From Phycisphaerales bacterium (GTDB lineage: Bacteria > Planctomycetota > Phycisphaerae > Phycisphaerales > UBA1924), in assembly GCA_022072615.1 (NCBI GenBank), contig JAJVHS010000010.1:1-64000 (forward strand): DNA of 64,000 nucleotides, written 5' to 3'. Below, one piece after another: positions 1-64,000 of this stretch (the stretch's first letter is position 1; each line of letters opens with the position of its first letter). A program made the translations under genes and the position numbers. The notes under the pieces are model-generated. The model saw nothing but the letters and a program-made list of their open reading frames with translations. It ran no database searches and was not told the origin of the DNA.

Positions 1-122
1 AGCTCCAGTGGGAGGTCGCCGAGCGAGCGCGCGAGCAGCGCGAGCGCGAGATCCTCGACGACCAGGTGATGGTGGTCGACGAGGACGTGCCCGTCGGCGC
101 GACCATGAAGAAGGCGGCGTGA
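1..122 (+). CDS. C-terminal end of an unidentified protein (5' truncated)
   Basis: The window opens inside a coding frame that can be read from base 3 to a TGA stop at 120-122. It gives 39 residues starting LQWEVAERAREQ and ending GATMKKAA. The first part is charged and probably helical (AERAREQREREIL), followed by DDQVMVVDEDVPVG. Codon composition is GC-rich in third positions like the neighbours, which supports real coding. There is too little sequence to assign a family. It converges on the minus-strand peptidase at 257-1708, with 134 bases between them and no obvious hairpin terminator. Confidence 0.55.
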   Translation, partial: LQWEVAERAREQREREILDDQVMVVDEDVPVGATMKKAA

Positions 123-256
123 TGCGCCGGACTTGGTGCTCGGAACCGGGAACATCCGCCGGAATCACCGCGCAACCCCGGGACGTCGCACGGAAGCACC
201 CTCACCGACCAGGGCGCGAATCCGCCGCCGCTTTCCCGAGATGATTCCACGCGTGC

Positions 257-1708
257 TCAAAGAGCGAGCAGTTCATCCACCATCAGCGCGTGGCTGCGGG
301 CACCGAGTGTCAGGCAATCCAACTCGAACTTCTCGTTCGGCGAGTGGACGCGGTCGTCGTCGAGCCCGAAGCCCATGAAGATGGTGTCCAGGCCCAGCAC
401 GTCCTTGAGCATGCCCGCAACCGGGATGGACCCGCCGGACTTGATGAGCGCGGGGGACCGGCCGCCGGCTCGTTTGAGGGCCCGCGAGGCCGCCCGCATG
501 CCGGGTGAATCGATGGGCGTGGTGACGCCGAAGCCGCCGTGGTGGTCGGTGAGCTCCCACCGGCAGCCCGGCGGGGTGTGGTCCTTGCACCACTTGAAGA
601 AGAGCTTGGTGATCTTGCGCGGGTCCTGGTTGGCGACGAGCCGGAAACTGACCTTGGCGCTGGCGTGGCTGGCGATGACGGTCTTGGCGCCCTTGCCGGT
701 GTAGCCGCCGATGATGCCGTTGATCTCCGCGGTCGGGCGCCCCCACTCCCGCTCCAGCGCGGTGTAGCCGGCTTCGCCGATGTCCGCCGCCGGGGGCAGG
801 CCGATCTGCTTGAGCGCCGCCTTCTGGTTGAACTTGAGCGCGGCCCAGTTGGCCCGTTCCTGCTTGGTCAGCGGGACGACGTCGTCGTAGAAGCCGGGAA
901 TGGTGATCCTGCGCTTCTTGTCGTGGAGCTGCGCGAGCACCCGGGCGAGCTCGGTGATCGGATTGGGGCAACGCCCGCCCCACAGGCCCGAGTGCAGGTC
1001 CTGGTTCGAGGCATGGAGCGTCACCTCGGTGTACGCAAGGCCGCGCACGCCGTAGGTGATCGCGGGTTTGCCGCGGCCGAGCATGCCGGTATCGGAGATC
1101 AGGCAGACGTCGCACTCGCCAAGCGTCTTCTTGTGCGCCTTGACGAAGGCCTCGAGGTTCACGCTGCCGGTTTCCTCCTCGCCTTCGAGGAGAATCGTGT
1201 AGCTGGCGCCGCCCGCGGCCTTGCCGGTCGTCGCCTTCCAGGCTCGCATGGCCTCGAGGAAGGTCGTGACCTGGCCCTTGTCATCAACCGCGCCGCGAGC
1301 GACGACGCGCCGGCCGCCCGGCTCGCCTTTGCGCGCGTCGCGCACGACCGGGTTGAACGGGTCGGACTCCCACAGGTTGAGCGGATCGACGGGCTGAACG
1401 TCGTAGTGCCCGTAGAAGAGCACGTGCGGCCCCTTGTACGAGGGATCACCCTCGTTGTGGGCCAGGACGATGGGGTGGCCGCCGCCGTTGGACAGGTCGC
1501 CCGGGTGGTCCGGATCGCCGGTGGGGATCACCTTGGCGGAGAAGCCGCATTCTTCGAGTGCCCGGGCCGCCCAGTTCGCCGCCGCGACGCAGTCGTCCTT
1601 GTACGCGGGGTCGGTGCTGATGCTCTTGATCTTGAGCCAGTCAACGAGCCGGTCGACGGCGGCATCCTGGTTTGATTCGAGCCACGACAGAACACCATTG
1701 GTAGACAT
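257..1708 (-). CDS. M20 family metallopeptidase (dipeptidase-like)
   Basis: A 483-residue zinc-dependent exopeptidase of the M20 family, which usually cleaves dipeptides or the terminal residue of short peptides in the cytoplasm. The di-metal centre is readable: GHYDVQP with His101 and Asp103, ARGAVDDKG around Asp142, the catalytic LLEGEEETGS with Glu177/Glu178, ISDTG with Asp206, and a late His in RVHSPNEKF. A dimerisation insert lies between about residues 220 and 390, starting near LHSGLWGG. The length matches the CNDP/PepV-type dipeptidase branch rather than the shorter ArgE/DapE branch. There is no signal peptide. It lies 51 bases downstream of the kinase gene on the same strand and may be co-transcribed with it, but a functional link is only a guess. 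The exact substrate cannot be read from sequence. Confidence 0.9.
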   Translation of the reverse strand: MSTNGVLSWLESNQDAAVDRLVDWLKIKSISTDPAYKDDCVAAANWAARALEECGFSAKVIPTGDPDHPGDLSNGGGHPIVLAHNEGDPSYKGPHVLFYGHYDVQPVDPLNLWESDPFNPVVRDARKGEPGGRRVVARGAVDDKGQVTTFLEAMRAWKATTGKAAGGASYTILLEGEEETGSVNLEAFVKAHKKTLGECDVCLISDTGMLGRGKPAITYGVRGLAYTEVTLHASNQDLHSGLWGGRCPNPITELARVLAQLHDKKRRITIPGFYDDVVPLTKQERANWAALKFNQKAALKQIGLPPAADIGEAGYTALEREWGRPTAEINGIIGGYTGKGAKTVIASHASAKVSFRLVANQDPRKITKLFFKWCKDHTPPGCRWELTDHHGGFGVTTPIDSPGMRAASRALKRAGGRSPALIKSGGSIPVAGMLKDVLGLDTIFMGFGLDDDRVHSPNEKFELDCLTLGARSHALMVDELLAL

Positions 1709-1759
1709 GATCGCCTCCGCGGATGGAAAGGTCCGAATGAGCGGAGGATAGCGATCTCG

Positions 1760-4276
1760 TCAGAAGCTGCCGCGCTGGAGGCTGCGCTGGGCGGTCAGGA
1801 ACAGCTCTCGCAGGTGCTCGGCCTCCCCCGGGTCGTCCGAGTGCCGCGTGACAAGCGACACACCCAGGGCGGACGCGGGGTCGATCTCTGATCGCGGGCC
1901 GAGGGTCTGGCCGTGGAAGCGGAGCACCAGGTCGAACTCGGGGTAGAGGCCGGCCCAGTTCGAGATGACATCGCGCACCTGGTCGGAATCCCACGGAAGG
2001 GCGGAGGAGACGGCGACAAGCTCGGCGGTCTGGGTGACAAGCTCGTCCTTGGTCTCGGCCGGGATCACCACGCCCGGGGTTTCGCCGACGACCGTGAAGC
2101 CGAGCTCCTCGAAGCGGCCGACGATGTGGCGGATGGCGGTTTCGTGCGCGGACGAGAGGGGGCGCTGGAGGTCGACCCAGACGAAGATCGTTCCATCGGC
2201 CACCCCGTGGTCGAACGACGCCGCGGCGAGCTGGGCATCGTCCATCTCGACGGCGCCATCGGGCGGCGCGATCGCGGGTTCGGGGGCCATGGGCGGCACG
2301 GGCGCGATGGGCGGCAGCGGGATCGTCATGTTCGCCCAGCCGCCTTCCCAATCCGACTCCGAGAAGCTGGCGCCGCCGCGGCGGGACTGCGAGTTCAGGC
2401 TGTAGGCGACGATGCCGCCGACCACGAGCACGCAGATTCCCAGGAACACAAAGAGAGCCATGAAGACGCCCACGTTGGGCTCGGTCGAGAACTGCCGACC
2501 GGCTCGGCGCGACGCCATGCGGGTGGTGGCTCGCTCGCGCCGAGCGGAGGCGCGGGCGCGGGCGGACTTGAGCTGCTCGACGGCCGAGCGGCGGACATTG
2601 GGGATGGGTGTGAAGCCCGCGGGCGCGGCGGGCATCTCCACGGGCTGCATGATCGGGGCGGCGACCGGCGCCACCGCCGCGGCGTAGGCCGCCGGGGCTG
2701 CCGGGGACGCGACGGCCGCGGCGCCGCCCTGGTCGTGGCGGATCGAGAACTCGCCCGTCCACCAGTTGCGGATCGAGATCCTGGGCTTGGACGGGCGGCG
2801 ATGCGGCGCGGGCGGGACGGGTGAACCCGCGAAGGCGGCTCGGCCGGGCTGGGCGCGGTCGTCGCGGAACCCGGCGGCGGCGGGCTGGCCGAACGGGGCC
2901 GGCGGCGGGTTCATCGGGGGCATGTTGACGAAGGTCGGGCGGTAGGCGGCCTCGTCGAAGGGGCGCGGCGAGTCGGGGACCTGGCCCTGCATGCTCGGCA
3001 GGTCGATGGGCTTGAGCGCAAAGGCATCGGGCGCGGAGGCGACGGCCCGGAGGTCCAGGAGCATCGCGGCCGCGGAGGGGTAGCGCTTGTCGTAGTCGGC
3101 CATGGCGCGGCGGATGACCCACTTGAGCGCCTCGGGGCAGCGGCGGGTGACCTGGCTGAGCACGCCGTGCGCGGGGAAGGAGTTCTCGATGATCGAATAG
3201 AGGACCGCGCCGGCGGCGTAGACGTCAAAGCGGGCGCCGTCGACCTCGGACACCTTGACGCCCTTGAGCGCCAGGCGGACGAGCTCGGGGTCGCGGAAGT
3301 ACTCGGTGCCGTGCGTGGTCAGCGTCATCGAGGACCGCAGCGGGGTGACCAGGCCGAAGTCGACCAGGTGGGCGCGCTGCCCGTCGACGATGATGTTGTC
3401 GGGCTTGACGTCCTTGTGCCACAGGCCGCCGCGGTGGTAGTTCTCGAGGGTGTCGAGCAGGTCGATGATGTAGCTCACGCCCGCGTGCAGGTGGCGGTCA
3501 TCGAGGCCGGTGCCGCCGCTGGCGGCGTGGAGCTGCGGCGTGACGAGGCCCAGCGGCTGGCCGGGAACGTACCGCATCACGTAGTGGAAGCGGCTGTTGG
3601 TGAGCTCGTGGTCCAGGACCAGGCCGAGCTTGCGAGCGGCGTCCAGGGCCCGGCTCTCGCGGACGATCTGCGGCAGTTCGCTGCCGTCCTCGAGGCTGAA
3701 GGTCTTGATGACGACCTGCTGCACGTCGCGGTAGCCGGCGCGGTCAAAGGCGGCTCGCTTCGCGGGCTCGGGGCTGGCGACGTAGAGCTTGCCGCCCGAT
3801 CCGCCGGCCTGCAGCGACCCGATGATGGTGTAGCCGTCGAACTGCTGGTGCCGTCCGCCGCGCGGGCGGTCGGTGATGGGCGCGGCGGCGACGGCGGCCG
3901 GGAGCCGCTTCTCGAGGCCCTCGGTGAGGGCCGAGAGGAGCAGCAGGCGGGCGGGGTGGCCGATCACCAGGCGGTAGATGGACAGGCCGGCGGAGACGAT
4001 CTCCGACTGCAGCGATCGGCCGTAGTGGGCCGAGGCGGACCAGCGGCCGAGCACGACGTTGCCGATGATCAGCGGGACCATCACGATCGCCGTGACGACC
4101 GACCCGACGAGCCGCAGCGCATCGATCAGCATCCCGGTGACGAACCTGAAGATGTGCTTGATGAGCCAGCCGATGCCCTTGAAGATCGGCACGATCAGGA
4201 AGACCACCAGGAACACGCCGACGGCGATGCCAAGCACGGCGAGCAGCAGGACGATGATGGGTGCGCCAAGCGCCAT
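1760..4276 (-). CDS. Membrane-anchored Ser/Thr protein kinase
   Basis: An 838-residue protein with two N-terminal hydrophobic segments (about residues 5-30 and 52-75), a protein kinase domain (about 148-415), a long Pro/Ala-rich linker, a further membrane segment (about 603-626) and a C-terminal domain of about 200 residues. Kinase landmarks are VVIKTF with Lys191, the alphaC Glu207 (VRESRA), the catalytic loop HKDVKPDN at 287-294 (HKD rather than HRD), DFG at 306-308 and DVY at 351. The glycine-rich loop is atypical (LQAGGSGGK). Catalysis is likely but not certain. The C-terminal domain, after the last membrane segment, was not recognised; it could be a sensor. The gene follows the sigma factor 4331-5095 by 54 bases on the same strand, the sigma factor/kinase pairing described for planctomycetes, so the kinase probably acts on that sigma factor or its regulators. 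Confidence 0.88.
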   Translation of the reverse strand: MALGAPIIVLLLAVLGIAVGVFLVVFLIVPIFKGIGWLIKHIFRFVTGMLIDALRLVGSVVTAIVMVPLIIGNVVLGRWSASAHYGRSLQSEIVSAGLSIYRLVIGHPARLLLLSALTEGLEKRLPAAVAAAPITDRPRGGRHQQFDGYTIIGSLQAGGSGGKLYVASPEPAKRAAFDRAGYRDVQQVVIKTFSLEDGSELPQIVRESRALDAARKLGLVLDHELTNSRFHYVMRYVPGQPLGLVTPQLHAASGGTGLDDRHLHAGVSYIIDLLDTLENYHRGGLWHKDVKPDNIIVDGQRAHLVDFGLVTPLRSSMTLTTHGTEYFRDPELVRLALKGVKVSEVDGARFDVYAAGAVLYSIIENSFPAHGVLSQVTRRCPEALKWVIRRAMADYDKRYPSAAAMLLDLRAVASAPDAFALKPIDLPSMQGQVPDSPRPFDEAAYRPTFVNMPPMNPPPAPFGQPAAAGFRDDRAQPGRAAFAGSPVPPAPHRRPSKPRISIRNWWTGEFSIRHDQGGAAAVASPAAPAAYAAAVAPVAAPIMQPVEMPAAPAGFTPIPNVRRSAVEQLKSARARASARRERATTRMASRRAGRQFSTEPNVGVFMALFVFLGICVLVVGGIVAYSLNSQSRRGGASFSESDWEGGWANMTIPLPPIAPVPPMAPEPAIAPPDGAVEMDDAQLAAASFDHGVADGTIFVWVDLQRPLSSAHETAIRHIVGRFEELGFTVVGETPGVVIPAETKDELVTQTAELVAVSSALPWDSDQVRDVISNWAGLYPEFDLVLRFHGQTLGPRSEIDPASALGVSLVTRHSDDPGEAEHLRELFLTAQRSLQRGSF

Positions 4277-4330
4277 AGAACCCTCGCGCGTCGTTGGCGG
4301 GGAGAGGCCCGAGCAGGCCGTTCCCCGGGG

Positions 4331-5095
4331 TCACACCAGCCGAGCCGCCTGATCCTGGCGGCGGAGCTCCATCTGCTGGTGATAGATCTCGCCGATCGCT
4401 TCGTCGAACATGGCGTCGTCGGCGGCTCCGGGATCTTGTTTGGGAGTGATCAAGAGCCCGTTTCGCGCGGCTTCCTCTCGTTCGTCTTCGGTAAAGCTGT
4501 AGGTCGTGATGACCTGGGCGAGCCGGGCCCGGAGCACATCTCGGACTTTCGCGAGCCGCCGCGACACGGTTGGCTCGCTGGTTCCCAGGGCGCCGGCGAC
4601 TTCCTTGCCGCTCTTTCCTTCCAGCACGCGCATGCTGAAAATCGAGAAATCGAGGAATTCCGTTTCTTTCTGGACCAGGCGGATCGCGGCTTCCACCTTG
4701 GCTCGGAACACCGCGGCCTCGTAGGCCGAATCGACGGGCGCCGCCGAGGAGGCGGACATCCAGCTTTCATCCAGCTCGGTGAATTTGCGGTGGCCGCCCC
4801 GCTTCTGGGCCATGCGGCGGTCCATCTCGTCGCCCAGAACGTGCTTGGCGATCGCCAGCAGCCACGTGGAGAAGCGGGCGCCGCGGGAAGGATCGAAGCG
4901 GTCGATGGATTCGGAGAGGGCGGCCAGGGTTTCCTGCGACAAGTCGCGGACGGTCTCGCTGCCGATCCGGCCGCGCCCCCACTTGGTGAGCTGGGCCCGG
5001 ACGACGGGGCCGAAGGTTTCCCAGAGCTCGAACCAGGCGGCCTGGTCGCTGGCTTTGAGGCGGCCGATGAAGTTGGTCGTCAGGCTGCTCAGCAT
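4331..5095 (-). CDS. RNA polymerase sigma factor, ECF-like sigma-70 family
   Basis: A sigma factor of about 254 residues with region 2 (DLSQETLAALSESIDRF through FSTWLLAIAKHVLGDEMDR) and region 4 with a helix-turn-helix (GKSGKEVAGALGTSEPTVSR). It would direct RNA polymerase to a dedicated promoter set. The ATG at 5095 is preferred because AAGGGG lies nine bases upstream; an in-frame GTG at 5125 would add ten residues. A C-terminal tail of about 50 residues after region 4 is rich in Glu, Asp and Gln and is longer than in minimal ECF factors; such tails can carry regulatory contacts. The kinase gene follows on the same strand. No anti-sigma gene is adjacent, consistent with kinase-based control, which is inferred from family knowledge and not shown here. 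Confidence 0.88.
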   Translation of the reverse strand: MLSSLTTNFIGRLKASDQAAWFELWETFGPVVRAQLTKWGRGRIGSETVRDLSQETLAALSESIDRFDPSRGARFSTWLLAIAKHVLGDEMDRRMAQKRGGHRKFTELDESWMSASSAAPVDSAYEAAVFRAKVEAAIRLVQKETEFLDFSIFSMRVLEGKSGKEVAGALGTSEPTVSRRLAKVRDVLRARLAQVITTYSFTEDEREEAARNGLLITPKQDPGAADDAMFDEAIGEIYHQQMELRRQDQAARLV

Positions 5096-5561
5096 CGGCC
5101 CAATCCCCTTGACCCGCGGGCGCACTCATAGCCTGTACGCCACCCGGCACCGTGTCTTTGGGAGCTCGCGGGCCCCGGTTTCAATCATATCAGGGGCCAG
5201 GGCGGCCAACGGCGGCCGACTCCGTCGCCAGCGACCGCGGACGAGCGAGAAAAGCCCGGGAATGAGCGGAATCCGGGCACGGCCGTCCACGGCGATAAAG
5301 CGAAGGCGGGCATACGGCCCGAATGGCGTCAGAAAGAGGACCGCACGCCGCCCGGGCGTCCGACGAGGACTGATAACGATCGGCCTGGGCCCCCCTCGCC
5401 CCCTCGCCGGCTCCAGAATGGGGGTGCCTGGGACAAATCCATCTTTCTCCCCGGCCGGTTCATCCGGGCATGAAATTGAACGTGGCCGGTTCCCAAACAC
5501 GTCTTCGAGCACACAACGGGCCGCTTTGAGACGACCCGACTAGCTGCAAGGAGACTCAGCC
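5096..5561. other. Gene-free divergent interval upstream of the sigma factor and coiled-coil gene
   Basis: No convincing coding frame lies between the sigma factor start and the coiled-coil gene. The interval must carry the promoters of both divergent genes. No clear -35/-10 pair, strong palindrome or repeat was found by eye. The last 20 bases contain the AAGGAG ribosome binding site of the plus-strand gene. Confidence 0.5.
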
Positions 5562-6518
5562 ATGTTCGTGAAGTGCCTCGTTCGTACCGCGGTGATCGCG
5601 GGCCTCGTCGGCGGCGCGGCGGTCGTCATCGCCGGTCCCGAACGCGTCGGGTGCCTGGTCAGCCAGACCCGCGGGGCGATCAACAACCAGATCGACAAGG
5701 CCATCGACGACCCGGTCGCCCTGCGGGCGCAGATCCGGTCGCTCGAGCAGCAGTACCCGGAGAAGATCGCGGAGGTCCGCGGTGACCTGGGCGAGCTGAA
5801 GCAGCAGGTCTCGCAGCTCAACCAGGAGCGCGAGCTGTCCGAGCGCGTGGTGGCCCTGGCTGACCGCGACCTTGGCCAGATGACGACGCTCATCGCCCGG
5901 GCCGAGAACGCCCAGGCCGACGGCGCCATCGTCCGGGTGGTGTTCAACAACCAGCCGGTGAACCTCGAGGACGCGTACAGCAAGGCGACGCGCATGCAGC
6001 AGGTCAAGGAGGCCCACGCGGCCCGCCTGGCCGACATCGACCGCGACCTGGGCTACCTGGGCCAGCAGGAAGAGCGTCTCACCGAGCTGCTCAGCCAGCT
6101 CGAGACCGAGCACGCGAGCTTCCAGACCCAGCTCTGGCAGCTCGACCGTCAGATCGACGCGATCAGCCGCAACGAGCGGATGATCTCGATGATGGAGAAG
6201 CGCCAGGAGACGATCGACCGTCACAGCCGCTACCGGGCCGACAGCCTCGATCAGCTCAGCGCCCGCTTCGCGGAGATCCGCAGCAAGCAGGAAGCTCGTC
6301 TGCAGGGGCTGACCACCAGCCGGTCGATGACCAACTACGAAGACCGGGCCAGGATCGAGCTCGACGCCCGGAACTTCAGCGAGCCCAAGGCGGTCGAGGT
6401 GCAGATCAAGCCGCCGGTGATCGACATCCGCCCGGACAACACCTCGGGCGACGGAACGCACGACGTCGAAACCCTCGGTCCCAAGACCGGCGGCGGCGTG
6501 GCGAGCCGGGCGAGCTGA
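5562..6518 (+). CDS. Membrane-anchored coiled-coil protein, function unknown
   Basis: A 318-residue protein starting at an ATG with AAGGAG eight bases upstream. Residues 6-24 form a hydrophobic segment (AVIAGLVGGAAVVIAG), either a signal anchor or an uncleaved signal peptide. Residues about 45-115 and 145-280 are rich in Glu, Gln, Arg and Leu with heptad-like spacing (LEQQYPEKIAEVRGDLGELK) and should form long coiled coils. The last 40 residues are Gly/Thr/Pro-rich and probably disordered. The architecture suggests a membrane-tethered structural or scaffolding protein facing the periplasm. It resembles no enzyme family I know. It ends just before a strong terminator and appears monocistronic. 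Confidence 0.8.
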   Translation: MFVKCLVRTAVIAGLVGGAAVVIAGPERVGCLVSQTRGAINNQIDKAIDDPVALRAQIRSLEQQYPEKIAEVRGDLGELKQQVSQLNQERELSERVVALADRDLGQMTTLIARAENAQADGAIVRVVFNNQPVNLEDAYSKATRMQQVKEAHAARLADIDRDLGYLGQQEERLTELLSQLETEHASFQTQLWQLDRQIDAISRNERMISMMEKRQETIDRHSRYRADSLDQLSARFAEIRSKQEARLQGLTTSRSMTNYEDRARIELDARNFSEPKAVEVQIKPPVIDIRPDNTSGDGTHDVETLGPKTGGGVASRAS

Positions 6519-6541
6519 GCACGCTCTGATTCAAACCGCGT

Positions 6542-7723
6542 TCACGAACCCCCGGAGACATCCGGGGGTTTTTCATTGAACGATGACGCGATCGGCTCGC
6601 CGCACTCCGGGCAGCGGTCGCCCTTGACGCCCAGCAGCGGGTACTCGCACGCGGTGCAGCGCGGCTCGCGGATGGTGACGCGGATGACGAGGTTGCAGTT
6701 CGAGCAGTGGCCGGTGCGCGGCGCGACCTCGATGGGCTGGCCTTTCCCGCAGTGCGGGCAGGTGAGGTCGACTTTCGTGATGGCGGAGGACAACGGCCCG
6801 GCGATCGCTCCGGCGGACTTCTTCTGCAGGCGGTACAGGATCAGCACCGCCATGGTCCCGCACGTGGCCATCAGCGCCGACGCGCCCAGGATCCGCGTCG
6901 GGATGTCGGAACCGGAACTGTCGTACCACTGGTCCACGAGCACGACGATCGTGGTCGAGATGCCCGCCCCAGCCATGCCGATGATCGCCGCGAGCTTGGC
7001 CCAGAACCCGGCCTGCCCGGCGGGCACTCGCTTCATGACGTTGGCGTGGCCGATGACGAATGCCACGCTCGCCATGGCGGTGAAAAGGGTCGGGTCGCCG
7101 GACCTGTCAAACCACGTGCCGTAGATGCCCAGGGAGAACTGAACCAGCGCCGAGAGCACGCCGACCCAGGGCCACAGCGGCCCGGCTCGTCCCGCACCGA
7201 CCAGGCACATGGCGGCGGCCGCTCCGGCTCCGGCGATGTGCATCGCGGAGATCCCGAGGTTCTCATCAAGCGGGTGCGATCCCGTCCAGACGGCCGCGAT
7301 ACCGACGACAGCGCCGAGCATGCCGGCCACAACCGCGACCCGAGCCGCCCAGGAATAGCCCGTCTTGTTCCAGGCCGTGAGGAGGAACCCCGGCACCACC
7401 CCGCCGAAGAGCACCAGGAACCCGGTGCCCGCGAGCCGGGCTTCAGCCCACCACGAGATAATCAACCCGCCCCAGATCGCGGCAAAGAACACGATCATCG
7501 CCAGAACGATCGCCGAAAGCCCCACCATGCCGCCCGGGCGGGAGGAGTCCTTGTCGAGCAGCCGCGACACCGGGATGGCAAGGGCGATGCAGAGGGCCGC
7601 GGCGCAGGCGGTGAGGGCGGCCCGGCCGGTGACGGACGGAGCGGCGAAAATCGCGATGATGCCCGTAAAGGCGGCGGCGGCGAGGGTAAGCAGGAGCAGC
7701 TTGAGGAGTCCTCGGGCCCGCAT
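6542..7723 (-). CDS. Polytopic membrane protein with C-terminal zinc ribbons
   Basis: About 393 residues from the ATG at 7723 (MRARGLLKLLLLT). The frame extends to 7951, but the extra 76 residues are Arg/Pro-rich and run through non-coding-looking DNA. Eight or nine hydrophobic segments fill residues 1-305. The cytoplasmic tail carries two zinc-ribbon-like modules: CPHCGKGQ with CSNCN, and CTACEYPLLG with CPECGEPI. The second module has the shape of a tail common in planctomycete membrane proteins. The role is unknown; the cysteine pairs suggest metal binding for structure. It converges on the coiled-coil gene and is divergent from mreB. Confidence 0.75.
   Translation of the reverse strand: MRARGLLKLLLLTLAAAAFTGIIAIFAAPSVTGRAALTACAAALCIALAIPVSRLLDKDSSRPGGMVGLSAIVLAMIVFFAAIWGGLIISWWAEARLAGTGFLVLFGGVVPGFLLTAWNKTGYSWAARVAVVAGMLGAVVGIAAVWTGSHPLDENLGISAMHIAGAGAAAAMCLVGAGRAGPLWPWVGVLSALVQFSLGIYGTWFDRSGDPTLFTAMASVAFVIGHANVMKRVPAGQAGFWAKLAAIIGMAGAGISTTIVVLVDQWYDSSGSDIPTRILGASALMATCGTMAVLILYRLQKKSAGAIAGPLSSAITKVDLTCPHCGKGQPIEVAPRTGHCSNCNLVIRVTIREPRCTACEYPLLGVKGDRCPECGEPIASSFNEKPPDVSGGS
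6547..6573 (+). terminator. Rho-independent terminator overlapping the 3' end of the converging gene
   Basis: AACCCCCGGA (6547-6556), loop GACA, then TCCGGGGGTT (6561-6570) and a T tract through 6573. The 10-base stem is perfect. It serves the coiled-coil gene ending at 6518. The minus-strand gene 6542-7723 ends inside this structure, so the hairpin also encodes its last residues (KPPDVSG). On the minus strand no T tract follows. Confidence 0.85.
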
Positions 7724-7956
7724 GACGGCAGCGTAGCGGAATCCCGCCCGGGGGCGAGCAGGTCGCCCACGCCGGGTCGGACGCGCACGGATGGCGGAAT
7801 GCCGCGTCTCACGCCTCTCCAGCACGCCACCGGCCGTCCCCGCAACCTCCTGGCGGCGAATGGCAATCGGCCATAACTGCCGATAACCTCTCCGAGACAG
7901 TCGCTTCCCGACCGTCATTGAACCCGGCACCGCCCGGGAGCAGGAGTGCATTCCGC

Positions 7957-9009
7957 GTGCTGCTTGACCGGATCCTGGGCTTGTTCAGCGTCGACATGGG
8001 CATCGACCTTGGTACCTGCAACACCCTCGTGTCGGTGCGGGGCCAGGGGATCGTCTTGAATGAACCGAGCGTGGTGGCGGTGAAGAAGGGCACCAACCAG
8101 GTGCTCAAGAACGGCCAGGCGGTCGGCTGGGTGGCCAAGGAGATGCTCGGCAAGACCCCCGGATCGATCTCGGCGATCCGCCCCCTCAAGGACGGCGTGA
8201 TCTCCGACTTTGAGATCACCGAGGCGATGCTCAAGTACTTCATCAACAAGGTCAACGGCCGCTCGCGGATCTTCGGCCCGCGGGTCGTGATCTCGATCCC
8301 CTCGGGCATCACGGCGGTTGAGAAGCGCGCGGTGTTCGACTCGGCCGAGCGGGCGGGGGCGCGCCGGACGTACCTGATCGAGGAGCCCATCGCGGCCGCG
8401 ATCGGGGCGGGGCTGCCCTTTGCGGAAGCGACCGCCTCCATGATCGTGGACATCGGCGGCGGCACCACGGAGGTCGCGATCATGTCGCTGGCGGACATCG
8501 CGACCTGCGAGTCGGTCCGGGTCGCGGGCGACGACATGGACGAGGCGATCATCAACCACATGAAGCGCTCGTACAACATGATGATCGGCGAGCAGACGGC
8601 CGAACGCATCAAGATCGAGATCGGGTCGGCGTACCCCATCGGCCCCGAGACGACCATGGAGGTCCGCGGCCGCGACATGATCTCCGGCCTGCCCCGCAAG
8701 ACGACGATCACGAGCGAAGAAATCCGCGAGGCGCTCCAGGAGCCCGTGACGGCGATCGTCGAGGCGGTCACGCGGACCCTCGAACGCGCCGAGCCGGAAC
8801 TGGCGGCCGACCTCGTGGAGAACGGCATCACCATGGCCGGCGGCGGGTCGCTCCTGCGCGGGCTCACCAACGTCGTGCAGAAGGCGACCGGCCTGGACAC
8901 CAAGCTCGCCGAGGACCCCCTCACCTGCGTCGCCCGGGGAACGAGCATCTACCTCGAGCACATCGAGGAGTGGAAGCAGACGCTCGAGAATGACATGGAG
9001 GGCGCGTGA
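7957..9009 (+). CDS. mreB: Rod shape-determining protein MreB
   Basis: A bacterial actin homologue of about 350 residues that polymerises under the membrane and positions cell-wall synthesis. Actin-fold motifs are clear: phosphate-1 IDLGTCNTLV, phosphate-2 VDIGGGTTEVAI, and the adenosine motif MAGGGSLLRGL. The GTG at 7957 gives MLLDRILGLFSVDMGIDLGT, matching the amphipathic N-terminus usual in MreB, with AGGAG ten bases upstream; a TTG at 7918 would add 13 unusual residues. It is first in mreB-mreC-mreD. The stop codon TGA (9007-9009) is also the first base triplet of an inverted-repeat flank described separately. The C-terminus has an extra acidic extension (LEHIEEWKQTLENDMEGA). Confidence 0.96.
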   Translation: MLLDRILGLFSVDMGIDLGTCNTLVSVRGQGIVLNEPSVVAVKKGTNQVLKNGQAVGWVAKEMLGKTPGSISAIRPLKDGVISDFEITEAMLKYFINKVNGRSRIFGPRVVISIPSGITAVEKRAVFDSAERAGARRTYLIEEPIAAAIGAGLPFAEATASMIVDIGGGTTEVAIMSLADIATCESVRVAGDDMDEAIINHMKRSYNMMIGEQTAERIKIEIGSAYPIGPETTMEVRGRDMISGLPRKTTITSEEIREALQEPVTAIVEAVTRTLERAEPELAADLVENGITMAGGGSLLRGLTNVVQKATGLDTKLAEDPLTCVARGTSIYLEHIEEWKQTLENDMEGA

Positions 9010-9147
9010 GAAGGCCCTGGGCACCGGGCATCAGGCACTGGTGAAGCGATGAGGCGACCGGGCGCCCAGTTGCGGAGAAATACCTGCGAACGGCACGAGT
9101 TGCCGGCGTTCACTGATGCCTAGTGCCCAGTCCCTGGTGCCTTCTCA
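9007..9147. repeat. Two oppositely oriented arrays of degenerate heptamers between mreB and mreC
   Basis: Array 1 (9013-9040) reads GGCCCTG, GGCACCG, GGCATCA, GGCACTG. Array 2 (9114-9141) on the opposite strand reads GGCACCA, GGGACTG, GGCACTA, GGCATCA. Each array is preceded, in its own direction, by the same six bases TGAGAA (9007-9012 and the complement of 9142-9147). Allowing a seven-base gap, the arms pair over about 28 positions with three mismatches, so the mRNA could fold into a long hairpin with its base at the mreC start codon. Confidence 0.75.
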
Positions 9148-10083
9148 ATGTCACGCCTCCTGCACAGTTCCCCGCTCGCTCGACGGCTCCTGCCGGTCAG
9201 CATCGTGCTGCTGGTGGTGACGGCGTTCCTGCCGCCCGCGGTCGGCGCGTGGCCCGGGTGGTTCGGTCGGCTGCTGCTGTTCTTCGTCGCGCCCATCTCC
9301 GAGCCGGTGCGGGGCATCGCGAGCTGGCTCTCACCGCCCGAGCCCAAGACCCAGGACACCGCCATCGCCGCCATCCAGCAGCAGGCCGAGGGCTACCGCC
9401 AGCAGCTCCTGCGGGCGCAGGTCGAGGTCGAGCAGCTCCGCCAGCAGATCACCGATCTCCAGCGCGGCGCCCTGCTCAACGACCTGCCCGTCCGGCAGAT
9501 GCACGCCTCGGTCATCGCCACTTCGAGCGACCTGACCAGCCACCTGCTGCGCATCAAGGCCGGCACCGCCCAGGGCGTGGAGGTGAACTCGGTCGCGACG
9601 GTCAAGGGGCTCCAGCTGCTGGGCCGGGTCGTCAACGCCGACCGCAGGACGTGCGAGATCCAGCCGATCACGAGCCCCGCCGCCGGCCAGATCCGCGGCG
9701 TGGTGATGCTGTCGGACATGATCCGCGGGCCCGAGTGCCTGCTCGAACCGCGGGGTGACGGCACGCTCGTCGGCCCGGTGGAAGACCTGCGCCAGTGGCC
9801 CCCGGGGATCGTCCTGCCCGAGGGGACGCAGCCGGGGGACCCCGTGCGCGTCAAGGTGCGGCAGACGGTGCAGTTGTTTGACCCGAGCTGGCCCAAGAGC
9901 TCGCAGATGCTGACGATCGGCGTGATCGAGGAGGTCCAGCCGGCGCCCGACCAGCCGCTGCGGCAGGTGATCACCGTCCGGCCGACGCTGCGGCTGGAGC
10001 GCGTCAGCGAGGTCGTGCTGCGGTACTCGGCGGCGGATGAGGCGGACGGCGGGGAGCGGGCCGGGGAGGACGGCGATCAATGA
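9148..10083 (+). CDS. mreC: Rod shape-determining protein MreC
   Basis: A 311-residue bitopic membrane protein of the elongasome. Residues 14-50 hold the N-terminal hydrophobic segment(s); residues about 72-108 form the expected coiled coil (QQQAEGYRQQLLRAQVEVEQ), followed by the periplasmic beta domain with the family's typical pattern (GTAQGVEVNSVATVKGLQLLGRV). No Shine-Dalgarno sequence precedes the ATG; instead the start abuts the inverted heptamer array. It follows mreB by 137 bases and its stop overlaps the mreD start. The acidic C-terminal tail (EADGGERAGEDGDQ) is probably disordered. Confidence 0.9.
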   Translation: MSRLLHSSPLARRLLPVSIVLLVVTAFLPPAVGAWPGWFGRLLLFFVAPISEPVRGIASWLSPPEPKTQDTAIAAIQQQAEGYRQQLLRAQVEVEQLRQQITDLQRGALLNDLPVRQMHASVIATSSDLTSHLLRIKAGTAQGVEVNSVATVKGLQLLGRVVNADRRTCEIQPITSPAAGQIRGVVMLSDMIRGPECLLEPRGDGTLVGPVEDLRQWPPGIVLPEGTQPGDPVRVKVRQTVQLFDPSWPKSSQMLTIGVIEEVQPAPDQPLRQVITVRPTLRLERVSEVVLRYSAADEADGGERAGEDGDQ

Positions 10084-10649
10084 ACTGGATCGTGTTCATC
10101 CTCAACGCGTGGGTGCTGCTGGGGCTCGAGATCGGCCTGAAGGACGCCCTGCGCATCGGCGAGACGCCGGTCGCGCCGAGCTTCGTGATGCCGCTGGCGG
10201 TGGTGGTGGCGATCGCGGCTCCCTCGACCTCGGCGCTGTGGGCGTGCCTGGTGCTGGGGATGACGCTGGACCTGACCAACGCGCTGGAAGTGACGGCGGG
10301 GACCACGGTGCGGACGGTGCTCGGTCCGTACGCCCTGGGCTACGTGCTCGCGGGCCAGCTGGTGCTGACGATGCGCGGGCTGATGATGCGCAAGAACATC
10401 CTGACCGTCGGGTTCCTGTCGCTGTTCTGCTCGCTGGTGGCCAACATCGTGGTGACGGCGGTGTTCACGATCAGGTCGCGGTACGACCCGGCGGTGCCCT
10501 TCAACGCGAGCGACGAGCTGGTGTGGCGGCTGGTGAGCTCGCTGTACACCGGGCTCGTGGGCATCGTGCTGGGCGCGGTGCTGCTGCCGATGCTCGGCGC
10601 GATGGGTCTGCACATCGGCCCGGCTCGACGCTTCGCACGACGGGTGTGA
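10080..10649 (+). CDS. mreD: Rod shape-determining protein MreD
   Basis: A 189-residue integral membrane protein with about five hydrophobic segments, matching MreD in length and order. Its ATG overlaps the mreC stop as ATGA (10080-10083), which indicates translational coupling. It ends with an Arg-rich cytoplasmic tail (GPARRFARRV). Sequence identity in MreD is always low, so the call relies on topology and on the mreBC context. The usual downstream partners, a class B PBP and RodA, are not present in this window; the next plus-strand gene is more than 11 kb away. Confidence 0.85.
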   Translation: MNWIVFILNAWVLLGLEIGLKDALRIGETPVAPSFVMPLAVVVAIAAPSTSALWACLVLGMTLDLTNALEVTAGTTVRTVLGPYALGYVLAGQLVLTMRGLMMRKNILTVGFLSLFCSLVANIVVTAVFTIRSRYDPAVPFNASDELVWRLVSSLYTGLVGIVLGAVLLPMLGAMGLHIGPARRFARRV

Positions 10650-10658
10650 GCGAGAACT

Positions 10659-10679
10659 CAAAGTTCAACGTTCGAATTT
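10659..10679 (+). repeat. Three degenerate heptamers of the CAAAGTT family
   Basis: CAAAGTT, CAACGTT and CGAATTT follow in register directly after the mreD stop. They match the reverse complement of the larger AACTTTG array at 25977-26018, so they look like a small decayed copy of that repeat. There is no coding frame here. Confidence 0.45.
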
Positions 10680-10774
10680 GGTCGCTGAAGGTCCACATGA
10701 TGGGCGCAGCACTCGACGGCCACCGCTGACGGGTGGCGACGCCGCGTGTCCATCGCTTCGCGATCGGCCCTAGA

Positions 10775-11296
10775 TTACGCCGGACCCAGGCCCATACAGC
10801 GGCGCCAGGCGCTGATCTGCCCCAGGTGCATCATCGTGTGGTTGTTCAGGAGGAAGACCGCGGCCTGCCCGACGGTCGGGAGGAACTCCCGGTAGCGCGG
10901 GTCAGGGTTCTCCTTGGCGAACTCGGCGTCGGAGAGCGCGGCGACCAGCGGGAACACGCCGTCGTAACTCCGGAAGAACGCGGAAACAACCGCTTCCATC
11001 CCGGGATAGATGGTGCCGGAGGGGTCGTCGTGACAGGGCGCGCCGTTCTTGAAGAGCCCCTCGAAGGCCGCGGGGGCCGCAACCGGGGCGGGGTCGGCGC
11101 CGATGATCTGGGCGATCTTGGCGGGGTAGAGCGCCAGATGCCCGAAGACGAACGAGGGGTGGTTGGTGTCGATGATGACGCCGCCGACGTGGGGCTTGCG
11201 GGCGAACTGGTCGGGGCGGACATCCTTGAGGAGCCGCTCGGCCAGGCCGCGGGAACGCTTGCCAGCGGCGACGACGGATTCAGCAAAGGCGCCCAT
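10775..11296 (-). CDS. DinB/YfiT-like putative metal-binding protein
   Basis: A 173-residue protein with the four-helix-bundle signature of DinB-like proteins: an N-terminal helix with NHPSFVFGHLALY, and a C-terminal helix with NNHTMMHLGQISAWRR supplying the HxxxH pair. Three histidines probably bind a divalent metal. Members include thiol-dependent transferases and stress-induced proteins of unknown activity, so the reaction cannot be stated. The ATG at 11296 is chosen over the GTG at 11302 because AAGGAG lies seven bases upstream. It stands 114 bases downstream of the membrane protein gene ending at 11411, on the same strand, and is more likely a separate unit. Confidence 0.8.
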   Translation of the reverse strand: MGAFAESVVAAGKRSRGLAERLLKDVRPDQFARKPHVGGVIIDTNHPSFVFGHLALYPAKIAQIIGADPAPVAAPAAFEGLFKNGAPCHDDPSGTIYPGMEAVVSAFFRSYDGVFPLVAALSDAEFAKENPDPRYREFLPTVGQAAVFLLNNHTMMHLGQISAWRRCMGLGPA

Positions 11297-11410
11297 GCAC
11301 ACTCTCCTTGGGAGGGCCCTCCGCGGCCGCCGATCGGCGTGCGCGGCAAGGGGCCGTCGGCACTGTAGACGCCGCCCGGAACGCCGCGTTACAGCAATCC
11401 GGGCGGAAGG

Positions 11411-13366
11411 TCACTGCTGCTGGTTGCGCATCTCACGCTCGCGTTCGCGTTCGCGCTCCCGGGCCATCTTGGCGCGGTGGGCCTCGAGGCCGTACGGCTC
11501 GGGGAACATGATGTCGAACTCCTTGCCGCCCTGCTTGGCGGCCTCGTCGACGAGGACCTTGTACCGTTCGACCAGGAGGTCGTAGGCGTAGACGCGCAGG
11601 TCGTCGGGGGCTCGGCCGTACATGAGCTGCGCCTCGTCGAATCCCAGTCCGACGGCGAGCGCCGCGAAGAGCTGGCCCTCGAACACGTTGAAGTCGGGGT
11701 GGATGAGCTCCATCCGGGAGTACTCGGGGTTCACCGAGTTGAGCCGGATCTGGTTCTCCATGTAGTAGCGGTGCTGCTGCTTGGCGTACTCGCGCTCGCG
11801 CGTGAAGACCTCGGTGCTGCCGCCGAGCAGGCCCTTCACGAAGGCCTGGTAGAGCGACCCCGTGACCTCGGCCCGGGCGACGTCGGGCGCCGTCTGGCGG
11901 TCGAAGAGCTGCTTCTCGACGAACTCGGCCATGGGGCGGGAGAGGTCAAAGGCCCGGTCCGGGTGGTTCATGTTCTGCCCGGGGTAGGTGCGGAGCTTCT
12001 GGTAGAGCTCCTCGGCCTTGCCGCGCTCCCCGCGGCGGAAGTAGAAGCGGATCTGGTCGGCCAGGAAGTTCTCGTACCCCGCGGAGTAGAAGCTCCAGGC
12101 GCGCTTGTCGGTGTCGGCCCAGGAACGAGCCGTGAGCTCCTCGAGGATGCGGCCGTAGGTCTCGATGAAGTGCGGGTTGGGGATCGCCATGTAGGTGGAG
12201 GCGCCGCCCTCCTGCTGCTCGAGGATGTTGAAGTAGAGCTCGCCGGTGCGCGCGAGTTCCTGGACGGCCTGGATGGTCATGCGGTCGGTGTTGACGAAGT
12301 CGAAGTTGTCCTTGTTCCGGTCGGACCAGCGGGGCAGCGAGAGCTCGACGCCGCGCGAGGCCCAGTAGACCGAGTGCGCGGCGGGGTGGCGCCAGTCGAT
12401 GGGCCCGTACTTCTGGATGCACCGCAGCATTCGGTCGAGCTCGTAGTGGTAGTCGGCCGTGAGCACGCGCTTGCGCATGTGGCGGACGAAGGCGTCCCAC
12501 GCGCCCGCGTACCTGGGGTCGTCGACGAGCTTCTGGAACTCGGTGGTCCGCGGGCCGAAACGCTGCTCCCAGTACTCGCGGCGGCCGGACTGCTTGACCG
12601 AGGCGGCCAGCGTGTAGCGGCGGAGCAGCAGCAGGTACGGCTCTTCGCCGAGGATGGTGACGATCTTCTCGATCAGCTCCCGGGCGTGGGGATCGGCCTC
12701 GAAGACGGCCTCAAGCGTGGCCGGGGCATCGACGATGGTGCCGAACCACTCGGTGTAGGCCTTGACCGCCGCGTCGCGGTCCTGCATGACCAGCGTCGCC
12801 TGCGGTGGCTTGCCCACGACGATCTCGAACTCCTCGGCGACCTTGCGCTTGTACACCGGGTTGGCGTCGTCGGCGTAGGCCTGCACCTTGTGCAGGTAGA
12901 GCCACGCGAGCTCCTTGTGCAGCAGCAGGTCGGAGGGGTTGGCGGGGATGGCCTCGTCGCGGAGCAGGCGGATTCCGGCCTGCACCCAGTTCCAGCGTTC
13001 CTCGGCCGTGGACGTCTTGACCGAGATGTTGTACGCCATGTTCCAGGCGTGGAAGACCCACACGCGCGGGAAGCGCGGCTGGAGGCGGGTGATCGCGCGG
13101 GAAAGCTCGATGGCCTCCCAGTACTTGCCCTCCTCCTTGAGGTCGTTGGCCCGCATCCAGAGGTAGTTGACGAAGATGCCGCGGAAGGCGCCCATGGCGA
13201 TGCCCAGGGCGACCTCCGGCGGGTCGCCCTCCTCGGCGACCTGCGTGTAGGTGAGCTTGTTGCGCCCGCTGGAGGCGTTGATGCTGACGGCGGCGATGCC
13301 GCTGACGCCCAGCGCGGCGATCATGACACAGGCGGAGATGATCTGGATGACCCGGTCTTTCTGCAT
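11411..13366 (-). CDS. Membrane-anchored helical-repeat-like protein linked to an ABC transporter
   Basis: A 651-residue protein with one N-terminal hydrophobic segment (about residues 8-28) and a large, mostly helical extracytoplasmic part rich in Trp, Tyr and Arg. Stretches such as EEGKYWEAIELSRAITRLQP resemble a tetratricopeptide-type helix pair, but no regular repeat could be followed through the protein. The C-terminus ends in an alternating Arg/Glu run (MAREREREREREM). It sits 42 bases downstream of the ABC-2 permease on the same strand and is probably the last gene of that operon, perhaps an accessory subunit facing the periplasm. I do not recognise a named family. Confidence 0.75.
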   Translation of the reverse strand: MQKDRVIQIISACVMIAALGVSGIAAVSINASSGRNKLTYTQVAEEGDPPEVALGIAMGAFRGIFVNYLWMRANDLKEEGKYWEAIELSRAITRLQPRFPRVWVFHAWNMAYNISVKTSTAEERWNWVQAGIRLLRDEAIPANPSDLLLHKELAWLYLHKVQAYADDANPVYKRKVAEEFEIVVGKPPQATLVMQDRDAAVKAYTEWFGTIVDAPATLEAVFEADPHARELIEKIVTILGEEPYLLLLRRYTLAASVKQSGRREYWEQRFGPRTTEFQKLVDDPRYAGAWDAFVRHMRKRVLTADYHYELDRMLRCIQKYGPIDWRHPAAHSVYWASRGVELSLPRWSDRNKDNFDFVNTDRMTIQAVQELARTGELYFNILEQQEGGASTYMAIPNPHFIETYGRILEELTARSWADTDKRAWSFYSAGYENFLADQIRFYFRRGERGKAEELYQKLRTYPGQNMNHPDRAFDLSRPMAEFVEKQLFDRQTAPDVARAEVTGSLYQAFVKGLLGGSTEVFTREREYAKQQHRYYMENQIRLNSVNPEYSRMELIHPDFNVFEGQLFAALAVGLGFDEAQLMYGRAPDDLRVYAYDLLVERYKVLVDEAAKQGGKEFDIMFPEPYGLEAHRAKMAREREREREREMRNQQQ

Positions 13367-13408
13367 AACCGCAATCCGCCCTGGAGCCCGTACCGCCCGC
13401 AGGAACTT

Positions 13409-15376
13409 CTACTGACCCGAATACACCGCCAGTTCGCGCCGGCGCAGCGTAAAGACGGCGACGGCGAAGAGCGCCCCGGTGGCGGCCGCGAGGACGACGG
13501 TCCCCAGGGCGACATCCGACCAGGGCATGCGCAGGCCCTCGACCAGCCTGCCGGTGGGGTTGAGATCCGAATATACCTTGAAGGACCTGGCGACGGCGGT
13601 CGAGACTGCGTGGATGACCGTCGCGACGATGTCGATGTTGCCCTGTTCGTCCGTGGTGGCGTAGTACTCGAGCGCCTTGCTGAGGAACGTGGCGCCCTCG
13701 GCGGCGATGAAGGTTCCAAACGACACCATGCACGCGACCGGGAAGCTCAGGAACGTCCCCGCCCAGACGGCCACCATCGCCAGGAACCCGAGCTTGAGCC
13801 ACAGCACGGCCATCACCCGCAGGTAGTTCCAGCGGTAGCTGCCGGCGGAGAACGAGACCTCCAGGCCCCGCTCGGGGAAGAAGATGACCTCCGGGTTGAG
13901 CTGGCCGGTGTAGGGGTCGCCGTTGAACACCTCGAGCACGACCGTCCCGTCCTCCTCGACAGCAGTCGGCAGCAGCGGGATCGTCTGGACGATCCCCAAG
14001 CCGACCTCCTTGACGATCGGCGCGCCCCCCACCGCGAAGCCCACGCGGTAGATCTCATCGGGGCGGTTGCTGCCGGCGTTGACCTGGTAGCGCAGGTTGA
14101 AGGGCTTGCCGATGCGCCGCGCCTCGGCGAGCCCCGTGAAGACGTACATCTGGCTCTGGCCGACGCCGATGGACCGGTACGCCTCGTGCTCGGACTTGAG
14201 GATGTCGTCGCGGACCTTCTTCTCCCAGCCGGCGATCTGGGCCAGCGTGGGATCGCGCCGGAGCTCCTCGTCGATCCGGGCCTGGACGTTCTTCTCGAAC
14301 AGCTCGAGGTTGATCTCCGGCGGCGCGGGGGCGAGCCGCACGCGCGAGGCGAGCACCTGGGTCTCGAGGATGTAGCGGTCCTCGGACACCTGGCGGCCCT
14401 CGGCGGCGACAAAGGGCTTGACCTCGCCGACGGCGGTCTTGCCCCGAAGGTACTCGGTGAAGAGGAACACCGACGCCGCGCACACGATCAGCAGCACCGC
14501 GTTGAGCGTGACCAGGCCGAGCCACTTGCCCAGAACGTACTGCCACGCCGCGACCGGCTTGGTCATCGTCTGCCAGATGACCTTCTCACGCTGCTCGTAC
14601 GCCATGGACGCGCACGCGAAGAGCATCGTGAGGATGGCGATGATCCAGAAGCTGCCGCCGGTGCCAAACTGGAGGAACGTCTGGACCCGGTAGCGGAGCG
14701 GGGAATCTTCCGTCAGCAGCCCCGGCAGCGCCGCCATGCCCAGGATCAGGCCGATGATCAGGACCAGAGAGGCCTTCATCCGCACCGACTCGATGAGCAT
14801 GTTGCGCGCGATCGCGGCGACCGGGCCGGACCCGCCCAGCAGCATCCGTGCGGCCTCGAGCATCGCCAGGAACGCGGCCGTCAGCCCCACGACGCCCGCG
14901 GCCAGCCGCGCCAGGTCGGTGAAACCGAGCAGGCGCATCGGCACGACCACCAACGCCACGATCAGCGCCAGCCCGAGGTACGTCAGCCCCAGCCCCAGCC
15001 AGATCACGACGAGCGACATCCCCGCGGCCGTCGCGACCGTCGAGGCGAAGCTCGTCGGGTCGGTCCGCGCGGCGAGCATCTCGTCCACGGCCTTGCGCGT
15101 CGCCTCGAGCGCGGTGCGGCGGGAATCGGCGAGCGCCTTGAGCCTGGCGTACTCGGCCTTCTCTTCCTCGGTCGCGTTCCCCGGAAGCGGCGGGAGCTGG
15201 TCCTCCTCGACGGCGGCCGCGGCCTGGCCGGCTTGCGCCGCGGGCGCGTTCCGCACCACCACGTAGCCGACGATCAGCGACAGCGCCGCGATCACGATGA
15301 CGCACGACGCGATGATCTTGAACAGCCGGGAGCGCTGCCAGCGGTCGAGGCGGTCGAGGAGTTCTCGCAGTTTCAC
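13409..15376 (-). CDS. ABC-2 type transporter permease with a large extracytoplasmic domain
   Basis: A 655-residue integral membrane protein. A first membrane segment is at about residues 20-42, a helical stretch follows (60-105), and further segments lie at about 112-160, 170-190, 200-225, 235-260 and 285-310. A soluble domain of about 200 residues (roughly 315-520) is followed by a last group of hydrophobic segments including 620-650. MAYEQREKVIWQTMTKPVAAWQYVLGKW is the region usually contacting the ATPase (the 'KPV...GK' pattern of ABC-2 permeases). The GTG start overlaps the ATPase stop as GTGA (15373-15376), so the two are translationally coupled and very likely form one transporter. The substrate is unknown; export rather than import is expected for this type. 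Confidence 0.85.
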   Translation of the reverse strand: MKLRELLDRLDRWQRSRLFKIIASCVIVIAALSLIVGYVVVRNAPAAQAGQAAAAVEEDQLPPLPGNATEEEKAEYARLKALADSRRTALEATRKAVDEMLAARTDPTSFASTVATAAGMSLVVIWLGLGLTYLGLALIVALVVVPMRLLGFTDLARLAAGVVGLTAAFLAMLEAARMLLGGSGPVAAIARNMLIESVRMKASLVLIIGLILGMAALPGLLTEDSPLRYRVQTFLQFGTGGSFWIIAILTMLFACASMAYEQREKVIWQTMTKPVAAWQYVLGKWLGLVTLNAVLLIVCAASVFLFTEYLRGKTAVGEVKPFVAAEGRQVSEDRYILETQVLASRVRLAPAPPEINLELFEKNVQARIDEELRRDPTLAQIAGWEKKVRDDILKSEHEAYRSIGVGQSQMYVFTGLAEARRIGKPFNLRYQVNAGSNRPDEIYRVGFAVGGAPIVKEVGLGIVQTIPLLPTAVEEDGTVVLEVFNGDPYTGQLNPEVIFFPERGLEVSFSAGSYRWNYLRVMAVLWLKLGFLAMVAVWAGTFLSFPVACMVSFGTFIAAEGATFLSKALEYYATTDEQGNIDIVATVIHAVSTAVARSFKVYSDLNPTGRLVEGLRMPWSDVALGTVVLAAATGALFAVAVFTLRRRELAVYSGQ

Positions 15377-16740
15377 CGCGGCGGCTCCGATCGACCGTCA
15401 CCACGCTCGGACGCACCGCCGCTGCCCTCGGCGCCGCCCTCGGGCGGGTTGTTGAGCAGCGATTCGATGACCGACCGGTCCACCGACGGTCCCGCCTTCG
15501 CCGGGCGGACGGGCGGCGGCGGCGCCGACGAGGACGCCGGCGCTTGAGTGACCGGCGCGGGACCGGCGGGCTTCGACGGGTCGCCCTGGAGCAGCGCCTC
15601 GATCATCGACGTGTCGGCGCCCGCGGGCGCCGCGGGGCCACGGCTGGGGGCCGAGGGCGCGGCCGGCGTCTGCTCATGCCGCAGCCCCTTGAGCAGCGAT
15701 TCGTTGGCCGCCGCGACCGCCGCGGCATCGGCCGGCTCATCGGCGCCGGCGGCAACCAGCCGCTCGATCACGTCGCGGCCGGTGTCGTCGCCCTTGAGGA
15801 ACGACGCGGTCTGGCCGCCGTGGGTCGCGCCGGAGGTGGCGACCTGCTCGGCGCGGGCCCGCTCGACGATGTGCAGGAAGAGCTGCTCCAGCGACTGGCG
15901 CGGGCGCGTGACCCGCAGGACCGACTTGTTGCCCGCCGATCGGCGGCGGATGACCTCGTCGATCTCGGCGAGCGTGTCGTCGTCGAGGGAGTCGGCCTCG
16001 ATGGTCGTCTTGTTCTGGCTCTCGAGCAGGGCCTCGCACGTGCCCTCGGCCCGCTTGTTGCCTCCGTAGAGCACGACCATGCGGTCGACGCAGTCCTCGA
16101 CGTCGGCGAGCAGGTGGCTGGAGAGCAGGACCGTCTTGCCGCGGCGGCCCAGCTCGATGATCAGGTCCTTCACCTGGCGCGTGCCGATGGGGTCCAGGCC
16201 CGTCGTGGGCTCGTCGAGGATGAGGAAGTCGGGATCGTTGATCAGCGCCTGGGCGATGCCGATGCGGCGCTGCATGCCCTTGGAGTACTCGCGCACCTGG
16301 CGGAACTGCGCGTTGGTGAGGCCGATCATGTCCAGCAGCTCGTCGATCCGCTTGCGACGGGTCCGGGGATCAAGCCCGAACAGCTTCCCGTAGTAGTCGA
16401 GCGTCTCCCGGGCGTTGAGGAACGGGTAGAGGTACGACTCCTCGGGCAGGTAGCCGATGCGGCGCTTGACCGAGACGTCGGTCGGCGGCTTGCCGAACAC
16501 CGCCACGCGCCCGGACGTGGGGCTCAGCAGCCCCAGCAGCACCTTGATGGTCGTGCTCTTGCCCGACCCGTTGGGGCCCAGCAGCCCGAACACCTCGCGC
16601 GGCCGGATCTCGAAGGTGAGGTCGTCGACGGCACGGGCGCGGCCGCGCAGCCAGAAGTCCTTGAACACCTTGACCAGGTGCTGCACCGCGACGACCGGGG
16701 CCCCCTGCGACGTCTGGGAGTTGATTGCGCTCGTGACCAC
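15373..16740 (-). CDS. ABC transporter ATP-binding protein with a repetitive C-terminal tail
   Basis: A 455-residue ATPase that would energise the overlapping ABC-2 permease. Walker A is GPNGSGKST (55-63), the signature is EYSKGMQRR (151-159), Walker B is FLILDEPTT (172-180), and the switch His is in LLSSHL (205-210). The canonical domain ends near residue 295. The remaining 160 residues are Ala/Pro/Ser-rich, probably disordered, and contain short hydrophobic motifs of one pattern: SFLKGDD (313-319), DVIERLVA (323-330), SLLKGL (348-353), SMIEALLQGD (378-387) and SVIESLLNNP (423-432). Such a tail is unusual in ABC ATPases. The start is a GTG, 63 bases after the upstream HflK-like gene, and lacks a strong ribosome binding site, so a slightly internal start is possible. 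Confidence 0.92.
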   Translation of the reverse strand: MVTSAINSQTSQGAPVVAVQHLVKVFKDFWLRGRARAVDDLTFEIRPREVFGLLGPNGSGKSTTIKVLLGLLSPTSGRVAVFGKPPTDVSVKRRIGYLPEESYLYPFLNARETLDYYGKLFGLDPRTRRKRIDELLDMIGLTNAQFRQVREYSKGMQRRIGIAQALINDPDFLILDEPTTGLDPIGTRQVKDLIIELGRRGKTVLLSSHLLADVEDCVDRMVVLYGGNKRAEGTCEALLESQNKTTIEADSLDDDTLAEIDEVIRRRSAGNKSVLRVTRPRQSLEQLFLHIVERARAEQVATSGATHGGQTASFLKGDDTGRDVIERLVAAGADEPADAAAVAAANESLLKGLRHEQTPAAPSAPSRGPAAPAGADTSMIEALLQGDPSKPAGPAPVTQAPASSSAPPPPVRPAKAGPSVDRSVIESLLNNPPEGGAEGSGGASERGDGRSEPPR

Positions 16741-16803
16741 TCGTGTGTGCCTCGTGCCGGGTGTGCGCCTCCCGCGGGCGGGCGAGCGCGGTGGGACGCC
16801 AGA

Positions 16804-18219
16804 TCAGTTGCCCGGCGTGGACTTGAGCCCTTCGTCCGTGCGGAACTGCGCTTCCTTCTGCCTGCGCTCACGGTCCGCCCGGGATTCCTGGGCCTCCGCC
16901 TCGCGGACCTTGGTTTCAAGTCGGCGGGCGATCTCGGGGTCGCGGTTGAGCATGACGGTGAGGGTCCGCGTGCCCAGCGGCAGCAGCATGGTCTGCACGC
17001 TGTCGCGGCCCGCGAACTCCCGCATGGAGTCGGACCATTCGCGGTGGACCGTGACCAGGGGGTTTGACGCGAACTGCTCCTGCTTGGCCAGGAACGCCGC
17101 GAGGTCCGAGCGCCGCTTGTTGGCGATCGACGACCGGTACTGCGTCGCGTCCACGATCAGCTTGGTCACCTCGCCGGCCACCCGCAGCGCGGGCTCCTCG
17201 GCCCGGCCGTCGAGGATCGCGTCGATCTGCGCCAGCAGACGTTCCTGCGCCTGGGTGTCCCGCTTCTCGAGGGCGACCTCGTACTGGTCGATGAGGTTCA
17301 CGAGCGTGGGCGCCGCGCCGCCGGCCATCTTGCTCAGCCGCTGCTGGGCGGTGGATACGGCGCTCTCGCGGTTCTTCTGCGCGTTCTGCTGGGCCGTCTG
17401 CACCGCGGCGAACTTGTCCCGCAGGTTCAGGGGCGGCATCTTCTCGATGAGCGAGAGCCGGTCGATCGTGATCCCCGACTTGGCCTTGTCGAGGGTCGCC
17501 TGGGCGATCTCCCGGGCGCGCGAGGCCAGCGACCCCGCGTCGTCGTTGGACTGCTTGAGCAGGTCATCGACCTTGGTCTGGGCCGCCGCCTGCACCACGC
17601 CGCGCTGCACCGCGGCCTTGACGAGCCGCTCCTCGATCTCCGGCAGCAGGTTCTCGCTGAACTGGCCGGGATCGGTGCGGCTGTAGCGCACGCGCCACTG
17701 GGTGTGGGCCAGGCCGCCGTCGGCGGTGATGACCGACCCGTCCTTCTCGGGCTTGAGCGAGTTGCTGCCCATCAGCTGGGCGATGGACTTGGTCTTGTCC
17801 TCGGCGCTCAGGCCCGGCCAGAACTCGTCGGAAAGGTCCAGCGAGACGACGCCGGTGCTGACCTTCACGAGTTCGCCCAGCGGGTAGGGGGCGCTGAATC
17901 CAAGGCCCGGCTGCACCAGCTCCGGGTCGCGCTTGCCAAACAGCAGGCGGATGCCCTGCTCGCCCTCCTTCACGCCGCGCATCCCGCTGAACAGGAAGAG
18001 CACGGCGAGCACCACCATGCCAAGCTGGACAAGCCGGTAGGTGATCCGGATGGCATCCTGGAGCGACTGGTTCGCCGGGTCCATCGCGTCGGCGGGGTCG
18101 ATCCCCGACATGCCCGGCGACGTGAGCGAGGCCGAGACGCCGCGCCGCACCGACTCGGAGCCCGCGAGCTCCTCGGGGCGCGTGCCCTGGCCTCCGTTTG
18201 CTGGGTCGAAATTGCTCAC
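16804..18219 (-). CDS. hflK: HflK-like SPFH/band 7 membrane protein
   Basis: A 471-residue protein with a polar N-terminus, one membrane segment (about 64-82, LVQLGMVVLAVLFLFSG) and then an SPFH domain (EGEQGIRLLFGKRDPELVQPGLGFSAPYPLGE). A long Gln/Ala/Arg helical region follows. HflK and HflC form a membrane complex that encloses and modulates the FtsH protease. The GTG start overlaps the hflC stop as GTGA (18216-18219), so the two genes are translationally coupled in the order HflC then HflK, the reverse of the usual hflK-hflC order in enterobacteria. The C-terminus (ESRADRERRQKEAQF) is highly charged. Some planctomycete SPFH proteins have diverged in role, so FtsH partnership is inferred. 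Confidence 0.8.
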   Translation of the reverse strand: MSNFDPANGGQGTRPEELAGSESVRRGVSASLTSPGMSGIDPADAMDPANQSLQDAIRITYRLVQLGMVVLAVLFLFSGMRGVKEGEQGIRLLFGKRDPELVQPGLGFSAPYPLGELVKVSTGVVSLDLSDEFWPGLSAEDKTKSIAQLMGSNSLKPEKDGSVITADGGLAHTQWRVRYSRTDPGQFSENLLPEIEERLVKAAVQRGVVQAAAQTKVDDLLKQSNDDAGSLASRAREIAQATLDKAKSGITIDRLSLIEKMPPLNLRDKFAAVQTAQQNAQKNRESAVSTAQQRLSKMAGGAAPTLVNLIDQYEVALEKRDTQAQERLLAQIDAILDGRAEEPALRVAGEVTKLIVDATQYRSSIANKRRSDLAAFLAKQEQFASNPLVTVHREWSDSMREFAGRDSVQTMLLPLGTRTLTVMLNRDPEIARRLETKVREAEAQESRADRERRQKEAQFRTDEGLKSTPGN

Positions 18220-19319
18220 CGGCCTCCCTCCGCCGAGCTCACCGGCTTCTCGGGCGCGGGCCGCGTCGAGGAGTCGTCCGCGGACGGCTTCGCCGAACCG
18301 TCGGCGCCCTGGGCGCCGGGGTTCACGGTCCGCACCACGGTCGACCAGTCCTGCGGGAAGCGCGAATCGGGAATCTCGCCCGCCTTCACGTTGTTCATCG
18401 CGTCGGGCGCGAGGAACGAGATGCCGGGCATCGAGGTCGGGAACACCAGCGTCGCATTCTTGACGAGCACGTCACGGATGAACTCCATGTTCTTGAGGAA
18501 CACGGCAAGCTGCGGGTTGGAGTTCATCTGCTCGAGGTAGACGGCGGCCTCCTGGTCGCCGGCGGCGCGGATCTCCTGGGCGCGGCGCTCGGCAAAGGCC
18601 CGGATCCGCTTGGCGTTCGAATCGGCCTGCGCGACGATGGCCGCCGCCTCGGCCTCGGCCTTGGCTTCGATGTCCTTGGCGAGCCGGTCGCGGTTCTGAC
18701 CCATGGCCTCGAACACCGCCTTGGACGTTTCCTCGGGGAGGCGCACGCGGTTGATGCCCACGTCGAGCACCTTCACGCCAAGGTCGGCCAGGCCCTGCCC
18801 GCCCGGGCCCTTGGCGATGACCTGGTCGTAGACGAGCTTCTCAAGATCGGGGAGCTGCGACCCGGTCGGGGAGGAGGTGAAGAGCTGGTCCATGCGGAAC
18901 TGGCTCACGGCGCCGAGCGAGCTGCGGAGCAGGCCGCGGAGGGCTTCCTCGGCGCGCTTGTAGTGCTCGTCGGCACGCTCGCCCGCGCCCGAGAACTTCT
19001 TGAAGAAGCGGAGCGGATCGTCGACCTTCCAGGTGCAGAACGCCTCGACGACGATCTGCCGGCTGTCGGCGGTCTGCTGGGTCTCGCTGACGGTCTGGAG
19101 GAACCGCTCGCGGGTGTCGTACTTGGTGACCGACTGGATGGGGTAGGGCCACTTGAAGTAGAGGCCGGGCTCTTTCTTGACGTTGGATTCGTCGGCGCCG
19201 CCGAACGTGGTGCGGACGGCGGACTCGGTGTAGCGCACGGTGTACGTGGCGGTGTAGGAGACCAGCGCCAGCAGCACCAGGGCGGTAAGGATCATCACGA
19301 CCAGTCGATTCACGATCAA
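18216..19319 (-). CDS. hflC: HflC-like SPFH/band 7 membrane protein
   Basis: A 367-residue protein with an N-terminal membrane anchor (residues 5-26) and an SPFH domain (YTESAVRTTFGGADESNVKK onward, with GLYFKWPYPIQSV). The typical HflC elements VLDVGINRVRLPEE and the Ala/Glu/Arg-rich coiled coil (DIEAKAEAEAAAIVAQADSN) are present, followed by FLKNMEFIRDVL. It forms a complex with the HflK-like partner encoded immediately downstream with a four-base overlap. A Pro/Ser-rich tail of about 45 residues ends the protein. It starts 47 bases downstream of the third SPFH gene. Confidence 0.85.
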   Translation of the reverse strand: MIVNRLVVMILTALVLLALVSYTATYTVRYTESAVRTTFGGADESNVKKEPGLYFKWPYPIQSVTKYDTRERFLQTVSETQQTADSRQIVVEAFCTWKVDDPLRFFKKFSGAGERADEHYKRAEEALRGLLRSSLGAVSQFRMDQLFTSSPTGSQLPDLEKLVYDQVIAKGPGGQGLADLGVKVLDVGINRVRLPEETSKAVFEAMGQNRDRLAKDIEAKAEAEAAAIVAQADSNAKRIRAFAERRAQEIRAAGDQEAAVYLEQMNSNPQLAVFLKNMEFIRDVLVKNATLVFPTSMPGISFLAPDAMNNVKAGEIPDSRFPQDWSTVVRTVNPGAQGADGSAKPSADDSSTRPAPEKPVSSAEGGR

Positions 19320-19366
19320 TCTCCTGAAGGGCTCGGCGACCGCGATCGGCGCCCGCCCGGCGGGGT

Positions 19367-21466
19367 TCAGTAGTCGGAGGGCGAGTCGGTCTTGGGCGTG
19401 AATGTGCTCACGCCGGTGTCAACATCCTCAAGATTCGTCTGGACGCGCAGGTCCGGGACCTGATCGCTGACCACGTATACCCGGGCGCCGGACATGGCGG
19501 CCCGGAGCGCGTCGAAGTACTCGCCGGCCTGGAAGACCAGGGGCGAGGCCTCGTACGCCACGATCTGGCCGCGGTACCGGCTGGCCCGCCCGCGCTCACC
19601 CATGTGCCGGGTCCAGCGCTCGGCCTTGGCGGTGGCGATCAGGGCCGCGGCGCTGCCGCCGGCCCGCTCGAGCAGCGCCTGGACCTTGAGTTCCTGGTCC
19701 TTGACCGCGTCGGCGGGCGACTTGTCGGTCATCATCTTCTCGAGCGCCTGGATCTCCGTCGAGATCTCGCGGGCAAGCTCGGTGCTGCCGACGACCTTGG
19801 TCAGGATCTCGATCTCGTCCTTCCGGGCCGATTCGAGCTTTGCCTCTCGCTTGCGATCCGCCTGCACCACCCGCTCGAAGCTGTGGGCGACCTCCTTGTT
19901 GGGGTGGGCGTTGGTGATGCCCACGAACAGGACCTCGATGCCCGCGCCGCGGCCCTTGCCGCTCTCGTCGGGGTTCAGGCGGTCGACACCGGCCTGGACC
20001 GCCTTGCGGATCTCCTCGTTCAGCGCGACGCGGTCGCCGCCGATGATGTCGTCCACCGACCGGCGCGACAGCAGCTCCATGATCTGGCGGCGAGCCACGG
20101 CCGCGAGCAGGTCGTCCCGCATCTCCGGCGGCGCGAACTCGTCGTAGAGCTTCACGTCGCTGATCGAGTAGAGCATCGGGATCTCGGCCGCCACCAGCGC
20201 CACGCCGGATTGGCCGGTCCGTTCCACCGTGCCCGAGTCCAGCCGGGAGGGCTGGACGATCTGGAAGACCTCCTCACCGACGTGGTCGTTGGTCCAGAGG
20301 ATCGCGGCCTCGGGGTTGGCCGGCGGGGGCGACCCGAGGTCCAGCCTGCGGATGCCCGTGGTCGTGTAGCCCAGGATCTCGCGGGGCTTGTCGGGGAGCT
20401 TGCGCGAATACTCGGCGACCTCGACGCGCTCGATCGGCCAGGGAAGCTTGACGTTGAGCCCCGGGTCGAGAACGCGGGTGGCGGCGCCCCACCGCAGGAC
20501 CAGGGCGCGCTGATCGGGCTGGACGACCGTGAACGACGACAGCCCCCACACCACCACGAGCGCCACCAGCACCAGCGTGCCCAGCCGGCGCGACACCAGC
20601 TGGTAGAACCAGCTCGACGACACGTCGAACCCGAGCTGGTAGTTGATCGCCTCGCTGATCGACTGCGCAATCCGATCGGGCGCCGCGATGAAGGCCAGGA
20701 TGCGCGAATCGAACGCCGGGCGCGGGTTCTCGCCCGGGCGCCGCGGCCGGTACAGGTCGAGCACGAAGTTGAGGAACACCTCCGCGCCCATGATGACCAT
20801 CGCGACCGTCAGGCCGATGGGCAGGTACTGGCGGAGGGTGTCGGGGCCGGCGTAATCCACGAAGTGCGAAACCGCCAGCGCCACACCGATGAGCGACGAG
20901 GCCACCGCGTACGCCGCGCCGCCGCGGAGATTGGCCCACGCCGGCTGCTTGGCCATGCCCGAGACGAACCGAGCGAAGATGAACCCCACCACCCCCAGCG
21001 TCAGGCCCAGCGCGATCGCCCACCCGTTGGGATCGCCGATCGTGAGATGATCCTCGAGCATGTGCTCGCGGATCGCCATGAACCGCACGATGCCGAACGT
21101 CACCAGCCCGGCGCCCACCAGCAGGCTCAGGCCCGGGAGGAAGAACTTGTACAGGCCCGCGAGCCGGCGGCCGGCCGCCCGGAACTCGTCCCCGCCCTCG
21201 AAGACCGAGCTGCTCGACCCGGGCGCCTGTGCCAGCGCCTCGGCTTCGAGGGCCTCGATCCGCTCCCGGCGGTGCTGGTCAAAGACGATGGCCAGCCCGA
21301 GCCACACGGGAACGCCGAACCCGACGATGATCGCGCCCGAGAGGGTCGCAAGATCGCGGTTCAGCACGCCGTAGATGACCAGGGCGAGCGTCTGGGCGAT
21401 CTGGAGGATCAGACCCAGGACGGAGACACTCGTCGCCTTGCGATACGTGAGATAGTCGGCCTTCAT
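19367..21466 (-). CDS. Polytopic membrane protein with an HflK-like SPFH domain
   Basis: About 699 residues from the ATG at 21466 (MKADYLTYRKATSV); an upstream ATG at 21577 would add 37 residues of Gly/Arg-rich sequence. Six hydrophobic segments occupy residues 11-237 (about 11-33, 42-62, 107-128, 149-168, 183-201, 216-237) and a seventh is at 296-311. An SPFH domain follows (VVQPDQRALVLRWGAATRVL, with GLNVKLPWPIERVEV), then a helical region and a C-terminus like that of HflK (GERGRASRYRGQIVAYEASP). A polytopic domain fused ahead of an SPFH domain is not the standard HflK layout. It is the first gene of the presumed operon leading through hflC, hflK and the ABC transporter genes. Confidence 0.82.
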   Translation of the reverse strand: MKADYLTYRKATSVSVLGLILQIAQTLALVIYGVLNRDLATLSGAIIVGFGVPVWLGLAIVFDQHRRERIEALEAEALAQAPGSSSSVFEGGDEFRAAGRRLAGLYKFFLPGLSLLVGAGLVTFGIVRFMAIREHMLEDHLTIGDPNGWAIALGLTLGVVGFIFARFVSGMAKQPAWANLRGGAAYAVASSLIGVALAVSHFVDYAGPDTLRQYLPIGLTVAMVIMGAEVFLNFVLDLYRPRRPGENPRPAFDSRILAFIAAPDRIAQSISEAINYQLGFDVSSSWFYQLVSRRLGTLVLVALVVVWGLSSFTVVQPDQRALVLRWGAATRVLDPGLNVKLPWPIERVEVAEYSRKLPDKPREILGYTTTGIRRLDLGSPPPANPEAAILWTNDHVGEEVFQIVQPSRLDSGTVERTGQSGVALVAAEIPMLYSISDVKLYDEFAPPEMRDDLLAAVARRQIMELLSRRSVDDIIGGDRVALNEEIRKAVQAGVDRLNPDESGKGRGAGIEVLFVGITNAHPNKEVAHSFERVVQADRKREAKLESARKDEIEILTKVVGSTELAREISTEIQALEKMMTDKSPADAVKDQELKVQALLERAGGSAAALIATAKAERWTRHMGERGRASRYRGQIVAYEASPLVFQAGEYFDALRAAMSGARVYVVSDQVPDLRVQTNLEDVDTGVSTFTPKTDSPSDY

Positions 21467-22016
21467 CCGTTGACCCGCTGCCGCGGCTCCACGCTGCCCA
21501 ACATGCCCGAAACCGGGCGACTGTCCGCCGTCGAAGACCCCCGTCTCGAGTCGACGCACCCTAGGCCCAAGATTCATACCGGCCGGTTACCGGAGAGGGT
21601 TCACGCCGCGGCCCCCGCCAAGGGCCCCAATTCTGCCACCTCAACCGGGGACTGTCCACCGATCGGAGAAACCGGTCGGCGCCAGACCGGCCGATCTTGC
21701 GCATTTCCCTTCCCGACCCCCCGTCGACGGCCCCTCCCCGGACCGCATCGACCGGGAGTGCCAACCAACGGTGCAAGGCACCGGGAGCACCGGCGCCTTG
21801 CGTCAGGAGGAGATCTGCCCTTCTGGCACGGCTGCTACGAATGGCGCGAACCCGGGTTCGCGCCGCAGCGAAGAAAATCCTCTCTTCCCCGCCGACCGGC
21901 CATCTGCGCCCTGTTGACGGGCGCCGGTTGCCCTCACCCCTCACCGGTGGAACACTCTTTCTCCCCGCCGATCGCTCTTGCGGGCACAGCCGGGACCCAG
22001 GTCCGACGCCACCACC
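21467..22016. other. Divergent intergenic region with palindromes
   Basis: About 550 bases separate the SPFH operon start from the divergent ABC-2 permease. No good coding frame was found. It holds the 22-base palindrome listed separately and a weaker inverted repeat with arms CCGGTC and GACCGG near 21672-21690. Promoters for both directions should be here, but no confident -35/-10 pair was picked. Confidence 0.5.
21843..21864. promoter_or_regulatory. Perfect 22-base palindrome in a divergent promoter region
   Basis: Arms GGCGCGAACCC (21843-21853) and GGGTTCGCGCC (21854-21864) are exact reverse complements with no spacer. The site lies 153 bases upstream of the ABC-2 permease ATG and about 380 bases from the SPFH gene start. 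A dimeric regulator could bind it; no neighbouring gene encodes an obvious candidate. Confidence 0.45.
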
Positions 22017-23375
22017 ATGTTCCAGCAGCTCATCCCCATTGCCCGCAACGCCTTCGTCGAGAGCCTCCGCCAGCCCATCTTCCTGCTGCTCATCCTGCTG
22101 GCCGGCATTCTCCAGGTTTTCAACACCTGGAACACAGGCTACTCGATGGGCTACACGGAGGCCGGCGAGGTCAGCGGCGACAACAAGCTGCTGCTGGACA
22201 TCGGCATGTCCACGGTGTTCGTGGCGGCGATGCTCCTGGCGGCGTTCATCGCCACCAGCGTGCTCTCGCGTGAGATCGAGAACAAGACCGTGCTGACGGT
22301 GGTCTCAAAGCCGGTCGCGCGGCCGCTGCTGATCATCGGCAAGTACCTGGGCGTCGCGGGCGCGATCACGGTCGCGACGGTCACCATGCTCATCTACCTT
22401 CTGTTCGCCATCCGCCACGGCGTGATGAGCACGGCGGCCGACGAGCTCGACGGTCCGGTGCTGCTGTTCTCCTTCGGCGCCACCATCATCTCGCTGGGCC
22501 TGGCGGCGTGGACGAACTACTTCTACGGCTGGAACTTCCCGCAGACCGCCGTCTCGCTGCTGCTGCCCTTCTGCGCCGTCGGCTACTTCCTCACCCTGTG
22601 CCTGAGCAAGGAATGGCAGCCCCAGTCGCCGTTCCTTGATTTTAAGCCCCAGATCACCCTCGCCTGCTTCTGCCTGATGATGGCGGTGCTGGTGCTCACG
22701 AGCATCGCGACCGCGGCGTCGGCCCGGCTCAAGCAGGTGCCGACGATCGCGATCTGCATCATCGTGTTCGTGCTCTCGCTGCTCACCAACCACCTGCTGG
22801 GCCGCTACGCGTTCAACAACAAGTTCGTAGCGATCATCAGGGAGGCGGCGCCGGTCGAATTCAACCAGACCGGTCTGATCAAGCCCGGCGACGCCTACAC
22901 CGTCGAGCTCCAGCAGGACCCCACCACCTCCATCAAGCCCGGCGACCCCTTCTATTACGGCCCGAGCCCCAACGGGTCGGCGATCCTGGTCCGGGGTTTC
23001 GACCGCTTCCAGGGCGACCCCGCCGACGGCAGCAGGTTCATCAACCCCGAGACTCCCTTTGCGCTCGTGGTGACCGAATCAAAGGGCACGCACCTGTCCG
23101 TCCGCGTCGCCGGCAGCGGCGCCGAGGGCATGATCGTCCGCCCGCCCGCCGAGGGCGATTTCGTGTTCACCGAGCCCACCAGGCTGACCTGGGCGGCGCT
23201 GGTTCCCTGGGCCATCCTGCCCAACCTCCAGAACTTCTGGCTGATCGACGCCGTCACCCAGAACCAGTATGTGCCGCCCTACCACGCGGTGCTCGTGGTC
23301 GTCTACGCCGGGGCGCAGATCTGCGTTTTCCTGTGCCTGGCGGTCATGTTGTTTCAGAAGCGTGACGTTGGATAG
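22017..23375 (+). CDS. ABC-2 type transporter permease
   Basis: About 452 residues from the ATG at 22017 (MFQQLIPIARNAFVES). An upstream TTG at 21978 is less likely. The N-terminal part has the ABC-2 permease pattern: a membrane segment (about 16-36), REIENKTVLTVVSKPVARP with GKYLG (the contact region for an ATPase), then five further segments up to about residue 260. A soluble beta-rich domain of about 140 residues (260-400) precedes a final pair of hydrophobic segments. It shares layout with the permease at 13409-15376, including the extracytoplasmic insert. No ATPase gene is adjacent on this strand, so it may use the ATPase at 15373-16740 or one elsewhere; this is inference. Confidence 0.8.
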   Translation: MFQQLIPIARNAFVESLRQPIFLLLILLAGILQVFNTWNTGYSMGYTEAGEVSGDNKLLLDIGMSTVFVAAMLLAAFIATSVLSREIENKTVLTVVSKPVARPLLIIGKYLGVAGAITVATVTMLIYLLFAIRHGVMSTAADELDGPVLLFSFGATIISLGLAAWTNYFYGWNFPQTAVSLLLPFCAVGYFLTLCLSKEWQPQSPFLDFKPQITLACFCLMMAVLVLTSIATAASARLKQVPTIAICIIVFVLSLLTNHLLGRYAFNNKFVAIIREAAPVEFNQTGLIKPGDAYTVELQQDPTTSIKPGDPFYYGPSPNGSAILVRGFDRFQGDPADGSRFINPETPFALVVTESKGTHLSVRVAGSGAEGMIVRPPAEGDFVFTEPTRLTWAALVPWAILPNLQNFWLIDAVTQNQYVPPYHAVLVVVYAGAQICVFLCLAVMLFQKRDVG

Positions 23376-23422
23376 GCCCTGGAGGGCCCAAAACGCCCTT
23401 CCTCAGGGCCGTCCGGCCCTGA
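23375..23422 (+). terminator. Tandem hairpins after the permease gene
   Basis: Two hairpins: GGCCCT-GG-AGGGCC (23375-23388), overlapping the stop codon, and TCAGGGCC-GTCC-GGCCCTGA (23403-23422), a perfect eight-base stem. Neither is followed by a T tract, so they may act as transcript 3'-end stabilisers, a weak terminator, or a protein site. Confidence 0.4.
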
Positions 23423-23563
23423 TGGGCTAGCCCCGGCGTGGATACCGGGTTAGACTTTTCCAGGAACGAGAATTCTGCGGACGCCCGCCACGTTTTCCCG
23501 CGGCCCGCATGTTCCGGGGGCCGCCGCCCGGGCGTCTTCGCGTTCAAAAGTGGAAGGACACCC

Positions 23564-23809
23564 ATGGGATTCGCTGAACTCGACAAGCGCAAGAAGATCA
23601 CCATCATCGTGGCCGGCGTGGGCCTGGCCGTCGGGGCCCTGCTGATCATCAACGCGGGCACCGGCGGCGGCATCAAGGAAGCCATCGCGCCGACGCCCAA
23701 GCCCGAGCCCCCGGCGATGGAGACCAAGGCGAAGGAGACGTACGTCCGCCAGCGCGAGGAACTCAAGGAAGCCGAGGAAACCGGTCAGGCCTCGAGCGCC
23801 GGCGGCTGA
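23564..23809 (+). CDS. Small single-pass membrane protein
   Basis: An 81-residue protein starting at an ATG with GGAAGGA seven bases upstream. It has a short charged N-terminus (MGFAELDKRKK), one membrane segment (residues 12-30, ITIIVAGVGLAVGALLII) and a Pro-rich then Glu/Lys-rich soluble tail. The frame is open upstream to 23438, but that part runs through hairpin-containing DNA and has no good start signal. Function is unknown. It is followed at once by a strong terminator. Confidence 0.7.
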   Translation: MGFAELDKRKKITIIVAGVGLAVGALLIINAGTGGGIKEAIAPTPKPEPPAMETKAKETYVRQREELKEAEETGQASSAGG

Positions 23810-23835
23810 TCTCCCCAGCCATCCCTGAACAAAAG

Positions 23836-23873
23836 AAAAACCTCGCCGACCGCATGAGTCGGCGAGGTTTTTT
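23836..23873. terminator. Bidirectional Rho-independent terminator
   Basis: Stem AACCTCGCCGAC (23839-23850), loop CGCATGA, GTCGGCGAGGTT (23858-23869), flanked by an A-rich run on the left and a T run on the right. It can terminate both the small membrane protein gene (plus) and the rpsF transcript (minus), which converge here. Confidence 0.9.
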
Positions 23874-23924
23874 ATTGGACGTGCAGCTCGCAGCCCGGAG
23901 CGTGCCGACGCGGACCGTCCCCCA

Positions 23925-24365
23925 TCAACCCGCGCTGGCGGGCTCGGGGGCCGGCGCCGCCGGAGCCGCCGCCGCTTCTGCGGGCGCCGCGGCCTGGGTG
24001 CCGCGCAGGCGGATCTCCGACTCGAGCTCGCGGCGGCCGTCGGTCGCCTGGATCTCCTCGGGCGAGAGGTGATCGGCCCGGAGGATCAGCACGCGCAGCA
24101 CCTTCTCCGAAAGGTTGCAGTCGCGCTCGATGTGGCCGAGCTGGTCGTTGGGAGCCTTGAAGTACACCAGGATGTACACGCCGCGCTTCTGGCCGTCGAT
24201 CTCATAGGCCAGGCGGCGGTCGTCCCACTTGCGCATGGCGAGGATCTCGCCGTGGCCGCGGCTGATGATCTCCTTGATGTGCTCGACCGCCCCGCCAAGG
24301 TCGGCGGCGACCGCCTGGCTGAGGAGGAACATGGCTTCGTACGTGTATTCACGGCGTCCGGGCAT
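23925..24365 (-). CDS. rpsF: 30S ribosomal protein bS6
   Basis: A 146-residue bS6 from the ATG at 24365, which has GGAAGGAAG upstream; the longer frame to 24443 is not needed. bS6 binds 16S rRNA with bS18 in the platform. Core features are YEAMFLLSQAVA, HGEILAMRKWDDRRLAYEI and KRGVYILVYFKAP. The C-terminal 35 residues are Ala/Pro-rich, an extension beyond the core fold. It is the last gene of the minus-strand block after pth. bS18 and bL9, commonly encoded next to bS6, do not follow here because the strand ends at a terminator. Confidence 0.95.
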   Translation of the reverse strand: MPGRREYTYEAMFLLSQAVAADLGGAVEHIKEIISRGHGEILAMRKWDDRRLAYEIDGQKRGVYILVYFKAPNDQLGHIERDCNLSEKVLRVLILRADHLSPEEIQATDGRRELESEIRLRGTQAAAPAEAAAAPAAPAPEPASAG

Positions 24366-24435
24366 GATCGACTTCCTTCCTTCGTGATTCAGCGTGGGCC
24401 GATTGCGTCCCACCGTTTCGGTCTTCGACGTGTTC

Positions 24436-25065
24436 TCAACCACCCGCGGGAGGGGTCGCGTTCTCGCCCGCCCCGCTGTTCTTGACGTTGTACTTGTTCA
24501 TGGCCGCGTCCACCCCGCGGCTGATGAAGAGCTCCAGCGCCCCGCACGCGTCCTCGATGGCCTTCTCCAGCAGCGGCTGTTCCTCGTGGATGAACCGGCT
24601 GAGCACGAAGTCCGCCTGGTTCATCACCGAGGGCTTGCCGCCCGAGGGCTGCATGCCAATCCCGACGCGCAGTCGGGGGTACTGGTCCGTTCCCAGGGCC
24701 CGCTCGATATCTCCCAGGCCGTTGTGGCCGCCCGCCCCCCCACCCGGGCGGATGCGGATCATCCCCGTGGGCAGCGCCAGGTCGTCGGTGATGACCATCA
24801 GGTCGCGAGGCACCTCGACCGTCTTGAAGAACGCCACCGCCTCGGCGACGGCCATGCCCGACCGGTTCATGTACGTCGTGGGACGGACGAGCAGGCACTT
24901 CTCGCCCGCGATTCGCCCTTCCACGCACGCCGCGTGGAACCGCGACCGGACCGTGCCGTCGATCCCCGTCTTCCCCGCGAGGCGCTCGATCACCATGAAC
25001 CCGACGTTGTGCCGGGTCCTGGCGTATTCGAGTCCGGGGTTTCCGAGTCCGACGAGCATTTTCAT
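24436..25065 (-). CDS. pth: Peptidyl-tRNA hydrolase
   Basis: A 209-residue enzyme that frees tRNA from peptidyl-tRNAs released early from ribosomes. The family N-terminus is MLVGLGNPGLEYARTRHNVGF, containing the catalytic His and the Asn ligands (GNPG, RHNVG); other motifs are RPTTYMNRSG, ITDDLALPTG and GGGAGGHNGLGDI. The start could be the ATG at 25065 or the one at 25059 (MLVGLG); neither has a clear purine-rich ribosome binding site, and the bases upstream are pyrimidine-rich. The frame is open far upstream into rplY on another frame, but that part is a shadow. It lies between rplY and rpsF with 116 and 70 base gaps. Confidence 0.96.
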   Translation of the reverse strand: MKMLVGLGNPGLEYARTRHNVGFMVIERLAGKTGIDGTVRSRFHAACVEGRIAGEKCLLVRPTTYMNRSGMAVAEAVAFFKTVEVPRDLMVITDDLALPTGMIRIRPGGGAGGHNGLGDIERALGTDQYPRLRVGIGMQPSGGKPSVMNQADFVLSRFIHEEQPLLEKAIEDACGALELFISRGVDAAMNKYNVKNSGAGENATPPAGG

Positions 25066-25181
25066 GACGCTGGAGGCAGGAGGAAAACCGCAACAGGCAA
25101 CGGGGAACGTGACCGACGCGGATCGGCGCCGGGCGCGGGTGGGTGTTGCCCGCACGCGCCCGGCACCGGCCGGGTGTGTGG

Positions 25182-25913
25182 TTACTTCTTGGGCGCCGCC
25201 GCCTTGGCGTCCTTCGCGGGCGCCGCCGCCTTGGCTCCCGCCGCTCCGGCGGCGGCCTCGCCCTCGGCGGGCTTCTTGGCGGTGATGACCTCGGGCTGAG
25301 CCGCCTCGCCGGTCGGCGCCGCGGCCGCCTCGGCCACGACGATCTCGGCCTGGACCACGATCTGCGCGACCATCGCGTGCGGATCGGTGAGCAGCTTCAT
25401 GTTCGCCGGCAGCTTCACGTCCGAGGCGTGGATCGCGTGACCCACGTCGAGCTCGGCGACGTTCACCTCGATGAAGTCGGGCAGCTCGGTGACCACGCAC
25501 TCGACCTCGAGCTCCGAGACCGGGTGCATCAGGATGGCGCCGGCCTGCTTGAGGCCCTTGGCCTCGCCGATCAGGTGCACCGGGACCAGCGTGCGGACGC
25601 GGTCGGTGAGGCTGACGCGGGTGAAGTCCGCGTGCACGATGTTCGTGCCCAGGTAATCAAACTGAAGGTCGCGCAGCAGCACCATCTGCTGGGCCTCGAA
25701 GCCGGCGTCGGCGGCCACGTCGAGCCGGAAGATCTTCTCGCCCTTGGAGACCAGCCGCGTGAAGTCGCGGTGGTTCAGGGCGATCGCCACGGGCTCCTTG
25801 CCGCGGCCGTACACGACCGCCGGCAGTGACCCCGCCTCGCGCAGACGGTTGTTGTACCGCGTCCCGACCCGCTCGCGACGCTTGACGCTCAACATCGGTG
25901 CTTTCTCGTGCAT
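25182..25913 (-). CDS. rplY: 50S ribosomal protein bL25 (Ctc/TL5 type)
   Basis: A 243-residue bL25 of the long, general-stress Ctc type, which binds 5S rRNA. The N-terminal 5S-binding domain has RRERVGTRYNNRLREAGSLP and VVYGRGKEPVAIAL; the C-terminal TL5 domain includes VPVHLIGEAKGLKQAGAIL, and PVSELEVECVVTELPDFIEV. An Ala/Lys-rich tail of about 45 residues follows (AKAAAPAKDAKAAAPKK). It sits between the fused glmU-prs gene and pth, the same relative place as ctc in Bacillus subtilis. Confidence 0.95.
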   Translation of the reverse strand: MHEKAPMLSVKRRERVGTRYNNRLREAGSLPAVVYGRGKEPVAIALNHRDFTRLVSKGEKIFRLDVAADAGFEAQQMVLLRDLQFDYLGTNIVHADFTRVSLTDRVRTLVPVHLIGEAKGLKQAGAILMHPVSELEVECVVTELPDFIEVNVAELDVGHAIHASDVKLPANMKLLTDPHAMVAQIVVQAEIVVAEAAAAPTGEAAQPEVITAKKPAEGEAAAGAAGAKAAAPAKDAKAAAPKK

Positions 25914-25976
25914 GACTGGCTCCAGATCCTTTCGGTCGAGGGCAGCGCCCCACGACCCGCTTCCATCTCATATTTC

Positions 25977-26018
25977 AACTTTGAACTTTGAACTTTGAAC
26001 TTTGAACTTTGTACTTTG
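25977..26018 (+). repeat. Tandem heptamer array (AACTTTG)6
   Basis: Five perfect copies of AACTTTG (25977-26011) and a sixth with one change (TACTTTG, 26012-26018), then a partial unit. The array fills the gap between rplY and the fused glmU-prs gene, twelve bases from the latter's stop. Its low GC contrasts with the flanks. The reverse complement CAAAGTT recurs in decayed form at 10659-10679. Confidence 0.9.
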
Positions 26019-26029
26019 AACTGTTCCCT

Positions 26030-27844
26030 CTACCGCTTCGTCCCCCCGCCGTCCTTGAACAGGGCGCTGATCGACTTCTTGTGGTGGATCCGGTGGATCG
26101 CCTGGCCCAGCAGCGGGCCCACGCACAGCTCCACCAGCTTGGGACGCAGCGCCGCCACCCGGTCGCCCAGCGGGATGGTGTTGGTCACCACCACGCGGTC
26201 GAACGCGTCGCTCGACAGCCGCTCGATCGACGGCCCCACGAGCACCGCGTGCGTCGCGGCGGCGATCACGTGGCGCGCCCCGCGCGACCGCACCAGCCTC
26301 GCCGCCTCGTACACCGTTCCCGCCGTCGAGATCATGTCGTCGAACATCAGCACCGTCTTGCCCTCGACGTTGCCGATCAGGTTGCCCGTCTCGACCTTCG
26401 ACCCCGACAGCCGCCGCTTGTTGATGATCGCAAGATCGCCGCCCATCAGGTTGGCCATCGACTCGGCGACCTTGACGTTGCCCACGTCCGGGCTCACCAG
26501 GCACAGCTCGCCCAGCTCCTGGCGGATCGACTGGAAGTACTGGACGAACACCGCCGACCCCGCCAGGTGGTCCACCGGCAGGTCGAAGAAGCCCTGGATC
26601 TGCGCCGCGTGCAGATCGAGCGCGAGCACGCGGTTGGCGCCCGCCGCCGTGATCATGTTCGCCACCAGCTTGGCCGTGATCGGCACCCGGCCCTCGTCCT
26701 TGCGGTCCTGCCGCGCGTAGCCGAAATAGGGCAGCACCACCGTGATGCGGTCGGCGCTGGCCCGGCGGAGCGTGTCGATGAAGATCAGCAGCTCCATCAG
26801 GTTGTCGTTGACGGGCTGGCAGGTCGAGCACACCACGAAGCAGTCGCGGCCGCGCACGTCCTCCTCGACCTTGACGAGGATCTCGCCGTCGGGGAACGAC
26901 TGCGTGCGCGACATGCCCACCGGCAGCAGCAGGTGCTCGCAGATGCGGTGCGTGAGGTGCACCGCGCTGCGCCCCGCGAAGATTTTCAGCGTGTCGATGT
27001 CCTCGGCGCTCCACCCGCCGCGAGACCGGTACAGCCGGTCCACGATCTCAAGGTCGTGCGGCGTGTTGATCGAGAGCACGTCCTCGGGCGGCACCGCCGG
27101 CAGCACCTCGACCCGCTTGCCGGCACGCAGCAGCATCTCCGGCACGTCGGTGACGTAGTACTCGCCGCTCACGGGGTTGCGCTGAACGTTCTCGAGCGCG
27201 GAGAAGAGCTGCTGCGCGTCGCAGCAGTAGTAGCTGGGGTTGACTTCCCTGATCGCGAGCTGGTCCGGGGTCGCGTTCTTCTGCTCGACGATCGCCTGGA
27301 AACGCCCCGTCGCGTCGCGCACGATCCGGCCGTAGCCCTGCGGGTTCTCGATGATCGACGTCGCGAGGGTCATCGCGGCCTTCTGGCCGCGGTGGCAGTC
27401 GAGCATCTTCTTGAGCGTCTCGGCCCGGATCAGCGGCCCGTCGCCGCAGAGCACGAACACGTCGTGCCCGGGCGCCTGCGACTCCTTGGCGAAGTGGCCC
27501 GCGGCGGACCGGACGGCGTGGCCGGTGCCGAGCTGCTCGTCCTGGACGGCGAACTCGACGTTCATCCCCTCCAGCGCCCTGCGGACGACTTCCTGCTTGT
27601 ACCCCACCACCACCACGATGCGCTCGCAGCCGACGGCGCGGCACGCGTCCACCACGGCGCACACCATCGGCCGCCCGCCGACCTTGTGCGCGACCTTGGG
27701 CAGGTCGGAGTTCATGCGCGTGCCCTTGCCGGCCGCGAGGATCACGGCCGAGGGCGCGGCGTACGTGGATGGGCGTGTCGTGGTCACCGTCGAACTCTGA
27801 ACAAGCAACGCGGAACTCGAAGGACCGGGAACGACCGTGGTCAT
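26030..27844 (-). CDS. prs: Fused GlmU-type uridylyltransferase and ribose-phosphate pyrophosphokinase
   Basis: One uninterrupted frame of 604 residues encodes two enzymes. Residues about 30-265 match the N-terminal half of GlmU (LAAGKGTRMNSDLPKVAH, DEQLGTGHAV, VLCGDGPLI, EQKNATPDQL, GEYYVTDVPEML), which makes UDP-GlcNAc from GlcNAc-1-phosphate. Residues about 280-604 are a full PRPP synthetase (FPDGEILVKVEEDVRG, VVLPYFGYARQDRK, LALDLHAAQIQGFFDLP, MFDDMISTAGT). The GlmU left-handed beta-helix acetyltransferase half is absent. No ATG, GTG or TTG lies in frame between the two parts, so separate translation of the second enzyme is unlikely. The ATG at 27844 has GGAG eight bases upstream; the open frame beyond it runs into tRNA-Gln. 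The first 20 residues are encoded partly by a degenerate heptamer array. A GTG at 27787 is an alternative start. Confidence 0.93.
   Translation of the reverse strand: MTTVVPGPSSSALLVQSSTVTTTRPSTYAAPSAVILAAGKGTRMNSDLPKVAHKVGGRPMVCAVVDACRAVGCERIVVVVGYKQEVVRRALEGMNVEFAVQDEQLGTGHAVRSAAGHFAKESQAPGHDVFVLCGDGPLIRAETLKKMLDCHRGQKAAMTLATSIIENPQGYGRIVRDATGRFQAIVEQKNATPDQLAIREVNPSYYCCDAQQLFSALENVQRNPVSGEYYVTDVPEMLLRAGKRVEVLPAVPPEDVLSINTPHDLEIVDRLYRSRGGWSAEDIDTLKIFAGRSAVHLTHRICEHLLLPVGMSRTQSFPDGEILVKVEEDVRGRDCFVVCSTCQPVNDNLMELLIFIDTLRRASADRITVVLPYFGYARQDRKDEGRVPITAKLVANMITAAGANRVLALDLHAAQIQGFFDLPVDHLAGSAVFVQYFQSIRQELGELCLVSPDVGNVKVAESMANLMGGDLAIINKRRLSGSKVETGNLIGNVEGKTVLMFDDMISTAGTVYEAARLVRSRGARHVIAAATHAVLVGPSIERLSSDAFDRVVVTNTIPLGDRVAALRPKLVELCVGPLLGQAIHRIHHKKSISALFKDGGGTKR
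27792..27819 (+). repeat. Degenerate heptamer array inside the 5' end of the glmU-prs frame
   Basis: GAACTCT, GAACAAG, CAACGCG and GAACTCG follow in register, all with AAC at positions 2-4. This resembles a decayed form of the AACTTTG/CAAAGTT family. It is translated in the minus-strand gene as part of the Ser/Ala-rich leader before the uridylyltransferase domain. Confidence 0.4.
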
Positions 27845-27991
27845 CGATCGACTCCGTGCGGGCCGGCGGCGGGGCCGGCGGGGCTCGAGATTCGTCTGAA
27901 CGAAACGTCCGGGCCAGGGAGGTGGCGCTGTCGGCGATGGACCGAGCCGGGCGCCCGTCGCCCCGGGCGAACCTGGCCGCTCGCGAGGAAA

Positions 27992-28063
27992 CTGGTCGAC
28001 CTGGACTCGAACCAGGACTAACAGAACCAAAATCTGCTGTGCTGCCGATTACACCATCGACCA
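27992..28063 (-). tRNA. tRNA-Gln (anticodon TTG)
   Basis: A 72-base cloverleaf on the minus strand. The acceptor stem is TGGTCGA paired with TCGACCA, followed by a G discriminator, as expected for Gln tRNAs. The anticodon stem is GCAGA/TCTGT with loop TTTTGGT, giving anticodon TTG. The T arm is CCTGG-TTCGAGT-CCAGG. The 3' CCA is not encoded. It lies 147 bases upstream of the glmU-prs gene on the same strand. Confidence 0.95.
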
Positions 28064-28550
28064 ATGGAGGTATCAGGAGGCTCCGGGTGGGCCCGGCACG
28101 CCGTGCCTGCCCTCAGACCGCCCGTGGAACACGGACGCTCCTGCCTCAAGATCCTCAGTCGCGGGCCTGTTCAATCCTCCGTACTGGGCGCTGAACCGGC
28201 TGGTTCAGCCGCGGGACCACGAACAGAATCTGTCGCGGTCCGCCCGGGCAGTCCCGAAGGACGCCGATCGGAGGCCGCGGCACAGGTGCCCGAAGCGACC
28301 GTCGCTTTGGGCTAGGGCTGACCCTCCCATCTGCCGCGATGAGAGGCTCATGAACGTGCCTCCAGGGCCCCGGCGAGTGCTCGCCCGGGCTCTTTCCGTC
28401 ACGCTCGGCCCCGATAGGGGAGGCAAGTCTAGGAAGCACCCCCGGAGGCGTCCAACGAGCGGCTCAATGGCTTCGAAACCTGCCCCGCTTCACTTGGCAC
28501 GGGCCTCGTCAGATATCCGTCGAGCCCGTTTTCGGTTGTAACTCACCACC
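28064..28550. other. Gene-free interval with several strong inverted repeats
   Basis: No frame here looks like real coding. Inverted repeats are dense: GCTGAACC-GGCT-GGTTCAGC (28190-28209); an 11-base stem GCCCGAAGCGA (28288-28298) with TCGCTTTGGGC (28302-28312), perfect if one G-U pair is allowed on the plus strand; AGGG-CTGA-CCCT (28314-28325); and GGCGAG-TG-CTCGCC (28372-28385) inside a longer imperfect stem. This could be a structured RNA or a remnant. Signatures of RNase P RNA, SRP RNA and tmRNA were looked for and not found. Confidence 0.4.
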
Positions 28551-29012
28551 TCATCCCTCGACGGGTCCGCCCGGCGGCACCAACCCGCACTCGGGGCACG
28601 GGACATCGCGGGCGAGGGAGCGGCGTGGGTAGAAACATCGAGCACACACGCCCCGTGACGCGCGAGTCTTTGATCGCGCATCGAGCGCCCACGCACTCGC
28701 CGAAGCGAGCAACGGAAGTGCCACGGCGCTCCAACCCGGGATAAAGCACATTCTGGTGGTGCGACCTGGCTTGGATGGAACCATGTCGAACCACCAGTTA
28801 TGGAGCACCCACCTTTCGCTGTCGAACACGAACCAGCGACGCTCGGATGCAGACGGGATTCCGGCATTCCAGCTGATTGAAAAGTGTCCGCTCACGATGC
28901 CACATCCAAACCAAGATGTGCTGTAAGAAACAGTCCACCGACCGCTTGCAATCCAGAGAGCCAAAAACACGAACGCGAGACCTGCCCCTCCCCACTTCAC
29001 GAACTTTCTCAT
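28551..29012 (-). CDS. Small membrane protein with a C-terminal zinc ribbon
   Basis: About 153 residues from the ATG at 29012 (MRKFVKWGGAGLAF); an ATG at 29030 or a start at 29156 is possible. Residues 6-22 and about 110-127 are hydrophobic (PGWSAVALPLLASASAWAL), and the end carries CARCFYPRRSLARDVPCPECG, a CxxC...CxxC ribbon. The order (Trp-rich middle, RRWFVFD, a PGW-type second membrane segment, then a CxxC/CPECG tail) matches a family I associate with planctomycetes, with no known role. Base composition is visibly less GC-rich than most of the window (one 60-base line counted at 53%). Confidence 0.65.
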   Translation of the reverse strand: MRKFVKWGGAGLAFVFLALWIASGRWTVSYSTSWFGCGIVSGHFSISWNAGIPSASERRWFVFDSERWVLHNWWFDMVPSKPGRTTRMCFIPGWSAVALPLLASASAWALDARSKTRASRGVCARCFYPRRSLARDVPCPECGLVPPGGPVEG

Positions 29013-29226
29013 CCACACACGCGGTCGCATGTCAAGCAGCATACTTGCGAGCAACGCATACCACCAGCCGCGAAGCGGCACCAGAGCGAAGCTCGGGGCG
29101 TCAGCCCCGAGAAACCCGTTCCGTCCGTCACCCCGCACCCCTCCGCCGAGCCGCAACGCGGCGATAGATCGCTTCCGCTCACCCGGCGACCCGCACTAGG
29201 TTCATTGAGGCGTCCGCCAGGAGACT

Positions 29227-30999
29227 TCAACCCGCCACCGGCGCCGCCTCCGCCGGATCGGCTCGCATGAACAGCGCTTCGCCCTTGCTGATGGCCTGTC
29301 CCGGGTTCAATTTGTACTCGCCGCCAAACTCACAGAGATGCCGGAATTCAGCTCCTTCTGGCGGGAAGCAGTTCCATGCGTCCCAGATATGCCTCGCCTT
29401 CGAGGGCATGACTGGTGAGACCATTACAGACGCAATCCGGACCGTTTCGGCGCAGGCCCACAGGATTGTCTGCAACGCGCTTTTTTTCGACTCGTCCTCG
29501 TTTATTTGCTTCGCCAGCGTAAACGGCGCCGTGTGAGAAATGAAGTCGTCAACGAAGCGAACCAGTTGAATTCCCATCTGAACGGCGCGAACAAGGTCCA
29601 GAGCATCGAGGGCTGCCAGCGCCTCTGCAACATGATGCTTGACGACGTCCGGGAAATTGAAAGCCTTGACGGACTGGCCCGTTGGTACTGGCGTTCCAGC
29701 AACTTGCCTGGCTGCGAGGGCTTGACCAAGGACCGTGCTGGTATCAAACGAGCCGTCAGGCAACAGCCTCTGGTAAAAACCCTGCTGATAGTCGCGGGGT
29801 TCCGGCACTTTCCCGCCGAAGTACTTCTCGATCATGTTGCCGACGCGGCTCGCGCAGTTGCCGATGCCGTTGGCAAGGTCCGCGTTGTACACCTCCACGA
29901 ACTTGGCGTGCGAGAAATCCGCATCGGTCGCGCCCAGCGGGCCCTGCGTGAGCAGGTACCACCGCACCGCGTCGAGCGAGTACCGCTTGGCGTACGCCTC
30001 GATCGTCTCGATCTCGATGAAGTTGCCCAGGCTCTTGGACATCTTGCGGCCCTCGCGCACCCAGTACGCGTGCGCGTACACCGTGCGCGGCGGCTCCTCT
30101 CCCAGCGCCATCAGCATCGCGGGCCAGATCACCGCGTGGAACCACAGAATGTCCTTGGCCATCAGGTGGACGCTCGCCGGCCAGAACCGCCGGCGCGACC
30201 CGCCCTCGGCCGCCGCCGTGCTCGGCGCACGCTCGTTGTCGACCACCGTCAGGTAATTGCACAGCGCCTCGATCCACACGTACACGCGGTGCGCGGGGTC
30301 GCCGGGCATGCGGATGCCCCAGTCCGCGTCGCCCTCGCGGATGCGACGCGACACCGGCACGCGCTGCAGCCCGCCCCGGATGCGCCCGAGCACCTCGTTG
30401 CGCCGCGCCTCGGGCAGGATCCGAACGCCGCCGGGCTCGCCCCGCTCGCCCCTGGCGATCGCGTCGAACAACTGCGCCTCGTACTTGTCGAGGCGGAAGA
30501 AGTAGTTCTGCTCCTTGCGACGCTCGAGCGGCTTGCCGCTCACCGGGCTCACGAAATTCGCATCCTTGGCGACCGTCTCGGTGAGGTACTCCTCCTGGGA
30601 GGCGTCCCACCAGCCCTCGTAGTCGCCCAGCTCGATGTCGCCCGACTTCATCAGCCGCTCGATGTAGTCCGACGCCCGGGCCTTGTGGCGATCCTCAGTG
30701 GTCCGGACGAAGTCGTCGAACGAGAAGCCCATGAAGTCGAAGGCCTTGCGGAATTCGCCCGCGTTCTGCGTCGCCCATTCCATCGGGGAAAGCCCCCGCT
30801 TCTGGGCGGTTTCAACGACCTTCTCGGCGTGCTCGTCGGTGCCGGTCAGGAAGAACACGTCCCGGCCGGACCCCCGCCGCAGCCGCTCGAACCGGGCGGC
30901 GACATCCGCGACGAGCGTGGTATAGCAGTGACCGATGTGCGGGCGGTCGTTGACGTAATAGATGGGCGTCGTGACGTAGAACGGTGTCTGGTCGGTCAT
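29227..30999 (-). CDS. metG: Methionyl-tRNA synthetase
   Basis: A 590-residue class I synthetase that charges tRNA-Met. The start is the ATG at 30999 (MTDQTPFYVTTPIYYVNDRP); 38 extra upstream residues in the open frame are not family-like. HIGH is at 21-24 and KMSKS at 319-323. The connective peptide lacks the zinc-binding cysteines (EEYLTETVAKDANFVSP...ERRKEQNYFFRL), as in the metal-free MetRS type. No C-terminal tRNA-binding (EMAP-like) domain is present. The 3' part, from about residue 390 on, is less GC-rich (about 50-62% in lines counted) than the 5' part (up to about 80%). Confidence 0.96.
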   Translation of the reverse strand: MTDQTPFYVTTPIYYVNDRPHIGHCYTTLVADVAARFERLRRGSGRDVFFLTGTDEHAEKVVETAQKRGLSPMEWATQNAGEFRKAFDFMGFSFDDFVRTTEDRHKARASDYIERLMKSGDIELGDYEGWWDASQEEYLTETVAKDANFVSPVSGKPLERRKEQNYFFRLDKYEAQLFDAIARGERGEPGGVRILPEARRNEVLGRIRGGLQRVPVSRRIREGDADWGIRMPGDPAHRVYVWIEALCNYLTVVDNERAPSTAAAEGGSRRRFWPASVHLMAKDILWFHAVIWPAMLMALGEEPPRTVYAHAYWVREGRKMSKSLGNFIEIETIEAYAKRYSLDAVRWYLLTQGPLGATDADFSHAKFVEVYNADLANGIGNCASRVGNMIEKYFGGKVPEPRDYQQGFYQRLLPDGSFDTSTVLGQALAARQVAGTPVPTGQSVKAFNFPDVVKHHVAEALAALDALDLVRAVQMGIQLVRFVDDFISHTAPFTLAKQINEDESKKSALQTILWACAETVRIASVMVSPVMPSKARHIWDAWNCFPPEGAEFRHLCEFGGEYKLNPGQAISKGEALFMRADPAEAAPVAG

Positions 31000-31185
31000 T
31001 GGCCCCCACTGTAGTTTGGGAAAGGCAAACCCGAAAGAACCGCGACATATTCCTCGCGTATTCCCTAGGGGCCGCCCGGCACCCCTTCCAGCCACAGGGC
31101 CTTCCGCTACCATGATGCGGACTTCGCTCGTGCGCCGGAATATCCCTGCTCCGGCCAGCGTTCTTCATGTTGCCAGGAGTTCGCC

Positions 31186-31779
31186 GTGGACCGCGCGGAA
31201 TTCGAACACCAGGCCCTCGAGCATTTCGAGGCAATCTACCGGATGGCCTACCACCTCACCGGGAACCATGAACGAGCGGAGGATCTGGTCCAGGAAGTCT
31301 ACGTCCGTGCTCTGCGGCCCCAGTCGGTCGAGGCGTTCAACCCTCACGGCGGGGGCATGAAGTCGTATCTGCTGGTGATCTGCCACAACGCCCACTACTC
31401 GGCCCTCAAAAAAGCCTCCCGCGAGTCGGGAAAACTGGTTTCAGCGGAAGACGCGGTCGATCACCGAGCCGGGCCCGCAGACGACAGACTCTGGATCGGC
31501 CGATACGGGATGGACTGGGAACAGGTCGATGAACGCCTCAAGAACGCCATCGAACGTCTCAGCCCGGAGTTTCGAGAGGTGCTGCTCCTCTGGTCCGTCG
31601 AACAGTTCAAGTACCGCGAAATCGCGGATGTTCTGGGAGTCCGAATCGGAACAGTGATGAGTCGGTTGTACAGGGCGCGGCAGATGCTGACCGACGCGCT
31701 CCGGGACGGCTCCACCGGCGATGACCCGTGGAAAATTCCGGATGACTCGTCGCCGCAGCAGTCTCCGAATACCGCATGA
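31186..31779 (+). CDS. ECF RNA polymerase sigma factor
   Basis: A 197-residue ECF sigma factor. Region 2 includes AYHLTGNHERAEDLVQEVYV and region 4 includes YREIADVLGVRIGTVMSRLYRAR, the helix-turn-helix that reads the -35 element. It starts with GTG, six bases after AGGAG, which decides the start. The gene is divergent from metG and is followed by a membrane protein that looks like its anti-sigma factor. Target promoters cannot be predicted here; ECF genes often autoregulate through the upstream interval 31000-31185. Confidence 0.93.
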   Translation: MDRAEFEHQALEHFEAIYRMAYHLTGNHERAEDLVQEVYVRALRPQSVEAFNPHGGGMKSYLLVICHNAHYSALKKASRESGKLVSAEDAVDHRAGPADDRLWIGRYGMDWEQVDERLKNAIERLSPEFREVLLLWSVEQFKYREIADVLGVRIGTVMSRLYRARQMLTDALRDGSTGDDPWKIPDDSSPQQSPNTA

Positions 31780-31834
31780 GTGAGCGCAGGATCTCGATGG
31801 GGAGCGTCGGGTTGGAGTCAAGAGGAGCGAGGGT

Positions 31835-32788
31835 GTGAGCAACGAGCAGTTCCCGGGTCAGAGGGCCGAGCCGAGAGCCCCAGAAATGACCGAGAAAGAC
31901 CCACGATCCCACGATGATGCGGTCCCGAGCACCCCGATCGACGAGACCAGGGATCTCGCGCTCTCGCACCTCATCGAGCGCTTCGCCGATGGCGAGTTCC
32001 GCCCGGAGGAATTCCGGCGGATCGAAGCCGAAATCGGGGCGATGCCCGGCGGGCCGCAGCGCCTCGCGTTTGAGCGTCGCCTGAAGGCCGCCTGCGCGCG
32101 GGTCATGGGCGATGTGTCCGTCGATCCGGGGTGCAAGACACGCGTCATGGAGGCCGTGCGCCTCCGCCTGCGCGGGGAAGCGGATGCCCTGGAGAACCAG
32201 GCAGCGCTCACGCAGGTCGCGGGCCGGATCGGCCCGGCGGCCGCCCGGCCGCAGCGCACGGTGCGGCTGCGCCGCTTCGCAGCCGCAGCGGCCCTGGTGC
32301 TCGCCGGGTTCCTGTGTGCCCGCCTCACCGGTGAATACGCCGGGTCGCGCGACTTCTCCGGCCCGTCCTCGGCCGGTCTGAACCTCTCCCGCCAGATCCT
32401 CAGCGCGGACTACGACCGAGCCGTCCAGCAGGCCGAGACTTTCCTTGGGCACGGGGTCCGGCTTCCGGCCGGCGCCGGCATTGTGCCCGTCCGCTTCGAA
32501 CCCGGCGGCTCGGACCCGGACCGCCGAAGCGTGAGCTTTGAATATACCGTTCGAATACCAAACGACGAGCAGCCCGGGCGATACCGCCGGATGCCGGTCA
32601 CGGTCTTCGTGGAGATCCACAGCTCATCGTCGCGCCAGGGGGTCGTTTCCGAGGTACATGGCGACGTGACGTGGTGGAGCCGCCAGATGGGCGAGCTGAA
32701 GTACAGCATCCAGTCGGAATCCGAACACGCCGTCGCCGTGGTCGCCAAGTCGATGGGATGGCCGTCCGCCGGCGAGTCCTCGCGATAA
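31835..32788 (+). CDS. Putative membrane-bound anti-sigma factor
   Basis: A 317-residue protein starting with GTG after an AGCGAGGGT stretch, 55 bases after the sigma gene. The N-terminal 130 residues are cytoplasmic and helical; LIERFADGEFRPEEFRRIEAEI resembles the start of zinc-less anti-sigma domains. A single membrane segment is at about 146-163 (LRRFAAAAALVLAGFLCARL). The outer part of about 150 residues is beta-rich (RRSVSFEYTVRIPNDE) and could sense a signal. The role is inferred from position after the sigma factor and from topology; no classic HxxxCxxC motif is present. Confidence 0.65.
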   Translation: MSNEQFPGQRAEPRAPEMTEKDPRSHDDAVPSTPIDETRDLALSHLIERFADGEFRPEEFRRIEAEIGAMPGGPQRLAFERRLKAACARVMGDVSVDPGCKTRVMEAVRLRLRGEADALENQAALTQVAGRIGPAAARPQRTVRLRRFAAAAALVLAGFLCARLTGEYAGSRDFSGPSSAGLNLSRQILSADYDRAVQQAETFLGHGVRLPAGAGIVPVRFEPGGSDPDRRSVSFEYTVRIPNDEQPGRYRRMPVTVFVEIHSSSSRQGVVSEVHGDVTWWSRQMGELKYSIQSESEHAVAVVAKSMGWPSAGESSR

Positions 32789-32952
32789 AGCGGGCCACTT
32801 CGGCCTCCTCGGCCCTGAAACCTCAGATTCAGACGGCCGTTGCCCGATCTACCCCCCAGCCCGGGCGTATCAAAAAGGGCGGTCCGTTTCGCCCAAATGC
32901 CGTATCATTCCGGTACGGGCATGGACGCACGGGCACGACGTAGAGCGGGGCA

Positions 32953-34959
32953 ATGAGTCATCTTTTCTCAGCCAGCCGATGGACTTTGGCCTTGGCCGCC
33001 GTGGCCGGCTGTGCGGTCGCCGCGCAGGCACAGTTCCGAGCCGGTGGGGATGGGCGGCTGCTGGAACGCGACCTTGGGGTGTACAACTCCGGCGGCCTGG
33101 CAGGGCGTGACCTGACCTCCTCGTTCCGGTTCGCTCGGAACGTGTCATTCGGACGCGCCGGCGGCGGCTTCTCGTTCATGGGCGACCTGGGGACGCAGGA
33201 TTACTCGGACTTCGTGGGCGGCCTCGGAAGCAACGACCTGCGCGACTTCCGCAACCGCAGCCAGGGGTCGGCGCTGTCGAGCCGCGGTGTCCGGGCCTCG
33301 GATACGGCCTCGTATATCCAAAGTCTGACCTCGGGCACGCGGCGACCCAACGCATTCCGCGGCAGCTACGAACTGCCCAGCAGCACCTACAGCAAGTCGT
33401 TCGAATTCGACACCTCGCCGGACTTCACCGGTCTGCCGATGGTGTCCAACGCAAACTCCGGGCGACGCCGCGCGGGGCTGCTGACCGACCCGCTCCGCCA
33501 GTCCGACGCCGATTCGCAGCGTCGGCTCGGCGCTTCGGGCGGGCGCGGGCTGCCATCGCTCGCGGATTCGCTCGGATCCACGCGTCTGTCGGCCGGGGCG
33601 GCGAGCCGCGGCGACCTGGGCGTTGATCCGGCGCAGCGGCGATCGAGCCGGCCCGACACGCTCTCGGGACTGACGGGGCGCGGGCTTGACAACAAGGGAG
33701 TCGGCGCGCTGGCCCCACCGGGCACCACGACACCGCGCTCGCTGGAGGAGTCGCGGATCGCGAACGAGACCGCTCGTCGATCGATGCGTGAATCGGCCAA
33801 GAGCCGGGCAAGCGCGGCTCCGGATCGGCTGGACACTTCGATCGACACCAGCCTGCCCGACACCAACCTGGGCCCGGCGAGGCAGGACACGAGCCGGCCG
33901 GCATTGCCGTCTTCCTATGACCGGTTGCTGGAGCGGCTCGACAAGATGGCGGCGCCGCCGGGATCCACGCAGGATGTTCCCGAAACGACCATCCCGGGCG
34001 TGACGCCGCGGCAGCGTCCAGCCGAGCGCGGGGCTCCGGGCACGAATCCGCCGGTCGGGGTCACCGGGCGCCTCGAGGACCTGCGGTCGCGGCTGAATCG
34101 CGGCGCGCCGGTCGCGGCGAGCGCGGATGATTCCACGCCGTCCGCGCGGCTCAAGCCCGTGACCGGGCTGGTCGGCGGATCCGACTGGCTGACGAGAAAG
34201 TCGTCAACGCTGGTCGAGAGCGGCGCGGTGCTTTCGAGCGCGGAGCGAGCGGCTCGCGAGGCGGCTCGGACGCGGGCGCAGCGCAGCGTCGTCGTTCCCG
34301 GGCAGTCGCCCGAGGCGGTCGATCCGAACGCCCCGCGCGCCATCCCCGATCTTGATCCGGAGACGCTCCGCGTGATCCGCGAGGCCGGTGGGATGGTTGA
34401 TGCGTACATGCCGGTGGACGCGAGCAAACGCGATCCGTTCGGCGAGCACATCGCCGCGGGCGTCGAGGCGATGGCCAACGGCCAGTATTTCCAGGCCGAC
34501 GACCGGTTCACGAGCGCGGCGGGCATCCGGCCGACCGAGCTTTCGGCGCAGTTCGGGCGGATCCACGCGCAGCTCGGCGGCGCGACCTTCAAGTCCGCGG
34601 CCACCAATCTTCGCAGGATGTTCCGGACGCGCCCGGAAGTCGCGGCGATGCGGTACGACCCCAAGCTGCTGCCCGGTGCCGATCGGATCGCCGACCTGGC
34701 GCTGCGGCTGCGTGGCCTGTACGACGGACAAGAAGGGCAGACGGCGCGCGACGCGGCGCTCCTGGCGGCCTATCTGGGGTTCCAGACCGGCGACACGGCG
34801 CTCAGGGACGAAGGTCTGGCTCGGCTTGAAACGCTGTCGGCGCCGGACCGGGCCGAGTCGGACCCGCGCGACGCCGTGCTCGCCCGGTTCCTGAGAGGCG
34901 TCTGGGAGAAAGCGCCCGATGCGCCGGCGCCGGAGCCCGAGGAGAAGGGCGGTAAATGA
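32953..34959 (+). CDS. Secreted low-complexity protein with a helical C-terminal domain
   Basis: A 668-residue protein with a signal peptide (residues 1-26, cleavage likely after AQA). Residues about 30-450 are rich in Ser, Arg, Gly and Pro with no repeats regular enough to align, and are probably disordered. The last 190 residues (EHIAAGVEAMANGQYFQADDRFTSAAGI onward) read as tetratricopeptide-like helix pairs. The stop overlaps the phosphatase start as ATGA (34956-34959), so the two are co-translated, which is notable because one product is exported and the other cytoplasmic. Function is unknown. Confidence 0.8.
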   Translation: MSHLFSASRWTLALAAVAGCAVAAQAQFRAGGDGRLLERDLGVYNSGGLAGRDLTSSFRFARNVSFGRAGGGFSFMGDLGTQDYSDFVGGLGSNDLRDFRNRSQGSALSSRGVRASDTASYIQSLTSGTRRPNAFRGSYELPSSTYSKSFEFDTSPDFTGLPMVSNANSGRRRAGLLTDPLRQSDADSQRRLGASGGRGLPSLADSLGSTRLSAGAASRGDLGVDPAQRRSSRPDTLSGLTGRGLDNKGVGALAPPGTTTPRSLEESRIANETARRSMRESAKSRASAAPDRLDTSIDTSLPDTNLGPARQDTSRPALPSSYDRLLERLDKMAAPPGSTQDVPETTIPGVTPRQRPAERGAPGTNPPVGVTGRLEDLRSRLNRGAPVAASADDSTPSARLKPVTGLVGGSDWLTRKSSTLVESGAVLSSAERAAREAARTRAQRSVVVPGQSPEAVDPNAPRAIPDLDPETLRVIREAGGMVDAYMPVDASKRDPFGEHIAAGVEAMANGQYFQADDRFTSAAGIRPTELSAQFGRIHAQLGGATFKSAATNLRRMFRTRPEVAAMRYDPKLLPGADRIADLALRLRGLYDGQEGQTARDAALLAAYLGFQTGDTALRDEGLARLETLSAPDRAESDPRDAVLARFLRGVWEKAPDAPAPEPEEKGGK

Positions 34960-36731
34960 CCGATTCGTCCCTCTCGCCCGGTTCCGCGAATCTCGACAAG
35001 CCCGTTCACGTACACGTCGAAGCCGCGGGGAGTGCAGCACCGCCGGCGCAGGAGTCCGCGTCCGACCGACCGGGCGAGTTCTCGGCGCCGCATGGCCCCC
35101 CCTCGATCACCGATTTCCTGACGGACGGTTCGCTCGCGGGTTTGTGCGGCGAGCTGACGCGGCTCACGGGGGTCGCGGTCGAGCTGCGCGACCGCGACGG
35201 CCGGTCGATCGTCACGGGATCGGGCCGGCGCGCCTGGGACGTGCTGGACGACGCAGAGGACGGCGCCAGGAGCGACGCGACCCGTTATCCGCTGCGCGTG
35301 AGCGGCGAGACGATCGGCTGGCTCGCGGTGGCGCCGGGGACGCCGCGGCTGTCGGAGGATGCCCGCCAGCGGCTCGAGCACGTCGTCACGCTGATCGCGT
35401 CGGCCTCGGCGGAGCTGTGCGAGAACGGCCTGGAGCTGCGTCACCGCCTGCACGAGCTCTCGGTCCTGTACCGGTTGAACTCGCTGCTGACGCGCAACCC
35501 CAACGTGGCGGCGATCCTCGATACGGCGCTGGATTCGGCGCTTGACGTGCTGGACCTTGACGCCGGCGCCATCATGCTGCTCCCCGAGGACGCCGATGGC
35601 GTGCTCAGCGAGCACGAGAAGGACCTGGTGACGGCGGCGTCGCGCAACCTGAGCCGGGAGTGGCTGGAGGACCCGCAGCCGCTGAGCAAGGACCGGGTGT
35701 TCGACCAGCTCGCCCTGCGCGGCGAGAGCGTCGTCAGCCCGGACGTGACCGAGGACCCCCGCGTGCTGATCCCCGAACGGGCGCGTCGCGAGGGGCTGGC
35801 GGGCTTCATCAACGCCGGCCTGGTGTTCCAGGGCCGGCCGATCGGGGTGATGCGGCTGTACAAGCGGTCGCGGCGGGATTTCAGCGACTGGGACCGCCGG
35901 CTCCTCAAGTCCATCGCGCAGCAGTCGGCGGTGGCGGTGCAGCAAGCCAGGCTCCAGCAGGCTCGGAAGGAAGAGCGGCGGATGCAGCGCCAGGTGCAGC
36001 TCGCGGCGGATGTGCAGCGGCGCATGCTGCCGCGCACCGTGCCGTCGATCCCGGGGCTGGACATCGCGGCGGCCTACGAGCCCAGCTTCGAGCTGGGCGG
36101 GGATTTCTACGACTTTGCGAACCTCGGCGGCCACCTGGGACTGATCGTCGGCGACGTGGTGGGCAAGGGGATCGCCGCGGCGCTGCTCATGTCGGCGGTG
36201 CGGGCGATGCTCCGCGCGCACGCCGAGGATATCTACGACCTCGATGAGGTCGTGGGCCGCGTGAACAAGGCCGTGTGCCGCGACACGCAGGACCACGAGT
36301 TCGCCACGCTGTGGTACGGCGTGCTCGACCCGGCGACGCTGCGGCTGACCTACTGCTCGGCCGGTCACGAGCCGCCGATGGTGATCCGCAGGTCTCCGAG
36401 CGGCTCGCCCCCGGCCACGATCGAGGAGCTCTCCGTCGGCGGGATGGTGGTGGGCATCGATCCGACGCAGAAGTACCAGCGCGGGACGTACCAGCTCTCG
36501 CGCGGCGACGTCCTGCTCGCGTACACGGACGGCCTGCCGGACGCGCTGACCTTCTCGGGCGAGAAGTTCGGCAAGGCGCGGCTGCGGGCGACGCTGCTGC
36601 GCGTGCTGCAGGAGAACCCGGAGATGCCGGCCCGGCAGATCGTGGACCAGATCCTGTGGGAGGTCCGGCGCTTCGTCGGTCTTGCCCGGCGCGCCGACGA
36701 CCAGACCATCGTCGTGGTGCGAGCGGTCTGA
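34956..36731 (+). CDS. PP2C-type (SpoIIE/RsbU) phosphatase with PocR-like and GAF domains
   Basis: A 591-residue cytoplasmic signalling phosphatase. After a disordered start, residues about 50-160 form a PocR/GAF-like sensor (FLTDGSLAGLCGELTRLTGV), residues about 165-330 a GAF domain (HELSVLYRLNSLLTRNPN), and residues about 355-590 the SpoIIE-type domain. The metal ligands are readable in GGDFYDF, VGDVVGKGIAAALLM, YTDGLPDA and RADDQTIVVV. Such enzymes dephosphorylate anti-anti-sigma proteins in partner-switching pathways. No STAS-domain protein or RsbW-type kinase is encoded nearby, so its target is elsewhere. The gene may belong with the sigma and anti-sigma genes upstream. Confidence 0.92.
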   Translation: MTDSSLSPGSANLDKPVHVHVEAAGSAAPPAQESASDRPGEFSAPHGPPSITDFLTDGSLAGLCGELTRLTGVAVELRDRDGRSIVTGSGRRAWDVLDDAEDGARSDATRYPLRVSGETIGWLAVAPGTPRLSEDARQRLEHVVTLIASASAELCENGLELRHRLHELSVLYRLNSLLTRNPNVAAILDTALDSALDVLDLDAGAIMLLPEDADGVLSEHEKDLVTAASRNLSREWLEDPQPLSKDRVFDQLALRGESVVSPDVTEDPRVLIPERARREGLAGFINAGLVFQGRPIGVMRLYKRSRRDFSDWDRRLLKSIAQQSAVAVQQARLQQARKEERRMQRQVQLAADVQRRMLPRTVPSIPGLDIAAAYEPSFELGGDFYDFANLGGHLGLIVGDVVGKGIAAALLMSAVRAMLRAHAEDIYDLDEVVGRVNKAVCRDTQDHEFATLWYGVLDPATLRLTYCSAGHEPPMVIRRSPSGSPPATIEELSVGGMVVGIDPTQKYQRGTYQLSRGDVLLAYTDGLPDALTFSGEKFGKARLRATLLRVLQENPEMPARQIVDQILWEVRRFVGLARRADDQTIVVVRAV

Positions 36732-36767
36732 ATCAAAAAAAGAAAAGCCCGGCGTGCTGCGCCGGGC
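36732..36767 (-). terminator. Rho-independent terminator for the LEPR surface protein gene
   Basis: Stem GCCCGGCG (36747-36754), loop TGCTG, CGCCGGGC (36760-36767). On the minus strand the stem is followed by a T-rich tract (complement of 36734-36746). It lies 37 bases after the stop of the minus-strand gene. In the plus direction only a weak T stretch follows, so it may also slow transcription leaving the phosphatase gene. Confidence 0.85.
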
Positions 36768-36803
36768 CTGTTGAATTCGCTGTTCCCTCGGGCGATCGCG
36801 GGA

Positions 36804-39401
36804 TCAGACTTCCTGCGTGATCTGCGTGAGGTTCTGCTCGGACCAGACGTCGGTCGCGGGGTTCCACCACAGGCGGATGACCTCGCCGCCCTCGGTGGAG
36901 CTGATCATGCTCATGCTCTGATCGCCGCCCGGGGCCGAGAGGCCGGTCACCGGCCCCACGGTGTGGGTCGCGTTGGGAACGACATCGCGGAAGTAGGCGA
37001 CGTTCCACTGGTCGTTGTTGAAGCCGGGGACCCACCAGTAGACGCTGATGGTGCCGTCGGTTTCGCGGCCGGCGATGTTCATCGCGCCCCACGAGGTGGT
37101 CCAGCTGGTCATGCTGTTGGCTTCGAGCAGCGGCCCGCCGATGATGTCGGTGAGGTTGTCGTTGTTCCACTGCTCGTTGTTGTAACCGGGCACCCACCAG
37201 GTCGCGGAGAGCTTGCCGTCGGTGTCGGTGCCGGCGATGTTGATGGCGTTCCAGCTCGTGAGCCAGACGGTGAGCCCGCCGGTGAGGGCGGCGGCGCCGG
37301 TCTGATCGCTGAGGTTGTTGGTGGTCCACTTTCCGGCGGTGGCGAGCGACTGGTGCCACCAGACGGCCTGGATGTCGCCATTGGCGTCGAGGCCGACGAC
37401 GTTGAGGGCGTTCCACGGGGTGACGAAGCTGGTGATGCGGCCGGTGAACTGCGGCATCGTCAGGCCCTGGTCGCGCAGCTCCTGGCCGTGGTTGACGGCC
37501 GTCCAGGCGTAGTTCTCGGCGGTGCCGGTCTGGTAGTAGCGGATCAGGTCGCCGTTGGCCGCGACACCGGCGATGCTGACCATGTTGTCGATCGAGTTGA
37601 AGGTCGTGAGGTTGCCGGTGATCGCGGGCGTGCCGGGCACCAGGATGCTCAGGTTCGTGTACGTCCACGTGCCCGAGTTGTCCTTGAACACCACGAGGCC
37701 TTCGGTGGTCATCGCGGCGGCGTAGCTGAGGCCGTCCTTGGCATCGACCCAGGTGACGACTTCGCCGACGATCGGCGGGCTGCCCGCCTTGGTCTGGAGG
37801 TTCGACCCCGTCCACTCCTGCGAGGAGCCGGGCTTCTGCATGACGACCGGGAAGCCCTGGGCGTTGCGGATGGTGACGTTGATGTTGCCCGAGGTGCCCG
37901 CCGACGCGCCGATGAGCTGATCGGGCGCTGCGGCAAAGAGCGACTCGGAGAGAACGGTCAGCGGCGCCGACACGACGGTGCTCGACTGGGTGTCGCTGTC
38001 GACCGCCACCGCCAGCAGCGAGGCCGATCCGAGGGTCACGGTGAGCGGCACCTGGTACGACAGGGTGTACCCGCCATCGGCGTTGTCGTCGGAGCCGATC
38101 AGCTCGCCCGCGTCCGCGACGCCGTCGCCATCGGCATCAAGATAGAAGTCGACGCGCGTGATCGTGCCGTCGGTGTCCGAGACGTTGTTGGCCGTCAGCG
38201 TGACCGTCTGGCCGCGGGCGATGAAGGCGGCGGACGGGGTGAGCGACCCGACCGTGGGCACACCCGCGTACTCGAAGGCGCCGATGTCGATCGCGTTGCC
38301 GCGGACTCTGGACAGCCCGCGCTGGTCGGTGGTCAGGCCGCCGGTGTTGCTGCCGGCGTTGATCGCCGGGCTGCCGGGCTGGAGCGCGATCGTCTGCGTG
38401 GGGCCCCCGTTGTCGGCGAGGGCTCCCAGCAGGGGATCGACGCCGACGAGGTTGCCGTTGACGTCGTTGCCCAGGCCGCCGGAGTTGTCGACGTGCTGGA
38501 TGAGGTTGTTGGCCGAACCGGCGGCGAAGGTGCCGACCATGGGGGCGGTGGGCGCGCCGCCGATGATCGAGCTGTGCAGCGTGAGCGCACCGCTGTTGGT
38601 GATGGCGGGAGCGCCGGTGTTGCCCGCGATGGTCGAGTTGGAGACGGTGAGGGCGTTGAAGTTGATGATGGCCGCGCCGTCGAGGGAGGCGGTGTTGTTG
38701 GCGATGGTCGAATTGGTGATGGTCGTGGCGACGCCGAAGTTGGCGATGCCGCCGCCGCCGGTCGCGTTGTTGCCGGAGATGGTCGAGCTGCGGATGGTCA
38801 GCGTGCCGCCGTTGCGCACGCCGCCGCCGTCGCCAATACCGCCGTCGTTGCTCGCGACCGTCGAGTCGATCAGCGTCAGCGTGCCCAGGTTCTCGATGCC
38901 GCCGCCCCCGCCGACGGTGGCGCTGTTGTTGATGATGCGCGAGCCGGTGATGGTCAGCGTGCCCGAGTTGCGGACGCCGGCGCCGTTGAACGCGTTGCCG
39001 CCGCCGATCGTGACGCCACTGAGCGACGAGGTGCCGGCCGTGAACTCCATGACGCGGACGGCGTCGTTGCCCGAGATGCGCAGCAGCGAGGCGCCGGGGC
39101 CGTTGATGGCGACCGAATCGGTCACGATCAGGCCGGTGTCGGCGAGCGTGATGACGCCGTTGACGGCGGCGTCGAACTCGATCACGTCGGCGCCGTCGGC
39201 GGCGTTGGCGTCGAGGATCGCCTGGCGCAGCGACCCGGCACCGGCGTCGGCGACGTTGATCACCGTGAAGACGGCCAGCAGCGCGCGGGGCTCGAGCTGC
39301 TCGGCGGACACCCGGTCAGCGCCGCGGCCGCTCCGGGCCTTCCCGGCGTTCTGGATCATCGAGCGGGACCGACCAAGCACGCGGTTCAACAGACCCTTCA
39401 T
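36804..39401 (-). CDS. LEPR-motif surface protein with a beta-helix and C-terminal beta repeats
   Basis: An 865-residue exported protein. The N-terminus has a basic stretch and EQLEPRALLAVF, the LEPR motif that marks many planctomycete surface and secreted proteins. Residues about 45-310 are a right-handed beta-helix with short Gly/Asn/Thr repeats (GSLRQAILDANAADGADVIEF, NSGTLTITGSRIINNSATV), ending in the element AINAGSNTGGLTTDQRGL...AIDIGAFEY typical of such proteins. An Ig-like segment follows (about 385-490). The C-terminal 370 residues hold about six repeats of 50-55 residues with aromatic patterns such as WWVPGYNNEQWNNDNLTDI. Probably a cell-surface adhesive or structural protein. The antisense frame on the plus strand is also long and open, but it is a shadow. 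Confidence 0.85.
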   Translation of the reverse strand: MKGLLNRVLGRSRSMIQNAGKARSGRGADRVSAEQLEPRALLAVFTVINVADAGAGSLRQAILDANAADGADVIEFDAAVNGVITLADTGLIVTDSVAINGPGASLLRISGNDAVRVMEFTAGTSSLSGVTIGGGNAFNGAGVRNSGTLTITGSRIINNSATVGGGGGIENLGTLTLIDSTVASNDGGIGDGGGVRNGGTLTIRSSTISGNNATGGGGIANFGVATTITNSTIANNTASLDGAAIINFNALTVSNSTIAGNTGAPAITNSGALTLHSSIIGGAPTAPMVGTFAAGSANNLIQHVDNSGGLGNDVNGNLVGVDPLLGALADNGGPTQTIALQPGSPAINAGSNTGGLTTDQRGLSRVRGNAIDIGAFEYAGVPTVGSLTPSAAFIARGQTVTLTANNVSDTDGTITRVDFYLDADGDGVADAGELIGSDDNADGGYTLSYQVPLTVTLGSASLLAVAVDSDTQSSTVVSAPLTVLSESLFAAAPDQLIGASAGTSGNINVTIRNAQGFPVVMQKPGSSQEWTGSNLQTKAGSPPIVGEVVTWVDAKDGLSYAAAMTTEGLVVFKDNSGTWTYTNLSILVPGTPAITGNLTTFNSIDNMVSIAGVAANGDLIRYYQTGTAENYAWTAVNHGQELRDQGLTMPQFTGRITSFVTPWNALNVVGLDANGDIQAVWWHQSLATAGKWTTNNLSDQTGAAALTGGLTVWLTSWNAINIAGTDTDGKLSATWWVPGYNNEQWNNDNLTDIIGGPLLEANSMTSWTTSWGAMNIAGRETDGTISVYWWVPGFNNDQWNVAYFRDVVPNATHTVGPVTGLSAPGGDQSMSMISSTEGGEVIRLWWNPATDVWSEQNLTQITQEV

Positions 39402-39667
39402 CTCTCAGCTCCCTGGACGGCGCGTTTCCGCCGCCCGCGTTGTGTTGGAATATGTCCGATCGATTTCCGGACTCGCAAACCTCTATCGGCGGCCCCCCGG
39501 GCTCGGGCATCAGGGGAAAGTCCCAGCCCGCGTGGAGAGGCACAATGATTGCACACAGCCCCCTTTCGGGGCACCAAGACCGTGGGATGCCGTCGTGGAC
39601 GGAGGCGGCGTCTGAAACTGCAAATACCGGCCCACTGAACGGGCTTTGTTCGGATGGTCGCCGCTCG

Positions 39668-39841
39668 TCAGCGACCGGCCTTGCGGCCCGGTGATTTGGC
39701 TCGACCGTCTTTCGAGCGCTGCTTGTTGACGGTCCGGGCGGCGATCTCCTTGGCGCGCTTGGTGGACCGGCCTTGTGCGCGCTCGCTCGATTTGACGTGC
39801 TCGTATTGTCGTTCGTCCTTGGCGGACCATGCCTTGGGCAT
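39668..39841 (-). CDS. Possible internally initiated small protein (MPKAW family) at the end of ligD
   Basis: A 57-residue unit in the ligD frame beginning with ATG at 39841, eight bases after AAGGAG (complement of 39851-39856). It reads MPKAWSAKDERQYEHVKS and RAKEIAARTVNKQRSKDG, ending in a Lys/Arg-rich tail. As a free protein it has the normal length and start of its family. Whether it is made alone, only as the LigD tail, or both, cannot be decided from sequence. A run of six A bases (complement of 39864-39869) just upstream might allow frameshifting or may hide a sequencing error. Confidence 0.5.
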   Translation of the reverse strand: MPKAWSAKDERQYEHVKSSERAQGRSTKRAKEIAARTVNKQRSKDGRAKSPGRKAGR

Positions 39842-42691
39842 CGGTTTGACTCCTTGAGATGTCCTTTTTTCGCGTGAAGGGCCGTCATGAAGGCCAGATG
39901 AGCCGTTCATGAGTGCAGCCGGTGTGGACGCGGGGCGTGGGTCCAGTCCAGCCCGCCGGAGCACCTTGGCCAGGGACGTTCTGCTCTTCTCGAAGGCGGC
40001 CCATGGATCACGCTTCTGGCGCCGGAGCCGGTCGAGGACGTCGGCCGCGTGGAACGTGACGAGTGTGTCGAGGGCGTCGAGTTCCTTCCAGTCGAACGGG
40101 ACGGCGATCGGCGCGCCCGCGCGGGCCCGCGTTGAGAAAGGCGCGATGGAGGTCGCGCCGCGGCTGTTGCGGAGGTAATCGAGAAAGATCAGACCCTTGC
40201 GGCGGGCCTTGGTGGAGACCGCGATGAATCGATCGGGCTGCTGCGCGGCGAGCGACTTGGCGAAGGCCGAGCAGAACTCCTTGACCGGCTCCCACGCAAG
40301 GTCGGGCGTGAGGGGAACGACGACGTGAAGCCCCTTGCCACCCGTGGTCTTGAGGAAGCAGGCCAGGCCAAGGGCTTCCAAATGCTTGCGGACTTCGAGC
40401 GTGGCTCGGCGGAGCTCGTCGAACGAGACTCCTTCGCCGGGATCAAGGTCAAAGGTGAGCGTGTCGGGCTGATCGATGTGGTCGCGCGTGGAACCCCACG
40501 GATGGATCTCCAGGACGCCGAACTGCACCAGCGAGACCAATCCCTCGACCGAGTCCACGGCGATGTAGTTCGCTTCCTCACCGTCCTGCTCGCGCACGCG
40601 GATGGATTTCACGGGCCCGTTGCTGAACGTCTCGCGGACGTGCTTCTGGAAGAAGCACTGACCGGCGATCCCTTCGGGGCAGCGGACGGTGCTGAGGGGA
40701 CGGCCGACGAGGAATGGCAGCATGCGAGTCGCGACGGCTTCGTAGTACCGAGCAAGATCGAGCTTGGTGAGGCCGGCGCCGGGGTAGAGGACGCGGTCGG
40801 GATGGGTGATGCGCACGCCCGCGACCAGTGAATCGGAGTCGGCAGTGTTCCGCGAGCGCGCGGGCATGGGAGCTTCCTTGGATTCGCCGCCCGACGCGGA
40901 GCGGGCGCGGCGCGCGGACCGAGCGGGGCGCTTTGATGCTGATTCCGCCACCTCTTCCACCGGCACGGGGACTTCCGGGCGGACGAGAGCCGCTTTCTTG
41001 TCCTCGCGCAGGCCCTGGAACGACGGATGGCGCAGCCTTCCGTCATCGGTCCATTCGGTGAACTCGATTTCGCCGACGAGCTCGGGCTTCACCCACGTGA
41101 CGCCGCGGGTCTCGGCTCGCGTGAGGGTTTCACTCAGCGGCGTCGCCTCGATCCTGCGGTCGTCGAGCTTGCGCTTGATGTCGGCGAGCGTTTCGTCGTT
41201 GAACCCGGTTCCGACGCGCCCGGCGTAGTGAAGCTCGCCCTGGGGGTCGTAGGTGCCAAGCAGCAGCGACCCGAAGTGTGAGCGCGCGCCCGAGGGCTTC
41301 GACCAGCCCACGATCACGAACTCCTGGCGACGCGAGCACTTGACCTTCAGCCACGACTTCGACCGGGCCTGGGTGTAGGGGGCGTCGGCTCGTTTGCAGA
41401 TGATCCCTTCGAGCGCAAGCTCGCACGCGTTCTTCCGGACGGCCTGGCCGCTGCCGACCACGTGATCGGAGTAGCGCACCATGCCCGCCGCGTCGCCGGG
41501 AACCAGCGGCTTCAGGAGCGTTTTTCGATCGATGAGCCTGGCGTCGAGCAGGCTGTACCCGTCGAGGTACGGCAGGTCGAACACGTAGTACACCATGCGG
41601 TCGGACGACCCGGCCTTGAGCGCGTTCTGGAGGCGCTGGAACGATGGATGACCATGGTCGTCGAGCACCGTCAGCTCGCCGTCGAGCACGGCGGTATTCG
41701 CGTCCAGCGCCGCGACGGCCCGGGCGACGGGCTCAAACTTCCGCGTCCAGTCGGCTCCGGACCGCGTAAGCAGGCGGACGTTCCGACCGTCCTTGATCGC
41801 GATGATGCGGTAGCCGTCGTACTTGATCTCGTGGAGCCACGCGGGCCCGGGCGGGGCCTCGTCGGTCAGCGTGCAGAGCTGCGGGTAGAACTCCCGCGGG
41901 AGCGGGGCTCGCCGCGCGCCATCGACCGCGGACGGATCGACGGCGTCGCCGGCCGCCGCGGGGGCCTCCGCGGCTCCCCGCGCCATGCGGGCCGACTTTC
42001 GCGATCGCGCCCGCGGCCGAGCCGGATGCGAGTTGCCGGATCGATGGTCGGGCCGTTTCTTGGGCTTTTCGTCGTTGCGGCGCGTGCTGCTGCTCGACCA
42101 CACCGCCGTGGACTTTGCGATCTCCTCCATCGTGCGGCCGGTTTTCACGCTGGTGACGTGCTCGGTCACGACCGACTCGCCGGGCGTGCGGGCGTGATCA
42201 TCGTCAGTCTTGATGAGCAGCCAGTTGTCCTTGCTGTCATCGGATCCGCTCCGCGTGCCGGCCAGGCGAACGAGTTTCCAGCCGCCGCGGAGACGCTTGC
42301 CGCGGAGCTCGAACTCGAGCTTGCCGCGTTTGATGGCTCGGGCGGGGTCCTCGCCGGGCTTTGGGGTCCATGTGCCCGTATCCCAGAGCATCACCGTGCC
42401 CCCGCCGTATTCACCCTTGGGGATGGTGCCCTCGAACTCGCCGTACTCGAGGGGGTGATCCTCGACGTGGACGGCGAGGCGTTTGTGCGACGGGTCGACC
42501 GACGGCCCCTTTGGAACGGCCCACGACGCGAGCACATCCCCCACCTGGAGGCGCAAGTCGTAGTGCAGGCGGGTGGCGTCGTGCTTCTGGATGAGGTACT
42601 TGAGCGTGCCGGAGCCGGCGGGGACGCCGCCGCCGCGCGGCTCGGCGGTCTTCTTGAAGTCGCGCTTCTGCCTGTAGCGTTGAAGGCCCAT
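39668..42691 (-). CDS. ligD: Multifunctional DNA ligase LigD with an appended small domain
   Basis: A 1007-residue protein acting with Ku in non-homologous end joining. Domain order is phosphoesterase (about 1-165, RLHYDLRLQVGDVLASWAVP), ATP-dependent ligase (about 265-560, with the nucleotidyl Lys in HEIKYDGYR), and polymerase/primase (about 640-925, metal Asp pair in TFDLDPGEG, and TTGGKGLHVVVPL). The last 57 residues (39841-39668) match a separate family of short proteins that start MPKAWSxKDERQYEH and contain RAKEIAARTVNKQR; these are sometimes labelled plasmid stabilisation proteins. The frame has no stop between the two. An AAGGAG lies eight bases before the internal ATG at 39841, so a free small protein may also be made. 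It follows ku by 15 bases on the same strand. Confidence 0.94.
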   Translation of the reverse strand: MGLQRYRQKRDFKKTAEPRGGGVPAGSGTLKYLIQKHDATRLHYDLRLQVGDVLASWAVPKGPSVDPSHKRLAVHVEDHPLEYGEFEGTIPKGEYGGGTVMLWDTGTWTPKPGEDPARAIKRGKLEFELRGKRLRGGWKLVRLAGTRSGSDDSKDNWLLIKTDDDHARTPGESVVTEHVTSVKTGRTMEEIAKSTAVWSSSSTRRNDEKPKKRPDHRSGNSHPARPRARSRKSARMARGAAEAPAAAGDAVDPSAVDGARRAPLPREFYPQLCTLTDEAPPGPAWLHEIKYDGYRIIAIKDGRNVRLLTRSGADWTRKFEPVARAVAALDANTAVLDGELTVLDDHGHPSFQRLQNALKAGSSDRMVYYVFDLPYLDGYSLLDARLIDRKTLLKPLVPGDAAGMVRYSDHVVGSGQAVRKNACELALEGIICKRADAPYTQARSKSWLKVKCSRRQEFVIVGWSKPSGARSHFGSLLLGTYDPQGELHYAGRVGTGFNDETLADIKRKLDDRRIEATPLSETLTRAETRGVTWVKPELVGEIEFTEWTDDGRLRHPSFQGLREDKKAALVRPEVPVPVEEVAESASKRPARSARRARSASGGESKEAPMPARSRNTADSDSLVAGVRITHPDRVLYPGAGLTKLDLARYYEAVATRMLPFLVGRPLSTVRCPEGIAGQCFFQKHVRETFSNGPVKSIRVREQDGEEANYIAVDSVEGLVSLVQFGVLEIHPWGSTRDHIDQPDTLTFDLDPGEGVSFDELRRATLEVRKHLEALGLACFLKTTGGKGLHVVVPLTPDLAWEPVKEFCSAFAKSLAAQQPDRFIAVSTKARRKGLIFLDYLRNSRGATSIAPFSTRARAGAPIAVPFDWKELDALDTLVTFHAADVLDRLRRQKRDPWAAFEKSRTSLAKVLRRAGLDPRPASTPAALMNGSSGLHDGPSREKRTSQGVKPMPKAWSAKDERQYEHVKSSERAQGRSTKRAKEIAARTVNKQRSKDGRAKSPGRKAGR

Positions 42692-42706
42692 GGCGAGTGA
42701 GCGGCG

Positions 42707-43558
42707 TCAGCCGGCCTTGCGTCTGGATGGCTCCTTGCGCGGCGCCTTCCGCTGGGTGGTACGGGCCCGGGGCTCGGCGTGCGCGAGGCTCCGTTTGAGC
42801 GCCTCCATGATATTGATCGGCGCAGGGGCTTCCTCTTCGGGGAGTTCGCCCTCGGCGACGGGCTCTGTCCGCCCGGTGTCGATCTTCTTCTGGATCCAGT
42901 TCATCAGGGCTTGGCGGTACTCGTCGTGGTACTGGTCGGGCTTCCACTTCTCTTCCATGGACGCGACGAGCGTCCTGGCCATCTTGAGCTCGGCCTTGGT
43001 GACGCCGACCGACTGGGCGTCGCCGGGGAGCTTGAGGTCCCTGAGCGAGCGCAGCTCGGCGTGGTAGCGGAGCAGGTTGAGGATCAGCGCATCGCCGCGT
43101 GGCACGAGCGCGGCGATGTACTGACGGGTGCGGATGACGACCTTGGCGATCCCGGCCTTGCCCGATTCCTTGAGGGTTTCGCGGAGCAGGACGTAAGCCT
43201 TCTCACCCTTGGGCCCAGGTTCGAGGTAGTACGGGGTGTCGAAGTACACCAGGTCGATCTCCGCCAAATCCACGAAGCCGGCAATCTCGACGGACTTTGT
43301 GACCTCTGGGGCGGCGCGCTTGAGCTCCTCGTCCGTCAGGAGCACGTAGTTTCCTTCCTCGTACTCGTAGCCCTTCACGATACGGTCCCACGGGACCTCC
43401 TCTCCGGTCTGGGCGTTCACCCGCTCGTACTTGACCCGAGCGGAATTCCGCGAGTCCACCAGGTGCAGGCTGAGCTCGCTGCGCTGCTCGGCCGGATAGA
43501 GCGTCACCGGGACGTTGACCAGCCCGAAGGTGATGTGCCCTTTCCAGATCGGACGCAT
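42707..43558 (-). CDS. ku: Non-homologous end joining protein Ku
   Basis: A 283-residue bacterial Ku from the ATG at 43558 (MRPIWKGHITFGLVNVPVTL), the usual family start; the open frame continues 54 residues upstream with Arg-rich sequence. Ku forms a homodimeric ring on DNA ends and recruits LigD. Core motifs are ADPEV-free but typical: WDRIVKGYEYEEGNYVLLTDEE, FVDLAEIDLVYFDTPYYLEP and VPRGDALILNLLRYHAELR. The tail after about residue 255 is Lys/Arg-rich, as in Ku proteins that bind DNA and LigD through the C-terminus. ligD follows 15 bases downstream. Confidence 0.96.
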   Translation of the reverse strand: MRPIWKGHITFGLVNVPVTLYPAEQRSELSLHLVDSRNSARVKYERVNAQTGEEVPWDRIVKGYEYEEGNYVLLTDEELKRAAPEVTKSVEIAGFVDLAEIDLVYFDTPYYLEPGPKGEKAYVLLRETLKESGKAGIAKVVIRTRQYIAALVPRGDALILNLLRYHAELRSLRDLKLPGDAQSVGVTKAELKMARTLVASMEEKWKPDQYHDEYRQALMNWIQKKIDTGRTEPVAEGELPEEEAPAPINIMEALKRSLAHAEPRARTTQRKAPRKEPSRRKAG

Positions 43559-43969
43559 GTCGCGAGCTCCGCTCGGGCCTCCGGCACGTGGCCGGACGAT
43601 CCGGGCGCGTCGAACTGGTCGTGACGGGCTAAGCACCCGGTTGCCTGTCCATGAATCCGGTTTCACTTCTTTTCGCGCCGAGCGCTTTCCGCGGCGCGAC
43701 GAGCGCGTCCCCTGACGCATGCTGAACCCGCTTGTGCGAACAGCGGGCGAAAAGACCGGTCACACGCACGGGCTGTACGCGAGACCGGCCTCGCCCCTGC
43801 CGCGCACAACATCACACGCACTGTGGATGAGTGATCCAGCAGGTATCACAAGTCTCATGCGCGACTCGCGATACGCAGCGCACCGACGTGACCGCCACGG
43901 GCAAGGTCCGTGTCACGGCATCGGAACAGATTCGGCGCCGACGCAGGCGGATGCGGGACCGAAACCTGA
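43559..43969. other. Intergenic interval upstream of ku
   Basis: About 410 bases between the GH43 stop and the ku start, both on the minus strand. No credible gene was found. A possible inverted repeat GTGAT-N9-ATCAC (minus strand) lies near 43831-43849 and could be a binding site. The ku-ligD promoter should be here. Confidence 0.4.
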
Positions 43970-44950
43970 TCATCGCGCGATCGGTGTTTCGGGCACGCCC
44001 TCGAAGGTGATCTTCACCGGCCGGATGCGCCCTTCGGCATCGAACTCCATGCGGTCGATGCAGACGACGCGGTGGTTGCCGTCGGTTTCGCCAAGGGGGC
44101 GCCGGTGGTACACGATGAAATACTCGTCGCGACCGGGCACCTGGAGCACGCTGTGGTGACCGGCGCCGGTGGCGACGGCGGGGTCCTGCTGGAGGATCTT
44201 GCCGATGCGCGTGAACGGCCCGAGCGGCGAATCCGCGATCGCGTACGCGACGGAGTAGTTCGGACCGGTCCAGCCGCCCTCGGACCACATGAAGTAGTAC
44301 TTCCCGCCGCGGATGAACATGAACGGGCCTTCGACGTAGCCCTCGGGCGTGATTTCCCTGAAGGTCTGGCCGTCGGGGAACGCATCAAAGCCCGCAAAGT
44401 CGCTCCGGAGCCGCGCGATGTTGCAGTGCCGCCAGCCCCCGTAGATGAGGTAGTGCTGCCCGTCGGCGTCGCGGAAGACGAACTGGTCGATGGGCTGGGC
44501 ACCGTTGTGGAAGCGATCGACGAGAGGGCGGCCGAGATGATCCTTGAACGGGCCCGCGGGCGAATCGGCCACGGCGACGCCGATTCCGCCGAGCTCCTGG
44601 TCGCTCTGGATGTCGTTGGCCCCGAAGAACAGGAAGTAGCGGCCGTTGTGCTCGATCGCGGCGGGGGCCCACATCGCTCGGCGCGCCCACGTGACGGCGG
44701 ACGTGTCGAGAATGCGCGGGTGCTTCGTCCACGTGACCAGGTCGGTCGAGGAGAACGCGTCGAAGAACGTCTGGTCGTCGTACCTGGCGGAGAATGTCGG
44801 GTAGATCCAGTAGCGGTTCTCAAAGACGGCGACTTCGGGGTCGGCGTACCAGCCGGAGATGATCGGGTTGCCGGACATGGCCCGCGGAGCCGGTGAGCAG
44901 GCGCTGAGCGTGGCCAGCGCCGCGGCCGCTGTCAGAAGAGGCTTGAGCAT
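43970..44950 (-). CDS. Lipoprotein glycoside hydrolase family 43
   Basis: A 326-residue five-bladed beta-propeller hydrolase of the GH43 type, acting on arabinose- or xylose-containing polysaccharides. The ATG at 44950 gives a lipoprotein signal peptide with lipobox LSAC (Cys18). The catalytic base is Asp37 in WYADPEV, the pKa-modulating Asp is in AQPIDQF (Asp155), and the general acid is Glu207 in GYVEGPFMF. Exact substrate is not predictable. It is divergent from the dockerin-anchored protein at 45115, with a perfect inverted repeat between them, and could be an outward-facing membrane-bound enzyme. Confidence 0.88.
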   Translation of the reverse strand: MLKPLLTAAAALATLSACSPAPRAMSGNPIISGWYADPEVAVFENRYWIYPTFSARYDDQTFFDAFSSTDLVTWTKHPRILDTSAVTWARRAMWAPAAIEHNGRYFLFFGANDIQSDQELGGIGVAVADSPAGPFKDHLGRPLVDRFHNGAQPIDQFVFRDADGQHYLIYGGWRHCNIARLRSDFAGFDAFPDGQTFREITPEGYVEGPFMFIRGGKYYFMWSEGGWTGPNYSVAYAIADSPLGPFTRIGKILQQDPAVATGAGHHSVLQVPGRDEYFIVYHRRPLGETDGNHRVVCIDRMEFDAEGRIRPVKITFEGVPETPIAR

Positions 44951-45015
44951 GCGCCCCGTTGTAGCAGCCCGGGCTCGTCGATGCAGGGTCGGTGCGCGAG
45001 CGGGAAGCCGAATCT

Positions 45016-45034
45016 CAAAAAGATGCTCTTTTTG
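45016..45034. promoter_or_regulatory. Perfect inverted repeat between the GH43 and dockerin-protein genes
   Basis: CAAAAAGA (45016-45023), spacer TGC, TCTTTTTG (45027-45034). The arms are exact reverse complements. The site lies 66 bases upstream of the GH43 start and 81 upstream of the plus-strand start, so a regulator bound here could control both. As a hairpin with T-rich arm it could also be a weak terminator. Confidence 0.45.
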
Positions 45035-45114
45035 TCCACAATCTGCGATCCACGGGGCCGTGCGCGCCGTAGCAGGTTGTGGATCGCGACCTTCCCACGC
45101 GATCGGAGCCACCC

Positions 45115-46896
45115 ATGCGCAACTCTCAGTCAGGCGGTCGCCGCCCGGTCGGTCTTCTCGCGGCATTGCTCGCGGTGGTGCTCGGCGGATTCATGGTCCA
45201 GCCGGCCCTCGCCGAGACGGTGTTCAACCAGCCCCCCGACCCCAACGGCGGGCAGTACAAGTCCGCGTGGTACGCCGAGGACGGGCTCGACAGCGACGAG
45301 TACGTGTGGGACTCGTTCATCATCCCGGCCAACACGCCGATCACCGAGGTGCGCTGGCGCGGGGCGTATACGAACTACCTGTCCGGAGTGGGAAAAGCGC
45401 CGGTCTACAACTTCACGGTCGCGATCTACGCGTCCAACATCACCGGCTTTGAGCCCGACGTGACCAAGCCGCCCCTGGTCGAGTACGAGACCGGCGGCAA
45501 CGCGGGCGAGACGCCCGCCGGGACGTTCGGCGGCGTGGCGATGTACGACTACGCGTTCACGCTGCCCTCGCCTTTCCAGGCGACGGGCGGAACCAAGTAC
45601 TGGATGCAGATCGAGGCGTGGCAGGGGCTGACGCCCACGTACGGCTGGCCGCCGGACTGGAGCATCGCCAAGGGAACCGGCGGCAACGGCGCTCACTTCC
45701 GCAAGGTCGGCGGAACGGGAGGGATGTTCCACTCCATCTCCGGCGACTGCGCGTTCATGCTGCTCACCACCGGCGGGCCGACGTGGACGATCAACGCGTC
45801 GGCGTCGCCCGCAAACTCCGGGGTGATCCAGGGCGCGGGCGTGTACCCCGCCAACTCGACGGTCACGCTCACGGCGACCGCCAACTCCGGCTGGGGGTTC
45901 CAGAACTGGACCGAGAACGGGTCGCAGGTGAGCACCAACTGGCGGTACATCTTCACGGCAACGCGTGACCGGACGCTGGTCGCGAACTTCGTCCCCGCCT
46001 ACACGATCACAACGTCGCACTGGCCGGTCTACGGCGGGACGCAGACCCCGTCGGGCGTCTACAACAGCGGAAGCCAGGTCACGGTGACTGCGACGCCGCG
46101 CGAGGGGTTCGTGTTCACGAACTGGACGGACTGGGGAAACCCGGTCAGCACGTCCGCGGTGTACACGTTCACGGCCAGCGCAGACCGGAACCTGGTCGCG
46201 AACTTCGAGCCCGGCCCGCAGACGGTGCCGTTCGACATGGACAGCGGCGATCCCCCGCCACAGGCCGGCTTCACGATGACGCCGTTCAGCACGACCAAGT
46301 CGGGGCTGACGGCGGACTTCTTCTCGCCGGACGGGAACTTCTCGCTGCAGACCGACGGGACGTGGCTGCACCAGGAACAGCTTGACGCGAACTTCCTGTA
46401 CCCGAGCTCGGCGTTCCGCGCGACGCTGCTGGTGAAGTTCAGCCGCCCGGTGACCGCGGCGAGCCTGGACTTTGCGACCGTCGAGATGGAATCGTGGGCT
46501 GACACGCCGTCGCCGATGGTGCTCCGGGCGTTCATGGATTCGACGAGCAACCCGGTCATCGGGACGGCGCAATCGGCGGGCGTGTACGCGGCGACGACGT
46601 ACCCCGAGGGCGTGCTGGTGTTCACGAGCGCCGAGCCCTTCAACCTCATCGAGCTGAAGGTGGGGACCAACCCCTACGGCACGGGCACCTTCATGGCGGA
46701 CAATGTGAGCGTCGTGATGGCGGACCTGCCGTGCCCGGCGGACTTCGACGGAACGGGCTTCGTGGACACCGACGACTTCGACGCGTTTGTTGCCGCGTTC
46801 GAGGCCGGGACCGACAACGCGGACTTCGACGGAACCGGCTTCGTCGACACCGACGACTACGACGCGTTCGTCCGGGCGTTTGAGCTGGGGTGCTGA
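45115..46896 (+). CDS. Secreted protein with InlB-type repeats and a C-terminal dockerin-like pair
   Basis: A 593-residue exported protein from the ATG at 45115, with GGAG upstream. The signal peptide ends near LAETVF (about residue 34). A beta-rich domain (about 35-230) is followed by two repeats of about 70 residues resembling the Listeria-Bacteroides/InlB B type (GSQVSTNWRYIFTATRDRTL and GNPVSTSAVYTFTASADRNL, each ending VANF). Then comes another beta domain and finally two calcium-loop-like motifs DFDGTGFVDTDDFDAFV and DFDGTGFVDTDDYDAFV. A Cys precedes the pair (CPADFDG) and the protein ends in Gly-Cys. Such tails probably anchor the protein at the cell surface. Confidence 0.85.
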   Translation: MRNSQSGGRRPVGLLAALLAVVLGGFMVQPALAETVFNQPPDPNGGQYKSAWYAEDGLDSDEYVWDSFIIPANTPITEVRWRGAYTNYLSGVGKAPVYNFTVAIYASNITGFEPDVTKPPLVEYETGGNAGETPAGTFGGVAMYDYAFTLPSPFQATGGTKYWMQIEAWQGLTPTYGWPPDWSIAKGTGGNGAHFRKVGGTGGMFHSISGDCAFMLLTTGGPTWTINASASPANSGVIQGAGVYPANSTVTLTATANSGWGFQNWTENGSQVSTNWRYIFTATRDRTLVANFVPAYTITTSHWPVYGGTQTPSGVYNSGSQVTVTATPREGFVFTNWTDWGNPVSTSAVYTFTASADRNLVANFEPGPQTVPFDMDSGDPPPQAGFTMTPFSTTKSGLTADFFSPDGNFSLQTDGTWLHQEQLDANFLYPSSAFRATLLVKFSRPVTAASLDFATVEMESWADTPSPMVLRAFMDSTSNPVIGTAQSAGVYAATTYPEGVLVFTSAEPFNLIELKVGTNPYGTGTFMADNVSVVMADLPCPADFDGTGFVDTDDFDAFVAAFEAGTDNADFDGTGFVDTDDYDAFVRAFELGC

Positions 46897-46993
46897 ACGA
46901 GCTGCCGGAGCGTCGGCGTGTGAGGGGTCACGGGAAGGACCGCATTCCCCCGGCGCTGCTGCGGATCTCTGTGCCACGCCGGCGCGAAACCGG

Positions 46994-47857
46994 CTACTGC
47001 TGCGACCCGTTCACGACGCTCCGCCAGCGTTCGAGTTCCTCGTGGCGCGTCAGGTCGTACTTGAGCGGCGTGACGGTGATGTGCCCGGACTTGAGCAGAT
47101 CGACGTCGGAGTCAGGATCGGTGGCGTGGAAGTCAAGGCCGTGGCCGACGGCCCAGTAGTAGGCGTCGCCGGAGGGGCTGAGGCGCCGCTCGTAGCGGTC
47201 CACGAGCCCGTGGATGTTCATCGGGCACACGCGAACCGGGGGCATGCGATCCTCGGACGCCCCCACCGCTGTCTCCGGGATGTTGATGCTCAGGCACTCG
47301 TGCGGCCGCGGGAGCTTCTCCCGGATGAGCATGTCGATGGTGCGGCGGGCGTACGCGGCGGCGACATCGAACGCGGGCGTTCCCTTGCCCAGGAGCAGGC
47401 TGACCGCGATCGACGGCACGCCCAGGAACGCTGCCTCGATCGCGGCGGCGACGGTCCCCGAGTAGATGACGTTCACGCCGCAGTTGGCGCCGGCGTTCAT
47501 GCCGGAGATCAGCAGATCGGGCTTGGAGCCGGCGCCGAAGTGCTCGGGCCAGATGGTGGAGATCGCGACCTTGACGCAGTCGGCGGGCCGGCCATCCACG
47601 GCGACGCCGCGCATCTCCGGCGTGACCTGGGTGTCCTTGGTCATGAGCGGGGTGTGGAACGTCACGCCGTGGCTCGTCGCCGACTGCACGGTCATGGGCG
47701 CGACGGGAAAGACGACCCATCGCGGGGACCTGGTGATCGTGTCGCGGTTGTTGACGATGGGTCCGCCGAATCGGCCCTCGGAATCGTCCAAGGTCTTGTG
47801 GAGCGCGACGATGCCCGGCGCGGTCAGCCCGTCGTCGTTGGTCAGCAGGATTCGCAT
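46994..47857 (-). CDS. surE: 5'/3'-nucleotidase SurE
   Basis: A 287-residue nucleoside monophosphate phosphatase from the ATG at 47857 (MRILLTNDDGLTAPGI), the usual family start. The metal-binding residues are in TNDDG, the Ser in the NRDTITRSPRW loop, and the Asn in SGMNAGANCGVNVIYSGTV. It is somewhat longer than the typical 250 residues because of a C-terminal segment (SGHITVTPLKYDLTRHEELE). It follows the unknown gene 47893-48435 by 35 bases on the same strand, so it may be co-transcribed with the regulator gene. It converges with the dockerin-protein gene. Confidence 0.93.
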   Translation of the reverse strand: MRILLTNDDGLTAPGIVALHKTLDDSEGRFGGPIVNNRDTITRSPRWVVFPVAPMTVQSATSHGVTFHTPLMTKDTQVTPEMRGVAVDGRPADCVKVAISTIWPEHFGAGSKPDLLISGMNAGANCGVNVIYSGTVAAAIEAAFLGVPSIAVSLLLGKGTPAFDVAAAYARRTIDMLIREKLPRPHECLSINIPETAVGASEDRMPPVRVCPMNIHGLVDRYERRLSPSGDAYYWAVGHGLDFHATDPDSDVDLLKSGHITVTPLKYDLTRHEELERWRSVVNGSQQ

Positions 47858-47892
47858 GGAGGGGAACGTAGGCCCGCGTGCCCGCGAACGGG

Positions 47893-48435
47893 TCAACCGA
47901 CGGGCCGCCGGGAGACGCCCGCGAACTCGTACCGCCCGCCGCCGACGTGCAGCCCCAGGGGCGCGGGATCATTGAGCAGGCACGTCCGGGCGTACACCAA
48001 GAGAGGCTGGCCCGGGCTGGTTCGAGCGCGGGATGCGAGGACATCACCGGCGACCACGAGCAGGAGCAGCTCTCGGCCGTGGCGCGTCAGCCGGATCGTC
48101 GTCAGGTCGTGCTCGTCATCGCGGTCGACGCGGGATCCCGGATCTCCCTCGTGCATCGCGACGAGCTCCACCGGATCAGACCCGCCGCCGGCGTCGAGCG
48201 CGGCGTGTCCGCGGATGAACCGGGGATCGGTATCGCCCGCGAGAGTGAGGGTCCAGCGCAGCGAGACTTCGCGAGCGTTCGATCCGCGAGCAAGATCGGG
48301 CCGGCCAAGCCGAACCGCCTGGCCCGAGACGAGCCAACGGGCCTCGATCTGCAGCTGGTCATTCTGGCGGACCGCGGCGGAGGGATTGCTGACCGCAACG
48401 CTGACCGGTCGCACCCCCCGGTGGGTGGACGTCAT
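47893..48435 (-). CDS. Unknown 180-residue protein
   Basis: No family recognised. The protein has no signal peptide or membrane segment and appears beta-rich (QLQIEARWLVSGQAVRLGRP, DLTTIRLTRHGRELLLLVVAG). Its ATG overlaps the stop of the upstream regulator gene as ATGA (48432-48435), so it is translationally coupled to it and may be functionally linked. surE lies 35 bases downstream. Confidence 0.7.
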   Translation of the reverse strand: MTSTHRGVRPVSVAVSNPSAAVRQNDQLQIEARWLVSGQAVRLGRPDLARGSNAREVSLRWTLTLAGDTDPRFIRGHAALDAGGGSDPVELVAMHEGDPGSRVDRDDEHDLTTIRLTRHGRELLLLVVAGDVLASRARTSPGQPLLVYARTCLLNDPAPLGLHVGGGRYEFAGVSRRPVG

Positions 48436-49082
48436 TGCGGGACCTCCGTGGCGGGGTCTGCGTCGGTGACAACGGCGGCATCGTCGGCGGCGGGCCGACC
48501 GCGTCGAAGCAGCGGCGACTGGAGCAGCGAGGCGGCGGCCGCCATGCCGCGTCCGGCCGGCCCGGAGAACGTCTGCGCGACACGCTGGAGCGTGATGGTC
48601 AGATCGATGAGCGCATCAAGGCGGCGGTGGTGCGATTCGAGGGGATCGGGCAGGGAACCCGCGCGCCTGGCCGCCTTGGCCGGGCGCTGCGTCAGGTCCT
48701 TGATCTCGTACAGGTTCGCGAGCAGCGGGTCGACTTCGCGCTTCACGCGCTCGCGGACGATGGCCCGGGCCATGGCCCAGACGTCCTGCTCGGCACGGAA
48801 ATACTCCTTGCGATCACCGCGCTTGTGCGTCCGCGTGACGATGCCCCAATCGACCAGGGCTCGCAGCGACATGGACGCGTTTCCGCGGCTGATCTGGAGG
48901 CGGTCCATGACGTCGTCGGTGCACAGCGGCTCGTCGGTGATGTAGAGCAGCGCGTGGACCTCGGCCATGGTCCTGCTGATGCCCCAGACGACGCCCATCT
49001 GGCCCCAAGCGGCGACGAAGCGATCCTGGGCCTCGAGCAGCGTGTTGGATTCGCCGGGCGTGTCCTTTGGGGCTGGTGCCAC
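48432..49082 (-). CDS. GbsR/MarR-type transcriptional regulator
   Basis: A 216-residue DNA-binding protein. Residues about 30-110 form a winged helix (ISRTMAEVHALLYITDEPLC, DDVMDRLQISRGNASMSLRAL, DWGIVTRTHKRGDRKEYF), the arrangement seen in GbsR-like regulators. A helical dimerisation part follows, then an Ala/Asp-rich tail. It starts with GTG at 49082; no strong ribosome binding site is visible. A palindrome (49122-49141), an intrinsic terminator (49149-49189) and another palindrome (49221-49242) lie upstream, so autoregulation or attenuation is likely. What it controls is unknown; osmolyte uptake is a common role for the family. Confidence 0.85.
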   Translation of the reverse strand: MAPAPKDTPGESNTLLEAQDRFVAAWGQMGVVWGISRTMAEVHALLYITDEPLCTDDVMDRLQISRGNASMSLRALVDWGIVTRTHKRGDRKEYFRAEQDVWAMARAIVRERVKREVDPLLANLYEIKDLTQRPAKAARRAGSLPDPLESHHRRLDALIDLTITLQRVAQTFSGPAGRGMAAAASLLQSPLLRRGRPAADDAAVVTDADPATEVPQ

Positions 49083-49121
49083 GGGGAAGTATGAGGGGGC
49101 TGGCGGGGCGAATCCATCGAA

Positions 49122-49141
49122 GTTTCAGAAATCACTGAAAC
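49122..49141. promoter_or_regulatory. Inverted repeat upstream of the GbsR/MarR-type gene
   Basis: GTTTCAG (49122-49128), spacer AAATCA, CTGAAAC (49135-49141). Perfect seven-base arms with 13-base centre spacing, a size suited to a winged-helix dimer. It lies 40 bases upstream of the regulator start codon, so autorepression is plausible. Confidence 0.5.
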
Positions 49142-49212
49142 CGAAAGGAAAAAAAACAGGCGGCGAGGCACCGAAGCACACTCGCCGCCCTTCCGGGGGC
49201 AAAGGAATTCAT
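49132..49212 (-). CDS. Possible leader peptide
   Basis: A 26-codon frame beginning at ATG 49212 with AGGAGG three bases upstream (complement of 49216-49221). It reads MNSFAPGRAASVLRCLAA and ends CFFSFRFQ. An intrinsic terminator lies inside its second half, so its T tract encodes the Phe codons. The spacing of the ribosome binding site is short. It may be a regulatory leader or a chance frame. Confidence 0.3.
   Translation of the reverse strand: MNSFAPGRAASVLRCLAACFFSFRFQ
49149..49189 (-). terminator. Intrinsic terminator upstream of the regulator start (possible attenuator)
   Basis: On the minus strand: GGCGGCGAG (complement of 49181-49189), a 13-base loop, CTCGCCGCC (complement of 49159-49167), then TG and eight T residues (complement of 49149-49156). 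The nine-base stem is perfect. It stands about 70 bases upstream of the regulator start on the same strand, so a transcript started further upstream would end before the gene unless the hairpin is disrupted. Confidence 0.75.
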
Positions 49213-49220
49213 CTGCCTCC

Positions 49221-49242
49221 TACCTCGTGTTGACACGAGGTA
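49221..49242. promoter_or_regulatory. Perfect palindrome overlapping the leader ribosome binding site
   Basis: TACCTCGTGT (49221-49230), spacer TG, ACACGAGGTA (49233-49242). The ten-base arms are exact reverse complements. Its left edge touches the AGGAGG of the possible leader ORF on the minus strand. It may be an operator or an RNA hairpin that hides the ribosome binding site. Confidence 0.6.
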
Positions 49243-49453
49243 TAGAAGCGCCGGGACTATATCGGAGGCGGATATCCCGTGCAAGCGTATCGGCACAGAA
49301 ACTGATTGTGATTGTGCACAACTGGCGATGTTTGGATTTTGTTTTGGGTCCCGCACTTGACATGGCGATCAAGCATCCCTTTCCTGTCGCCCGAGGAATG
49401 ATGCTCGGCGGCGGCTGGGCGGCACCGCAGAGGAGGCTCGTCGCACCTTTCTT

Positions 49454-52351
49454 ATGGCCAAGAACAGCTCGTCAACATCGGCGGTGGCAAAGGGTTCGGG
49501 GGGGCGTTCGGCTCGGGGCGGGAGAACGATCAAGTCGTTCAGCTATTCCGCCGGGGCCGCCAAGGGGAAGGACTTGGTCATCGTCGAATCGCCGGCGAAG
49601 GCCAAGACCATTAATAAGTACCTCGGGCAGCAGTACCTGGTGATGGCGAGCGTGGGCCACGTCCGCGACCTGCCGAGCAAAGAGAAGAGGCAGGCGGCCG
49701 ACCCCGCCGCTCCCAAGCCCGCCAAGGGCAAGGCCAAGACGAAGGTTGCTCGGTCGCCGGTCCCCGGCGTGGACCTCGAGCACGACTTCAAGCCCACGTA
49801 CGAGGTACTGCCGGGCAAGGAGAAGGTCGTCAGCGACCTGAAGCGGGCCGCCAAGGACGCGATGACGACGGGCGGCAACGTCTGGTTCGCGACGGACTTG
49901 GACCGCGAGGGAGAGGCGATCGCGTGGCACCTGGCGCAGGAACTGGGCATCGGGTCCAAGGACGCCAAGCGGGTGATCTTCCCGGCGATCACCAAGAGCG
50001 AGATCGAACGCGCGTTCCAGCATCCGCACCCGATCGATGAGGATCGCGTCAACGCGCAGCAGGCGCGGCGGATCGTCGACCGGATCGTGGGATACCAGGT
50101 TTCGCCGCTGCTGTGGAAGAAGGTGGCTCGCGGGCTTTCCGCGGGGCGCGTGCAGAGCGTGGCGGTGCGGCTGGTGGTCGAGCGCGAGCGTGAGATCCGG
50201 GCGTTCGTGCCCGATGAATCGTGGCAGATCCTCGCCGACTTCTCGCTGTCGGCGGCCGATGCGCAGCGGCTGGCGCCGCTGTGGGCGGGGTTCCTCGCGA
50301 CCAAGGACGAGAAGGGCAACACGCCGTCGCTCAAGGCGCAGAACGCGTGGCTGGGCGCGCACGGCGGGATCCGCGGCGAACTGGTCGAGATCGGCGGCGA
50401 GAAGTTCGATCTGACCACGACCGGAAAGTCCGACAACGCCGTCAAGGACGACCGTTTCGCGACGGCGATGGCCTCGGACCGGACGGCCCAGGTCTCGGCG
50501 ATCGCGCACGCGGCGGGGCTGTCGAACGTCAAGGGATGGGTGACCGAGGACCCGACGGCGAGGGGACCGGCCCGGTGGCAGCGGACGGTGACGGGGACGA
50601 TCGACCCGAGCACGGCGTACCGGATCGACTCGATCGAGACGAAGCGGACGTCGGTGCGGCCCGCGGGCCCGTTCATCACGTCGACGCTGCAGCAGGCGGC
50701 GGCGAACCGCCTGGGCTTCGGCGCGCAGCGGACGATGCGGGCGGCGCAGCAGCTCTACGAGGGCGTCGACATCCCCGGCGAGGGCCCGGTGGGGTTGATC
50801 ACGTACATGCGTACGGACTCGACGCACCTGTCGGGCGAAGCGATCGACATGGCGAGGGGGTACATCGAGAAGGCCTTCGGCGCCAAGTACGTCCCGGAAA
50901 AGCCGAACTTCTTCGCGTCTTCGAACAAGGCGGCGCAGGAAGCGCACGAGGCGATCCGTCCGACGAGCGTGAACCATCCGCCGTCGAAGGTGAAGAACGC
51001 GCTGACGGCCGACCAGTTCCGCCTGTACCAGCTTGTCTGGGACCGGTTCATCGCGTGCCAGATGGTGAGCGCGCAGTGGGACGCGACGACGGTCCTGATC
51101 AGGGGCGGCCGCGGCGGCACGATGCCCGATGGCCGGAAGATCGGCGAGCTGACGTTCAAGGCGACGGGGCGCACGCTGGTGTTCGACGGCTTCTACAAGG
51201 TGACCGGCGTCCCCGGCGCGGCGGAGGAGCAGACGCTGCCCGCGCTCGAAAAGGGCCGGGCGATGCATCCGTTCGGCGTGGAGGTGAACCAGAAGTTCAG
51301 CTCGCCGCCTCCGCGGTACTCCGAGGCGTCGCTGATCAAGATGCTCGAGAGCGAGGGCATCGGCCGGCCGTCGACGTACGCGTCGATCATCGGCGTGATC
51401 CAGGAGCGCAACTACGTCGAGCAGGTCGACCGGCGTTTCTACGCGACGGACCTTGGCGAGGTGGTGACCGACAAACTCGTCGAGGCGTTCCCCGAGATCA
51501 TGGACGTGGGCTACACGCGGGACATGGAGCAGCAGCTCGACAAGGTGGAAGACGAGCACCTTGACTGGGTGGACATGCTGCACAGGTTCTACGGGCCGTT
51601 CAAGAAGAGCCTGGCGCACGCGATGGAAACGCTGACGCACGCCAAGGCCGAGACGGTGCCCGCGCCGAAGGAATACACCTGCCCCAAGTGCGAGCAGGAG
51701 GGCCGCGGCAAGTCGCCGCTGGTGTACCGGTTCGGCAAGAACGGCCGGTTCCTCTCGTGCTCGCTGTACCCGACGTGCAACTACGCGAGCCCGGTCGATC
51801 GCGAGGGCAGGCCGCGGCCCGCGGCGGACACCGTGAACATCGCGTGCCCCAAGTGCGGCGGGCCGATGACGCGGCGGACCGGACGGTTCGGGCCGTTCCT
51901 GGGCTGCGCGCGGTACGGCGACAAGACGAGCCCCTGCGACGGCATCCTCAACATCGACCGCAAGGGCCACGTGGTGGCGCCGAGCACGCCGCCCCTGGTG
52001 ACGGAGCTGCCGTGCCCAACGTGCGAGGCGCCGATGAACCTGCGCGGCGGCGTGCGTGGTCCGTGGCTGGGCTGCTCGAGGTTCCCCAAGTGCCGCGGGC
52101 GGGGGAAGTGGGCGGAGCTCCCGGAAGAGAAGCAGAAGGCGCTCGAGAAGGCGCTGTTCGAGCACGAGAAGGCAAACCCGGTGAAGGTGATCCGCACGCT
52201 CGACGGCAAGCCGCTGACGGATTCCAAGGGCAAGCCGCTGCCGACGGCCCCGACGGTAGATGTGCTCGCGGGCAAGGGCGATTCAGCGAGCGGTGAAGGC
52301 AGTACGAGCGGGGAGACGTTCGAGAGCGTGGCGGATGAGGTGGGGGTTTGA
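49454..52351 (+). CDS. topA: DNA topoisomerase I
   Basis: A 965-residue type IA topoisomerase that relaxes negative supercoils. The TOPRIM domain (KDLVIVESPAKAKTINKYLG, TDLDREGEAIAWHL) contains an insertion of about 30 residues rich in Lys/Pro/Ala (residues about 80-105). The catalytic Tyr is residue 451 in LITYMRTDSTH. The C-terminus carries three zinc ribbons: CPKCEQEG with CSLYPTCNY, CPKCGGPMTRR with CARYGDKTSPC, and CPTCEAPMNLRG with CSRFPKC. A disordered Ser/Gly-rich tail follows. The stop codon is part of the first unit of the octamer array at 52350. Confidence 0.96.
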   Translation: MAKNSSSTSAVAKGSGGRSARGGRTIKSFSYSAGAAKGKDLVIVESPAKAKTINKYLGQQYLVMASVGHVRDLPSKEKRQAADPAAPKPAKGKAKTKVARSPVPGVDLEHDFKPTYEVLPGKEKVVSDLKRAAKDAMTTGGNVWFATDLDREGEAIAWHLAQELGIGSKDAKRVIFPAITKSEIERAFQHPHPIDEDRVNAQQARRIVDRIVGYQVSPLLWKKVARGLSAGRVQSVAVRLVVEREREIRAFVPDESWQILADFSLSAADAQRLAPLWAGFLATKDEKGNTPSLKAQNAWLGAHGGIRGELVEIGGEKFDLTTTGKSDNAVKDDRFATAMASDRTAQVSAIAHAAGLSNVKGWVTEDPTARGPARWQRTVTGTIDPSTAYRIDSIETKRTSVRPAGPFITSTLQQAAANRLGFGAQRTMRAAQQLYEGVDIPGEGPVGLITYMRTDSTHLSGEAIDMARGYIEKAFGAKYVPEKPNFFASSNKAAQEAHEAIRPTSVNHPPSKVKNALTADQFRLYQLVWDRFIACQMVSAQWDATTVLIRGGRGGTMPDGRKIGELTFKATGRTLVFDGFYKVTGVPGAAEEQTLPALEKGRAMHPFGVEVNQKFSSPPPRYSEASLIKMLESEGIGRPSTYASIIGVIQERNYVEQVDRRFYATDLGEVVTDKLVEAFPEIMDVGYTRDMEQQLDKVEDEHLDWVDMLHRFYGPFKKSLAHAMETLTHAKAETVPAPKEYTCPKCEQEGRGKSPLVYRFGKNGRFLSCSLYPTCNYASPVDREGRPRPAADTVNIACPKCGGPMTRRTGRFGPFLGCARYGDKTSPCDGILNIDRKGHVVAPSTPPLVTELPCPTCEAPMNLRGGVRGPWLGCSRFPKCRGRGKWAELPEEKQKALEKALFEHEKANPVKVIRTLDGKPLTDSKGKPLPTAPTVDVLAGKGDSASGEGSTSGETFESVADEVGV

Positions 52352-52397
52352 CGGTGAGACGGTGAGACGGTGAGACGGTGAGACGGTGAGACGGTGA
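52350..52397 (+). repeat. Tandem octamer array (GACGGTGA)6
   Basis: Six perfect copies of GACGGTGA in register. The first copy includes the last two bases of the topA stop codon. A degenerate version (GGTGAGAC GTGAGAAG) sits at 53816-53830, after the ankyrin gene. The array is too short-period and lacks spacers to be CRISPR. Confidence 0.92.
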
Positions 52398-52662
52398 GGA
52401 TCGTCCACCATGCCCGCGTTCGTTCAAAGCCGCGATCGCGGCTTTGATGGCGTCGGTGAATTGCCTTGGATGCTGCACGGAGCGTCGGCATTTCCGACTC
52501 CGCGGCTTGCGTGCGTCGGAAACATTCGCTGTCACCGCTCGTTGAGAAGCATGCGTACCGGCGCCATGAACGAGCTATTTTGCGCGCTGGTCGCAGACCA
52601 CCACAACCGATTGAACTCTTGCCACGAATAGGCTTTCGCGAGGTCGCGCGGAAGGACTACGT
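52352..52662. other. Interval downstream of topA with repeat and gene remnant
   Basis: About 310 bases. The left part is the octamer array; 52401-52520 is a decayed ankyrin-gene end on the minus strand; the right 140 bases should carry the promoter of the HAF protein gene at 52663. No intact gene is present. Confidence 0.55.
52401..52520 (-). pseudogene. Decayed 3' end of an ankyrin-repeat gene paralogue
   Basis: On the minus strand one frame reads ARKPRSRKCRRSVQHP and then FTDAIKAAIAALNERG, which aligns with the C-terminus of the intact ankyrin protein (ARKALPRAKPKQRPGIQ, then VIDAIESAIAASSRKR). The DNA just downstream is also shared (CGTCCACCAT here and at 53831-53840), as is the flanking octamer repeat. 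No upstream ankyrin repeats remain, so this is a fragment left by duplication. It contains a perfect 20-base palindrome AAAGCCGCGATCGCGGCTTT (52426-52445). Confidence 0.6.
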
Positions 52663-53787
52663 ATGCGCACGAGGATTTCGGCGTTCGCCGCGGCGGCCGC
52701 GAGCCTGGCGGTCGGCGTGCCGGTTGCCCGATCTGACCAGTCGTTCACGCTCTTGCCGCACGCGCCCGGCATGACCCGCTCGGCCAGCACCGGTATTTCC
52801 GGCGACGGACGTACGGTGGTTGGTGTTTCGCACTTCGGAACCGGAAGCTACGCGCCTTCGAAAGCGTTTCGATGGACCGCGGGCGGCGGGCTGTCGGTGC
52901 TCCCGATGCCCGATGGCACGTACCGGGCGAGCGCTAGCGCCGTCTCAAACGACGGGTCGGTGATCACCGGTACTTTCTCTCGCGAGATCCTCCCATTTGA
53001 GGTACCGGAGGCGTACCGCTGGTCGGCCGGCGACGGGACGAGCATCCTGCCCACGCTTTCGAACGCCACGAATCCGCATCGCACGGGACTCGGAGTGTCC
53101 GGTGACGGACGACTGGTAGTCGGTCAAGGACGCAACAACGTCAACAAGGCTCGCGCGGTGTACTGGGATGGAGTCTCGACGCCCGTCGCATTCCTGCCGG
53201 GGATTCTGGGCAGCGGGCAGGCAAGCCGCGCTTCGGCCGACGGCAGTGTGCTGGGGGGAACGACGGGTTACGGGATCTTCCGTTGGTCGGCGTCGGAAGG
53301 CTACAGAGGAGTTCCTCCGAAAGACGAGTGGTACAGCGTTGAACTTGGGGGCATGTCCGACAATGGTGAGGTGATCGCGGCAAATGCCCGAGGGTATGGA
53401 TTTCGCCTCGCCTATCGATGGACACAGGAGACGGGATACGTCACGCTGCCCCTGTTTGCGAACTGGAAGAATTCGCGAGCGACCGATGTCACGCCAGGCG
53501 GAAATGTCATCGTGGGGGAACTCCTCCCCGAGAGTGAGAACCCCGGCCAGGCCTTTTACTGGTCCCAGACCACCGGCACGGTCTATCTGCGTTCACTCCT
53601 GTACCCATCTGTTCCTGATGACTGGACGCTCATCCGGGCAACCGGCGTCTCGGACGACGGCCTCACAGTGACAGGGGTCGCCACACGAAACGGCGAGGTG
53701 CGGGCGTTCGTTGCGACCATACCCGCAACGCCGTCGCTCGCCCTATTGGGAGTTGCGGGCGTTTGCTCACGTCGCCGCGCGCGATGA
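52663..53787 (+). CDS. Secreted HAF-repeat protein with a PEP-CTERM-like tail
   Basis: A 374-residue exported protein. The signal peptide covers residues 1-24 (cleavage after ARS). The body has repeated beta units of the HAF type (KAFRWTAGGGLSVLP, SDNGEVIAANARGYGFRLAYRW, SDDGLTVTGVATRNGEVRAF). The C-terminus is IPATPSLALLGVAGVCSRRRAR: a Pro, a hydrophobic stretch, then Arg, the pattern of PEP-CTERM-type sorting tails cut by exosortases. Function unknown, probably surface-located. GC content is a little lower than that of the neighbours (one line counted at 58%). Confidence 0.78.
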   Translation: MRTRISAFAAAAASLAVGVPVARSDQSFTLLPHAPGMTRSASTGISGDGRTVVGVSHFGTGSYAPSKAFRWTAGGGLSVLPMPDGTYRASASAVSNDGSVITGTFSREILPFEVPEAYRWSAGDGTSILPTLSNATNPHRTGLGVSGDGRLVVGQGRNNVNKARAVYWDGVSTPVAFLPGILGSGQASRASADGSVLGGTTGYGIFRWSASEGYRGVPPKDEWYSVELGGMSDNGEVIAANARGYGFRLAYRWTQETGYVTLPLFANWKNSRATDVTPGGNVIVGELLPESENPGQAFYWSQTTGTVYLRSLLYPSVPDDWTLIRATGVSDDGLTVTGVATRNGEVRAFVATIPATPSLALLGVAGVCSRRRAR

Positions 53788-53839
53788 TAAAGACAAGTTA
53801 AGCGAATGAGGGCCGGTGAGACGTGAGAAGCGTCCACCA

Positions 53840-55471
53840 TCACCGCTTTCTGCTCGAAGCCGCGATCGCGGATTCGATGGCGTCGATCACGCGTTGGATG
53901 CCCGGTCGCTGCTTGGGCTTGGCCCGGGGCAGCGCCTTGCGAGCGTATTCAAGCGCGGTCTTGCCCTTGCTGCACTTGAGTGTGGGATCGGCTCCGTGCT
54001 CCAGCAGCGCCAGGTGGATTTCGCCGTCGTCGTAGCGCTGGCACATGAGAGGCGTGCCGCCGGTGGGGATGCGGGGGTCGGGGGAGGCCTTGTACCGGCG
54101 GTTGGGATCAGCGCCGGGCTTGAGCAGGGCGAGGATCACGCGGGCGAACTGGCTGCGCTCGCCAGGGGTTTCGCTTGTCGCGTGCGCAGCGTAGCGACCG
54201 ACGGCAAATTGCAGCGGCGAATTGCCATCGCCATCGGCGGCGTCGATCTTCGCCCCGCGCTCGATCAGGAGCGCCACCACCTGCGGTGAAGGCGCCTGCC
54301 TGACGTACGACGGATCACCGTCGTCGGCGAGGTAGTGGAGCGGGCGCCGGCCTCCGAGCCCGGGGAGATTGGGATCGCCATCGTGCTCGAGCATGAGCCT
54401 GATGTTGTCGAGCCGGCGCTGGAAACCAACCGCCGAATGGATCGGCGCATGGTCCATGGAGTTCTTGGCGTTGGGGCTCGCGCCTCGCTCGAGGAGCATG
54501 CGAACCACGTCAGCCGGGCCGGTGGACGCGAGCAGCAACGGAGTGGCTCGGCTGCCGCCGGGCGCCTTGACATCCACTCCGGCCTTGATGAGGTCGCGAG
54601 CGAGGCCGTAGTTTGGTCCTTGGAACCCGGTCGCACCGCACGCCTTCATCAGCGTGGTGTTACCGTCAGCGTCGCGAGCGTGCAGATCGAGACCGGCCTT
54701 GATGTACGCTCGGAGGTTGAAATCGTCCGAGTTCATGTCGAACTTCGGGTTTGCTGGTTTGGGATTCTCGGGCTTGCGGCGGGCGGGCTCGGCCGGACGC
54801 TCGACGATGTGTTTCCGCGTCGGAGGTTTCCACCCTTCCTGGGTCACAACGCCGAGGTCTTCCGTATCGCCGCTCTGATAGCCGAAACCCACGCCGCGGA
54901 AGTCGCGACCGCCCAGCAGGCGTTTGCGGTTCACCTTGTCGAGCGCGTGGCGCACGAGCAGACCGCAGTACGCGAGCGTGACGCCGGAATAGATGTCATC
55001 CGGCGCCTGGGGACGGTCGAGGTCCTTGATGTCACCCGGACCGATGTTGCACGCCCGCTGCACGTCGCGGAGCACCGTCGGAACGAACTCGAGCGGGAAG
55101 CGCTTGAGACCGGCTTTCTCGGCGAGCTTGGAGAGATTCCAGTCGTCGGAGCAGGCCCACTGGCCGTCCTTGGTGTGAAATGAACGGCTTCCGACGAAGT
55201 AGGTGAACGGGTCATTGAGCTCGATCTCGGGCACATAGAACCACAGCCCGGCGATATCGTCCTCGAGCAGGAATTTCGCGATCACGCGATCAACCCATTT
55301 CGCCAGAGGCGTAATGTCCCGGTCCCACGGAACCTTGCGGAGCGCGGCTCGCCATGGCGCGGCTTTCTTCGGCGGCAGCGCCGCGAGAAACTGATCGATG
55401 CCCTTGGCGATCGCCGGTGGACGGACGGCCCAGGCGGTGGTGTGCTTATGTACGATGGATTCCCAATGCAT
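53840..55471 (-). CDS. Ankyrin-repeat protein with an unrecognised N-terminal domain
   Basis: A 543-residue cytoplasmic protein without a signal peptide. Residues 1-235 are a helical domain with many Trp and charged residues that I do not recognise (DDIAGLWFYVPEIELNDPFT). Residues about 255-525 contain roughly six ankyrin repeats (DADGNTTLMKACGATG, GSRATPLLLASTGPADVVRMLL, LGGRRPLHYLADDGD, DGNSPLQFAVGRYA, GGTPLMCQRYDDGEIHLALL). Ankyrin repeats mediate protein-protein contacts. A decayed paralogue of its 3' end lies at 52401-52520. Confidence 0.85.
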   Translation of the reverse strand: MHWESIVHKHTTAWAVRPPAIAKGIDQFLAALPPKKAAPWRAALRKVPWDRDITPLAKWVDRVIAKFLLEDDIAGLWFYVPEIELNDPFTYFVGSRSFHTKDGQWACSDDWNLSKLAEKAGLKRFPLEFVPTVLRDVQRACNIGPGDIKDLDRPQAPDDIYSGVTLAYCGLLVRHALDKVNRKRLLGGRDFRGVGFGYQSGDTEDLGVVTQEGWKPPTRKHIVERPAEPARRKPENPKPANPKFDMNSDDFNLRAYIKAGLDLHARDADGNTTLMKACGATGFQGPNYGLARDLIKAGVDVKAPGGSRATPLLLASTGPADVVRMLLERGASPNAKNSMDHAPIHSAVGFQRRLDNIRLMLEHDGDPNLPGLGGRRPLHYLADDGDPSYVRQAPSPQVVALLIERGAKIDAADGDGNSPLQFAVGRYAAHATSETPGERSQFARVILALLKPGADPNRRYKASPDPRIPTGGTPLMCQRYDDGEIHLALLEHGADPTLKCSKGKTALEYARKALPRAKPKQRPGIQRVIDAIESAIAASSRKR

Positions 55472-55780
55472 TCGGGGAGTATGGCAACTCGATCACACTT
55501 CCGCAACACGGTCGGAGTCGGCGGTTTTTGGGCGTGCGGCCTTCTCCCGAGCTTGGCGTGCTCGCGTCATGCCGGCAGCGACGGAGTAAGCGATTCGCAT
55601 TTCATCGGCGGCGTGAGCCGCCATTCCTGATAGCATGCGGGACGGTGGAAGAGCGGCGCCAGAGGGTGCAGTCAAGTTTCCCGTGCCGTATTGCAAGAAA
55701 GGCCGGGGTGCGCCCTATTGACGGCCGTGGGTATCCGCGTGAGGTCGTGTGCAGAAGACCGCGCGCCAGGAGAGATTGCC
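55472..55780. other. Divergent intergenic interval
   Basis: About 310 bases between the ankyrin gene (minus) and the beta-helix protein gene (plus). Several short frames are open but have no start signals. It should carry promoters for both genes. The right end has the AGGAG ribosome binding site for the plus gene. No strong repeat seen. Confidence 0.45.
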
Positions 55781-57610
55781 ATGTTCACACGATCTTTACG
55801 GGCCCGGCGCCCGCGTTTCGCAATGGGCGTGCTGGTGGTCGTTTCCGCGGCCGGCTTCTCGGACGCGGGCGTGATCCATGTCCGCGCGGGGCTCGCGACG
55901 GGGGCCAACAACGGGGCTTCCTGGGGTGACGCCTACCGCGGGCGCCTGGGGCTCGTGGCGGCGCTGGCGGCGGCGGGCCCGGGCGACCAGGTGTGGGTTG
56001 CGGCGGGCGAGTACGCGCCGGCGGCGGCGGGCGGATCACGCATGGCTTCTTTCATGCTCGAGGACGGCGTCGAGATTCTCGGCGGGTTTGCGGGACATGA
56101 AACCAGCGCGGATCAGCGGGACCCGTTCATCAATTTCACGACGCTGACGGGGGATCTGAACGACAACGACACGGGGCCCGAGTCCAACACCTGCGACAAC
56201 GCGGCGCACGTGGTCCGGTCGGTCGGCCGCGACGCGACGGCGGTGATCGACGGGTTCGTGATCGAGGGCGGGTACGCCGCCGACTGCGGGAGCATGAATG
56301 TTGTGGACCGCGAGGAGGGCGCGGGCATGCTCATCGAGGGAGGCGGGCCGACGGTGAGGCGGTGCTTTTTCCTGATGAATGTCGCGAGCTGGACTGGGGG
56401 CGGCCTGTGCGTGGACGGCGCGGCGCCGGTGCTGGTCGGGTGCGAGTTTGACCGCAACAAGTGCTACGCGTGGGGCGCGGGGGCGGCGACGATCAACGCG
56501 TCGTCCGCGACGTTCGATTCGTGCATCTTCATCGAGAACAGCGGCAACCAGGGCCCGGGGCTGCACGCCGGCGCCCGGTTCGGCGAGCCTGTTTCTGACG
56601 GCGGGACGGTGGCGGTGCGTGGCTGCTGGTTCTTCTCCAACGTGGGCGAGATCGGGGCGGCCAACGGCGGCGCGATGAACGTGTCCTGGTGCTCGGCGAA
56701 CGTGGACAACTGCCTGATCGCGAACAACTACGCCAACGGCGGCGGCGGGATCTTCGTGGATGGCGGTAGCCTCGTGGCCGTGAATACCGCATTTGCGGGC
56801 AACCTGGCGAACGGCGACCTTGGTGACGCGGTGTACCTGCTCGAGGGATCGGCGTCGCTCTCGGGCTGCACTGTCACCGGGCACCTGCGGCGCGACAACC
56901 AGGGCGATGCGAGCGCGTTCATCGTGCGTGGGGCGATGGACGTGGACAATTGCACGATCGCTCGCAACGGCGGGGCCGACACCGGCGCGGACTGGGGGGC
57001 GGGCGTGTTCGTGATGCAGATGGAGGGCGATCTCAAGGTTCGCAACTCGATCATCTGGGACAATCGGACGTTCAACGGCGGCGGGCAGCAGGCGGTGGTG
57101 ACGTTCGCGGGCGGCGGGACGGCACGGTTCGACAATTCGTGCGTGCAGGGGTGGAACGGGTCGCTCACAGGCACGGGCAGCTTCAATGCAAACCCGCTGC
57201 TCGCGGACGTGGACGGGAACGACAACCAGGTCGGCACGACGGATGACAACGTGCGCCTGGTCGGCGGGTCGCCGTGCATCGACCGCGGCAACAACCTGAT
57301 CGTCGCGGTTCATGGGCCGACGGACATGGACGGATCGGATCGGTTCATCAACGACGTGGCGGCGGCGGACACGGGCACCGGCGGCGGCCCGGGCGGCTGC
57401 GCGATCATCGACGTGGGCGCGTTCGAGTATCCCGACAGCGCCGCGTGCCCGGCGGACGTGGACTGCTCGGGCTTCGTCGACACCGAGGACTTTGATCGCT
57501 TCGTGCTGCTGTTCGAGGCGGGCGACCCCGCGGCTGATTTCGATCTCTCGGGCTTCGTGGACACGGACGACTTCGATCGATTCGTTGAATCGTTCGAAGC
57601 TGGATGCTGA
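55781..57610 (+). CDS. Secreted beta-helix protein with a C-terminal dockerin-like pair
   Basis: A 609-residue exported protein from the ATG at 55781, which has AGGAG eleven bases upstream; the longer frame from 55691 is not supported. A signal peptide ends near SDAGVIHV (residue about 29). The body is a right-handed beta-helix (GGGLCVDGAAPVLVGCEFDRN, GGAMNVSWCSANVDNCLIANN, GGGIFVDGGSLVAVNTAFAGN), with many Cys residues, ending GCAIIDVGAFEYPD. It is followed by CPADVDCSGFVDTEDFDRFV and FDLSGFVDTDDFDRFV, and ends in EAGC. The domain resembles polysaccharide lyases, but no catalytic site was identified. Confidence 0.85.
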   Translation: MFTRSLRARRPRFAMGVLVVVSAAGFSDAGVIHVRAGLATGANNGASWGDAYRGRLGLVAALAAAGPGDQVWVAAGEYAPAAAGGSRMASFMLEDGVEILGGFAGHETSADQRDPFINFTTLTGDLNDNDTGPESNTCDNAAHVVRSVGRDATAVIDGFVIEGGYAADCGSMNVVDREEGAGMLIEGGGPTVRRCFFLMNVASWTGGGLCVDGAAPVLVGCEFDRNKCYAWGAGAATINASSATFDSCIFIENSGNQGPGLHAGARFGEPVSDGGTVAVRGCWFFSNVGEIGAANGGAMNVSWCSANVDNCLIANNYANGGGGIFVDGGSLVAVNTAFAGNLANGDLGDAVYLLEGSASLSGCTVTGHLRRDNQGDASAFIVRGAMDVDNCTIARNGGADTGADWGAGVFVMQMEGDLKVRNSIIWDNRTFNGGGQQAVVTFAGGGTARFDNSCVQGWNGSLTGTGSFNANPLLADVDGNDNQVGTTDDNVRLVGGSPCIDRGNNLIVAVHGPTDMDGSDRFINDVAAADTGTGGGPGGCAIIDVGAFEYPDSAACPADVDCSGFVDTEDFDRFVLLFEAGDPAADFDLSGFVDTDDFDRFVESFEAGC

Positions 57611-57833
57611 GCCACGATCAGCGCTCGGCGTTCCCAAAGAACCGACATTTTCGCGCAGGTGAGATGACTTCTCATGTCGCGCAAAGCGCCGTGAGTTGCG
57701 CAGATCGCCTTGACATTGCTGGTCCGCCGAATGAGGCGGATCATGTCGCCATTGGCGACGGGGTTTGCTTCGGTGGAGCACGAGGGTCACGCATGAGCAC
57801 CGTCTCAGCGGCGGTGCTCTTTGGAGGCTCAAC

Positions 57834-59039
57834 ATGGGCGCGAACGTGGCATTGCGCGCACGGCGGGGCGGCGGAACCTGGGCTCGAAGGCTCTGGATCG
57901 CGGGCCTGGCGGCCGGCGCCGGAGCGGCGCTCATCGGCGCGAGGCGCTTCGAGATGGCGGGGCCGACGCACGTGGTGCTCGCGTACAACGAGCTTGGCAT
58001 GCACTGCATGCAAGAGGACTTCTCGGAGATGATGATCCTGCCGCCGTTCAACACGCTGCGGGCGCAGGTGATCGACCGGACGCACGGATCGCCGGAGATC
58101 GTGACGGAGGGTGTGACGGTCAGGTACATCCTGCCCGACAACACGCGGTCGGCCGACAAGTGCAACTTCTGGACGTACGACCTGGCGCTGCTGGGGGTGG
58201 ACCTGCCCGCGGACGTCGGGCTTGGCGGCAAGGGCATGGCGGGGACCATGTCGCTGTCGCCGGAGCGCGACTGGCAGGCGGTGGGGATCCCGGTGACGCC
58301 GATCGAGGACTCGGGCAGGGAGAACCCCTACCCGCTCGCCCTGGTCAGCGTCGATCAGAACGGCGCGGTCGTCGCGCAGACGCAGGCGGTGGTCCCGGTG
58401 TCGTGGGAAATGAGCTGCAACATCTGCCACGACGACCCGAACGTCTCGACGGCGACGGACATCCTGATGGACCATGACCGGCTGCACGGGACGAACCTCG
58501 TGAACGCCAAGCCGGTGTTCTGTGCGTCGTGCCACGCGGACCCGGCGGTGGGATCGCCGGGGCAGCCCGGCATCCCGTACCTCTCAACGGCCATGCACGG
58601 CGCGCACGCGTCGCGGATGGCCTCGGCGAACCTGGAGAACGAGTGCTACGCGTGCCACCCGGGCTTCCGCACGTCGTGCCAGAGGGACATCCACTCGGCG
58701 AACAGTCTTTCGTGCAACGACTGCCACGTGGGCGGCATGACCGGCCTGGGCGATCCGGGCCGCACGCCGTGGGCGGATGTGCCCAGCTGCGGGTCGTGCC
58801 ACACGCGGGCGGGGTTCGAGTTCGAGGAGCCGGGGAAGCTGTTCAGGACGTCGCGCGGGCACGGCAAGCTCATGTGCATGACCTGCCACAACTCGCCGCA
58901 CGCCATCACGCCGACCTCGACGCCCGCGGACAACCTGCAGGCGATGGCGGCACAGGGGCACCCGGGCGTGATCAACACCTGCACGGTGTGCCACCAGACG
59001 ACCCCGGATGATCCCTTCCCGCACCGCCTCACCGAGTGA
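57834..59039 (+). CDS. Membrane-anchored seven-heme cytochrome c
   Basis: About 401 residues from the ATG at 57834, which has GGAGG six bases upstream; the frame extends to 57765. A twin-Arg-containing N-terminus (ARRGGGTWARRLWIAG) leads to a hydrophobic segment (about 20-36). Residues about 45-195 form a beta-rich domain without heme. Seven CxxCH motifs follow: CNICH, CASCH, CYACH, CNDCH, CGSCH, CMTCH and CTVCH. It should be exported and act in electron transfer. No partner oxidoreductase is encoded nearby; both neighbours on this strand are dockerin-anchored secreted proteins. The substrate is unknown. Confidence 0.88.
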   Translation: MGANVALRARRGGGTWARRLWIAGLAAGAGAALIGARRFEMAGPTHVVLAYNELGMHCMQEDFSEMMILPPFNTLRAQVIDRTHGSPEIVTEGVTVRYILPDNTRSADKCNFWTYDLALLGVDLPADVGLGGKGMAGTMSLSPERDWQAVGIPVTPIEDSGRENPYPLALVSVDQNGAVVAQTQAVVPVSWEMSCNICHDDPNVSTATDILMDHDRLHGTNLVNAKPVFCASCHADPAVGSPGQPGIPYLSTAMHGAHASRMASANLENECYACHPGFRTSCQRDIHSANSLSCNDCHVGGMTGLGDPGRTPWADVPSCGSCHTRAGFEFEEPGKLFRTSRGHGKLMCMTCHNSPHAITPTSTPADNLQAMAAQGHPGVINTCTVCHQTTPDDPFPHRLTE

Positions 59040-59060
59040 CCACACCACGGAGTAGAACAC

Positions 59061-60212
59061 ATGAACCGCAAGCAGTGCTGCATCATGGTCGCGACGGCCG
59101 CGGCGACCGGCTCCGCGGCGTTGGGCCAGACGTACACGATCGTCGATGCCGGGACGCTCGGAGGGGGATCGGCCGGTCTGGCGCTTTCACCGTCGGGGGC
59201 GGTGGGCGGGTACGCATCGGTCCCCGGCGACAGCAGCCGATTCCACGGCATGACGTGGGATGGATCGGTGCACGATACCGGCGTCGGGGGCGGACTTGAC
59301 CAGAGCGCCGTCGGGGCGTTCGACGCGAGCGGCACCGCCTGGCTGACCGGCTATTCGTTCAAATCGCTGTCCATCAAGGCGCTGACGTACTCGGGCGGAT
59401 CGCTGCTGGCGATCGCCGACTTTGCGCCGCAGGCGGCGGGCGCGGGACGCGTGGTGGGGACGATGCCCGTGATGACGGGCACGCTGCGAGCGCAGCACGC
59501 GTGCTCGTATGCCGGGGGCCTCGTCACGGACTTGGGCACGCTCGGCGGTGATTTCAGCCACGCATCGGGCATCAACGCGGCGGGCTGGATCGTGGGCAAT
59601 TCCACGACGCTTCGGAACGCCGCCATGCACGCGTGCCTGTGGATCAACGGAGCGCCACGGGACCTCGGGACGCTGGGTGGAACCACGAGCGACGCGACGG
59701 GGATCAACTCGGCGCGGCAGGTCGTGGGGTTTTCGTTGACCTCCGCCGGCGCGCCCCGGGCGTGCGTATGGCAGCTCGACGCCACGGGGGCGGTGGTGAG
59801 CCGCACCAACCTGGGAGTGCTGAGCGGCAACAACTCGTCCGCGTACGCGATCGACAGCTACGGCACCGTGGTCGGAACGTCCGACGGCCGGGCCACGATC
59901 TGGCGGGGCGGGGTCGCTTCGGATCTCAACGCGCTGGCGGCGCCGTCGCCGGGCTGGCGGCTCGAGGTCGCGCGAGCGATCGATGACACCGGCCGGATCG
60001 TCGGATCGGGTTCATTCAACGGCTTCCCGCGGGCGTTCCTCTTGGTCTGCCGGGCCGACATCGATCAGACCGGATTCGTCGACACCGACGATTACGACGC
60101 GTTCGTCGCGATGTATGTCGCCGGCGGCCCGGATGCCGACTACGACGGCAGCGGGTTTGTCGATACCGACGACTTCGACGCGTTCGTCCGGGCGTACGAA
60201 GCCGGGTGCTGA
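59061..60212 (+). CDS. Secreted HAF-repeat protein with a C-terminal dockerin-like pair
   Basis: A 383-residue exported protein, 21 bases after the cytochrome gene and probably co-transcribed with it. The signal peptide covers about residues 1-22 (cleavage after ALG). HAF-type repeats are clear (DLGTLGGDFSHASGINAAGW, DLGTLGGTTSDATGINSARQ, NSSAYAIDSYGTVVGTS). The C-terminus has two calcium-loop-like motifs (DIDQTGFVDTDDYDAFV and DYDGSGFVDTDDFDAFV), preceded by Cys in VCRADI and ending in EAGC. Likely exposed at the surface. Confidence 0.85.
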   Translation: MNRKQCCIMVATAAATGSAALGQTYTIVDAGTLGGGSAGLALSPSGAVGGYASVPGDSSRFHGMTWDGSVHDTGVGGGLDQSAVGAFDASGTAWLTGYSFKSLSIKALTYSGGSLLAIADFAPQAAGAGRVVGTMPVMTGTLRAQHACSYAGGLVTDLGTLGGDFSHASGINAAGWIVGNSTTLRNAAMHACLWINGAPRDLGTLGGTTSDATGINSARQVVGFSLTSAGAPRACVWQLDATGAVVSRTNLGVLSGNNSSAYAIDSYGTVVGTSDGRATIWRGGVASDLNALAAPSPGWRLEVARAIDDTGRIVGSGSFNGFPRAFLLVCRADIDQTGFVDTDDYDAFVAMYVAGGPDADYDGSGFVDTDDFDAFVRAYEAGC

Positions 60213-60271
60213 CGGCGGTGACCGCGCGGTGCCGAATGCCGGGGCATCGGCCCGCAAACGCCGGCACTTGG

Positions 60272-63652
<3,381 letters not shown>

Positions 63653-63750
63653 CGTGGGAAGTCATGGTAACAGCGTCGGGCCGGCGGACGCGATCACGTT
63701 GCGTGGCGGTCAGCCCGATGAGAAGTTGGTCCGCTGATGTACGGTCAGGC

Positions 63751-63778
63751 TTGACTGGCCTCGTAAGTTCTTGATAAC
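63751..63778 (+). promoter_or_regulatory. Candidate housekeeping-type promoter
   Basis: TTGACT (63751-63756), 16-base spacer, GATAAC (63773-63778). It lies about 80 bases upstream of the secreted protein start at 63855. The -10 matches the consensus in four of six positions. Assigned by eye only. Confidence 0.35.
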
Positions 63779-63854
63779 TTGGGCACATTCGCCGGGTCTT
63801 GGACCCGTCCTTCCCACCATTCGGTCTCGCGGGCGCATCGAGAGGAGTTGCGTG

Positions 63855-64000
63855 ATGAAGTTCTCGGCTTACGCCGCGATTGCGGCGCTGGTCCTGTCGG
63901 CGGGTACGGCCGCCGCGGCTGATCTGGGTGCTTCGTACTGGGGTTCTCAGCCGACGGCCGCCGTCAGCCCGACGGTCGCCGCGGCCGCGGACCGGTTCGT
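63855..64000 (+). CDS. N-terminus of a secreted protein (3' truncated)
   Basis: The window ends 146 bases into this frame. It starts with ATG after GAGGAG (63841-63847, partly), with spacing of about eight bases. The 48 readable residues show a signal peptide (MKFSAYAAIAALVLSAGTAAA, cleavage likely after AAA or AAAA), then DLGASYWGSQPTAA, an Ala/Pro-rich start of the mature protein. No family can be assigned. Confidence 0.7.
   Translation, partial: MKFSAYAAIAALVLSAGTAAAADLGASYWGSQPTAAVSPTVAAAADRF

Follow-up and report, generated by a model that had tools for sequence, protein, structure and literature searches.

In-frame joining of ligD to a downstream gene for a small basic protein in a Phycisphaerales bacterium, and the association of the small family with bacterial NHEJ

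Bacterial NHEJ is usually presented as the work of two proteins. Its presence tracks genome size and slow growth (PMC7719229), and in Sphingopyxis the EcfG general stress regulon includes the ku-ligD pair (PMC7083833). The locus described here, from the Phycisphaerales bacterium assembly GCA_022072615.1, adds to such a pair a small gene of a family several relatives of which bear the label 'plasmid stabilization protein' in plasmid records, a name that is annotation only. In the 64,000-nucleotide stretch of DNA analysed (hereafter the window), the whole unit is ku-ligD-small and occupies 39668-43720 on the minus strand, whereas the original prediction had dealt with 39668-39870 only. Its features are the following.

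42707..43720, minus strand: Ku, with PF02735 at 42980-43528 (E 3.5e-49)
39842..42691, minus strand: LigD frame as far as the small gene's ATG, with PE at residues 35-142, ligase at 282-565 and Pol at 642-897
39842..39940, minus strand: 33-codon linker that follows LRRAGLD, coding score -0.51 bits/codon, GC3 0.48
39865..39870, minus strand: A6 run (T6 on the plus strand), which shows no sign of being a functional frameshift site; beyond it the other two frames stop at +329 and +523 past the small ATG
39850..39855, minus strand: AAGGAG, a Shine-Dalgarno-like motif read from the sequence, 8 bases 5' of the small ATG
39668..39841 (stop included), minus strand: 57-residue basic small protein, the short MPKAW form without Rho_N tail

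A Pfam and NCBIfam scan placed PE, ligase and Pol domains and the DNA ligase D model up to about residue 915, PF13298, PF01068/PF04679 and PF21686 being far over their cut-offs and TIGR02776 scoring 674 bits. It is a LigD of NHEJ by the presence of Ku in the same genome and adjacent to it, upstream on the minus strand across a gap of 15 bases. The N-terminus of Ku is uncertain, the conserved start MRPIWKG lying about 53 codons inside the called ORF. The ORF that contains ligD (39668-42691, minus strand) has 1007 codons and no internal stop, and its LigD frame continues, uninterrupted by any stop codon, into a small protein of 57 residues, a complete member of an orphan family. The LigD relatives found within the same family and order stop soon after the Pol domain, for instance with MSKVGLR or MREAVGLE as last residues, which match LRRAGLD in the window. 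The small protein is absent from these relatives, one of which, a same-genus protein, bears a longer basic tail. Another observation concerns the same-genus genome G001, in which only the Pol domain of LigD was seen, in a 428-codon ORF whose start looks unrelated (L009 / L178). Neither Ku nor a ligase domain was found near this ORF, which is a LigD that is truncated or in decay. The window also has, downstream of the small gene, an ORF of 865 residues (36804-39401, minus strand); judged by eye, its repeats resemble those of a secreted or surface protein with a right-handed beta-helix.

The last 57 residues of the LigD ORF (39671-39841) read MPKAWSAKDERQY...GR, and in full MPKAWSAKDERQYEHVKSSERAQGRSTKRAKEIAARTVNKQRSKDGRAKSPGRKAGR. 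They had been proposed to equal a complete protein that normally stands alone, and this was confirmed by 80 GTDB loci with relatives that begin at the same methionine and share 58-84% identity. The core of the small protein has no entry in Pfam, NCBIfam, PHROGs or the PDB sequences. The family core of about 50 residues follows the pattern K-x-E-x-Q-Y-x-H ... A-x-x-T-V-N-K, and all invariant columns of the family alignment A1 are present in the window protein. The A1 profile matches that protein with an E of 1.4e-29, a value to which the window sequence contributes as a row of A1; the 58-84% pairwise matches are independent of this. The branches of the family are homologous, since the A1 profile reached 44, 41 and 29 bits where the best of 1000 shuffles reached 17. 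The Pseudomonas genes PA2143-PA2146 may, as a guess, include relatives as well. By direct count the small protein holds 18 K/R against 6 D/E, and its predicted structure is a two-helix model (residues 7-22 and 27-45, pLDDT 82); a fold search with this hairpin gave no match below E 2.8. Longer relatives carry an additional Rho_N-like C-terminal tail, and the basic hairpin together with the tail of these long forms suggests that the small protein may bind nucleic acids. An origin of the family in phages or plasmids was rejected. It is rare in phages and viruses (one phage record and four viral contigs), and the plasmid matches (21 and 211 records) come mostly from Streptomyces and Rhizobium, those opened being large replicons. 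A Streptomyces (L175) and a Deinococcus (L176) plasmid each have a DUF6766 gene no more than about 2 kb from the small gene, of which it is a possible conserved stress-island partner.

The sequence itself shows that the small protein lies in frame with LigD, that no stop intervenes and that AAGGAG precedes its ATG by eight bases. No more than 18 bases from the ATG, a Shine-Dalgarno 4-mer is present in 83/83 free-standing copies of the small gene and at 23% of ATGs in the same DNA, which argues that AAGGAG belongs to the small gene's own leader and speaks for a free product. Taken alone the motif is not exceptional, as it ranks 5th among 60 ATG/GTG codons inside LigD. Since the small gene has retained its own Shine-Dalgarno site, its start is probably still used and yields a free protein of 57 residues.

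The linker differs from the sequences that it joins. With a coding score based on codon usage trained on the other long ORFs of the window, 32-codon segments of LigD have a mean of +0.42 bits/codon (sd 0.14, minimum +0.04), and both flanks of the linker score as coding (+0.27 for the last Pol codons, +0.24 for the small ORF). The linker itself, in a test that rests on 33 codons, falls to -0.51 bits/codon, near the mean of out-of-frame LigD (-0.56). No other LigD-fused copy was found in the 80 GTDB loci, in 25 other planctomycete matches or in 31 Pseudomonadota genomes. Among 150 genomes of the window's own family, 15 hold any match and none a LigD-fused copy, and G001 has a free copy of the small gene on a different contig. 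A selected fusion is therefore unsupported, given the non-coding composition of the linker and a fusion seen only once in the survey; positions 39842-39940 are likely a former intergenic spacer that is read through in frame. In simulations such a spacer was stop-free and in phase in about 0.24 of cases, a generous figure as the linker's own composition was used, and a join that chance provides about once in four needs no special explanation.

We therefore consider it fairly probable that the locus consists of an ordinary ku-ligD pair and a third, same-strand small gene, joined by the loss of the LigD stop. The third gene would encode a small basic helical-hairpin protein. The LigD stop, expected shortly after LRRAGLD, would be missing through mutation or consensus error, and the LigD frame would then cross the former spacer into the small gene. 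With its own Shine-Dalgarno site kept, the latter would go on yielding the free protein, while translation of LigD would add a tail that is likely inert. Against this stop loss it counts that the window assembly shows one ORF and that a single genome represents the species. One could instead suppose a functional gain, the basic hairpin having become a C-terminal domain with which LigD binds nucleic acids, and internal initiation perhaps supplying a free form. The frame open across the join, the basic character of the small protein and the co-occurrence of its family with NHEJ (see below) agree with such a functional fusion, but it appears unlikely in view of the non-coding linker, the single case in the survey and the frequency with which chance leaves a spacer open and in phase. 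The original prediction had one gene that could yield a fused and a free product, which is possible in principle given the open frame and the internal Shine-Dalgarno site; a selected fusion is what lacks support.

An error of sequencing or assembly, by which a miscalled base or an indel upstream of the linker stops would hide a real stop, overlaps with stop loss and is itself improbable. In its favour, the source assembly is a draft in 104 contigs with a completeness of about 92%, and the other two frames stop at -68 and -46 relative to the small ATG. No positive sign of error was found, however, and homology backs the present frame through LRRAGLD. Nor can the A6 run be the site. It had been put forward both as a place of frameshifting and as the seat of a frameshift error that conceals an ordinary adjacent pair, and neither idea survives, since after a frame change at A6 the next stops come 329 or 523 bases past the small ATG. 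With programmed frameshifting LigD would cross the small gene in the wrong frame, and an indel or miscall at A6, from which no stop is met before the small ATG, would not separate the two genes. Their separation needs a frame change upstream of the -68 or -46 stops, or a substitution.

Apart from the join itself, the family is statistically linked to NHEJ, as had been surmised from the window. The tests that follow take related genomes as independent and leave genome size outside. Of 392 genomes of Planctomycetota, 26 have the family and 47 have Ku, and both occur in 13 where 3.1 are expected (P 7e-7). Counted by genus, both are present in 10 against 2.8 expected (P 5e-5). Four of the 26 family matches are weak (E above 1e-6), and without them Ku accompanies 10/22 (P 5e-5). 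In 299 genomes of Pseudomonadota, the family matches (31) are mostly of the MPRGDK...AWATVNK branch, and Ku is found in 61 genomes and both in 27, against 6.3 expected (P 2e-17). Among 199 genomes from one proteobacterial order, the LigD Pol domain is present in 22/24 genomes with an N-terminal family match and in 81/199 overall (P 5e-8). The proposed survey of ku/ligD neighbourhoods was also fruitful: in that order five small genes lie within 10 kb of a ligD Pol domain against 0.12 expected, of which three probably share one ancestral arrangement; at least three arrangements are represented. In L188 the small gene sits between ku and ligD, and in L187 it lies about 1.1 kb from a Pol gene. A match to Ku or LigD no more than 8 kb away was further seen in six loci from Amycolatopsis and in one each from Streptomyces and Stackebrandtia.

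Around the small gene lie topoisomerase IB, glycogen enzymes (GlgX among them), DUF3175 and DUF6766. We take SDR- and DUF892-like genes, named by eye, to be among the neighbours too. The link with NHEJ could thus reflect lifestyle only, i.e. large, slow-growing and stress-exposed genomes with common stress islands and no functional contact. This competes with a repair role of the family, and leaves the loss of the LigD stop in the window untouched; we give it a little less than an even chance. Such neighbours, the correlation of NHEJ with genome size and slow growth (PMC7719229) and the place of ku-ligD in the EcfG regulon of Sphingopyxis (PMC7083833) all agree with it. The closeness within 10 kb in one order, by contrast, exceeds chance to a degree for which genome size alone is insufficient, although stress islands would suffice. 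With stress genes among the neighbours, a common function in stress has the same likelihood as a direct part in repair, and these neighbourhoods together with the EcfG regulon indicate that the family may serve a stress programme of which NHEJ is one part, and not the joining step itself. Very unlikely, in our opinion, is the strongest form of a repair role, in which the family would be an NHEJ accessory that binds DNA ends with Ku and LigD, here welded to LigD and still made free internally. The family is best described as a stress-associated accessory, probably nucleic-acid binding, that often accompanies NHEJ, any direct part in repair being conjectural. Among the papers searched, none joins 'plasmid stabilization protein', LigD and general stress, and none mentions DUF7218, a domain discussed below.

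The joined gene of the window points to the small family as an NHEJ candidate. A widespread family whose core has no Pfam or NCBIfam model and which tracks Ku across phyla is a candidate third, stress-linked component of NHEJ, and its gene a candidate NHEJ or stress accessory. If the link is a shared stress regulon only, the poorly named 'plasmid stabilization protein' family still gains a testable context.

Among described proteins, the closest to the small protein are those labelled 'plasmid stabilization protein' (the actinobacterial and planctomycete MPKxW and proteobacterial MPRGDK proteins), with which it shares a full-length match from the first methionine, an own Shine-Dalgarno site and the A-x-x-V-N-K core. 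They are free-standing and many have the C-terminal Rho_N-like tail, whereas the window holds the short form without it. An own Shine-Dalgarno site and an upstream stop are the habit of all other copies, though not needed for homology; in the window the former is present and the latter absent. ChaB (PF06150) bears a weak resemblance to the AWATVNK helix, but membership was rejected, with 14.4 bits against a cut-off of 27 in one protein shown and a best E among scanned members of 0.047, which is not significant. Membership of DUF7218 (PF23855) is likewise unsupported, the Pfam scan of P0002 having given no hit to it. In four genomes of one proteobacterial order (G983, G858, G958 and G897; L194-L197) a DUF7218 + Rho_N small protein immediately precedes Ku-LigD and shares its strand, apparently in a three-gene operon. 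Like the window protein these are small, basic, on the same strand as ku-ligD and adjoining it, and their Rho_N-like tail is like that of the long MPKxW form. They differ in being upstream of ku-ligD, where the window gene is downstream, and N-terminal homology is not established: the small family scores no better than shuffles against the N-terminal part of DUF7218, with an hhalign probability of 34%. Compared with bacterial LigD (NCBIfam TIGR02776 / PRK05972), finally, the window LigD has complete PE, ligase and Pol domains in the known order with ku directly upstream, and differs by about 90 extra C-terminal residues, of which 57 are those of a separate orphan family.
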